Below, piece after piece: positions 1 to 30,936 of a DNA stretch of 30,936 nucleotides (its first letter is position 1; every line of letters begins with the position of its first letter). The position numbers were made by a program, and so were the translations under genes. Under the pieces are notes generated by a model. The model did no database searches. It saw only the letters and a program-made list of their open reading frames with translations, and was not told the DNA's origin. This DNA is from a virus. The stretch spans positions 1 to 30,936 of the IMG/VR virus record IMGVR_UViG_3300009285_000836; one strand, 5' to 3'.

Positions 1-225
1 CTCGTGCAACTGGGCTACCCTATCCCGAACGGAATTACCGATTTGTATGGTGTGGAAACGCGGAGCGCGGTACACGCTTTTCAAAGAGACAATGGAATCG
101 TGGGGAACTTCGGACAGAACTTCGGGCCGAAGACACGACTCGCAATGAATCGTCGTCTCAATCCGGATGCGCCGTTCGGAGGTTCTTTCCTAACTTACCT
201 CGGTTCTCTTTTTTCAAACTCATGA
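1..225 (+). CDS. Peptidoglycan-binding domain protein, C-terminal part (5' end outside window)
   Basis: The reading frame is already open at base 1, so the gene starts upstream of the window and only about 74 C-terminal residues are visible. They contain a PG_binding_1-like unit: an LG/YP turn followed by a YGVETRSAVHAFQRDNGI stretch and then FGPKTRLAMNRRL, the usual pattern of G-x-x-T-x-x-A-x-x-x-F-Q seen in such domains. These three-helix domains attach endolysins or wall hydrolases to peptidoglycan, so the missing N-terminus may hold a catalytic domain. The stop overlaps the ATG of the next gene (ATGA at 222-225), indicating translational coupling in a lysis operon. The domain call is fairly safe. 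The enzyme type is unknown. Confidence 0.7.
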   Translation, partial: LVQLGYPIPNGITDLYGVETRSAVHAFQRDNGIVGNFGQNFGPKTRLAMNRRLNPDAPFGGSFLTYLGSLFSNS

Positions 226-581
226 TTGATTGGCTATTTTCTCTCTGGGATAATAGAGAACTTGGAGCCGAAAGAAGCTCGGGCTGGGCGGAAGATAGCA
301 GAAATGCAATTAAAGAAGCAAACAACTTGTGTCAGATGGGACTCCATAAACCGACACTTCTTAATCCATTGGCGACTCATCACATAAAAAGTTTCCACGA
401 GTTCCCGGAATTGGAGCGCGAATCAAGCAACTGGATTGTCTTGTGTAGGTTCCACCATTTTCTTCACGCCCACTTAAAAAACTGGTCGCGGAGCAATCTG
501 GGGATACAGGGAGATTGTGATGCCCTTAATGCTAAAATTAAGGGAACTATATACATGATAACACCTCATACTATAACATAA
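222..581 (+). CDS. HNH-nuclease-like protein, 3' end replaced by transposon sequence
   Basis: A 119-residue ORF with a histidine-rich core: C-Q-M-G near residue 37, then THHIKSFHEF, an NWIVLC segment and RFHHFLHAHLKNW. This spacing (HH...N..LC..HH...H) resembles HNH zinc-finger nucleases, which cut DNA and are common in phages; HNH activity is inferred. The ATG overlaps the previous stop. The last residues are not native: the transposon at 542 entered codon 107. Removing the transposon and one target duplication restores a frame ending K-I-K-L-stop, whose TGA overlaps the ATG at 3581. The ancestral protein was therefore 108 residues and coupled to the next lysis gene. The present tail of about 13 residues comes from the transposon end. 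Confidence 0.65.
   Translation: MIDWLFSLWDNRELGAERSSGWAEDSRNAIKEANNLCQMGLHKPTLLNPLATHHIKSFHEFPELERESSNWIVLCRFHHFLHAHLKNWSRSNLGIQGDCDALNAKIKGTIYMITPHTIT
534..541. repeat. Target-site duplication, left copy
   Basis: AAAATTAA lies directly before the left terminal repeat and is repeated exactly at 3570-3577 directly after the right one. Eight bases is the duplication length expected for the IS1595 family. Confidence 0.93.
542..566 (+). repeat. Left terminal inverted repeat of the transposon
   Basis: Starts GGGAACTATATACAT. The first 15 bases are identical to the inverted copy at the right end, positions 16-17 differ, and the next eight (TAACACCT) match again. Confidence 0.93.
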
Positions 582-652
582 AAAATACTATCCCCATAAT
601 TTTATAGGTCGCTTGCATTTCAAAATTTGTGGTATCCTAAATATGGTACTAG

Positions 653-725
653 TGCCCCAGCGGAGCTTCGAACTCCGTTTTGACGCTCCAAAGGCGTCCG
701 TACTGTCCAATTATACGACTGGGGC
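653..725 (-). tRNA. trnQ: tRNA-Gln (anticodon UUG)
   Basis: Read on the minus strand from 725 to 653, this folds as a complete 73-nt tRNA. The acceptor GCCCCAG pairs with CTGGGGC and is followed by discriminator A. The D-arm is GTAT/GTAC with GG in the loop. The anticodon stem GACGC/GCGTC encloses loop CTTTGGA (anticodon TTG). The variable loop is AAAA, and the T-arm CGGAG/CTCCG encloses TTCGAAG. The 3' CCA is not encoded. The gene lies inside the transposon boundaries, so it moves with the element. Short direct repeats GGTACTA flank it at 645-651 and 729-735. The anticodon reads CAA (and possibly CAG by wobble). It is not a suppressor. Confidence 0.92.
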
Positions 726-741
726 GTTGGTACTATCCTGA

Positions 742-780
742 CAGAAAATCCTCGCTTTGCGGGGATTTTCTGCTTTTAAT
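742..780 (+). terminator. Terminator-like hairpin between tRNA and transposase
   Basis: A 14-bp stem (CAGAAAATCCTCGC at 742-755 with GCGGGGATTTTCTG at 759-772, one G-T wobble) with a TTT loop is followed by CTTTT. It would stop rightward transcription coming from the interrupted lysis operon before it reaches the transposase. Confidence 0.65.
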
Positions 781-801
781 AGAAAATCCCATGCTGACTA
801 C

Positions 802-945
802 TGGAGCGCAAAAGTCAAAGTTTTTCAACCGAGACGCTTGCTAGGAGCGTTTGTGCGCTCCATGAGTCAAGACGGGAATGATTCTCTATTGGGTTTAAAT
901 CCTGTAAAGAAACAGCGACAATGACTCACTCAAACGCTACTAGCA
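802..945. repeat. Nested inverted repeats in noncoding transposon DNA
   Basis: No plausible gene is seen between 781 and 1047. The stretch contains TGCTAGGAGCGTTTG (839-853) facing CAAACGCTACTAGCA (931-945), 14 of 15 complementary. Inside it TGAGTCA (863-869) faces TGACTCA (922-928). A further pair TGGAGCGC (802-809) faces GCGCTCCA (855-862) and competes with the first. The alternative pairings suggest a folded RNA or a protein-binding cruciform. The function is unknown. Confidence 0.6.
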
Positions 946-995
946 TCATCAGTATAGAGTGTTCTACACCCTGCACAATACCCATTTTTGCCTTA

Positions 996-1029
996 TGTGG
1001 ATAACTGTTGTCTTATTTTGTTATCCACT
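996..1029. promoter_or_regulatory. Inverted pair of DnaA-box-like sites
   Basis: TGTGGATAA (996-1004, an exact inverted DnaA box) faces TTATCCACT (1021-1029, one mismatch). Together GTGGATAAC and GTTATCCAC form a perfect 9-bp inverted repeat with a 14-nt spacer, 19 bp upstream of the transposase -35 box. It could serve as a DnaA-responsive operator, a role inferred only from the match to the DnaA consensus. Confidence 0.5.
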
Positions 1030-1047
1030 TCTAGTGTTATCAGGTAC

Positions 1048-1076
1048 TTGACAGGACTTTTGTGTGGGTATAAGAT
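1048..1076 (+). promoter_or_regulatory. Sigma70-type promoter of the transposase
   Basis: TTGACA (1048-1053), a 17-bp spacer and TAAGAT (1071-1076). A start about seven bases after the -10 box falls at 1083, the A of the transposase ATG, so the transcript is predicted to be leaderless or nearly so. Confidence 0.7.
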
Positions 1077-1082
1077 AGAGGT

Positions 1083-2081
1083 ATGAAGAAAATAACAAAG
1101 AAAACGCCAAAAGAAATGAGTATCATTGAGTTTCTTACCAGTAAGTTCCCGAGCGAGGATGCCGCAGTCGCCTACTTTGAGATGAGGCGATGGAACGGCT
1201 CGGTTGAATGTCCGCATTGCGGGAGCGACCATGTATACAAAGTAAGCGGTTCGCAACCGCATAAATGCTCTTCTTGTAAGGTGAAGTTCACCTGTAAGAC
1301 GGGAACGATTATGGAAGGTAGCCATGTGTCCGTCCGCATGTGGCTCTTGGCGATGTTTCTTATGGGCACGGCTCGCAAAGGCATCTCGTCCATTGAAATG
1401 GGTAAACAACTCGGCGTGACTCAAAAGACGGCGTGGTACATGGCGCATCGCATCCGCGAATCGTGCACCGAAGCGGCGAAACTGCGCGGCATCATAGAAG
1501 TGGACGAAGTGTATATCGGGGGAAAGGAAAAGAACAAGCACGCCAATAAGCGCATCCGCAAGGGGCGCGGTGTCGCCAACAAAATACCAGTAGTCGGCTT
1601 GCGCTCGCGGACAGGCAAAGTGATAGCGCGGGTAGTTCCGAACACGAGCAAGCGCACATTGGAGAATTTTATTTCCAAGAATGTTGCCGCCAAGAGCGCG
1701 GTATTTACGGATGAGCACAAGTCATACCGAGGATTGAAAAAACTCGGCTACAAGCATCACACTGTCAATCATAGCAAGGGCGAATATGTAGACGGCATCA
1801 CGAACACGAACGGTATGGAAAGTTTCTGGGCGTTATTCCGTAGGGGTTTGATGGGCACATTCCACAGCGTGAGCAAGAAACATTTACAACGCTACATGGA
1901 TGAGTTCAGTTTCCGCTCCTCTCGCAATCTCTCGCTTTCATTCATTGACGCGGTGTGCATGAAAGCATCTAGTGGCTCGCTTCCCTATCGTACGCTCACG
2001 GGCGGAAAGCCCGTAGCGGTTCGGCTGTCTCATGTTCTGTCCCCGATCTCGCCGATGCGTTATACTATGGCTATACGCTGA
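1083..2081 (+). CDS. IS1595-family (ISXO2-like) DDE transposase
   Basis: A 332-residue protein with the standard two parts of this family. The N-terminal zinc ribbon has CPHC near residues 43-46 and CSSC near 61-64, followed by CKTGTIMEGSHVSVRMW. The C-terminal RNase-H-like core carries IIEVDEVYIGG (first Asp), VFTDEHKSYRGL (second Asp) and a GMESFWALFRRG segment holding the third acidic or Asn position. Length is typical and no frameshift is seen. It cuts and pastes the element that ends in the 25-bp inverted repeats found here, and the 8-bp target duplication agrees with the family. The ATG is chosen because it lies at the predicted transcription start. The methyltransferase gene begins two bases after its stop. 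Confidence 0.93.
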   Translation: MKKITKKTPKEMSIIEFLTSKFPSEDAAVAYFEMRRWNGSVECPHCGSDHVYKVSGSQPHKCSSCKVKFTCKTGTIMEGSHVSVRMWLLAMFLMGTARKGISSIEMGKQLGVTQKTAWYMAHRIRESCTEAAKLRGIIEVDEVYIGGKEKNKHANKRIRKGRGVANKIPVVGLRSRTGKVIARVVPNTSKRTLENFISKNVAAKSAVFTDEHKSYRGLKKLGYKHHTVNHSKGEYVDGITNTNGMESFWALFRRGLMGTFHSVSKKHLQRYMDEFSFRSSRNLSLSFIDAVCMKASSGSLPYRTLTGGKPVAVRLSHVLSPISPMRYTMAIR

Positions 2082-2082
2082 T

Positions 2083-2865
2083 ATGTCCCCACGCCAAACA
2101 CAAATCATTGAGCCGCTACAGGAAACTTTTGAGCAAATCGTGGAAGCCGTAGCGAGAAAACCGAGAACCGTATTTTCTAATGGACGGCATCTGCAACAGC
2201 CCGACTTCAAGATACCCGAGGGATTGAAATTAGATGCTCGGCAGAAAATGGAGGGCTTGAAAATGCTCAAAGCAATATCAGCCGCAAGCGTGCCTCTTGT
2301 GTTCTTTGACCCGCAGTATCGCTCTGTCATGGACAAACAGAAGTACGGCAACGAAGGCGAGCAACGGGGCATGGAGCGAGCCGAACTGCCGCAGATGACT
2401 AACAAGACCATCCATAAGTTCATTGAACAAATAGAGCGCATCCTCATGCCCTCGGGACACTTGATGCTGTGGGTAGACAAATACATAGTCGTGTCAGGCA
2501 TCCACGCATTATTAGAGGGTAGTTCTCTGCAACTGGTGGACATGATTACATGGAATAAGAAACGCATGGGCATGGGTTATCGCTCCCGCCGCTACTCCGA
2601 ACATCTTGTCGTCTTGCAGAAACTTCCTGTGCGAGCAAAGGGCGTGTGGCGCATCCACGACATTCCTGATGTGTGGGACGAGAAAATAGAGAATGGCGAT
2701 AAAAACCACACGCACGCCAAGCCGCCACGCCTACAACAAACGCTTATCCGCGCTGTTACGAATAAGAATGATGTCGTAGTAGACCCTGCCGCAGGGGGAT
2801 ACTCTGTTCTCACAGCCGCACTTGCTACCGAGAGACATTTCCTCGGATGCGATATACTGGGCTGA
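2083..2865 (+). CDS. DNA adenine/cytosine-N4 methyltransferase (transposon cargo, RM partner)
   Basis: A 260-residue amino-methyltransferase. Catalytic motif IV reads FFDPQY (about residues 74-79, with Gln in place of the usual second Pro) and precedes the AdoMet-binding motif I VDPAAGGYSV near the C-terminus, which is the order of the beta class. The middle contains SGHLMLWVDKY, ITWNKKRMGMGYRSRR and a KPPRLQQTLIRA segment found in this class. It would protect DNA at the site cut by the neighbouring nuclease. The start at 2083 follows the transposase stop by one base; an upstream in-frame ATG at 2032 lies inside the transposase gene and is less likely. Its stop is directly followed by the nuclease ATG. 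Recognition sequence cannot be predicted. Confidence 0.88.
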   Translation: MSPRQTQIIEPLQETFEQIVEAVARKPRTVFSNGRHLQQPDFKIPEGLKLDARQKMEGLKMLKAISAASVPLVFFDPQYRSVMDKQKYGNEGEQRGMERAELPQMTNKTIHKFIEQIERILMPSGHLMLWVDKYIVVSGIHALLEGSSLQLVDMITWNKKRMGMGYRSRRYSEHLVVLQKLPVRAKGVWRIHDIPDVWDEKIENGDKNHTHAKPPRLQQTLIRAVTNKNDVVVDPAAGGYSVLTAALATERHFLGCDILG

Positions 2866-3546
2866 ATGGCTCTCATAGAAGACGCAAAAGGACGGCGTGA
2901 GGGACAATCACCGAGCGGATATACCCGCTTATTCGGCATCTTTGCTCTCGGCAATCTCATGTCTCGCGTACAGGGCGCAGTTATCGCGTCAGGCAACGAA
3001 CTGGAAGACATGATATGGGAGCGTGTGAAATATCCGATAGCCGACCTTGACGAGTTCATCTCCAAGACCATCCACACAAGCGAGAATAAAACCTATGTGG
3101 CTACCAAAAATCAAATCAAAAAGAGCAAGAGTATCAACTCAAAATACGAACCTGATTTCATAGCGTTCAATCCGTCCTCGCGCCATTGTTATATCGTGGA
3201 AGTAAAAGACGGCGACACTTTTGATACCAAAAAATCGGCGGGAGAACATATAACACTCCACAATTTCAACAATGATATTTCACAGTCGCTCCCATATTCC
3301 ACGAGCATCCACATGTGCTGTTTCAACTCACCAACGCGCGAAGAGCCATTCTATGGTCTTAAAAAGAAGTTCGCTTTGCAAGAACTTTTAACAGGTAAAG
3401 AATTGGGCAATTTATTTGGCTTTGATTACGATGAAATAGTGGAAATGCGCACGAGCGACCAGCAGAGTAATTTGGATTATTTCATCCGTGCTATTCTTGC
3501 GATTGACAATATCCGCAATATGATAGTAAAGCGGCTCAAAGGTTAG
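2866..3546 (+). CDS. PD-(D/E)XK restriction endonuclease candidate (transposon cargo)
   Basis: A 226-residue protein with a clear PD-(D/E)XK core: EPDFIAF (Pro-Asp at 96-97), a 14-residue gap, then YIVEVKDGDTFDTKKS (Glu112-Val-Lys114). An acidic helix NELEDMIWE (44-52) is the usual N-terminal element of the fold. The gene starts immediately after the methyltransferase stop, so the two form an operon of the type II restriction-modification kind. Type II nucleases diverge strongly, so sequence alone gives the fold and context gives the function. Its stop codon falls at the inner edge of the right terminal repeat, so the operon is packed tightly against the end of the element. No damaging change is seen. 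Confidence 0.8.
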   Translation: MALIEDAKGRREGQSPSGYTRLFGIFALGNLMSRVQGAVIASGNELEDMIWERVKYPIADLDEFISKTIHTSENKTYVATKNQIKKSKSINSKYEPDFIAFNPSSRHCYIVEVKDGDTFDTKKSAGEHITLHNFNNDISQSLPYSTSIHMCCFNSPTREEPFYGLKKKFALQELLTGKELGNLFGFDYDEIVEMRTSDQQSNLDYFIRAILAIDNIRNMIVKRLKG

Positions 3547-3569
3547 GTGTTAAGATGTATATAGTTCCC
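3545..3569 (-). repeat. Right terminal inverted repeat of the transposon
   Basis: The reverse complement begins GGGAACTATATACAT, identical to the left end for 15 bases and matching in 23 of 25. Confidence 0.93.
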
Positions 3570-3577
3570 AAAATTAA
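3570..3577. repeat. Target-site duplication, right copy
   Basis: AAAATTAA, identical to 534-541. Joining the two flanks through one copy restores the original HNH stop overlapping the ATG at 3581. Confidence 0.93.
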
Positions 3578-3580
3578 ACT

Positions 3581-4147
3581 ATGATTGACTACAACATAGG
3601 ATGGATAGTAGGAATTATCGCGGCAATCGCAGGAGCATATACCGCCTTTGCTCGTGTCTATAAGTTCGGTCCCTTTTTAGAGAAAGAAGCCCCCACAAGC
3701 CCCGAATCCACAGAAACGCCCCCTATTACTAATATCACAGAAACTATGCCTACAAAGCCAGATTTAAGCCCCACAACGTATCCTAAAGCTACCCTAGAGA
3801 ACTTTCTTTTAGCAATCCGCGATTTTGAGGGGAAACCGGGCGACCAGAACTACAGACTGAATAATCCGGGCAACTGCCGGTATAATCCAACTGGCTATCT
3901 TCCCATCTACGGAAAGGTGGGGCGCTCACCAAATGGCTTCGCCGTCTTTTCTTCTTATGAAATAGGGTGGAAATATCTCACACGGATGGTTGAAGGACAG
4001 ATAAGCAAACATCCGAATTGGTCTATATTGGATTTCGTAAATAACTACGCTCCCGCGAGCGACAACAATCCTGTACTAAATTACGCCAATTTTATCGCAA
4101 AAAGACTGGGTGTGTCGGTAGATTTCAAGATGAAAGGATTGGTTTAG
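3581..4147 (+). CDS. Membrane-anchored lysozyme-like peptidoglycan hydrolase
   Basis: A 188-residue protein. Residues 7-25 (GWIVGIIAAIAGAYTAFAR region) form one membrane segment. Residues 35-65 are a Pro/Thr-rich linker. The C-terminal domain has DFEGKPGDQNYRLNNPGNCR, then FAVFSSYEIGWKYL and YAPASDNNPVLNYANFIAKRLGV. The E-G...R-x-N-N-P-G-N and G-x-A-V-F patterns occur in phage lysozyme-like/virion hydrolase domains, with the Glu of DFEG as a plausible catalytic acid. It probably cuts peptidoglycan while tethered to the membrane. In the ancestral phage its ATG overlapped the HNH stop. The transposon now separates them by 3 kb, so expression must come from elsewhere or from transposon read-through. 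Confidence 0.7.
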   Translation: MIDYNIGWIVGIIAAIAGAYTAFARVYKFGPFLEKEAPTSPESTETPPITNITETMPTKPDLSPTTYPKATLENFLLAIRDFEGKPGDQNYRLNNPGNCRYNPTGYLPIYGKVGRSPNGFAVFSSYEIGWKYLTRMVEGQISKHPNWSILDFVNNYAPASDNNPVLNYANFIAKRLGVSVDFKMKGLV

Positions 4148-4219
4148 TTGTCCACAATGGGGTTATCTGCGGGGCCAGGAGTGCGCTATACTGGGGAGGT
4201 TAAACATAACATTACTTCT

Positions 4220-4408
4220 ATGAGTACCACGGTCTCTGCGGTATTTCTCCAGCTCGCCGTTGTGTTTCTTCCGATGATTGGTATACAAGTTGGCTCCGAC
4301 CAGCTTACAGTAGCAATCCAAACAATCACTGTTGTTGTTACTGGTCTTTGGATTTGGCTCCAGAGGGTACAGCGTGGTGATATTGGGATATTTGGCGTAA
4401 GACACTAA
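4220..4408 (+). CDS. Holin-like small membrane protein
   Basis: Starting at the ATG at 4220 the product has 62 residues with two hydrophobic segments (about 7-24 and 31-51), a short polar turn between them, and a charged Arg-containing C-terminus (LQRVQRGD). Size and topology suit a class II-type phage holin, which makes the membrane lesion that lets endolysin out. The frame is open back to 4148, but the extra N-terminal part is polar and lacks a good start. A TATACT box at 4190 could feed a transcript with a short leader. It sits between two wall-degrading enzymes, which supports the role. Holins share little sequence, so this is a context call. Confidence 0.65.
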   Translation: MSTTVSAVFLQLAVVFLPMIGIQVGSDQLTVAIQTITVVVTGLWIWLQRVQRGDIGIFGVRH

Positions 4409-4431
4409 AGGACAACTAACACCCTCCGCCC

Positions 4432-4818
4432 ATGTTGGCGGTACTTGGTCTTATGTTCCTCGGGTTTGACCCGAGTGTCCTTACCATACCTCCCGAGATG
4501 ATGGTCGTACCAGAACATCTGAAAGAATGGACGGTTGAAGAAATGAAAAATCTCGCAACCGAAAAAGCGAAAGAACATCATCTGAAAGTAAACCGATTTT
4601 TGGAGGTCATTGACTGTGAAAGCGGATGGAATCCAGATGCGGAAGGCGACTTCATCAAAGGGAAACCGACCAGTTTCGGGCTTGCACAGTTCCATTATCC
4701 GGAGCGATGGGGTCTCTCTACTTCATCGGCAAAGAATCCGCAGATAGCATTAGAAACTATGGCGCAAGCGTGGGAGGACGACCGTTATTCAGAGTGGAGT
4801 TGTTGGCGTCCCGGATAA
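4432..4818 (+). CDS. Transglycosylase/lysozyme-like endolysin
   Basis: A 128-residue protein with a hydrophobic start (MLAVLGLMFLGF) and a goose-type/SLT-like catalytic domain: VIDCESGWNPDAEGD (Glu of CESGWNP as the expected catalytic acid), FGLAQFHYPERWG, and ALETMAQAWEDDRYSEWSCW. The E-S-x-W-N-P...G-x-x-Q pattern is the signature of soluble lytic transglycosylase-like enzymes. It would cleave the glycan strands after the holin opens the membrane. It is the last gene of the lysis operon, followed about 130 nt later by a terminator. The hydrophobic start may act as a signal-arrest segment. The start at 4432 has no strong ribosome site and could be different. Confidence 0.75.
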   Translation: MLAVLGLMFLGFDPSVLTIPPEMMVVPEHLKEWTVEEMKNLATEKAKEHHLKVNRFLEVIDCESGWNPDAEGDFIKGKPTSFGLAQFHYPERWGLSTSSAKNPQIALETMAQAWEDDRYSEWSCWRPG

Positions 4819-4950
4819 CTCTTCTTCTCTTCTGCTTACAATCCCAGCATGTCGCCTTCTTTACTTGTAGCGAGCGTTGCACTTTTACGGAACACCATTG
4901 ACAATTTATGGTTTGATATTTTATGGATATGGGATGCTCTCTGACAAGCC

Positions 4951-4975
4951 GACCCGATATGTCGGGTCTTTGTGC
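4951..4975 (+). terminator. Terminator after the lysis operon
   Basis: GACCCGA (4951-4957), loop TATG, TCGGGTC (4962-4968), then TTTGTG. A 7-bp GC-rich stem with a short T-rich tail, 130 nt beyond the endolysin stop. Confidence 0.6.
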
Positions 4976-5077
4976 GTCGGGGAAATGAGTATTATCCGTT
5001 TGCATACATGGTTTTTCTTTTGATTCTACGATGACGCAGAAGGGAGGCTTGTGCAGTTTCCTGCCCCTATAGTATAC

Positions 5078-5110
5078 ACAAAAAGAACAGGCAAGTTATC
5101 CACTTGCCTG
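5078..5110 (-). terminator. Terminator at the end of the leftward early operon
   Basis: Stem CAGGCAAGT (5088-5096) with ACTTGCCTG (5102-5110) and a five-base loop. On the minus strand it is followed by TTCTTTTTG, a proper U-tract. It lies just past the stop of the last leftward gene. Confidence 0.8.
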
Positions 5111-5116
5111 CCTCGG

Positions 5117-5440
5117 CTACAGCGAGACTTCCCCCTTCCGCCAGACGACCTTTTGCTTCAGGTCATTCAGGTCGGTGAAGTCGGCTTCGACGACGACTTG
5201 CGGTTCAAAACCGTTGTCATCGTAGATTAGCATATAGCCAACCATCTCATCATTCGTTACGTCAATATACAAGACGCACGGACGGACGAGTGGTTTGTCT
5301 TTCCCCATAACGTAGAGCATGTCCACGTTACAGGTTGCGGTTGCGATAGGCACTTTCCCTTTCAGGATTTCCTGTGCAAACACTTCCACGGTTACTCCGA
5401 GAAGGAGTAGCAATCCGAAGACAATCAAGAGCTTTTTCAT
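5117..5440 (-). CDS. Secreted or membrane-tethered small protein of unknown function
   Basis: A 107-residue protein with a classic signal peptide: MKK, a long hydrophobic run (LLIVFGLLLLLGVTVEV) and a FAQ cleavage region, giving a mature part of about 84 residues. The mature part is beta-rich with two cysteines (ATCNVDM and VRPCVLYID) that could form a disulphide. An AAGGAG ribosome site six bases before the ATG fixes the start. It is the last gene of the leftward block and is followed by a terminator. Secreted phage proteins of this kind sometimes change the cell surface or inhibit superinfection, but nothing in the sequence identifies the role. Confidence 0.75.
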   Translation of the reverse strand: MKKLLIVFGLLLLLGVTVEVFAQEILKGKVPIATATCNVDMLYVMGKDKPLVRPCVLYIDVTNDEMVGYMLIYDDNGFEPQVVVEADFTDLNDLKQKVVWRKGEVSL

Positions 5441-5464
5441 CGCGTTCTCCTTCTAAAAGAAATG

Positions 5465-5647
5465 CTAATGAACGAATCCGGCCATACGCCGAACATTCTC
5501 GGCGCGTTGTTCGGTTTCCCTCCTTTCCTCCTGAACCTTTGCGTAGCATTCTGGATGAAAAAACCAGTGGTACGCGGAGTTGTTAAGTCTTTCGGGTATA
5601 CAGGCTTCGCCCGATTCGATTGATTCCTGACACAAATGACATATCAT
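5465..5647 (-). CDS. Zinc-finger-like small protein
   Basis: A 60-residue protein with MICHLCQ (CxxC) at the N-terminus and HWFFHPECY (H..H..C) about 25 residues later, the ligand spacing of a small treble-clef or LIM-like zinc site. The rest is a charged helix (EERRETEQRAENVRRMA). AAGGAG six bases upstream of the ATG at 5647 decides the start over the GTG one codon earlier. The gene lies directly downstream of the noncoding structured stretch at about 5700-6130, so that stretch may be part of its leader. The function is unknown; a role in nucleic-acid or protein binding is inferred. Confidence 0.7.
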   Translation of the reverse strand: MICHLCQESIESGEACIPERLNNSAYHWFFHPECYAKVQEERRETEQRAENVRRMAGFVH

Positions 5648-5699
5648 CACATTCTCCTTATCAAGGAACTGGCGTGAAGTGCTTGGAACGAGAGGTGAG

Positions 5700-6130
5700 A
5701 CTAATGAATACTCACAAGCGAATCATAATACTCTGTTGTTCGGTCACGTACCTCCAGCTAATATAATCTTCCGGAGTTAATGTACGGGTGGAGTGGTTAC
5801 CACCAAGAGCATACAGCCATCATTAAAGAAGTTTCTTTATAGACGATTTGTGCCCTTCTTACGATACTGAACGATACTTTGAGTTTCCCCGCAGTACCGA
5901 AACGGGTTGTACGACCCGCGTTTGTTTAACCTTACAAAGTACTATGTCTACAACTTGTCGTTTCGGCTTTTCAGCCTAGCAACAATGCCTTACTAGCTGG
6001 CGACCAGTTAATTCGGCCACTCCCGATTCAAGCACTCCATCTCTCCCCAGAATAGCACGCTATTTCTGCGTCAAACGACTTGTCCCCGCGAGTAGGTCGC
6101 CATCAGTAGTCGCAATGTTACTTATAACCT
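5700..6130 (-). ncRNA. Candidate large structured RNA, no family assigned
   Basis: About 480 bases without a credible ORF on either strand lie between two leftward genes. Read on the minus strand they hold several pairings. TACT + TGGCGACC (near 6107-6095) pair with GGTCGCCA + AGTA (6005-5992 region), giving 12 bp with a small internal loop. A hairpin GGCT-GAAA-AGCC (5977-5966) has a GNRA loop. Others are AATAG-CGTG-CTATT (near 6063-6050) and CGGGT/ACCCG (near 5920-5905). CGTAC + CTCC pair with GGAG + GTACG (5786-5747). A GTCGTTT/AAACGAC pairing would cross the first helix as a pseudoknot. Boundaries are approximate. It could be a free RNA or a long leader of the gene at 5647. Confidence 0.5.
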
Positions 6131-6132
6131 AT

Positions 6133-6228
6133 TTAGTATACCCTAGATTTTAGCACTTTATCCATTGCGCTCGGTTCCTCCCATTTCCACGGATAATCAT
6201 CTGTTTTCCTCTCGGGGTTTTCTTCCAT
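6133..6228 (-). CDS. Very small hypothetical protein (31 residues)
   Basis: An acidic/charged 31-residue ORF starting MEENPERKTDDYPWKWEEP and ending SRVY. An AGGA element lies about eight bases before the ATG. It fits between the structured stretch and the 53-residue gene upstream, all leftward with the same coding style. The last codons contain GGTATACTAA, which resembles the -10 boxes of this phage and could also start the downstream RNA. The function is unknown. Confidence 0.5.
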   Translation of the reverse strand: MEENPERKTDDYPWKWEEPSAMDKVLKSRVY

Positions 6229-6277
6229 ACTATTTATCCTTTAGATACTGATAACAGAGCAATAAAATCAGATACAC

Positions 6278-6439
6278 TCACAGTGTGTAGACTATTTTAC
6301 AGGGGGTGTAATTTATAGTAACAGGATGGTATTCTCTATCGTGAATAATAATTGCACCAACTCTCTTAAAACTTTCCAAATCAACAATAAATCCTTTTAT
6401 CGTCCTCACCTTACTTGTTTTAGTTGTTGGGAGTTTCAT
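6278..6439 (-). CDS. Small hypothetical protein (53 residues)
   Basis: A 53-residue ORF (MKLPTTKTSKVRTIKGFIVD at the start, YTPCKIVYTL at the end) with alternating beta-like hydrophobics and no recognised domain. Its ATG overlaps the TGA of the preceding gene (ATGA at 6436-6439), the coupling used throughout this block, which strongly supports that it is translated. The function is unknown. Confidence 0.6.
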   Translation of the reverse strand: MKLPTTKTSKVRTIKGFIVDLESFKRVGAIIIHDREYHPVTINYTPCKIVYTL

Positions 6440-6693
6440 GGTGAATTAAATACTTTATCTAACCACGAACTCCGACCACTACAGAAAGGACATAGCCAGC
6501 CAATATCAGTTTTTGTCCACCCGAAAGATTTTGCGGCATCTTCGCCAATACCATTTGAAGTTAAACTGTTTCGTGCGGTTTGCTCACGTTCACAAGAACA
6601 ACGATATACAACAACACAATAACCACCCTTTCTGCTCATCACCAAACTATCTTCAATAATTTCACCGTCTTGATAGTCGTGCAGTGTTTTCAT
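6436..6693 (-). CDS. Small Cys-containing hypothetical protein
   Basis: An 85-residue protein with two cysteine pairs, CSCE near residues 32-35 and WLCPFCSG near 67-74, which together could hold one zinc ion. Between them lies RNSLTSNGIGEDAAKSFGW. The N-terminus is MKTLHDYQDGEIIEDSLV. It ends in an ATGA overlap with the next gene and begins three bases after the stop of the 261-residue gene, so it belongs to the same operon. It may bind nucleic acid like other phage zinc-ribbon micro-proteins, but this is inferred from the cysteine spacing only. Confidence 0.65.
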   Translation of the reverse strand: MKTLHDYQDGEIIEDSLVMSRKGGYCVVVYRCSCEREQTARNSLTSNGIGEDAAKSFGWTKTDIGWLCPFCSGRSSWLDKVFNSP

Positions 6694-6696
6694 ACA

Positions 6697-7482
6697 TTAT
6701 TTGGGGTTAATGGCGGTGAGGACTTTAGACAAAGCGTCGTTGAATCCTGTAATAGCATAAATTGCTTCGTAGTTGTCTGGGTCTTCCTTGTCTAGCATCT
6801 CTTTCCACATCTCCTTAGCAATCTTCTCTATCCTCTCCCTCTCTTCTTTCACTCCGTCAAGAAACGATTGCCGGTACTCGGCTTTCTTTGCACGTTCTTC
6901 TGCGCGGGCGGCGGCTAGACTCCCTTCAAACCCTGCGATGTCATAATCACAAGCACAACAGTATCCTTCCTCTGTGCTGTGGCTTTCTGCACGGGCGGTG
7001 GCGAGGAGGCGTGAATGAATACGATTTGCTTCAGAAAAAAGCATCAACGCATCTCCGCGCTTCATCAATCGTTTCTCCTCACCATCTTCTTCTACTTTCG
7101 GGAAATACTCATCTAACACTTCTTCAAGTTCGCTGAAAAAAACTTTGTCTCGCTCCCACTTTTCGGTCGAGGCTTCCCATCTTTCTGAATCAAACGCTGG
7201 GTCAGGATAAAACTTGCCATCTATTCCGACCAATTTCTTTTCGGTTGTGTGTTCGGGGGTGTGGCAGGGGCAATTTTTATCAATGCAGTCAAAAGGTTCT
7301 GCCGTGGCTGTACCTACGCCGATGTCTCTTGAGAGACCCGTAACATTTATACAGCGGCACTTCTCGCAACAAGCGTGTTCTTTGGGTTTGATAGACTTGA
7401 GACAGCGATGACACTTCCCACACTCGTTTCCTCTGATGTCGCAGAGGGTTGGTGTCTCACAGGTACAGGTTGGAGTGGTCAT
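6697..7482 (-). CDS. Hypothetical protein with Cys-rich N-terminus and coiled-coil region
   Basis: 261 residues starting at the ATG at 7482, which overlaps the stop of the gene upstream (ATGA at 7479-7482); a TTG two codons earlier is less likely. The first 50 residues hold many cysteines in pairs (CTCETPTLC, CGKCHRC, CCEKCRC), probably two or more zinc sites. A later CCACD pair is present near residue 175. The C-terminal half is rich in Glu, Arg and Lys (EERERIEKIAKEMWKEML) and probably helical or coiled-coil. It ends in NDALSKVLTAINPK. No family is recognised. It may be a scaffold or nucleic-acid-binding accessory of the recombination block. Confidence 0.65.
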   Translation of the reverse strand: MTTPTCTCETPTLCDIRGNECGKCHRCLKSIKPKEHACCEKCRCINVTGLSRDIGVGTATAEPFDCIDKNCPCHTPEHTTEKKLVGIDGKFYPDPAFDSERWEASTEKWERDKVFFSELEEVLDEYFPKVEEDGEEKRLMKRGDALMLFSEANRIHSRLLATARAESHSTEEGYCCACDYDIAGFEGSLAAARAEERAKKAEYRQSFLDGVKEERERIEKIAKEMWKEMLDKEDPDNYEAIYAITGFNDALSKVLTAINPK

Positions 7483-7655
7483 AAACAAGATATAATCATT
7501 TCTTTTAATGCCTCGCTTTCACTCACGGGACGATACTTAACTAACGTCCCCTGTCCCCAGTCCTTAATCTGCGCCCTCACCATCCGCCACTCGGAGGGGG
7601 TGAATCTCACAGTTTTTTGGATAGCCCACTTTTCTTTTGGCAGTTTCTTTTTCAT
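7479..7655 (-). CDS. Small RHH-like DNA-binding protein
   Basis: A 58-residue basic protein, MKKKLPKEKWAIQKTVRFTP at the start. The KTVRFTPSEWRMVRAQI segment (a beta strand followed by a helix beginning at S/T-P-x-E-W) and the closing SESEALKEMIISCL helix match the layout of ribbon-helix-helix proteins, as in mobilisation-accessory or antitoxin-type regulators. Its stop overlaps the ATG of the next gene. Such proteins bind operators as dimers, so it may control this operon. The fold is inferred from strand/helix pattern and not from a named family. Confidence 0.6.
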   Translation of the reverse strand: MKKKLPKEKWAIQKTVRFTPSEWRMVRAQIKDWGQGTLVKYRPVSESEALKEMIISCL

Positions 7656-7694
7656 ACCTTCAAGTTAGCATCCTTCTGTACATCGCGCAACGCG

Positions 7695-8138
7695 TTATCC
7701 CCTGCTCTCTGGAAACTGTTCGTGAACCCGATATTCCTTATCAGCCACAGGAATGACCACACCTAGTTCTGCCCCCTCCTCACAAACCCTCTGAATAAAC
7801 TCTCCCATTTCGTCCGAGGTCAGATTCCTTTTGTCTCTAACGATGGTTAATTCTCCCCCGCGCCACTGCATCTTCGTCCGAAGGTATTTAGACTTCATCG
7901 CTGAATCCAACTCCATTTCAGTGAAGCCGGTATGCTCGCAGATGAGTGAATAAACTACACCATAGAGATACCGGAGTTGCTTATTCGTCTTGCTTCCCCG
8001 CTCCTTTTCAATGATAACTCGCACCTTCTCTGTGTCGTCATATTTCAATAGGCAAGTACGGAACCAACGGGGATTATCTAGGACTAACTTCCCATTTGCA
8101 AGCGAACCACGAGATATAAATCTTATGAATTTAGACAT
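7695..8138 (-). CDS. NinB-like recombination accessory protein
   Basis: A 147-residue protein with features seen in NinB-type and related phage recombination proteins: KERGSKTNKQLRYLYGVVYSLI (basic stretch then aromatic helix), EHTGFTEMELDSAMKSKYL, and LTSDEMGEFIQRVCEEGAELGVVIP near the end. These proteins bind single-stranded DNA and help phage recombination. The ATG at 8138 (MSKFIRF) is preferred over the upstream 8174 because the upstream part overlaps the HNH gene heavily; it still overlaps the HNH stop by eight bases. It lies in the same operon as the ERF and YqaJ genes, which fits the role. The family call is by pattern, with moderate certainty. Confidence 0.6.
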   Translation of the reverse strand: MSKFIRFISRGSLANGKLVLDNPRWFRTCLLKYDDTEKVRVIIEKERGSKTNKQLRYLYGVVYSLICEHTGFTEMELDSAMKSKYLRTKMQWRGGELTIVRDKRNLTSDEMGEFIQRVCEEGAELGVVIPVADKEYRVHEQFPESRG

Positions 8139-8757
8139 ACCTGTTCCCGCAAAATGGAGATACTTCCATAACATCTCTCATCTTCCACCCACGATTTATG
8201 CGATAGATAATAACTTTCCTATCGATTCCTTTCTCTCTTGCCCATTTTGATACAGATTGGGTTTTATTCTTGTAAGTTATAAGTCGGGTTGCTCGTGTAT
8301 TTTCACTTTGCTCTGCTCTTGTTGCCCAACGGCAATTCTCTTTACAATAGTCTCCGTCATTATTTATTCGTTCTATTGTTTTTCCTTCGGGAGATTCTCC
8401 CATATCTTTGAAAAATCCTTCATAGGACACCCAATCATTGCATACCTTTATTCCACGACCCGCATAATCTGGATGTGTCCGACACCGATTCATCATATTA
8501 TTCCATACCTGATATGTTTTAGATATTTTACCCCGTCGTGCATGACCATGTTTCGTTGAGCGTTTTATATTTTTTTCTATTTGGAGACAACCACATGATT
8601 TCGTATGACCACTCATAACTGCGACCTTCCATATTTCTTTTTTCTTTCCACAATCACACTGAAATGACCAAATATAATTATTTCCACGCACCCGCGAAAA
8701 ATTAAGGGCAACTAATCTTCCGAATCTTTCACCTGTTATTTCTTTGAATTTTGGCAT
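8131..8757 (-). CDS. HNH homing-type endonuclease with AP2-like region
   Basis: A 208-residue protein. The N-terminal part has a CDCGKKKE cysteine pair and SCGCLQ. The core is the familiar phage HNH/AP2-associated block: YQVWNNMMNRCRTHPDYAGRG, IKVCNDW, FFKDMGESPEGKTIERINND and NCRWATRAEQSENTR. The C-terminal 50 residues (KNKTQSVSKWAREKGIDRKV) resemble the DNA-binding repeat found in such endonucleases. It cuts DNA to spread its own gene. It sits between a 24-residue fragment (8762-8836) and the NinB-like gene, whose starts resemble each other, so it probably inserted at the beginning of that gene. It is more AT-rich than its neighbours. Confidence 0.85.
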   Translation of the reverse strand: MPKFKEITGERFGRLVALNFSRVRGNNYIWSFQCDCGKKKEIWKVAVMSGHTKSCGCLQIEKNIKRSTKHGHARRGKISKTYQVWNNMMNRCRTHPDYAGRGIKVCNDWVSYEGFFKDMGESPEGKTIERINNDGDYCKENCRWATRAEQSENTRATRLITYKNKTQSVSKWAREKGIDRKVIIYRINRGWKMRDVMEVSPFCGNRYV

Positions 8758-8761
8758 ACAT

Positions 8762-8836
8762 CTATAGTAGCGTACTTTCCGTATTAAGCAACCGTTGGGA
8801 ACGAACGCCTTTAGAAATAAAGCGGAGGAACTTCAT
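8762..8836 (-). pseudogene. 24-residue fragment resembling the start of the NinB-like gene
   Basis: The ORF starts with an ATGA overlap with the upstream gene (8833-8836) and begins MKFLRFISKGVRSQ. The NinB-like protein on the other side of the HNH gene begins MSKFIRFISRGSLANG. The shared K-F-(L/I)-R-F-I-S-(K/R)-G at the start suggests this is the original 5' end of that gene, cut off when the HNH gene inserted. It could also be an independent micro-gene. Confidence 0.45.
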
Positions 8837-9138
8837 AGTGGTTGGAAAGTTAGGTGTGGAACTCTCACAACTTGCCCGTCCGTTAGAACTTTCTCCTCAT
8901 ACATCCACATTTCTCTTTTCGCTCTTTCCACAAGCCGTCGCATGAGAACATTTGATTTATGCTTTATCCCGCACCGCCCATCGCATTTCATCCCTTCAAT
9001 GACGAAGCCCATTGCATCATTTAGTTCCGATATCCTTTTCCTATCATCCTTCATGAAGAAATCGGGGGTAGCGAAACACCTCCATTCCCCGTCTGCGAGG
9101 TAATCAACTATCTTGCGCTGATTTGGGGATAATCTCAT
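8833..9138 (-). CDS. Winged-helix-like hypothetical protein
   Basis: A 101-residue protein. The start MRLSPNQRKIVDYLADGEWR followed by DDRKRISELNDAMGF matches the helix-turn-helix/wing layout of small phage DNA-binding proteins that begin with a 'LSPnQRkIldyLk.Ge' segment. The middle has CDGRCG. The C-terminus is HLTFQPL. Its start overlaps the stop of the preceding gene and its stop overlaps the fragment at 8836, so both ends are coupled. It may regulate the early operon. The fold is a prediction from the pattern. Confidence 0.6.
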   Translation of the reverse strand: MRLSPNQRKIVDYLADGEWRCFATPDFFMKDDRKRISELNDAMGFVIEGMKCDGRCGIKHKSNVLMRRLVERAKREMWMYEEKVLTDGQVVRVPHLTFQPL

Positions 9139-9395
9139 ACTTTGCGGGTTTTTGTCATCCAGTAGAAATAACTATCTGCCTTCTCCTTACCATTCCTCGT
9201 CAGGCGGTCAGAATAGGCACTTTTAAGCCCATATAGGTCGGAGATGGAGTAGTGAGCCAATCTAACCCCCATATACTGTGGCGGGCGTTTTAATGCCTCG
9301 GAGAAGTAGGAGATTAACTCGGCTCGCTCGTTTAACACCTTCCCTTTAGGGAGTAATGTCCTTAAACGGCCGAATAAGTCAGCTACTGATTGCAT
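9135..9395 (-). CDS. Hypothetical helical protein (86 residues)
   Basis: Starts MQSVADLFGRLRTLLPKGKV and ends YWMTKTRKV. It is predicted mostly helical and basic, with segments ERAELISYFSEALKR and YMGVRLAHYSISDLYGLKSA. No family is recognised. The stop overlaps the next ATG and its start is one base after the previous stop, so it is part of the tight early operon. The position between small DNA-binding proteins suggests an accessory replication or recombination role, but there is no direct sign of it. Confidence 0.6.
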   Translation of the reverse strand: MQSVADLFGRLRTLLPKGKVLNERAELISYFSEALKRPPQYMGVRLAHYSISDLYGLKSAYSDRLTRNGKEKADSYFYWMTKTRKV

Positions 9396-9396
9396 A

Positions 9397-9633
9397 CTAG
9401 GGAATTAAGCCACTAAGAAACTCTCCAAGCCAACTTCTACGGGTCTCGCGTTCATAGAGACGACTAGGAAGCCCCTCGATACTCATAGGTTGTCTCGGCT
9501 GTTCTTTCCGCGCCCACTCCAACAAGCTCTCATGATTCACTTTCTCTTGGATGAAGTTCTGCACATCCCGCGCGTTTGTGTAGTCCACTTTGTTTGCACG
9601 GTCTAGTCTGTCTTGGATGATTCCTTTTTTCAT
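9397..9633 (-). CDS. Hypothetical protein (78 residues)
   Basis: Starts MKKGIIQDRLDRANKVDYTN, with a charged N-terminal half (NFIQEKVNHESLLEWARKEQ) and a Pro/Arg-rich C-terminal half ending FLSGLIP. The ATG overlaps the stop of the 19-residue ORF upstream (ATGA at 9630-9633). No domain is recognised. Translation is supported by the coupling on one side and a one-base gap on the other. Confidence 0.6.
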   Translation of the reverse strand: MKKGIIQDRLDRANKVDYTNARDVQNFIQEKVNHESLLEWARKEQPRQPMSIEGLPSRLYERETRRSWLGEFLSGLIP

Positions 9634-9689
9634 AAGTGTTTTCTGAAGATTTTATCTAGCTCCTCCTCCTTATCCGTGAGCGTTTTCAT
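9630..9689 (-). CDS. Micro-ORF (19 residues)
   Basis: MKTLTDKEEELDKIFRKHL, a single charged amphipathic helix. It has ATGA overlaps at both ends (9630-9633 and 9686-9689). Two coupling overlaps in a row argue that it is translated, though it may exist only to pass ribosomes along. Confidence 0.45.
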   Translation of the reverse strand: MKTLTDKEEELDKIFRKHL

Positions 9690-9769
9690 AACATGTCCTC
9701 GTAATACTCCGCAACCAACACAATAATCACCCAGAGAAGAACGGCGCCGAGGGCAAGAGTGAGGGTCAT
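9686..9769 (-). CDS. Single-span membrane micro-protein (27 residues)
   Basis: Begins MTLTLALGAVLLWVIIVLVA and ends in the acidic tail EYYEDML. It is almost entirely one membrane helix with an acidic tail. The upstream sequence TAACCTTCTAAC before the ATG is nearly the same as that before the gene at 9949, so the two share a start context. Small phage membrane peptides may act in lysis timing or in anchoring replication. No function can be assigned. Confidence 0.5.
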   Translation of the reverse strand: MTLTLALGAVLLWVIIVLVAEYYEDML

Positions 9770-9778
9770 GTTAGAAGG

Positions 9779-9949
9779 TTAATTTTGATGAGTGCAAACG
9801 CGACCTTTTGTATCTTTTACTCCCCTATCTTTCGCACATTCCTTTGAGCAGTACATCGGTATACCCATATCCGCACAGTCGTCGCACAAAGGTACTCCGC
9901 ACATCTCACACATTTCTCCGCTTATCATTGATTCAGCAATTTCTCCCAT
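9779..9949 (-). CDS. Zinc-finger micro-protein (56 residues)
   Basis: Eight cysteines spaced in pairs: CEMCGVPLCDDC and then MYCSKECAKDRG, followed by RVCTH. The first two pairs resemble a B-box/MYND-type double zinc site and the MYCSKEC part resembles TRASH-like fingers. Such modules bind nucleic acid or other proteins. The ATG follows the stop of the YqaJ gene by two bases, so it is the next gene of the same operon. The start is supported by the repeated context TAACCTTCTAAT before it. Confidence 0.6.
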   Translation of the reverse strand: MGEIAESMISGEMCEMCGVPLCDDCADMGIPMYCSKECAKDRGVKDTKGRVCTHQN

Positions 9950-9950
9950 A

Positions 9951-10553
9951 TTAGAAGGTTAGTTCGGCTGTTATCTCTTCAATCTTCGCCAGCACCTCTC
10001 TTTCAAGCGCAAGATACTCGTCAATCTTCTCCTGCACATCCTTGCGGTTTATCTCAAGGAAGAAGAAGTCGCGGGGCATTCGTGGGTCGTAGAACACCAT
10101 ATATCGCTTCTTCAATTTATCGTTTACCACAAATCCCTGAATCATTTGTGATTCGTATTCTGTGGGGACTTTCTTTGTCATCCACGCCTCAATATGCCGG
10201 CCGGACGAGAGACACTTCACCTCTATGTCCTCCTTTTTTCCTATAAGAGCATCGGGGGAGTAGGCGATGTTCTCATTATCGTCTCGGGTGCAAAGTACGA
10301 GTTCGTAGGTTGCTTTCTTCCCCGTCTCCTTAACGAATCGTTCCACCGCATCTTCTTCAAGCCGTTTCCCCCTGTCAAGAACATTCTCCCCGTCATGAGG
10401 GACTGCAACACTCTCTGCGATGAGGTCATAGAACCCTGTCCGATAACCTTCCCCACGCTTCTTCGGCAGAACATCCTTCGCGGTTGTGCCGGTGATACGG
10501 CCCTTGCGGGCATCAAGCCATGCTTCTTCTGTCTGATATTTAATTATACGCAT
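9951..10553 (-). CDS. YqaJ-family phage recombinase exonuclease
   Basis: A 200-residue protein with the YqaJ/lambda-Exo-type nuclease core. ARKGRITGT (15-23) is the N-terminal signature, and RGKRLEEDAVERF (61-73) carries the conserved Glu. SPDALIG (99-105) supplies the metal-binding Asp, and IEVKCLSS (110-117) is the D-x...E-x-K motif. YESQMIQGF (133-141) contains the conserved Gln helix. The enzyme degrades one strand of double-stranded ends to expose single strands for an annealing protein, here the ERF protein encoded just upstream. An HNH gene is wedged between them, overlapping this start by ten bases. The length is normal and all key residues are present. Confidence 0.85.
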   Translation of the reverse strand: MRIIKYQTEEAWLDARKGRITGTTAKDVLPKKRGEGYRTGFYDLIAESVAVPHDGENVLDRGKRLEEDAVERFVKETGKKATYELVLCTRDDNENIAYSPDALIGKKEDIEVKCLSSGRHIEAWMTKKVPTEYESQMIQGFVVNDKLKKRYMVFYDPRMPRDFFFLEINRKDVQEKIDEYLALEREVLAKIEEITAELTF

Positions 10554-10921
10554 ATTGCTCTTTTAAGATTTCTGATAAGTCTGTCATTCTTCGCATGACA
10601 AGAAGCACAGAGGCGCATCCAGTCGGTAATGTCTCTAATATATTTACCGCTCTTATTAGCCCAGTGAATGAAACGCCCACTTAACCCAGAGGCGCCACAT
10701 CTCTCACAAGTATCAGGTTTACCAAGTATAGAGGCCACCCAATAATGCAAACCACGATAGCCAACCGCATCCCCTTTCCAAGCATGGGCATCAGCACCAA
10801 ACTTACCTTTAATAGTCGCGGTAGCAGCGGCAATTGCTTGTGGAGTTGGCTTTCTGCCTTTAGCCGCCATGCTCATTTTTAATCTCGTCTCTTTAGACGG
10901 ACTTTCTCCTTTATTGCTCAT
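10544..10921 (-). CDS. HNH endonuclease with NUMOD3-like N-terminus
   Basis: A 125-residue protein. The start (ESPSKETRLKMSMAAKGRKP) is the short basic DNA-binding repeat called NUMOD3 in homing nucleases. The C-terminal half has CERCGASG, FIHWANKSGKYIRDITDWMRLCASCHAKND, an HNH site in which the first His is HW and the CxxC pairs bind zinc. It overlaps the ERF gene by 11 bases and the YqaJ gene by 10, so it fits into the junction between the two recombination genes without breaking either. This is typical of intergenic homing endonucleases in phages. Confidence 0.82.
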   Translation of the reverse strand: MSNKGESPSKETRLKMSMAAKGRKPTPQAIAAATATIKGKFGADAHAWKGDAVGYRGLHYWVASILGKPDTCERCGASGLSGRFIHWANKSGKYIRDITDWMRLCASCHAKNDRLIRNLKRAICV

Positions 10922-11657
10922 GGCGATCGCTTATTACTACCTCAAGGCGGGTAACGATTTCGTCAAAGTTTTCTTTAACGAGGTCAAGAGTCGTGAGACG
11001 CTTCACTGCTTCTTGTATCTCATCTTTCGTCCCTGTCTTTTCCCCAAGAGAACGGAGGCGAGTAATTATCTTCGTCCGGGGGTCTTTTGCATCCTTCTGC
11101 CCGGCATCTGTAGCATCTGTATCTTCTTCTCCGGTAGCGATACCTAGAGCGTTGCAGAGAGAGTACCGCTTTGCAAAGGTGAGCGCGGAGGCGTTCTTCT
11201 GCGGGTTGGTCATGTACCCCTCCGTATCAACTGGAACCTCAAACGAACTGGACTCGGAATGCCCGAGCAGGTGCGTAACGATTGCCTTCGCCGTTACTTT
11301 CCCGTCCTTCGTGTCCACTTCCCAGCGATAGGAGATACCATGCTTTAGGAGGGGTGCTTTTATCTGGGTAACGATGGAGTCAATCGGAGCGAACGAGTAG
11401 CGAACTGTCCGGCCGTCCTTGTTCAAGACATCTTTCGTCTTTTTAATAATCGGGCAGTCCTGCTGGAACCCCGCGAGCGCGGCGACAAACGCCTCCTTCG
11501 CGGCCTCGGCCTTTACCTTCTCACGGAGAGAGAAAAGGCGTTCAAGAGTCTCAACAGAAACATTCCCCGCGATGGCTTGGCTGATGAGGTTCGTAACAGA
11601 TGACTCGTCCTTACTCACTGTGATTTCTTTTGTTTTTTTCATATGTAGTTTGTTCAT
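10911..11657 (-). CDS. ERF-family single-strand annealing protein
   Basis: A 248-residue protein. The conserved ERF core is present: VRYSFAPIDSIVTQIKAPLLKHGISYRWEV, then VTHLLGHSES and a GYMTNPQKNASALTFAKRYSLCNALGI segment, which includes the family's A-x-T-Y/F-x-x-R-Y/K-x-L pattern. It anneals complementary single strands in phage recombination, working with the YqaJ exonuclease downstream. The N-terminal 60 residues are helical and charged, and the C-terminal 70 residues are an acidic/charged tail. The ATG at 11657 has a GGAG site six bases upstream and is preferred over an internal ATG at 11642. Confidence 0.85.
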   Translation of the reverse strand: MNKLHMKKTKEITVSKDESSVTNLISQAIAGNVSVETLERLFSLREKVKAEAAKEAFVAALAGFQQDCPIIKKTKDVLNKDGRTVRYSFAPIDSIVTQIKAPLLKHGISYRWEVDTKDGKVTAKAIVTHLLGHSESSSFEVPVDTEGYMTNPQKNASALTFAKRYSLCNALGIATGEEDTDATDAGQKDAKDPRTKIITRLRSLGEKTGTKDEIQEAVKRLTTLDLVKENFDEIVTRLEVVISDRHEQ

Positions 11658-11706
11658 ATTAGTCTCCGTTAGTTGCTAACTGCGATAATTTCGTTTGTTT
11701 TCATAA

Positions 11707-11865
11707 TTAGGCGATTGAGTAGTAATCAACTTTCAGTTTTTTAGAGATTGCTAGAATCTCATAATTTATTACCTGTTGGGTATATATGTCCCCTAAGTCA
11801 CACGCGGCCTGTCTCACCTTCTTGAGGTGCGTCACTCTATTCATTGATTCGTGTTCTTTAGTCAT
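11707..11865 (-). CDS. Small hypothetical protein, first gene of the leftward operon
   Basis: 52 residues from the ATG at 11865: MTKEHESMNRVTHLKKVRQAA at the start, KKLKVDYYSIA at the end. It is basic and helical. The frame extends upstream to 12015, but that part runs through the inverted repeat of the control region and has unlikely composition, so it is excluded. It may be an early regulator given its place next to the divergent promoter region. No domain is recognised. Confidence 0.5.
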   Translation of the reverse strand: MTKEHESMNRVTHLKKVRQAACDLGDIYTQQVINYEILAISKKLKVDYYSIA

Positions 11866-12138
11866 AATGTTTTTAATTTTCTCTCCCCCGCACACACTCA
11901 AGTAAATGTATGTGGGGAGGAGAGAGCTTGATAATCCTGTTTTGACACAGGCGAGAGGAGGTTTTATCGCATATCGCTCGTCAGCTTCGCTTAGTCCTCC
12001 TCTCGCCTGCATCAAGGCAGGCGACCGACAACCCTTTGCGCTTCACCGAGTGTTAGATTACAAGGTGGGCGTTTGTTGTTATCTAAAAGGAAGTGTACCA
12101 GACGCGTGCAATACGCGCAAGGGGTCTAAATAACGGGG
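11866..12138. promoter_or_regulatory. Divergent control region between leftward and rightward early genes
   Basis: No credible gene is seen here. It contains a 14-bp-arm inverted repeat (11948-11961 and 11996-12009), an imperfect inverted repeat of CT-rich sequence (about 11880-11926) just upstream of the leftward start, and a small GCCTG/CAGGC hairpin at 12005-12022. A lysogeny or early-switch operator set would be expected at this place; no repressor gene is identified. Confidence 0.45.
11948..12009. repeat. Long inverted repeat (14-bp arms, 34-nt spacer)
   Basis: CAGGCGAGAGGAGG (11948-11961) is perfectly complementary to CCTCCTCTCGCCTG (11996-12009). The arm length exceeds normal terminator stems in this phage, and no U-tract follows. 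Confidence 0.75.
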
Positions 12139-12180
12139 TGTGGATAACCGCTTGCACCGCTTGCAATTATATAGTATATA
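12139..12180 (+). promoter_or_regulatory. DnaA-box-like site and rightward early promoter
   Basis: TGTGGATAA (12139-12147) is an exact inverted DnaA box. It is followed by TTGCAC (12152-12157), 17 bp and TATATA (12175-12180). A start near 12187 puts the transcript two bases before the ATG at 12189. A tandem CGCTTGCA repeat covers the -35 area. Confidence 0.55.
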
Positions 12181-12188
12181 TAAGGTAT

Positions 12189-12332
12189 ATGCAAACCAAA
12201 ACAGACGATGTTAATATCCGAATTGACCGTGCTTCGTACCGAAGATTAAAAATGAATGCCGCGAAATACAGCATCACCTTAAAGGAAACGGTGGGCATTC
12301 TCTCGCTCGCAAAATTCCCTGTGAAGATTTAG
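12189..12332 (+). CDS. Small RHH/CopG-like regulator
   Basis: 47 residues from the ATG at 12189: MQTKTDDVNIRIDRASYRRL then KMNAAKYSITLKETVGILSLAKF. A short strand (VNIRID) followed by two helices, with SYRRLKMNAAKYSITLKETV matching the helix-turn of ribbon-helix-helix proteins (dimeric operator binders). The predicted promoter places its start at the transcript 5' end. Being the first rightward gene after the control region, it may be the regulator of that region. The longer frame from 12093 is rejected because it runs through the promoter. Confidence 0.6.
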   Translation: MQTKTDDVNIRIDRASYRRLKMNAAKYSITLKETVGILSLAKFPVKI

Positions 12333-12333
12333 T

Positions 12334-12660
12334 ATGAGTGTTCCGAAGTCCATCGCATTGAAAGTAAGAAAAAGAGACGGTTTATTTTGCCGCGGGTGTG
12401 GCGTTCCCCAGTCGGTAAACAAATATAAAATAGGTTATCGTCTCGTAGAAACCTCATTTGATTTACATCACATTCACGACCCGAAAGATAATGCGGAGAT
12501 AAACCTGATTACTCTTTGTAAGTATTGTCATCGGTTTCTCCACAAACTGAAAAGACTAGATGAAGGCAACTACGCCTCCACCATACAAGGAATAATAGAC
12601 CGCGAAATAGTATTAGAGAGCAGATATTGTCCAACGTGTTTTCAGATATTGAAGGTATGA
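12334..12660 (+). CDS. HNH endonuclease-like protein
   Basis: A 108-residue protein: ALKVRKRDGLFCRGCGVP (typical 'R-x-R-D-g-x-x-C-x-x-C' opening), then FDLHHIHDPKDNAEINLITLCKYCHRFLH. The His-His, Asn and His of the HNH site and the two CxxC zinc pairs are all present. A third pair (CPTC) lies near the end. It starts one base after the RHH-like gene and overlaps the frame of the next one. Compact HNH proteins of this kind serve in phages as free-standing nucleases or packaging helpers. Here the position next to methyltransferase genes leaves a restriction-type role open. Confidence 0.8.
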   Translation: MSVPKSIALKVRKRDGLFCRGCGVPQSVNKYKIGYRLVETSFDLHHIHDPKDNAEINLITLCKYCHRFLHKLKRLDEGNYASTIQGIIDREIVLESRYCPTCFQILKV

Positions 12661-12680
12661 ACTCCATTAAAGGAGGGAAG

Positions 12681-13460
12681 ATGAACCAAATAATCTGCGG
12701 GGATTCTTTAGAAGTATTAAGGACGCTCGCGGATGAGAGTGTAGATTTGACTGTTACCTCGCCGCCCTACGACAACTTGCGCGACTACAAGGGATATTCT
12801 TTTAACTTTGAGGGCATTGCAAAGGAATTATACCGAGTTACCCGACCCGGGGGGGTAGTGGTGTGGGTTGTCGGCGACCAGACAACGAACGGAAGCGAGT
12901 CGGGTACGAGTTTCAGACAAGCACTTTTCTTTAAGGAAATCGGGTTTAATTTGCACGATACGATGATTTACGACAAAGGGAAAGTGATATTTCCCGATGC
13001 GAATCGGTATCACAACTGCTGGGAATATATGTTTGTGTTCTCTAAAGGACCGCCTAAAACTTTCAATCCTATTGCGGACCGAAAGAATAAATATCCGACA
13101 AAAAACACTGAAACATCCTATAGGCAAAAAGACGGGACTACAAAGAAGAAAATATCTAAACAGGCGCAAGAGTTTGGTTGGAGAAATAACATTTGGTACT
13201 TCCCTTCTGGCTATATGGTTGGTACACAAGATAAAACAGCGTTTGCTCACCCCGCAACATTCCCAGAAGCACTCGCACGCGACCACATCATCTCTTGGAG
13301 TAACGAAGGCGACCTCGTACTGGACCCATTTCTCGGAAGCGGAACAACCGCGAAAATGGCGCACAACCTTAAAAGAAACTATATCGGGATAGATATTTCA
13401 GAAGAGTATTGCGAAATCGCGCGGAAAAGGATAGCCGGACAATCATCACCTCTCCTATGA
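12681..13460 (+). CDS. Site-specific DNA methyltransferase (TSPPY type)
   Basis: 259 residues from the ATG at 12681, chosen because AGGAGGG lies five to ten bases upstream, one of the strongest ribosome sites in the window. Catalytic motif TSPPY (26-30) near the N-terminus and AdoMet motif DPFLGSGTT near the C-terminus give the beta-class order. SPPY occurs mostly in N4-cytosine and some N6-adenine enzymes. The closing segment RNYIGIDISEEYCEIARKRI is the usual end of the fold. It would modify phage or host DNA, often to escape restriction; no partner nuclease other than the adjacent HNH gene is seen. The stop overlaps the start of the second methyltransferase. Confidence 0.9.
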   Translation: MNQIICGDSLEVLRTLADESVDLTVTSPPYDNLRDYKGYSFNFEGIAKELYRVTRPGGVVVWVVGDQTTNGSESGTSFRQALFFKEIGFNLHDTMIYDKGKVIFPDANRYHNCWEYMFVFSKGPPKTFNPIADRKNKYPTKNTETSYRQKDGTTKKKISKQAQEFGWRNNIWYFPSGYMVGTQDKTAFAHPATFPEALARDHIISWSNEGDLVLDPFLGSGTTAKMAHNLKRNYIGIDISEEYCEIARKRIAGQSSPLL

Positions 13461-14160
13461 CCCCCCTCACTGACGCTGGAGAGACTACGCAGACGATAAT
13501 ACAGGGAGATTGCCTAGAGGTGATGAAAGATATACCTCCCGAAAGCGTCTCAATGATTTTTACCGACCCTCCCTACGGAATGAATCTTGACACTGATTGG
13601 CGCGGCGCGAAATCGTCTCTCAGGTTCGCACAAGACAAAGGAGTGTTCGGCGGTAAGAAGTATGACCGAGTGATAAATGACGACAAGCCCTTTGACCCAT
13701 CGCCCATAATGGAAAGATACGCCTCTGTAAAAGAGCAATTCTGGTTCGGCGCAGACTACTACTGCAAAAGGATAAAAGACCTAGAACTCGGCTCTTGGTT
13801 CGTTTGGGATAAGCGTCTCACAGAGTTGGCGGACAAGATGTATGGTTCTGGATTTGAGATGATATGGTCAAAACAAAAACACAAACGAGATGTCCTACGC
13901 TGTAAATGGGCGGGAGTATTCGGGGTAGAGAAACAAGATATAAAGACGAGGGTACACCCGAATCAGAAACCGCTTGAATTACTTGAGAAGATAATCCTCG
14001 CCTACTCAAAAGAGGGCGACTTGATAGTTGATTTTTTCGCGGGGGGGGCAGTATCCCCCTGGCTTGCAAGAAACATAATCGCCAATATATAGGAATAGAA
14101 ATCTCCCCTGAATACTGTGAGATAGCAAGACAAAGACTCTCCCAGTCAATCCTTCTTTAA
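13457..14160 (+). pseudogene. Second DNA methyltransferase, frameshifted in a G8 tract
   Basis: Starts with an ATGA overlap (13457-13460). It has IIQGDCLEVMKDIPPESVSM and the catalytic TDPPYG near residues 36-41, then RVHPNQKPLELLEKIILAYS and the beginning of AdoMet motif I, DFFAGG. The run of eight G at 14041-14048 then shifts the frame and the product stops at 14092 after 211 residues. In the next frame the expected sequence continues: GS, then ACKKHNRQYIGIEISPEYCEIARQRL up to a TAA at 14160. Nine G would restore one intact protein of about 234 residues. This is a true mutation, a phase-variable tract, or a sequencing/assembly error in a homopolymer. Confidence 0.85.
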
Positions 14161-14183
14161 CCCCCTACAGGTGCTTGAGGGGT

Positions 14184-14227
14184 AGCAAAATCCCCCATAT
14201 TTTGCAATGGGGGATTTGCTCACATTC
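14184..14227. terminator. Large hairpin between converging genes
   Basis: AGCAAAATCCCCCAT (14184-14198) faces ATGGGGGATTTGCT (14207-14220), about 14 bp with one bulged A. It separates the rightward methyltransferase from the leftward gene at 14291. No strong U-tract follows on either strand, so terminator function is inferred from place and stability. Confidence 0.5.
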
Positions 14228-14290
14228 GCCTTGCAATTTGTGGGTGCAGGGTGTATGCTTTCTAGTAAGTGGCTTCTCTTCGCGGGGAGG

Positions 14291-14650
14291 CTATTTGCTT
14301 ATATGCTCCATTATTCGGGCGGCACAGACTCTTAATTGAGAGCCGCGTCCGTACATGGGTTCATATACGATTCCACAATGATTACAGATTTGTTCGGCAA
14401 TCGTTGTTGCGTCTTGCCCCTCCATTTCATTGACCGAGTTTCCGTCCTTGTCCCAAAGTGTCAGTCCTTTGAATGTCCCGGGCGGGTCGGCCTTGAAGAT
14501 TTGAGTGGTGCCGGTGAATCCGAATGGCTTGGTAAGTTCCTCAACCCCCTCCTTGCCGACAAAAGCGTGGTCAAGGTCGTAGAGTTGTTGGACAACTTTC
14601 TTTTGCTCTCGGACGAGCCGAGCTTTGCTAAGTGCTTCTATATGGGTCAT
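14291..14650 (-). CDS. Hypothetical protein (119 residues), lone leftward gene
   Basis: Starts MTHIEALSKARLVREQKKVV and has a charged helical N-terminus, a middle GFTGTTQIFKADPPGTFKGLTLWDKDG that looks beta-rich, and a C-terminal helix with CNHCGIVYEP. No family is recognised. Unlike its neighbours it has its own promoter on the minus strand (14699-14704) with a leader of about 40 nt that can form a hairpin. A gene transcribed alone against its neighbours in a phage often acts in lysogeny or host interaction; nothing in the protein confirms that. Confidence 0.6.
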   Translation of the reverse strand: MTHIEALSKARLVREQKKVVQQLYDLDHAFVGKEGVEELTKPFGFTGTTQIFKADPPGTFKGLTLWDKDGNSVNEMEGQDATTIAEQICNHCGIVYEPMYGRGSQLRVCAARIMEHISK

Positions 14651-14667
14651 GTCAATTTACAAATCCC

Positions 14668-14704
14668 TCGGGCGTTAATTTCCTTCGGGCCCGAGTTAAG
14701 TATA
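14668..14704 (-). promoter_or_regulatory. Leftward promoter with leader hairpin
   Basis: On the minus strand TGCTATACT gives an extended -10 box (TATACT at 14704-14699), and no good -35 is seen. The leader then contains CTCGGGC and GCCCGAG (14696-14690 and 14674-14668), a 7-bp hairpin about 18 nt before the ATG of the lone leftward gene, which could control translation. Confidence 0.45.
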
Positions 14705-14885
14705 GCATACTTGTCCAATTTTACCTATATTTTACGCCGTATTTCGCCAAACGGACTAGAAAATACGCAGTCATAATGGGCAATAATGACGAAAATCTGT
14801 CAAGCGGTGGCGTACTTCGTGTCAAGTTGAGGTGTCGGCACCGCTCACAAGGCACCACTCTCCCCGAGAAAGGCACACACGAGGG

Positions 14886-14939
14886 TTATCCACAGGTACC
14901 TTCCAAAAATGAAAATGGCGTAATTGGATGGGGTATACT
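14886..14939 (+). promoter_or_regulatory. DnaA-box-like site and rightward promoter
   Basis: TTATCCACA (14886-14894) is an exact DnaA box, and TATACT (14934-14939) a good -10 box preceded by GGGG. No clear -35 is seen. The predicted transcript starts near 14946, at the beginning of the candidate small RNA. The roughly 180 bases before it (14705-14885) hold no gene I can support. Confidence 0.45.
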
Positions 14940-14945
14940 ACAGTT

Positions 14946-15066
14946 ATGCAGATACAACATATCGGAAATTGCGTGCGCGGCGCGGCCGTTGTATCTGCAA
15001 AAATACACCGTGCCTCGCACATAGTTTCTGATTGAAAGCCTCCTTTATTGGAGGCATTCTTGTTTT
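14946..15066 (+). ncRNA. Candidate small RNA with hairpin and terminator
   Basis: A transcription unit of about 120 nt: -10 box TATACT, then GCAGATACAAC (14948-14958) perfectly complementary to GTTGTATCTGC (14988-14998), and a rho-independent terminator GCCTCC-TTTATT-GGAGGC (15038-15055) followed by ATTCTTGTTTT. The short frame starting at 14946 (29 codons) runs through the hairpin and is unlike the phage proteins. The unit therefore looks like an RNA gene, though a leader peptide cannot be excluded. Confidence 0.45.
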
Positions 15067-15144
15067 CTACTGGGGGCAACGCGCGAAAACTGCGACCCCA
15101 ATCGCCTAGAAGTCGTCTGTGTGGCTCTAGGAGACATCGCCTCA

Positions 15145-15261
15145 ATGAAACACACTCTACACGCACGCGCAGTGCAACCGAATGGGAGGCAAGTAGTCGG
15201 GAGAGTGTACACAGAGTCGCACCCAGCTGGAACTCAAACCACAGGCACGACACAAGAATAA
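15145..15261 (+). CDS. Possible micro-protein (38 residues)
   Basis: Starts MKHTLHARAVQPNGRQVVGR, then contains SHPAGTQTTGTTQE. It is basic then Thr-rich. There is no clear ribosome site and no coupling to a neighbour, so this is a weak call. The surrounding 15067-15401 stretch has no better candidate. Confidence 0.3.
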   Translation: MKHTLHARAVQPNGRQVVGRVYTESHPAGTQTTGTTQE

Positions 15262-15401
15262 AACACGATGCGCCGCGCACATACTTTTACTAGAACATTC
15301 TCTGAATGCTAGAAAGGTCGCACACCAGCAGGGAATCTTAACCAAGGCACGATATAAGTGGGGACAATAAGAATACACATCATCTGTGGTAGGATTAAAA
15401 G

Positions 15402-15524
15402 ATGAGATACCGCCCCCTTTGCGCAGTAGACGGTGTTCCTATTCAAGGTTCAGCGTATGCAAGCAACAGAAAATGGCTGTGCGCAGAACACTTCTTCCAA
15501 AAAAAGGGGAAGAGAAAGAAATGA
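15402..15524 (+). CDS. Small Cys/His protein (40 residues)
   Basis: Starts MRYRPLCAVDGVPIQGSAYA and continues to RKWLCAEHFFQKKGKRKK. C-x(n)-C-x-x-H gives three zinc-type ligands in a very small basic protein. Its stop overlaps the ATG of the next gene (ATGA at 15521-15524), which supports translation of both. The other, longer frame over this stretch (from 15386) is rejected for that reason. It probably binds nucleic acid, by inference from the basic tail. Confidence 0.55.
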   Translation: MRYRPLCAVDGVPIQGSAYASNRKWLCAEHFFQKKGKRKK

Positions 15525-15889
15525 ACCGCGTCATCTCATTCCGCAGAGAAGAATTGAAACGAGAGAGCCATAATCTCCTAGAATCTCTTTCAAGGAAACA
15601 CGCCGAAATGAAAGTGCGCCGCTCACTCTCAAATCATATGGGACTCAAATGGCACAAGAACATACCAAACAGCGGCTTCCACTTCGGGCACGACCACTCC
15701 ATAAAAGAACTGGAAAAAGCGCACAATTGGCTCGTCGCCGCGGAGAAGTCAGGCACACTCTTCCCCTTATTATTAAAAGACCCGCAAAACAAAACCCTCT
15801 CACAAGTAGAACTCACAAAAGCAATGGCGACACTAAAAAGACAAAAGATGAGCATCTTCCGTAGATTTCTGCGGTTTATAGGGGTATGA
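15521..15889 (+). CDS. Hypothetical basic protein (122 residues)
   Basis: Starts MNRVISFRREELKRESHNLL, with a long basic helical region (SRKHAEMKVRRSLSNHMGLK), a His-rich patch (FHFGHDHS) and a helical C-terminus ending RRFLRFIGV. The start is set by the ATGA overlap with the gene before it. Its stop overlaps the amber-interrupted frame that follows. No family is recognised. The basic charge suggests nucleic-acid binding. Confidence 0.6.
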   Translation: MNRVISFRREELKRESHNLLESLSRKHAEMKVRRSLSNHMGLKWHKNIPNSGFHFGHDHSIKELEKAHNWLVAAEKSGTLFPLLLKDPQNKTLSQVELTKAMATLKRQKMSIFRRFLRFIGV

Positions 15890-16125
15890 TGAAACGACTA
15901 CAACTACATCGTCTTAGATACTAGTGGAAGAGTTTTGGATTCAAAGGACTTCGTTTCTGGTTGTCTGATATAAAAGGGGCTCACGAACGATGTACCTATT
16001 GTGGAAACTACCTACACCCACAACTTTTATTTAAGGGGATTAAAAGACCAATGAAACACACTTATTGGAAACTCGGAGATGATTTTGTATGTGCCTCTTG
16101 TGCAGACCTAGCCAAGAGGTTATGA
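15886..16125 (+). pseudogene. Amber-interrupted zinc-ribbon-like ORF
   Basis: The frame starts with an ATGA overlap and reads MMKRLQLHRLRY, then TAG (15922-15924), then continues without another stop for 66 codons: WKSFGFKGLRF, RCTYCGNY, FVCASCADLAKRL. The two CxxC pairs after the stop form a plausible zinc ribbon. It ends in another ATGA overlap with the next ORF. TAG is the normal stop of many genes here, so recoding is unlikely. A nonsense mutation in a real gene is the simpler view. Confidence 0.5.
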
Positions 16126-16244
16126 GAAAATCAAGCGTACTTTCAGTCAAGACGCGGGCGTGGAAAGCATTATCCCGTTATGTGAGAAATATAGAAAAGC
16201 GATGTTGCACTTGCGGGGGAATATTTATTACGTGTTATAATTGA
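16122..16244 (+). pseudogene. N-terminal remnant of a NinG-like protein
   Basis: The 40-residue frame MRKSSVLSVKTRAWKALSRY, then VRNIEKRCCTCGG, is the opening seen in NinG/Rap-like phage recombination proteins (W-x-x-x-S-x-Y-V/I-R...C-x-T-C-G). The family's later parts (A-G-H-F and C-x-x-C-N blocks) are missing: the frame ends FITCYN-stop just before the HNH gene. The break suggests that the HNH gene replaced or displaced the rest. Confidence 0.5.
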
Positions 16245-16247
16245 TGA

Positions 16248-16916
16248 ATGAATAAAAGAATAACGAGTAAATTAGGAGAGAAAAATCCTATGTGGAAGGG
16301 AGACAATGCCTCGCACTGGGCGATTAGAAGTTGGGCTAGACGATTGTTGAAAGATAAAAAGGGGACATGTGAGACATGCAGATTGAAACCCGCTTTCGAC
16401 CTTGCTAGTAAAAGTGGTGAGCACAAGAGAGATTTAACTGACTGGTTCTATCTTTGTAGAACATGTCATATGAACTATGATGGAAGGATGGACAATATAC
16501 GAAAATGGGGAAAAAAGTTGCAGGAAAAGAACCTTAAAAAACGACCAACTATTGTACAATTGAAGAAGAGATTATGGGAGCTTTGCAAACAAATAGTAAG
16601 GGCAAGAGATATGGGAATATGTCAGGCGTGTGGGGCAAAAGGACTGGTAGGAGTAAATGCACAAACAAGCCACCTTATACCATCATCAATTTGTGGAGGG
16701 TTACTCCGGTATGATGTGGAAAGGAATCTTTATCTATGTTGCTATAATTGCAACATAAATCTTGGGGGAAACCTTGCAGAATTGTATAGGAATGTCCTAA
16801 TCAAGTCTGGTCAAATGTTTGTGGACAATCTCTATATGGATAAAAATAAATCAATTCAGTTAGATAGAATATTTTTAGAAAATAAAATTGAATTATATAA
16901 GAAACTATTGAAATAA
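16248..16916 (+). CDS. HNH endonuclease with two zinc/HNH-like domains
   Basis: A 222-residue AT-rich gene. The first half has WKGDNASHWAIRSWARRLLK, CETCRLKPA, KSGEHKRDLTDWFYLCRTCHMNYDG, which is the same HNH type as the gene at 10544-10921. The second half begins LWELCKQIVRARDMGICQAC, then CGAKG, TSHLIPSS and LYLCCYNCNINLGGN, a NinG/HNH-like zinc nuclease domain. It thus looks like a fusion of a homing HNH nuclease with a NinG-like part. The base composition is clearly more AT-rich than the surroundings, a sign of recent transfer. It sits between an N-terminal NinG-like remnant and an in-frame tail after its stop. Confidence 0.75.
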   Translation: MNKRITSKLGEKNPMWKGDNASHWAIRSWARRLLKDKKGTCETCRLKPAFDLASKSGEHKRDLTDWFYLCRTCHMNYDGRMDNIRKWGKKLQEKNLKKRPTIVQLKKRLWELCKQIVRARDMGICQACGAKGLVGVNAQTSHLIPSSICGGLLRYDVERNLYLCCYNCNINLGGNLAELYRNVLIKSGQMFVDNLYMDKNKSIQLDRIFLENKIELYKKLLK

Positions 16917-17024
16917 AAACTCCAAAAGCTATATTATAAGCCGTATAAATGGACATTAGAAGAAATAGAGGGCATCGCTATTCATTATGAGGAACTCTTG
17001 ACGAAGAAAGGTGTGGTATACTAG
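16917..17024 (+). pseudogene. Coding remnant in frame after the HNH stop
   Basis: Directly after the TAA at 16914-16916 the same frame stays open for 35 codons: KLQKLYYKPYKWTLEEIEGI, then HYEELLTKKGVVY. The segment has protein-like composition but no start codon. It may be the old C-terminus of the disrupted NinG-like gene or a lost extension of the HNH protein. Confidence 0.35.
17011..17022 (+). promoter_or_regulatory. Promoter -10 region before the packaging genes
   Basis: GTGTGGTATACT includes an extended -10 box (TGG-TATACT, box 17017-17022). The same GTGTG-N-TAT-R-CTAGA sequence recurs at 17332-17345 just before the TerS gene. A TTGACG lies 13 bases upstream, too close for a normal -35, so the extended box probably carries the activity. 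Confidence 0.45.
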
Positions 17025-17046
17025 AAAATATACATAACAAACCAAC

Positions 17047-17133
17047 ATGCCTAAGGTAACAATAAGAGGGAAAGTCAAGCACTTCCCATACACACGAGCC
17101 GGCAGAGCGGCGGCACGACGCGCGAAAAGATGA
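17047..17133 (+). CDS. Very small basic protein (28 residues)
   Basis: Starts MPKVTIRGKVKHFPYTRAGR and ends in an Ala/Arg/Lys helix (AAARRAKR). It is highly basic. The stop overlaps the start of the next gene (ATGA at 17130-17133). Lys/Arg-rich micro-proteins recur in this late region (21821, 22518) and may bind packaged DNA or RNA. Confidence 0.6.
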   Translation: MPKVTIRGKVKHFPYTRAGRAAARRAKR

Positions 17134-17252
17134 AACACCCCGTCTACGGAAACCAATCACCACTCTCTTTTCACTTCAAGAGATTTTTAGTGCGCGTGGG
17201 AATCTTGAATGCGATATTTCTCATCGGACTGGGGATGCTCGCGTTTGCTTAA
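17130..17252 (+). CDS. Small single-span membrane protein (40 residues)
   Basis: MKHPVYGNQSPLSFHFKRFL followed by a hydrophobic run VRVGILNAIFLIGLGMLAFA that ends the protein. The start overlaps the previous stop. A lone membrane anchor with a basic N-terminus; the function is unknown. Confidence 0.55.
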   Translation: MKHPVYGNQSPLSFHFKRFLVRVGILNAIFLIGLGMLAFA

Positions 17253-17336
17253 TAGAATGAAAATAAATCAACTGAAATTATACGACACGCTCACAAACTT
17301 ATTCACTGAACCCGTATTGACAAATGAGGAGTGTGC

Positions 17337-17342
17337 TATGCT
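17337..17342 (+). promoter_or_regulatory. -10 box before TerS
   Basis: TATGCT preceded by TGC (extended -10). TTGACA is at 17317-17322 but only 14 bases away. The predicted start near 17349 is two bases before the TerS ATG. Confidence 0.4.
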
Positions 17343-17350
17343 AGAGGGAT

Positions 17351-17668
17351 ATGGAGGAAACTGCTATCAGCGAGAAAACAGCTAGATTGAAGCCGTATAG
17401 ATTTCAGAAGGGGAAATCGGGCAATCCTTCTGGTCGCCCCAAAGACCCTCTCAAAACATTTCAGCGCGAGGAGTTTGCAAAAATGACACCAAAGCAAAAG
17501 CGTGAGTTTCTAAAGAAGGTCGCGGCACTAGATAGATGGAAGATGGCTGAAGGAGTACCTCACAGCACAAGCGATATAACGTCAGGAGGAATTCCGCTCA
17601 TTCTCCCATCAACCCTGATAAATAAAAATGATACTTCACCCAGCACAGGAGATAGTCGCCCAGAGTAG
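17351..17668 (+). CDS. Terminase small subunit candidate (DUF5681-like)
   Basis: A 105-residue protein. RFQKGKSGNPSGRPKD (residues 17-32) is the 'F-x-x-G-x-S-G-N-P-x-G-R-P' signature of small phage DNA-binding proteins that commonly sit before the large terminase. It is followed by a helical segment (EEFAKMTPKQKREFLKKVAAL). The C-terminus is Ser/Thr-rich. The gene overlaps the start of terL by 41 bases. The small subunit would recognise phage DNA and load the large one. Assignment rests on the signature and the position. Confidence 0.65.
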   Translation: MEETAISEKTARLKPYRFQKGKSGNPSGRPKDPLKTFQREEFAKMTPKQKREFLKKVAALDRWKMAEGVPHSTSDITSGGIPLILPSTLINKNDTSPSTGDSRPE

Positions 17669-18878
17669 AAACAGATTCAGAGTGGTGAACTGTGGTCGTA
17701 GGTGGGGCAAGACCACACTTTCTTTGTTAGAAATGGTGGCTAAAGCAGTATTCAAAGATGATGCGCGTGTTGTATACATAGCTCCGACGTATCAACAGGC
17801 CAGAGACATCGCGTGGAATGAGTTAAAGAAGGTTTGTCGTCCCGTGATGGTAGATGTGAACGAGTCCCGATTGGAGATAACGGTCAAGACGAAGAATGGA
17901 GGACAATCAATCATTTGGCTACGAGGGTGGGAATCAGTAGAAACACTCCGAGGTCAGGCGTTTGATTTCATTGTTATAGACGAGATTGCGATGATGAGGA
18001 ACTTCTGGGTGAACTGGCAGGAGGTTCTCCGCCCGACACTCACTGATAGAAAAGGGGAGGTTCTGTTCGTCTCCACGCCAAAAGGATTCAATCATTTCTA
18101 CGACCTCTGCAACCTTGAACTCACTGATAAGGATTTTAAGACCTTTCATTTCATCAGCTATGACAACCCGCACCTTCCAGTAGACGAGTTGGACAGCGCG
18201 AAGGGGACGCTCCCACCAGACAGGTTTGCACAGGAATACGAAGCCTCATTTCAAAAGACACAAGGACTCGTATACAAAGAGTTCTCACGAGAAAAGCACT
18301 TGTATGATGAGCTACCCAGTGCTCCCCCCCCATTTAACCAGTATGTATTTCAGACTCTCGGCGCAGTGGACTTTGGATACAGAAATCCAGCTGCCGTCCT
18401 CACAGCAAAGTGGAGTGGTGAAAAACTGTATATTGAGGACGAGTGGTATAAACGAGAGAGAACCGATAACGACATCGCCGACTATGTAGCTCTACAGAAG
18501 TTCAAAGAAGTCTATCCCGACCCTGAAAACACGGGGGGAACTGAGGAGTTGCGAAGACGGGGAATCTACGTCAAGGAGGTGATTAAGGGACCAGGAAGCA
18601 TTAAAATCGGCATCAACATGGTGCGGGATATGCTTATAAGGGGCGACCTGATGGTAAACAAACGCTGTGTGAATCTTATCAGCGAGTTTGAGATGTACTC
18701 GTATGATGATGATAAGGGAGAAAAGAACGAGCAAGAGAACCCAGTCAAAGCCAATGACCACGCACTTGACGCTCTCCGCTATCTCGTCTCCTCCCTACTC
18801 CCAATGATTCAAAGGCAATCGTTTTTGGAACGGATACCTAGTCTCCCATCAAAGCCGAGGGTAAACCGGGCACGATGA
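17628..18878 (+). CDS. terL: Terminase large subunit (ATPase/nuclease)
   Basis: A 416-residue protein with all key parts. The Walker A GRRWGKTT (23-30) and Walker B FIVIDE (114-119) are followed by the coupling motif FVSTPKG (147-153). In the nuclease domain the first metal Asp lies in GAVDFGYRNP (Asp248), and NDHALDALRY (376-385) is near the end. It pumps DNA into the empty head and cuts it at the end. The length is on the short side of the family but complete. The end RVNRAR-stop lies in a 22-bp repeat also found at 21739-21760. The stop overlaps the next start. Confidence 0.95.
   Translation: MILHPAQEIVAQSRNRFRVVNCGRRWGKTTLSLLEMVAKAVFKDDARVVYIAPTYQQARDIAWNELKKVCRPVMVDVNESRLEITVKTKNGGQSIIWLRGWESVETLRGQAFDFIVIDEIAMMRNFWVNWQEVLRPTLTDRKGEVLFVSTPKGFNHFYDLCNLELTDKDFKTFHFISYDNPHLPVDELDSAKGTLPPDRFAQEYEASFQKTQGLVYKEFSREKHLYDELPSAPPPFNQYVFQTLGAVDFGYRNPAAVLTAKWSGEKLYIEDEWYKRERTDNDIADYVALQKFKEVYPDPENTGGTEELRRRGIYVKEVIKGPGSIKIGINMVRDMLIRGDLMVNKRCVNLISEFEMYSYDDDKGEKNEQENPVKANDHALDALRYLVSSLLPMIQRQSFLERIPSLPSKPRVNRAR
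18857..18878 (+). repeat. 22-bp direct repeat, copy 1
   Basis: GAGGGTAAACCGGGCACG followed by ATGA, identical to 21739-21760. Both copies encode RVNRAR-stop in the same frame and both are followed by a TTATGCACA and a CTTGACAGAT element. Confidence 0.9.
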
Positions 18879-19003
18879 CTACCGAAGAAAAAGCAGAACA
18901 GTTTGATACGTTTTGGAAAGGACTGAACCGCAAAGGGCGAAGGGAGTTTGTACAAAAAGTGAAAAGAGGACTTATGCACAGGCGGCACTTGACAGATAAC
19001 TAG
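18875..19003 (+). CDS. Small hypothetical protein after terL (42 residues)
   Basis: MTTEEKAEQFDTFWKGLNRK, then a basic part (GRREFVQKVKRGLMHRRHL). The ATGA overlap with terL supports translation. Its 3' end runs through the promoter elements of the next gene. It may be an accessory of packaging, but no domain is recognised. Confidence 0.55.
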   Translation: MTTEEKAEQFDTFWKGLNRKGRREFVQKVKRGLMHRRHLTDN

Positions 19004-19021
19004 GGATGTTCGTGTTATAAT
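18972..19021 (+). promoter_or_regulatory. Promoter cassette, copy 1
   Basis: TTATGCACA (18972-18980, DnaA-box-like), CTTGACAGAT (18988-18997) and TGTTATAAT (extended -10, box 19016-19021). The distance between TTGACA and the -10 is 21 bases, unusually long, so the extended -10 may dominate. The predicted start near 19028 is four bases before the ATG at 19032. Confidence 0.5.
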
Positions 19022-19031
19022 AAACCACGAT

Positions 19032-19295
19032 ATGGAAACTAAACAACCGAAAGAAGTGAAATACAGCATCGCCATCACAATGGGAGATAAAGTTCTGAAG
19101 GGTTCGGGTACGACTGCGTTGGAAGCACTCCAATCAATAAAAAGACCTGATAAGATAACACAGAAGTCCGTGTTCGTTATTTCGCAAGGGAAACTAACAA
19201 AGACAATGTTCTTTACCGTTCAAAGACTGAAGAGGATATTCTATCCGAAGTTCCAGTCAATTCTTATAAAATGGCTCGCCGCAGGACTGCGCTAG
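19032..19295 (+). CDS. Hypothetical protein (87 residues)
   Basis: METKQPKEVKYSIAITMGDK, with GSGTTALEALQSIKRPDKI and a basic C-terminus (FTVQRLKRIFYPKF...KWLAAGLR). The beginning has a beta-strand pattern. No family is recognised. It starts at a predicted promoter and precedes the co-chaperonin by one gene, so it belongs to the head-gene operon. Confidence 0.6.
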   Translation: METKQPKEVKYSIAITMGDKVLKGSGTTALEALQSIKRPDKITQKSVFVISQGKLTKTMFFTVQRLKRIFYPKFQSILIKWLAAGLR

Positions 19296-19298
19296 TAT

Positions 19299-19487
19299 AT
19301 GAGACCCGACTTCGCCATAACAAGTGAGAGGAAGTCAGGAGGGTTTACCGCTCTCTCAATAGATACAAAGAAAGCAACGTACCAAGGACTCCGATGGCGC
19401 ACCCTCGGGGATTTCGGGAAAAGGAAGTTTGGCAATCTTCTTGTAATGGACAGACCAACGGAACGGTTACAAATTATCTATGTTTAA
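19299..19487 (+). CDS. Hypothetical protein (62 residues)
   Basis: MRPDFAITSERKSGGFTALS, ending ERLQIIYV. It is mostly short beta segments and basic residues. The last eight bases overlap the co-chaperonin start at 19480. No family is recognised. Confidence 0.55.
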   Translation: MRPDFAITSERKSGGFTALSIDTKKATYQGLRWRTLGDFGKRKFGNLLVMDRPTERLQIIYV

Positions 19488-19725
19488 GACCCTCAACAAC
19501 CGCGTATTAGTAAAACCCGATCGCCAAGAGGAGAAGGTCGTGAGCGATATTATCATTGTAAGAGCAGGAGAGGAGAGACCGGTGAGTGGAGTGGTTATTT
19601 CAGGCAATGATACTGTGAAAGAGGGCGATAGGATTCTATTCTCAAAGTTCGGTTACGACGAGGTGGAAATAGACAATGAGAAATTATTTGTGGTGTCGGA
19701 GTTTAACATTCTAGGAATATTCTAA
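19480..19725 (+). CDS. GroES-like co-chaperonin
   Basis: An 81-residue protein that matches the GroES plan: NNRVLVKPDRQEEK at the start, a mobile-loop-like SDIIIVRAG in the place of the GGIVL loop, then GVVISGN, VKEGDRILFSKFGYDEVEID, and a closing FVVSEFNILGIF. GroES caps the GroEL chamber, and phages such as T4 (gp31) use their own version to fold the capsid protein. Here the gene lies directly before the portal and near the capsid gene, so the same use is likely. It is shorter than bacterial GroES (about 95 residues), mainly in the loop and dome parts. Confidence 0.8.
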   Translation: MFKTLNNRVLVKPDRQEEKVVSDIIIVRAGEERPVSGVVISGNDTVKEGDRILFSKFGYDEVEIDNEKLFVVSEFNILGIF

Positions 19726-19726
19726 T

Positions 19727-21508
19727 ATGAATGAACAAGACACGATTTTTGAGTACATAAAGAAGCAGGAGGCACTCTATCGCCTTCCAATACGCTTGAA
19801 TGACTCGTGGGACTGGTCAATGAGGAGTCATATTCAGACAACGGAACTCTATACAAACTCCCAAACGCTTTCACGCAAAACAGAGTTTGAACCGGTGAAG
19901 AACATCACCAAACCAATTCTCAATCTCCAACACCGCACGGAGGATATAGAATTAAAAGATGTTCAGATTTATGTAGATGATTCGGATAAATATCACTTAT
20001 CATTTCTTGTTAAAAAATACCATGACGATGTATTCGTAAGGGAGCACGACCTAGATACATTCTTTGATGAGTTGAACATCTCCCGTATTGATTTTGGGGG
20101 AGGGCTTTCAAAAAAACTCGTAACGGGACGGGAAGTCGTACCACTTCAGTCCATAATATTCTGCGACCAAACGGACCTTCTTTCAGGTCCGATAGGGATT
20201 AAACACTACTACTCCCCGGACCAATTGCAAGAAATGGAATCAAGGGGTTGGGGCGACACCGCAAAAGGAGCCACGCACACGATTGACGAGGTCATTACGC
20301 TTTCACGGGAAGAAAAGAAGGACGACAAGAATGGAACAATAACTAAAACTCCCGGGCGATATATTGAAGTATACGAAGTCCACGGGAACCTACCTAAAAG
20401 GTACGCTGACAAAACGGACACTTCAAATAAATACGAAACCCGTATCTTCATCTGCTGTTTCTACCAACCAAAGGACGCTACTGAACAAAAAGGGATAGTT
20501 CTCTATTCCGCGAAAGAAGCGAAGTCCCCATTTAAACTGATTAAGAGAGACCCCGTGTACGGACGCGCTCTCGGATTCGGCGGGGCGGAGGAAATATACG
20601 AACCCCAGGTCTGGGTCAACTACAACGAAAAGCGGAAGCTGGATATGTTGGACTCAGCATCCAAGACAATCATCCTTTCGGAAGACCCAGCGTTCACTAA
20701 AAAGAACAAGATTAACGAGATGGATAATTTGGAGGTTGCCGATATAGAAGCTGGGAAGAAGGCATACCAGATGGATACCTTTCCGAGGAATCTGAAACTC
20801 TTTGATGATGCAACGGCACAATGGGAAGCGCACGCACAACAGATGGGCGCGGCGAATGATTCTATTATGGGCGAGTCTCCGTCCGCTGGGACGCCATTCA
20901 AACTTCAAGAACTCGTCACGGCAGAATCCCACGGACTCCACGAGTACCGAAGGGGTCAGTACGCAAAACATATTGAGGAAATCTACAACGACGACTTTAT
21001 TCCTGAAATTATAAAGGAAATAACAAAAGGAGCGAAGTTCCTCTCCGAACTCTCATTGGAAGAATTACAGTACGTCACCGAGCGGGTGGTGACGAACATG
21101 GCAAATCAACGGATAAAAGAAATGGTACTTGCGGGTGAAACTCCCACATCCGAGGGAGTTGAACTCTTTAAGGAACTCATCACCGAGAACCTCAAGAAGA
21201 AAGGCAATAAGCATTTTATTGAGATTCTCGCCGGTGAGTTTAAGAACGCAAAACTTGCAGTAAAGGTCAGTGTCGCCGGGAAGTCAGAGAACCTCTCGCA
21301 GAGGGTAGATAAACTGGTGAACATCTTCAGGCAAATAGGAGCAAATCCCGCGATTCTACAGATTCCGTCAATGGGGGGGCTATTCAACCAAATTATTGAG
21401 GCATCCGGTCTTGACCCAGTAGACTTCAGCGCAATCACAAAGGAGCAAATTGCCGCGACACAGCCACAAGCCATACCATCAATGCAGGAACAGCCAGTCG
21501 CGGCTTAA
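19727..21508 (+). CDS. Portal protein
   Basis: A 593-residue protein placed between terminase and scaffold/capsid genes. The N-terminal half is a mixed fold with SWDWSMRSHIQTTELYTNSQ and ending VWVNYNEKRKLDMLDSA (the long stem-helix region). The DAETAQ-like AQWEAHAQQMGAANDSIMGE and the ATS-like GTPFKLQELVTAESHG are typical of the portal crown. The C-terminal 100 residues are helical and end in a Pro/Gln tail (IAATQPQAIPSMQEQPVAA). It forms the dodecameric ring through which DNA enters. Identification is by length, context and helical pattern, and the size fits short-tailed-phage portals. Confidence 0.8.
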   Translation: MNEQDTIFEYIKKQEALYRLPIRLNDSWDWSMRSHIQTTELYTNSQTLSRKTEFEPVKNITKPILNLQHRTEDIELKDVQIYVDDSDKYHLSFLVKKYHDDVFVREHDLDTFFDELNISRIDFGGGLSKKLVTGREVVPLQSIIFCDQTDLLSGPIGIKHYYSPDQLQEMESRGWGDTAKGATHTIDEVITLSREEKKDDKNGTITKTPGRYIEVYEVHGNLPKRYADKTDTSNKYETRIFICCFYQPKDATEQKGIVLYSAKEAKSPFKLIKRDPVYGRALGFGGAEEIYEPQVWVNYNEKRKLDMLDSASKTIILSEDPAFTKKNKINEMDNLEVADIEAGKKAYQMDTFPRNLKLFDDATAQWEAHAQQMGAANDSIMGESPSAGTPFKLQELVTAESHGLHEYRRGQYAKHIEEIYNDDFIPEIIKEITKGAKFLSELSLEELQYVTERVVTNMANQRIKEMVLAGETPTSEGVELFKELITENLKKKGNKHFIEILAGEFKNAKLAVKVSVAGKSENLSQRVDKLVNIFRQIGANPAILQIPSMGGLFNQIIEASGLDPVDFSAITKEQIAATQPQAIPSMQEQPVAA

Positions 21509-21511
21509 TCT

Positions 21512-21760
21512 ATGGATGAAAAGAACCAAATCCTCCGAATGATAGCTGACAATCCTCTCCTTTTTGACGCCCTCAAAGAACTCGTTGAGAGCCGATTCAG
21601 AGAGAACAGAGATGATGATTCTGGGTATACCGACGAACGGCTGGGACAGATGTACAGAGCGCAGATAACGGGGCTTCGGGAGGTCCGAGCGGCATGGAAA
21701 GAAATCTCCAACTTCAAAACGAAAGAGAACGTCGGAGAGAGGGTAAACCGGGCACGATGA
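21512..21760 (+). CDS. Small helical protein after portal (82 residues)
   Basis: MDEKNQILRMIADNPLLFDA then ALKELVESRF and RAAWKEISNFKTKENVGERVNRAR. It is all helical. The ending RVNRAR-stop is the same as that of TerL and lies in the 22-bp repeat. It may act as a small head-completion or scaffold-type peptide; no family is recognised. Confidence 0.6.
   Translation: MDEKNQILRMIADNPLLFDALKELVESRFRENRDDDSGYTDERLGQMYRAQITGLREVRAAWKEISNFKTKENVGERVNRAR
21739..21760 (+). repeat. 22-bp direct repeat, copy 2
   Basis: Identical to 18857-18878 and in the same reading frame relation to the preceding gene. Confidence 0.9.
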
Positions 21761-21765
21761 AATAC

Positions 21766-21812
21766 TTATGCACAGCCCACACAATTACCACTTGACAGAT
21801 GTGCTGTATAAT
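21766..21812 (+). promoter_or_regulatory. Promoter cassette, copy 2
   Basis: TTATGCACA (21766-21774, DnaA-box-like), CTTGACAGAT (21791-21800) and TATAAT (21807-21812). The TTGACA is only nine bases from the TATAAT, so it is not a normal -35. The predicted start near 21819 lies at the ATG of the 25-residue gene. The parts repeat those at 18971-19021. Confidence 0.5.
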
Positions 21813-21820
21813 ATACGCCA

Positions 21821-21898
21821 TGAAACACGCGCAACACAAAATGAAGAAATCAACGGTTAAGGTAATGTCCAAACAGATGGGCAAAAAGGTGAAATAGA
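21821..21898 (+). CDS. Lys-rich micro-protein (25 residues)
   Basis: MKHAQHKMKKSTVKVMSKQM then GKKVK. It is highly basic. It starts at a predicted transcript 5' end. It is similar in character to the basic peptides at 17047 and 22518, which may bind nucleic acid in or around the head. Confidence 0.5.
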
Positions 21899-21919
21899 TT
21901 ACTAGTTAATTATTAACGT

Positions 21920-22498
21920 ATGACTCTACAAAAATCACTACTATACGGTTCAACACTCGCGCTCGTGCTCGCAATAATGTATTTATTCGGTGTTCATACA
22001 ATGATAGCTCGCGCGTCTATTTCGGTATTCTCGCCCTCAAATTGTTACACGGCGGCGGCGACATCAACACTAACGTACATGACACCCGGAACAGCAACGA
22101 CGACCAAATCGTGTGCCCTCGGTCTTGAGGGAGCGCACACGGCGGTTGTAGAAGTTCAGGTAAACGCCTCTTCAACATCCTCCGTGTTCAATACTTACAT
22201 TGAGGAATCTATGGACAATCTTGACTGGTATCCAGTTCAAGAAGCCACGTCCAGTATCCCGTTCGTTCTCACGACTCGTCCTTACGCAACGTTCACCTTC
22301 GCATCTTCAACGATTGGAGGCACTGCGTCAGGGGTGTCAAGCAATCGGCTTGGAGTAAATGGAACGGACAACCGCAACCACTACACGCTTAATGTCCCTG
22401 TCAGGATGAAGTACGTCCGCGTCTTCACCGCCCTCGGACTAGGAGGAACGAATGGTGGTGTGTGGATGCAGATTATTCCCCGTCAAGATATAAATTAA
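21920..22498 (+). CDS. Membrane-anchored Ser/Thr-rich protein in the virion gene cluster
   Basis: A 192-residue protein with a membrane/signal segment at 6-30 (SLLYGSTLALVLAIMYLF region). It is followed by a Ser/Thr/Ala-rich beta protein (YTAAATSTLTYMTPGTATTT and ASSTSSVFNTYIEESMDNLDW) ending MQIIPRQDIN. The mature part looks like a beta-sandwich. Ser/Thr-rich exported proteins of this style are common in candidate-phyla bacteria. In the phage it could be a decoration or surface protein. No family is recognised. Confidence 0.6.
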   Translation: MTLQKSLLYGSTLALVLAIMYLFGVHTMIARASISVFSPSNCYTAAATSTLTYMTPGTATTTKSCALGLEGAHTAVVEVQVNASSTSSVFNTYIEESMDNLDWYPVQEATSSIPFVLTTRPYATFTFASSTIGGTASGVSSNRLGVNGTDNRNHYTLNVPVRMKYVRVFTALGLGGTNGGVWMQIIPRQDIN

Positions 22499-22517
22499 CA
22501 AATTAACTTACACTTAT

Positions 22518-22649
22518 ATGAGCGTATATTCAGCAAAACTCCCCTCTCTCCGCGACAAACTCGCGGCACAGGAACGGGACGTGAAGGCAGAGCTTGAGGC
22601 GGAATTGAAAGCAGTCAAGGGTGCGAAGAAGCGGGCGGGCAAGAAATAA
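22518..22649 (+). CDS. Small Lys/Glu coiled-coil protein (43 residues)
   Basis: MSVYSAKLPSLRDKLAAQER, then DVKAELEAELKAVKGAKKRAGKK. A single amphipathic helix with a basic end. It lies between two membrane-anchored virion-cluster proteins. The function is unknown; helical peptides like this may guide assembly. Confidence 0.55.
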   Translation: MSVYSAKLPSLRDKLAAQERDVKAELEAELKAVKGAKKRAGKK

Positions 22650-22666
22650 TCATTAACATCATTATT

Positions 22667-23200
22667 ATGAAAAACAATCTTATCATCATCGGAATCGCAG
22701 TTGTTCTTTCAGTTGTTCTTTCAGGAATACTGACTAAGCCAGTGCAGACAGTTGTTGAACGAACAGTTGGTAGTGCGTCCAGCCCATCAGTGATTGACGG
22801 ATGTATGGATGTGAATGGGATGGTAACGTGTTCGTACAGTACGGCGACTACGCTGACTTCGGTGGGAGTTGCGTCAAGCACTGCGTGTTCGTTCCGCTCG
22901 CCCTCGGCAACAAGTACACTCGTGTATGCAAGCTACAAAGTCGCGTCCACCTCGGCGACCGCAACCTATTTGGAAATAGGTAAAGGAACGAGCTACTTCT
23001 CAACGACGACGTTACTTGCCTCAGGCACTATATCGGCAGACGTGAAAGGAACGTTCTACACAGTAGCAACCACAACCTCTTCGGGAGGTTCAACAGTTGA
23101 TGGCGCGTTCACAATCACGCCGAGTAACTGGGTTGTCTTCAGGACAGGAGGCTCTCTACAGACAGGTGGAGTTTGCAAAGCGGAGTTCATCGTCAACTAA
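22667..23200 (+). CDS. Second membrane-anchored Ser/Thr-rich protein
   Basis: A 177-residue protein. N-terminal anchor MKNNLIIIGIAVVLSVVLSG, then TKPVQTVVERTVGS and a beta-rich Ser/Thr body (SATSTLVYASYKVASTSATA, TVATTTSSGGSTVDGAFTIT) with cysteines near 46, 50, 74 and 171. The layout is that of the 21920 protein. Both lie between portal and capsid genes, so they are probably made late and may sit on the virion or in the cell envelope. The function is unknown. Confidence 0.6.
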   Translation: MKNNLIIIGIAVVLSVVLSGILTKPVQTVVERTVGSASSPSVIDGCMDVNGMVTCSYSTATTLTSVGVASSTACSFRSPSATSTLVYASYKVASTSATATYLEIGKGTSYFSTTTLLASGTISADVKGTFYTVATTTSSGGSTVDGAFTITPSNWVVFRTGGSLQTGGVCKAEFIVN

Positions 23201-23304
23201 CACACACGGTTCTCAGTCCGTCCAAAATTGTCGGAATAGAGGGAAAGTTCTCAGTCTTACCCCTATGAGTCTTTATTAAAAATTGTACCAACCCACTATC
23301 ATTT

Positions 23305-23871
23305 ATGGAGGAAAATACGAATGAAGCACCAGTAGTAGAGGAAGCGGAGGAAGTGGAAACTCCCGAAGCCGACCTTACTCCTGAAACTGACTGGGAAGCG
23401 GAAGCCAAGAAAGCGCGTGGCATCGCTCAGAGACTTCGCACCAAGCTTACAAAAGCTGAGGAAAAGAAGAAGGAAGTGGTCGTACCGACTACTGAACCAG
23501 TCAAGGAGACGCAGAAAACAGGCGAACTACACGAAACGCAACTTGATTATCTTGACTTAAAAGGAGTGACCGAAGGTGAAGACATTGATGTTATCCAGAA
23601 AGTGATGCAACGAACGGGTCAAACTGTTCGGCAGGCACTCAAAGATGACTATGTAGTCACCAAACTCGCCGCTCTCAAAGCCGAAAGAGATGTCAAGTCT
23701 GCTACACCAAGTTCCACGAGGCGTTCTGGCGCATCGACAAATGATATTGATTACTGGAAAGCCAAGTTTGAACAAGACGGTACGCTCCCTGACGATTTTG
23801 AACTGCGGGCAAAAGTCGTAGATTCAAAATACGATACACTGAGCAACAATAAACCCGCTTGGCGTAGATAA
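23305..23871 (+). CDS. Scaffold-like head assembly protein
   Basis: A 188-residue protein placed directly before the capsid gene, as scaffold genes are. The first 35 residues are very acidic (EENTNEAPVVEEAEEVETPE). They are followed by a charged helical part (EAEAKKARGIAQRLRTKLTKAEEKKKEV) and a second helical part (VIQKVMQRTGQTVRQALKDD). The C-terminus (DYWKAKFEQDGTLPDDFELR) may contact the capsid protein. No protease gene is seen in the window. The acidic-helical character and position are the evidence. Confidence 0.7.
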   Translation: MEENTNEAPVVEEAEEVETPEADLTPETDWEAEAKKARGIAQRLRTKLTKAEEKKKEVVVPTTEPVKETQKTGELHETQLDYLDLKGVTEGEDIDVIQKVMQRTGQTVRQALKDDYVVTKLAALKAERDVKSATPSSTRRSGASTNDIDYWKAKFEQDGTLPDDFELRAKVVDSKYDTLSNNKPAWRR

Positions 23872-23878
23872 TTTCTAC

Positions 23879-23909
23879 TATTTCGCTTGGTTATACATCA
23901 AGTGAAATA
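23879..23909 (+). promoter_or_regulatory. Hairpin directly before the capsid gene start
   Basis: TATTTCGCTTG (23879-23889) pairs with CAAGTGAAATA (23899-23909), 11 bp with one G-U, loop of nine. It ends two bases before the ATG and covers the place of the ribosome site. It could control capsid translation or protect the capsid mRNA 5' end after processing. Confidence 0.55.
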
Positions 23910-23911
23910 CA

Positions 23912-24817
23912 ATGGCACTAAATACAGCCGCATACCAACAGGTATGGGACACAAAGTTAGCGCAACGACTTGATAAGCCGACAAACTGGAAAGATACTTG
24001 CAAAGTCCTTTACACGGACACACAGGTAACGAATCTTCCCTATATCGGTACGTCAGGTGAACCGGCACTCGCCACACTTTCCGCTTCGGCGGCAGGACGC
24101 GACCTCACCGCCGTTGTCACCTTCAAAGCAATTACGATGGCGACCGACACGCTGTCGGTTGTTACCACGGAGTTCGTGTCTGAATACATGGATTACGCCG
24201 ACCAGGCGCAGTCCAAGTATGTCAAATACGCCGACATGGGCGCATTGCTTGGGAAGAAGGTTGACGAACGTGTAGAGGCACTCGTTATGGCGAATCATGG
24301 TGCTTGGACAAACTTCGGTGATACGGGTGGCGCAGTCCTCGGACTCGCAGACACCGCGTTCACCGTTGATGCCAACAACGTTGATGATGTCATTAAAGGA
24401 ATTATAGAGCAGATTCAGACCGCAAATGGTTTTGACCTCTATAAGCAGAATGGCGGATTCATCGTGTGGCGTCCGGCAGATTGGACGAAGCTCGTTACCT
24501 TCATGCAGGCAAACGGCTTCACGTTCGCCGATGAGGCACTTCGTGATGGCGGGCGAGGACGGATTGGAAAAGAGACACAGGGTCTCTACCACTACATCTC
24601 AACCCAGCACACCGCGAATCACCTCATGGCAGGCGTTCGTGGCGTTCAGGTTCTCGGACTCATGGCCGCTACGTTTGGGAAGACCTATATCACAGAAACA
24701 CCTCCGTCAACAACGGCAGGCATGCTCTCTGGTACGGGTATTCACACTCGTATTGACTACGGGTTCACTGTGCAGACCAACGTTCTACCGGTCATCTTCG
24801 ACGTGAGAGTCAACTAA
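23912..24817 (+). CDS. Major capsid protein (HK97 fold, N4-gp56-like)
   Basis: A 301-residue protein that begins MALNTAAYQQVWDTKLAQRL and goes on with KPTNWKDTCKVLYTDTQV. The middle holds FVSEYMDYADQAQSKYVKYA, VMANHGAWTNFGDTGG and NVDDVIKGIIEQIQTANG. The core FIVWRPADWTKLVTFMQANG and a HYISTQHTANHLMAGV...VLGLMAATFGK block are typical of capsid proteins from metagenomic short-tailed phages. It builds the head shell. It follows the scaffold gene, and the GroES-like protein may help fold it. The length is normal for HK97-fold capsids without a large N-terminal delta domain. Confidence 0.85.
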   Translation: MALNTAAYQQVWDTKLAQRLDKPTNWKDTCKVLYTDTQVTNLPYIGTSGEPALATLSASAAGRDLTAVVTFKAITMATDTLSVVTTEFVSEYMDYADQAQSKYVKYADMGALLGKKVDERVEALVMANHGAWTNFGDTGGAVLGLADTAFTVDANNVDDVIKGIIEQIQTANGFDLYKQNGGFIVWRPADWTKLVTFMQANGFTFADEALRDGGRGRIGKETQGLYHYISTQHTANHLMAGVRGVQVLGLMAATFGKTYITETPPSTTAGMLSGTGIHTRIDYGFTVQTNVLPVIFDVRVN

Positions 24818-24860
24818 CGTTGTCGCTCATCCCCCTCTTTCAACTCTTGGAAGGTGGGAT

Positions 24861-25448
24861 ATGGGAAAACAACATAAAAAAGTCATCATAGCAATTCCTT
24901 GTCAGGATACGATAAAATCGCGCACGACATTCTCGCTTGTCCACGCCTCCCTTAATGCCTCACTTTCTCTTACATGTGAAATAGACATGCTCCTCCGAAT
25001 GGGGTGTGATTTAATTGGCGCACGAAACGGACTGGTGAAAGAAGCCATCGCCCGAAAAGGAACGCACATACTTTTTGTAGACTCTGATATGTATTTCCCC
25101 CCCGACGCAATCAAAAAACTTGTAGAACAGGATAGGGATATTGTTGGAGCTTCGTATAACTTTCGCTCTCTCCCATTGAAATCCACAGCATTTCCATTGG
25201 ATAAAATTGACCCCGTAACCGCAGACGAGCCGTTCAAATGCGAAGCTCTGGGAACTGGGTTTTTACTCATCAAATTGTCGGTGTTTGATAAAATCCCCGC
25301 TCCGTGGTTTCAGTTCGCAAGGGGCGCGGACCAAGAAATGGTTTACGGAGAAGATGTGTGGTTTTGCAAACAGGCGGTCAAGGCGGGATATGAGATATGG
25401 GCAGACCCCACAATTGGGATAAAGCACTGTGGCGAGTATTTATTTTGA
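24861..25448 (+). CDS. Glycosyltransferase-like (GT-A) protein
   Basis: A 195-residue protein. VIIAIPCQDTIKSRTTFSL begins the Rossmann-like fold. ILFVDSDMYFPPDAIKKLV contains the DxD motif (Asp-Ser-Asp) that binds the sugar nucleotide and metal in GT-A enzymes. EALGTGFLLIKLSVFDKIPAP and GEDVWFCKQAVKAGYEIWADP match the acceptor-side part (the Glu-Asp is the usual catalytic position). Such phage enzymes glycosylate virion or host surface molecules. The gene directly follows the capsid gene, so the capsid or a virion surface protein may be the acceptor; that is inference. Confidence 0.75.
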   Translation: MGKQHKKVIIAIPCQDTIKSRTTFSLVHASLNASLSLTCEIDMLLRMGCDLIGARNGLVKEAIARKGTHILFVDSDMYFPPDAIKKLVEQDRDIVGASYNFRSLPLKSTAFPLDKIDPVTADEPFKCEALGTGFLLIKLSVFDKIPAPWFQFARGADQEMVYGEDVWFCKQAVKAGYEIWADPTIGIKHCGEYLF

Positions 25449-25449
25449 T

Positions 25450-25542
25450 ATGAACAACCTCACAACCAGAGTCGGGGACACCACAAAAGTAGCGTGGTTG
25501 CGAAAACTAGTGTCTCCCACCTTGCTTATGAGTAACAACTAA
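25450..25542 (+). CDS. Micro-ORF (30 residues)
   Basis: MNNLTTRVGDTTKVAWLRKL followed by VSPTLLMSNN. It fits exactly into the gap between the glycosyltransferase and adaptor genes (one base after the former's stop, three before the latter's start). It may be a real small protein, without a known function. Confidence 0.4.
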   Translation: MNNLTTRVGDTTKVAWLRKLVSPTLLMSNN

Positions 25543-25545
25543 CTT

Positions 25546-26271
25546 ATGGTCTTCTCCGATGCAACACTCAACCAAGGTATCGTCCAGCAAGTACGCTCTT
25601 TAATGCGCGTTGATTCTACGCAGTGGTCGACGGCAAAGATTGTTGCTTCAGTAAACAACTGGCTTGATACGGTTACTGGCTACGCTATTGGGGCTGATAA
25701 ACGATTTCAATGGGACGATACAAATCATAGTGCACTCCCCGAAGGAACGACCAACCTCGTAGCAAACCAGTCAGACTACTCATTCCTCACCGACCAACAA
25801 GGGAACACCATCTTAACTCTCATAAGAATTGAAATGCTTGGCGAGACAGGCGGAACGAACTGGACTGTGCTTAAACCCTTTGACCAATCGGAATACGAAA
25901 ATGAATCATTAAACTTGTATCAAGTAACGACAGGAATACCCCTCTTTTACGACAAGATTGCCGACAACATCATCCGTCTTTATCCAAAACCCAGTATCTC
26001 GGTTACTTCGGGACTGAAGTTCTCGTTCCAGCGTTCCCCCTCGTATTTCACTGCATCGGACACGACCAAACAACCGGGTGTAGCCCCAACTCTACACAGA
26101 GGATTTGTCATTGCATCTGCCTATGACGGGGCATTAACCCTCGGGCTTGAAAACCTCCAAGCCCTTGCAGTAGAAAGGGCGGCAGAGGAAAATAAAATGG
26201 TCGCGTACTTCGCAAACCGTAGTAACGATGAGAGAAGTATTCTGAAAATGAAGCCCATCCGCTTCCGCTAA
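25546..26271 (+). CDS. Head-tail adaptor-like protein
   Basis: A 241-residue protein. The start VQQVRSLMRVDSTQWSTAKI with VASVNNWLDTVTGYA gives an N-terminal helical bundle, the middle is beta (SDYSFLTDQQGNTILTLIRI), and the end PTLHRGFVIASAYDGALTLG is a helical part, with NKMVAYFANRSNDERSILKM. The same arrangement is seen in adaptor/tail-tubular-A-type connectors of short-tailed phages, which attach to the portal ring. The role is inferred from this layout and from the position between capsid and tail genes. Confidence 0.55.
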   Translation: MVFSDATLNQGIVQQVRSLMRVDSTQWSTAKIVASVNNWLDTVTGYAIGADKRFQWDDTNHSALPEGTTNLVANQSDYSFLTDQQGNTILTLIRIEMLGETGGTNWTVLKPFDQSEYENESLNLYQVTTGIPLFYDKIADNIIRLYPKPSISVTSGLKFSFQRSPSYFTASDTTKQPGVAPTLHRGFVIASAYDGALTLGLENLQALAVERAAEENKMVAYFANRSNDERSILKMKPIRFR

Positions 26272-26274
26272 TTT

Positions 26275-26616
26275 ATGATTAACACACCTAAAAAAACACT
26301 TGGGGACTACACCTTTGATGAGGTGGGTACTTTCAGCGTAGAACAACTTGCTGGAGTATCCTTTGACCGACAGTTCTCTCCCCTCACAAATGTCGCAAGG
26401 GATTTATCTCAACTAACGTGGGAGAACATCACTACTACTTGGAGTAGCGAGACACACACTTGGGGCAGTAGCATCTCGGATATGACCAACACGGCAGTCA
26501 AAAGTCTTGGAAGCTACACCTTTGACGAAATCGGAACCTTCAGCATTGACCAAGTAGACGGGCATCCGATGGATAGCCAGTTCAGCCCACTTACAAATAC
26601 CAGTAAACCAATATGA
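26275..26616 (+). CDS. Protein with two 33-residue internal repeats
   Basis: A 113-residue protein. Residues 7-39 and 76-108 are the same unit: K-(T/S)-L-G-x-YTFDE-(V/I)-GTFS-(V/I)-x-Q, a variable step, then D-x-QFSPLTN. The linker between them is Thr/Trp-rich (TWENITTTWSSETHTWGSSI). Each repeat looks like a beta-hairpin module. Its stop overlaps the next start by four bases. It probably forms part of the tail or a fibre, placed between adaptor and collar genes. No family is recognised. Confidence 0.6.
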   Translation: MINTPKKTLGDYTFDEVGTFSVEQLAGVSFDRQFSPLTNVARDLSQLTWENITTTWSSETHTWGSSISDMTNTAVKSLGSYTFDEIGTFSIDQVDGHPMDSQFSPLTNTSKPI

Positions 26617-27038
26617 AATACCTAACAATCATCGCAATCATCCTTTCCCTCGTTTCCGTAGGATTCTCCTACAAACTGATGGGAATACAGGAGCAGTTAG
26701 CGCGAGATTTATTTGAACTGTCCACCAACCAAGTCGCGCTTGGCTCCGCAGTCTCTTCAACGGCATCTAGCGATACGCTAGAGACGTTCCGCACCAACAC
26801 AAATACCTCTTTTGCGAGTCTTCAGTCCTTCGCTTCGTCCACAAGCCTTGTGGGTATTATGGCTTCAACGTCTCCTCTCGGCGATATAGGGATAGGCACA
26901 GCTAACGCCACAAGTTCTATCAGTGGTGGAAACCTGTGCTTCTTCTTCCAAGACGAAGCAGGGAGAGGAATGTGGATAAAACTTGCAACTTCGGGGAATA
27001 CCGTCTTCGCCACCTCTACGACAAAATGCAATAACTAG
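26613..27038 (+). CDS. Third membrane-anchored Ser/Thr-rich protein
   Basis: A 141-residue protein: N-terminal hydrophobic segment MKYLTIIAIILSLVSVGFSY, then a helical stretch (MGIQEQLARDLFELSTNQVA) that could be coiled-coil. The Ser/Thr-rich body is GSAVSSTASSDTLETFRTNT with FASSTSLVGIMASTSPLGDI. Two cysteines (LCFFF and KCNN) lie near the end. Overall layout as for the 21920 and 22667 proteins. It is in the tail-gene part of the operon. The function is unknown; a role at the cell envelope or in the tail is possible. Confidence 0.6.
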   Translation: MKYLTIIAIILSLVSVGFSYKLMGIQEQLARDLFELSTNQVALGSAVSSTASSDTLETFRTNTNTSFASLQSFASSTSLVGIMASTSPLGDIGIGTANATSSISGGNLCFFFQDEAGRGMWIKLATSGNTVFATSTTKCNN

Positions 27039-27040
27039 AT

Positions 27041-27964
27041 ATGGCTACGATTACCACAATAGATGCAACAGACGGGATTAGCGCGTCCCGCACGGACATA
27101 AATGCGAACTTTGACTCCTTAAATGCGAACAAGATAGAAACCGATGTCATAGACACCGACACAGCACTCGCGGCGAACAGTGACAGTAAAATCGCCTCGC
27201 AGAAGGCGACCAAAACTTATGTTGACACAGTCGCGGCAACAACATTTCTCGTTCCAACGGGCGCAATTCTTCCCTATGGTGGCTCCACAGCACCATCAAA
27301 CTTCCTACTCTGTGACGGCTCTGCCGTGGCGAGGTCTACATATAACGCACTTCTCGCAATTATTGGAACGACATTTGGTGTCGGCGACGGCTCAACAACT
27401 TTCAATCTTCCTGATTTACGCAGTCGTTTCCCGCTCGGCAAGGGAACGGGAACAAAAGTTGCTACATTTGCATCACGGGCTGGTAACGTCATCACAGTCA
27501 CTGGACTCACTAACGTCGCAAACAATGAGTTCCAAACTGGACAAGCAGTTACTTACGTTACGACAGGAACCGTAATCACAGGTCTATCAGACGACACGGT
27601 GTACTATATTGTTCGGATATCAAATACAACCTTCTCTCTCGCTACAAGTGTTGCAGACGCGGTCGCCGGAACTGTCATCTCGCTTTCTGGTGATGGGACA
27701 GGAACACAAACATTCACACAAGCTCTCACAGCAAGAACGCTCGGCGACACCGGCGGGGAGGAAAACCACGCTCTTACAATCGCCGAACTTGCGGCACACA
27801 CGCACACTGACGCGGGTTCGTCCAATGCAGTAAATCCCGGTTCAGTCCCAACGGTAACCGTAACTGCCGATGGCAACACCATCACTTCCAACTCGACAGG
27901 TGGCTCTACCGCACATAGTGTAATGAGCCCGTTTGTTACTGTGAACTACATCATCAAAACCTAG
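27041..27964 (+). CDS. Tail collar/fibre protein
   Basis: A 307-residue protein. The first 60 residues are a fibre shaft type (ISASRTDINANFDSLNANKI and TALAANSDSKIASQKATKTY). Then comes the phage collar domain: GAILPYGGSTAPSNFLLCDG, YNALLAIIGTTFGVGDGSTT, FNLPDLRSRFPLGKGTG, the standard form of the family. A Thr/Val-rich beta insertion follows (VTYVTTGTVITGLSDDTVYY) and the end has AELAAHTHTDAG and SVMSPFVTVNYIIKT, which are the C-terminal part of the collar family. It probably contacts the host receptor. Confidence 0.88.
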   Translation: MATITTIDATDGISASRTDINANFDSLNANKIETDVIDTDTALAANSDSKIASQKATKTYVDTVAATTFLVPTGAILPYGGSTAPSNFLLCDGSAVARSTYNALLAIIGTTFGVGDGSTTFNLPDLRSRFPLGKGTGTKVATFASRAGNVITVTGLTNVANNEFQTGQAVTYVTTGTVITGLSDDTVYYIVRISNTTFSLATSVADAVAGTVISLSGDGTGTQTFTQALTARTLGDTGGEENHALTIAELAAHTHTDAGSSNAVNPGSVPTVTVTADGNTITSNSTGGSTAHSVMSPFVTVNYIIKT

Positions 27965-27965
27965 T

Positions 27966-29462
27966 ATGGCCAGACAAGTTGAAATCCAAATAAACGACTT
28001 CAACGGAGGCATCTCTGATGACCCGCGCAAGTCGTCAATAAACGAGTTCCAACTCACAAAACACTTTGACATCTTCTCTGCGCCGAAAAGACTAATCCCC
28101 TATCGTTCACTTGAAGCCGATACCGAAACCTCCGTCTCCACAACCGACCTTAAACAGTATTTTGTAAGAGACTTTCTATATCCAACAGGTTCAGGGAAAC
28201 TCTACGGGTTAGGTCAGACTGGTGCTGGACTGACTAAAATCCTTCAGAAAACTTTAGCTGAATCCGGTCTATGGACAACACCAGCAACTTCCGAGGGCAA
28301 CGGAGCAGTACAGAATGGATGTTTTGTAGAATACAAAGACTACGCATGGGGCTTTCAAGGTACAACACAAGTATTTAGGTGGGGAGTGCTTTCAGGAACA
28401 CCATCAATAACAAACTCACAAGGCACAGTCGGAACGATAACTTCCGTAGCACAAGGACTCATAGCAAAAGACGACAACCTTTATCTTCCGTACAATAACA
28501 AACTTGCAAGAGTTAATGCAAGCAGTACCGTAACAGATGCTGTTTTAACACTCCCTACACAATTCAAAATCACTTCAATCTGCAACTTCGGAAACTATCT
28601 CGCTATCGCGTGTGCGCCGATTTCAACCTTCGCAGGTAATTCAAAAGTATTCCTTTGGAACCTTACATCCTCTGATGCTCAGGAAGCGATTGACTGGGGG
28701 GAAGGTGAACTCCGTATCCTTGAAAACATTGAAGGATTCTTGGTGGGTATCACAGACCGCTATCTAAACAACGCAACAGGAGCAGGACGAGGGTCAATGA
28801 TTGTCTCTGTCTATTCCGGTGGTTCGCCACAAGTATTCAAGGAGATATTTACCCAAGCACTCGTAGGAAAGACGATGCCGATTTCTAAAGCGGTGGAAAA
28901 CAATCGCATATTCTGGGCGGCAAAAATAATGACCAACAGTGCAGGCACAGAATATGTAGAGGGTATATGGTCATTCGGGCGCAAAAATACAAATTTCTTA
29001 CATACACTCACACTGGATATTATAGACGAGAACATAAACACTTCAGGCATTCAGGCATTTGGGACTGCCGCCAACTTCTTCTTCATCGCCCACTCAAACG
29101 ATGGAAGCGTGGACAAGACAAATGATGCGGCAACCTATACTTTCACTAGCGTATGTGAATCGCAAATCTTTGACTTCGGAGACATAACATCAGACAAACG
29201 ATTGGATTCACTCAAAGTGTTCTTCAGGAAACTAGCCACAGGAGAAACAATAACGGCTAAATATCGGATTGATGGAGCAACCGCGTGGACGACGATAGGT
29301 TCTGCATCAACTGACGGCGACCTCTCACATACATTCCTCTCCATAGAAGCTACCGATACCCCGTTCGCCTCATTCAGGGAGGTGGAATTCCGCATTGAAA
29401 GTACAGGCGGAGCAGAGCCACTAGGATTCCGCGCGAAAGCAACAATCCTAGACAACCCATAA
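27966..29462 (+). CDS. Tail nozzle/hub-like beta protein
   Basis: A 498-residue protein. The start EIQINDFNGGISDDPRKSSI ('F-x-G-G-x...') is the usual opening of tail hub/nozzle proteins of short-tailed phages. The body is a run of short beta segments with repeated Trp/Tyr-Gly patterns (YAWGFQGTTQVFRWG, VFLWNLTS, IFWAAKIMTN, GIWSFGRKN), in keeping with a beta-propeller. The C-terminal part SLKVFFRKLATGETITAKYR is a beta-sandwich. It follows the collar gene with no gap. The nozzle role is inferred from this layout and from neighbours. Confidence 0.55.
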   Translation: MARQVEIQINDFNGGISDDPRKSSINEFQLTKHFDIFSAPKRLIPYRSLEADTETSVSTTDLKQYFVRDFLYPTGSGKLYGLGQTGAGLTKILQKTLAESGLWTTPATSEGNGAVQNGCFVEYKDYAWGFQGTTQVFRWGVLSGTPSITNSQGTVGTITSVAQGLIAKDDNLYLPYNNKLARVNASSTVTDAVLTLPTQFKITSICNFGNYLAIACAPISTFAGNSKVFLWNLTSSDAQEAIDWGEGELRILENIEGFLVGITDRYLNNATGAGRGSMIVSVYSGGSPQVFKEIFTQALVGKTMPISKAVENNRIFWAAKIMTNSAGTEYVEGIWSFGRKNTNFLHTLTLDIIDENINTSGIQAFGTAANFFFIAHSNDGSVDKTNDAATYTFTSVCESQIFDFGDITSDKRLDSLKVFFRKLATGETITAKYRIDGATAWTTIGSASTDGDLSHTFLSIEATDTPFASFREVEFRIESTGGAEPLGFRAKATILDNP

Positions 29463-29464
29463 AT

Positions 29465-29731
29465 ATGCCAAACAAAGAAATCCAAGAATTGCGCGACCAG
29501 ATAACGGGACTCCAAAGGGAAATCAAAGCCCTACAAGATTCTTTCTATCTCAACAATTTCCCAAGTAGTCAGGACTTCAACAAAACGTGCCGATTCAACT
29601 CTGCACTAAAGGTTCCCCACTATTCAGCCGCGCCTTCAGTGGATGATGTTGGATTCATCATAGAAGTCGCTGGTGTCCTGTACATCAGCACTGCTGTTGA
29701 CACGTGGACCGTTTGCGGCACGCAGTCGTGA
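29465..29731 (+). CDS. Small fibre-tip-like protein (88 residues)
   Basis: MPNKEIQELRDQITGLQREI then KALQDSF is a short trimeric-coiled-coil-like start. The end VPHYSAAPSVDDVGFIIEVA with GVLYISTAVDTWTVCG resembles small beta domains at phage fibre ends. It starts two bases after the nozzle-like gene. The stop lies within the extended -10 box of the next gene. Confidence 0.55.
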   Translation: MPNKEIQELRDQITGLQREIKALQDSFYLNNFPSSQDFNKTCRFNSALKVPHYSAAPSVDDVGFIIEVAGVLYISTAVDTWTVCGTQS

Positions 29732-29737
29732 TATAAT
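29729..29737 (+). promoter_or_regulatory. Extended -10 promoter
   Basis: TGATATAAT (TG-A-TATAAT, box 29732-29737) with no good -35 at the normal distance. The predicted start near 29744 gives a leader of about six bases to the ATG at 29750. Confidence 0.45.
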
Positions 29738-29749
29738 AATTTTATTAAT

Positions 29750-30936
29750 ATGTCAATTTTCTCTAAAGTAAAGAGCGCATACCAAAAGGCAACGAAGAAG
29801 TTGCAGTCGTTCGGTAAAAATGTCGTCGCACCAGCACTCTCAAAAGTCGGCAAACAACCAGCCGCAGTAGGGATGGCGTTTCCTGTTACTAGTCCATCTG
29901 GTCTTCAGACCATCACAAATGCGGGTATCAAAGAAGACCTTTCTCCATCGAACCCAATCAAGTTCGGGCCAGAAATTATCACCGTTCCGCAAGGGTTTTC
30001 GGTTGGTAAAGACGGGAGGCTGGTCAAGGATACCTCTATCACAGGGCTTCAGGGTGGCGATATTCAAGGCGCAATAGACACAGGACAGTATGGTCCTAGA
30101 AACATCTACAGCAACTCTCGCGGCAACGCTGGGAACTCCGTCGTAGATTTCGGGCCGGTGAACACTCCATCAACTCTTTCGTCCTCTTTGCTGGCTGGCG
30201 GTGGCTCGTCTGGCGGTTCCATTTCCCTTCCGTCTGGTTCGTCCACACTTGCAGGCGGGGCTATCGGTGCGCTCGCCGGAATAAAAGCCGCGCAAAAGAC
30301 AGCACAGGAACAGGCAGACAAGTACGACCCGATGACGGGAGAACTGCTTACCGATAAAAAAGATAAGTCAGAAGATTTCTTTCAGAAGTATCTTGACCAA
30401 CTTGAACAGAATCAACCCCCTAGCACGGAGGCCCTCTACGAAAAAGCGCAGAGAGAATCTGCGATAATGGAGGCACGACAAAATGTAAACAATTACCAAG
30501 CCCAACTTAATACCATCACAGCCCAAGCCGAAGCAGACCAACTCTCTGTAACAGGACAAGGACGAGGAATTCCCGAACCTATTATCCTCGGTCAGCAATC
30601 ACAAATCGCTAAAGAAGCGGCTATCAAAGCACTCCCTATCGCGGCGCAACTGTCAGCGGCGCAAGGAAATCTACAGTTAGCTGAACAGCATCTTGAAACA
30701 AGATTTAGTCTTTTGAAACAAGACGCGCAAAATAAATGGGAATATAAGAACAAATTGTTCGGAGCTGTCTATGAGTTCGCCACTGCACAGGAAAAGAAGC
30801 GCATTGACCAGCTGAAAACGGACGATGACCGTCAGTACGAAGAACACCAAGACTTCCTAGATGTTCAGAATAAACTCCTTTTGTCTGCGGTAACACAGAA
30901 TGCTCCGAGTGCTATAAGAAACGCAATCACCTCTGC
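29750..30936 (+). CDS. Ejection/internal-virion-type protein, 3' end outside window
   Basis: At least 395 residues, still open at the window end. The start MSIFSKVKSAYQKATKKLQS is amphipathic and basic. Residues about 140-185 are low-complexity Ser/Gly (LLAGGGSSGGSISLPSGSST) followed by an Ala/Gly-rich hydrophobic segment (LAGGAIGALAGIKAAQ), and the rest is long, Gln/Glu-rich helix (QPPSTEALYEKAQRESAIME, NNYQAQLNTITAQAEADQLS). Ala/Gln-rich helical proteins with a glycine/hydrophobic patch placed after tail genes are often internal virion proteins ejected with the DNA. A tape measure is the alternative. It is read from its own promoter. Confidence 0.55.
   Translation, partial: MSIFSKVKSAYQKATKKLQSFGKNVVAPALSKVGKQPAAVGMAFPVTSPSGLQTITNAGIKEDLSPSNPIKFGPEIITVPQGFSVGKDGRLVKDTSITGLQGGDIQGAIDTGQYGPRNIYSNSRGNAGNSVVDFGPVNTPSTLSSSLLAGGGSSGGSISLPSGSSTLAGGAIGALAGIKAAQKTAQEQADKYDPMTGELLTDKKDKSEDFFQKYLDQLEQNQPPSTEALYEKAQRESAIMEARQNVNNYQAQLNTITAQAEADQLSVTGQGRGIPEPIILGQQSQIAKEAAIKALPIAAQLSAAQGNLQLAEQHLETRFSLLKQDAQNKWEYKNKLFGAVYEFATAQEKKRIDQLKTDDDRQYEEHQDFLDVQNKLLLSAVTQNAPSAIRNAITS

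What the first reader, a model, noticed from the sequence alone, without database searches (positions are those of the whole stretch)
534..3577. IS1595-type transposon with intact ends carrying an RM pair, inserted in a phage lysis operon
Ends, target duplication and cargo can all be read directly: 25-bp inverted repeats (23/25), exact 8-bp duplication AAAATTAA, transposase, methyltransferase and PD-(D/E)XK nuclease in one operon. Removing the element and one duplication copy restores an ATGA overlap between the HNH-like gene and the wall hydrolase, which proves the boundary. A mobile restriction-modification system riding on a phage could defend the host, addict it, or attack rival phages.
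Basis: partly seen in the sequence, partly recalled or inferred. Interest (0 to 1): 0.85.

Follow-up and report, generated by a model that had tools for sequence, protein, structure and literature searches.

The report
Phage transposon carrying restriction-modification genes
A complete 3-kb jumping element sits inside a phage's cell-wall-lysis genes and carries a DNA-cutting enzyme with its protective partner; relatives of the element in many phyla carry other such pairs in the same slot, so this small transposon type looks like a general vehicle for DNA-cutting defence systems.

Summary
Confirmed. The window is a 30.9-kb IMG/VR phage contig. Positions 542-3569 are a complete IS1595-family transposon: 25-bp inverted ends (23/25), 8-bp duplication AAAATTAA, intact DDE transposase, then a DNA methyltransferase and a PD-(D/E)xK REase in one tight operon. 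A sister phage has the empty site, with the same ATGA overlap between its HNH and endolysin-like genes. The RM pair is real: the same two genes, in the same order, occur on Campylobacter plasmids and on another phage, without the transposon.

The wider result: of 52 distinct IS1595 elements delimited by ends and duplication, 16 carry a DNA methyltransferase, nearly always with a nuclease (BglII-, NotI-, MvaI/BcnI-, PDDEXK_11-type, or HNH, Mrr and GIY-YIG fusions). The methyltransferase often overlaps the transposase stop codon. Flanking genes show no such enrichment. RM cargo is scattered over the transposase tree, so it was gained or lost many times.

Most likely a selfish transposon kept by translationally coupled RM genes. 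Enzyme activity, recognition site and benefit to the phage are untested. New variant of a known kind (IS with passenger genes).

The parts
534..541 (.). Target-site duplication, left copy (AAAATTAA)
   Evidence: Exact match to 3570-3577
542..566 (+). Left terminal inverted repeat, 25 bp
   Evidence: 23/25 to the right end; same kind of ends in relatives
652..725 (-). tRNA-Gln (anticodon TTG) gene inside the element
   Evidence: ARAGORN; Rfam tRNA 52.4 bits
742..772 (.). Terminator-like hairpin, 14-pair stem, possibly insulating the element from phage read-through (inferred)
775..893 (.). Long imperfect palindrome, strongly folding region, function unknown
   Evidence: Inverted repeat I2 787-813/851-877; 730-900 folds with z=-5.06
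1048..1076 (+). Promoter-like site TTGACA-17-TAAGAT, 6 nt before the transposase ATG
   Evidence: such matches are about as many as in shuffled sequence
1083..2081 (+). IS1595-family DDE transposase
   Evidence: PF12762 4.7e-48, PF12760 6.5e-12; NF033547 2.3e-63; DDE and Cys residues present
2083..2865 (+). DNA methyltransferase (N6_N4_Mtase)
   Evidence: PF01555 2.6e-18; PDLC03271 1.1e-75; 55.5% to the Campylobacter plasmid MTase
2866..3546 (+). Type II restriction endonuclease, PD-(D/E)xK motif
   Evidence: PDLC03487 3.1e-45 over full length; 36.7-38.8% to Campylobacter plasmid REases; P96 D97, E112 and K114 shared with the Campylobacter plasmid REase
3545..3569 (-). Right terminal inverted repeat, 25 bp
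3570..3577 (.). Target-site duplication, right copy (AAAATTAA)
222..581 (+). HNH-like phage gene interrupted near its 3' end by the insertion; last residue replaced by a 12-residue tail
   Evidence: PHROG HNH 1.7e-07; joined-flank translation
3581..4147 (+). Endolysin-like phage gene downstream of the insertion
   Evidence: PHROG 873 endolysin 6.2e-10; relatives in L091-L093

Best explanation
Positions 542-3569 are an autonomous IS1595-family transposon with passenger genes that jumped into the phage's endolysin cassette and duplicated 8 bp (shown). Its transposase, methyltransferase and REase form one tightly packed operon (shown), probably read from a promoter just before the transposase and shielded from phage read-through by the hairpin at 742-772 (inferred). 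The methyltransferase comes before the REase, so a new host or phage genome would be marked before it can be cut (inferred). The RM pair most likely stabilises the transposon by killing cells that lose it and by destroying unmarked competing DNA, rival phages included; the phage carrying it benefits incidentally at best (inferred). Across this transposon type the slot behind the transposase is reloaded with unrelated RM pairs (shown by survey).
For: Ends, duplication and empty site; intact transposase; full-length MTase and REase families; the same pair on Campylobacter plasmids and in phage contig L179; gaps of 1 nt and 0 nt in the operon; 16 of 52 distinct delimited relatives with MTase cargo against at most 2 of 147 flanking ORFs; at least 9 changes of RM cargo on the transposase tree.
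Against: No activity was tested. The nearest relative with a complete element, L002, has no RM cargo. Most phage-borne relatives have little cargo. No sister copy of this exact element was found. The addiction role is argued from RM systems in general, not from data here.
Confidence: 0.7

Rival explanations
1. The RM cargo is chiefly a phage weapon or shield: the phage keeps the element because the MTase marks its genome and the REase destroys competing phages or the host chromosome.
For: The same RM pair is a resident pair in another phage contig without a transposon. The element sits in the endolysin cassette, with the REase reading towards the endolysin-like gene.
Against: RM cargo is just as common in copies from bacterial and archaeal genomes, so its spread needs no phage benefit. 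Complete RM systems are very rare in phages (9 in 831 genomes, PMC4176335). No sister phage with the element was found.
Confidence: 0.15
2. The RM genes are neutral or decaying passengers, caught by chance when the transposon jumped, without present function.
For: The cargo of this transposon type is diverse, and many delimited elements carry other or no recognisable genes. In L007, an RM-bearing relative, the transposase frame holds two stops.
Against: Both genes here are open, full length and keep their family motifs. MTase cargo is enriched over flanking genes and repeatedly overlaps the transposase stop, which chance capture does not predict.
Confidence: 0.12
3. Assembly artefact: a bacterial transposon was joined into a phage contig.
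For: It is a metagenome contig and no reads were available.
Against: Both flanks are the two halves of one phage cassette with an exact target duplication, and a sister phage shows the same genes joined.
Confidence: 0.03

Closest known systems
IS1595-family insertion sequences with passenger genes (tIS), e.g. MTnSag1/tISSag10 and tISCpe8 (PMC5704250, citing Siguier 2009)
   Same: IS1595 DDE transposase, 25-bp terminal inverted repeats, passenger gene
   Different: Those carry other passengers (tISCpe8: lincomycin resistance) and are mobilizable elements; this one carries an MTase-REase pair coupled to the transposase and a tRNA gene, and no relaxase gene was seen
Campylobacter coli/jejuni plasmid RM pair (e.g. 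NZ_CP027635.1, WP_002784932.1 and WP_200408904.1)
   Same: Same MTase and REase families, same order, adjacent
   Different: Sits beside repL and vapC genes on a conjugative plasmid, with no IS1595 transposase listed nearby; MTase lacks the N-terminal extension
RM genes moved by IS elements or composite transposons (PMC3031569 and references there)
   Same: RM genes mobilised by an IS
   Different: There the RM genes lie between two IS copies or move by cointegration; here they lie inside a single element's ends
Tn7-like transposons with defence cargo (PMC8649781)
   Same: Transposons for which RM is a frequent cargo
   Different: Different transposition machinery and very diverse cargo; here RM genes are packed directly behind a single DDE transposase in a 3-kb element

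Membership tests
IS1595 family (element) | DDE_Tnp_IS1595 domain and N-terminal zinc ribbon | tested here: met
   PF12762 4.7e-48, PF12760 6.5e-12; NF033547 2.3e-63
IS1595 family (element) | Catalytic D, D, E residues and zinc cysteines present | tested here: met
   D141, D210, E246, C43, C46, C62, C65 in the alignment
IS1595 family (element) | Terminal inverted repeats starting GG, 8-bp target duplication | tested here: met
   25-bp repeats 23/25, AAAATTAA twice; 8-bp duplications are the family norm (PMC8101967)
IS1595 family (element) | Named ISfinder subgroup (ISPna2, ISH4, ISNwi1 and others) | not tested
   No ISfinder sequences were at hand
IS1595 family (element) | Transposition activity | not testable with these tools
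   Needs an experiment; the empty site shows a past insertion
Type II restriction-modification system (cargo) | DNA methyltransferase with family motifs | tested here: met
   PF01555 2.6e-18; variant motifs DPQY and DPAAGGY; DPQY and most of DPAAGGY shared with the Campylobacter homologue
Type II restriction-modification system (cargo) | Adjacent REase of a type II family with a PD-(D/E)xK site | tested here: met
   PDLC03487 3.1e-45; motif conserved
Type II restriction-modification system (cargo) | The two genes recur together in other genomes | tested here: met
   Five Campylobacter plasmids and phage contig L179
Type II restriction-modification system (cargo) | Both enzymes active on the same recognition site | not testable with these tools
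   GANTC is only a first guess
Integrative mobilizable element (MTnSag1-like) | Relaxase gene or origin of transfer | tested here: inconclusive
   The element's long forward ORFs are transposase, MTase and REase only; an origin of transfer was not sought
Composite transposon with RM between two IS copies | Two IS copies flanking the RM genes | tested here: not met
   One transposase match in the whole contig; RM genes lie inside one pair of ends

The most novel reading that the evidence does not exclude
A group of IS1595 transposons is a dedicated, reloadable carrier of restriction-modification modules: the slot right behind the transposase, coupled to its stop codon, is filled again and again with unrelated MTase-nuclease units in bacteria, archaea and phages, making transposition and addiction one genetic unit.
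Probability: 0.45. Interest if true: 0.75.

Novelty: new variant of a known kind. Interest (0 to 1): 0.6.

Why it matters
RM systems are known to move between genomes, but the vehicle is usually unclear, and complete RM systems are very rare in phages (9 in 831 phage genomes, PMC4176335). A 3-kb single-IS vehicle with exact ends gives a concrete, testable unit for asking whether RM genes act as addiction modules for a transposon. The recurring transposase-MTase-nuclease order across unrelated RM families suggests a general route by which RM systems spread between phyla and into phages, and a simple way to look for new restriction enzymes: read what sits between an IS1595 transposase stop codon and the right end.

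Tried and rejected
Pattern scans for close relatives of the MTase and REase in viral contigs, and of the REase in genome contigs, found none; an alignment query was needed to reach phage-borne REase relatives. An exact search for the 25-bp ends in viral contigs found none. Host assignment from the tRNA-Gln gene failed: only short partial matches in 19 genomes. The REase structure model was too poor (pLDDT 42), so no fold search was run. Recognition site from site avoidance: GANTC is suggested by REase relatives beside MTases that I read as CcrM-type (L178, L180; not scanned against a library), but GANTC is not avoided in the phage, so it stays a guess. The weak Leu_leader match upstream of the tRNA (E=0.067, about half the gathering score) is treated as chance. 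The idea that tRNA cargo is special to this element was dropped: tRNA genes also lie inside three other delimited elements. My ORF picker is crude, and weak or short cargo genes may be missed.

Full report
What was checked. The window is a 30,936-base virus record, not part of a cellular genome. It encodes a large terminase, an Erf-like annealing protein and endolysin-like genes. The terminase has relatives at up to 67% identity in other viral contigs but only about 32% in named phages; the host is unknown.

The element. Inverted repeats at 542-566 and 3545-3569 match 23/25; shuffled flanks reach at most 18/25. An exact 8-bp duplication, AAAATTAA, borders them. The transposase is IS1595 by Pfam and NCBIfam, with the DDE and zinc residues in place. 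Relatives of the transposase in bacterial and archaeal genomes and viral contigs have the same kind of ends, GGGAA(C/T)TATATAC and close variants, and 8-bp duplications. A control with shuffled flanks delimits 0/159 and with swapped right flanks 3/159.

The empty site. In viral contig L091 a protein with the same HNH end overlaps the same endolysin-like gene by ATGA, with no insert. Joining the window's flanks gives the same ATGA overlap. In L092 and L093 the endolysin-like domain is instead fused to an N-terminal domain. The insertion swaps the last residue of the HNH protein for a 12-residue tail and removes the overlap with the endolysin-like gene.

The cargo. The MTase (2083-2865) starts 1 nt after the transposase stop, and the REase (2866-3546) directly after the MTase stop. 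The pair occurs together on five Campylobacter plasmids (MTase 55.5%, REase 36.7-38.8%) and in phage contig L179 (50% and 47%), with no IS1595 transposase in the stretches viewed. In an Omnitrophota genome (L178) and viral contig L180, REase relatives sit beside a different MTase that I read as CcrM/HinfI-type; together with a weak HpyAIV match (E=0.0036) this makes GANTC the first guess for the site. It is only a guess: GANTC is not avoided by the phage.

The left end. Between the left repeat and the transposase lie a tRNA-Gln gene (Rfam 52.4 bits), a terminator-like hairpin at 742-772 and a long imperfect palindrome; region 730-900 folds with z=-5.1. A promoter-like site at 1048-1076 ends 6 nt before the transposase ATG, so a leaderless transposase message is possible. 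These regulatory readings are inferred.

The survey. Of 90 loci with a relative of the transposase (the window included), 53 could be delimited by ends and duplication (52 distinct, L085 and L086 being the same element). Sixteen carry a DNA MTase (12 N6_N4, 4 D12). Two-gene pairs: window; L004 and L088 with PDDEXK_11; L007 with BglII; L012 with MvaI/BcnI; L015 with NotI; L064 with REase PDLC03515; L068 with an unidentified partner. Single-chain MTase-nuclease fusions: L033, L065, L072, L075, L083 (HNH), L019, L054 (Mrr_cat), and L003, a partial MTase with a GIY-YIG-type (T5orf172) domain. The MTase start overlaps the transposase stop by 4 nt in L007, L012, L064 and L088. As a control, 147 ORFs flanking the elements in the same loci contain at most one N6_N4 and one D12 MTase, against 12 and 4 in 136 cargo ORFs (P about 9e-4 for N6_N4 alone, 2.5e-4 for both). 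Families with a single member beyond the first 25 are not listed, hence 'at most'. A tree of 51 transposases needs at least 9 changes between RM and other cargo on well-supported branches, and the label is no more clustered than when shuffled. The relatives were chosen by transposase similarity, not by cargo.

In phages. A wider query found 322 relatives of the transposase among the matched viral stretches. Of 46 further delimited elements most carry little cargo; L205 has a C5 MTase plus an HNH gene, L212 an MvaI/BcnI REase, L247/L248 a C5 MTase, L261 an 800-residue N6 MTase. RM cargo is therefore recurrent but not the rule in phage-borne copies.

Site composition. The phage is very poor in GATC (2 against 107 expected), TCGA (11) and CTNAG (18). 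The element shares the GATC shortage (1 against 11.7) but is rich in CATG (20 against 11.7) where the phage is poor (44 against 107; Fisher 1.7e-6). This fits a different ancestry for the element but does not prove it.

Known and new. IS1595 elements with passenger genes are known (MTnSag1, tISCpe8; PMC5704250, citing Siguier 2009), and RM genes on composite transposons and on Tn7-like elements are known (PMC3031569, PMC8649781). In the papers I could search I found no report of RM pairs coupled to an IS1595 transposase, but the two most relevant papers (Siguier 2009, Furuta 2010) could not be read here. I therefore call it a new variant of a known kind.

Noticed in passing
window 652-725 (-): A tRNA-Gln (TTG) gene lies inside the transposon, upstream of the transposase and on the opposite strand; its source genome could not be found.
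   Followed up: partly
window 742-893: Terminator-like hairpin followed by a long imperfect palindrome (fold z=-5.1 for 730-900) between the tRNA gene and the transposase; weak sub-threshold Leu_leader match on the minus strand.
   Followed up: partly
window 1-30936: The phage strongly avoids GATC (2 against 107 expected), TCGA and CTNAG; related viral contigs L091, L096 and L112 are also very poor in GATC, as if their hosts commonly cut GATC.
   Followed up: partly
window 12627-13460 and 13409-14092: The phage has two N6_N4-type methyltransferase genes of its own, overlapping each other, outside the transposon.
   Followed up: no
L180 6001-8967: A REase of the same family lies convergent to a different (CcrM-like) methyltransferase, with an unrelated transposase-like gene next to them, in a viral contig.
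   Followed up: no
L004 5900-6214: A 104-residue ORF overlaps the transposase stop by 4 nt and precedes the MTase; it could be a controller protein of the RM pair.
   Followed up: no
L007 5001-5984: The transposase frame of an RM-bearing (BglII-type) relative contains two stop codons, so that element may no longer move by itself.
   Followed up: no
L201 7470-10536: Array of 24 tRNA genes about 1 kb downstream of an IS1595 element in a viral contig.
   Followed up: no
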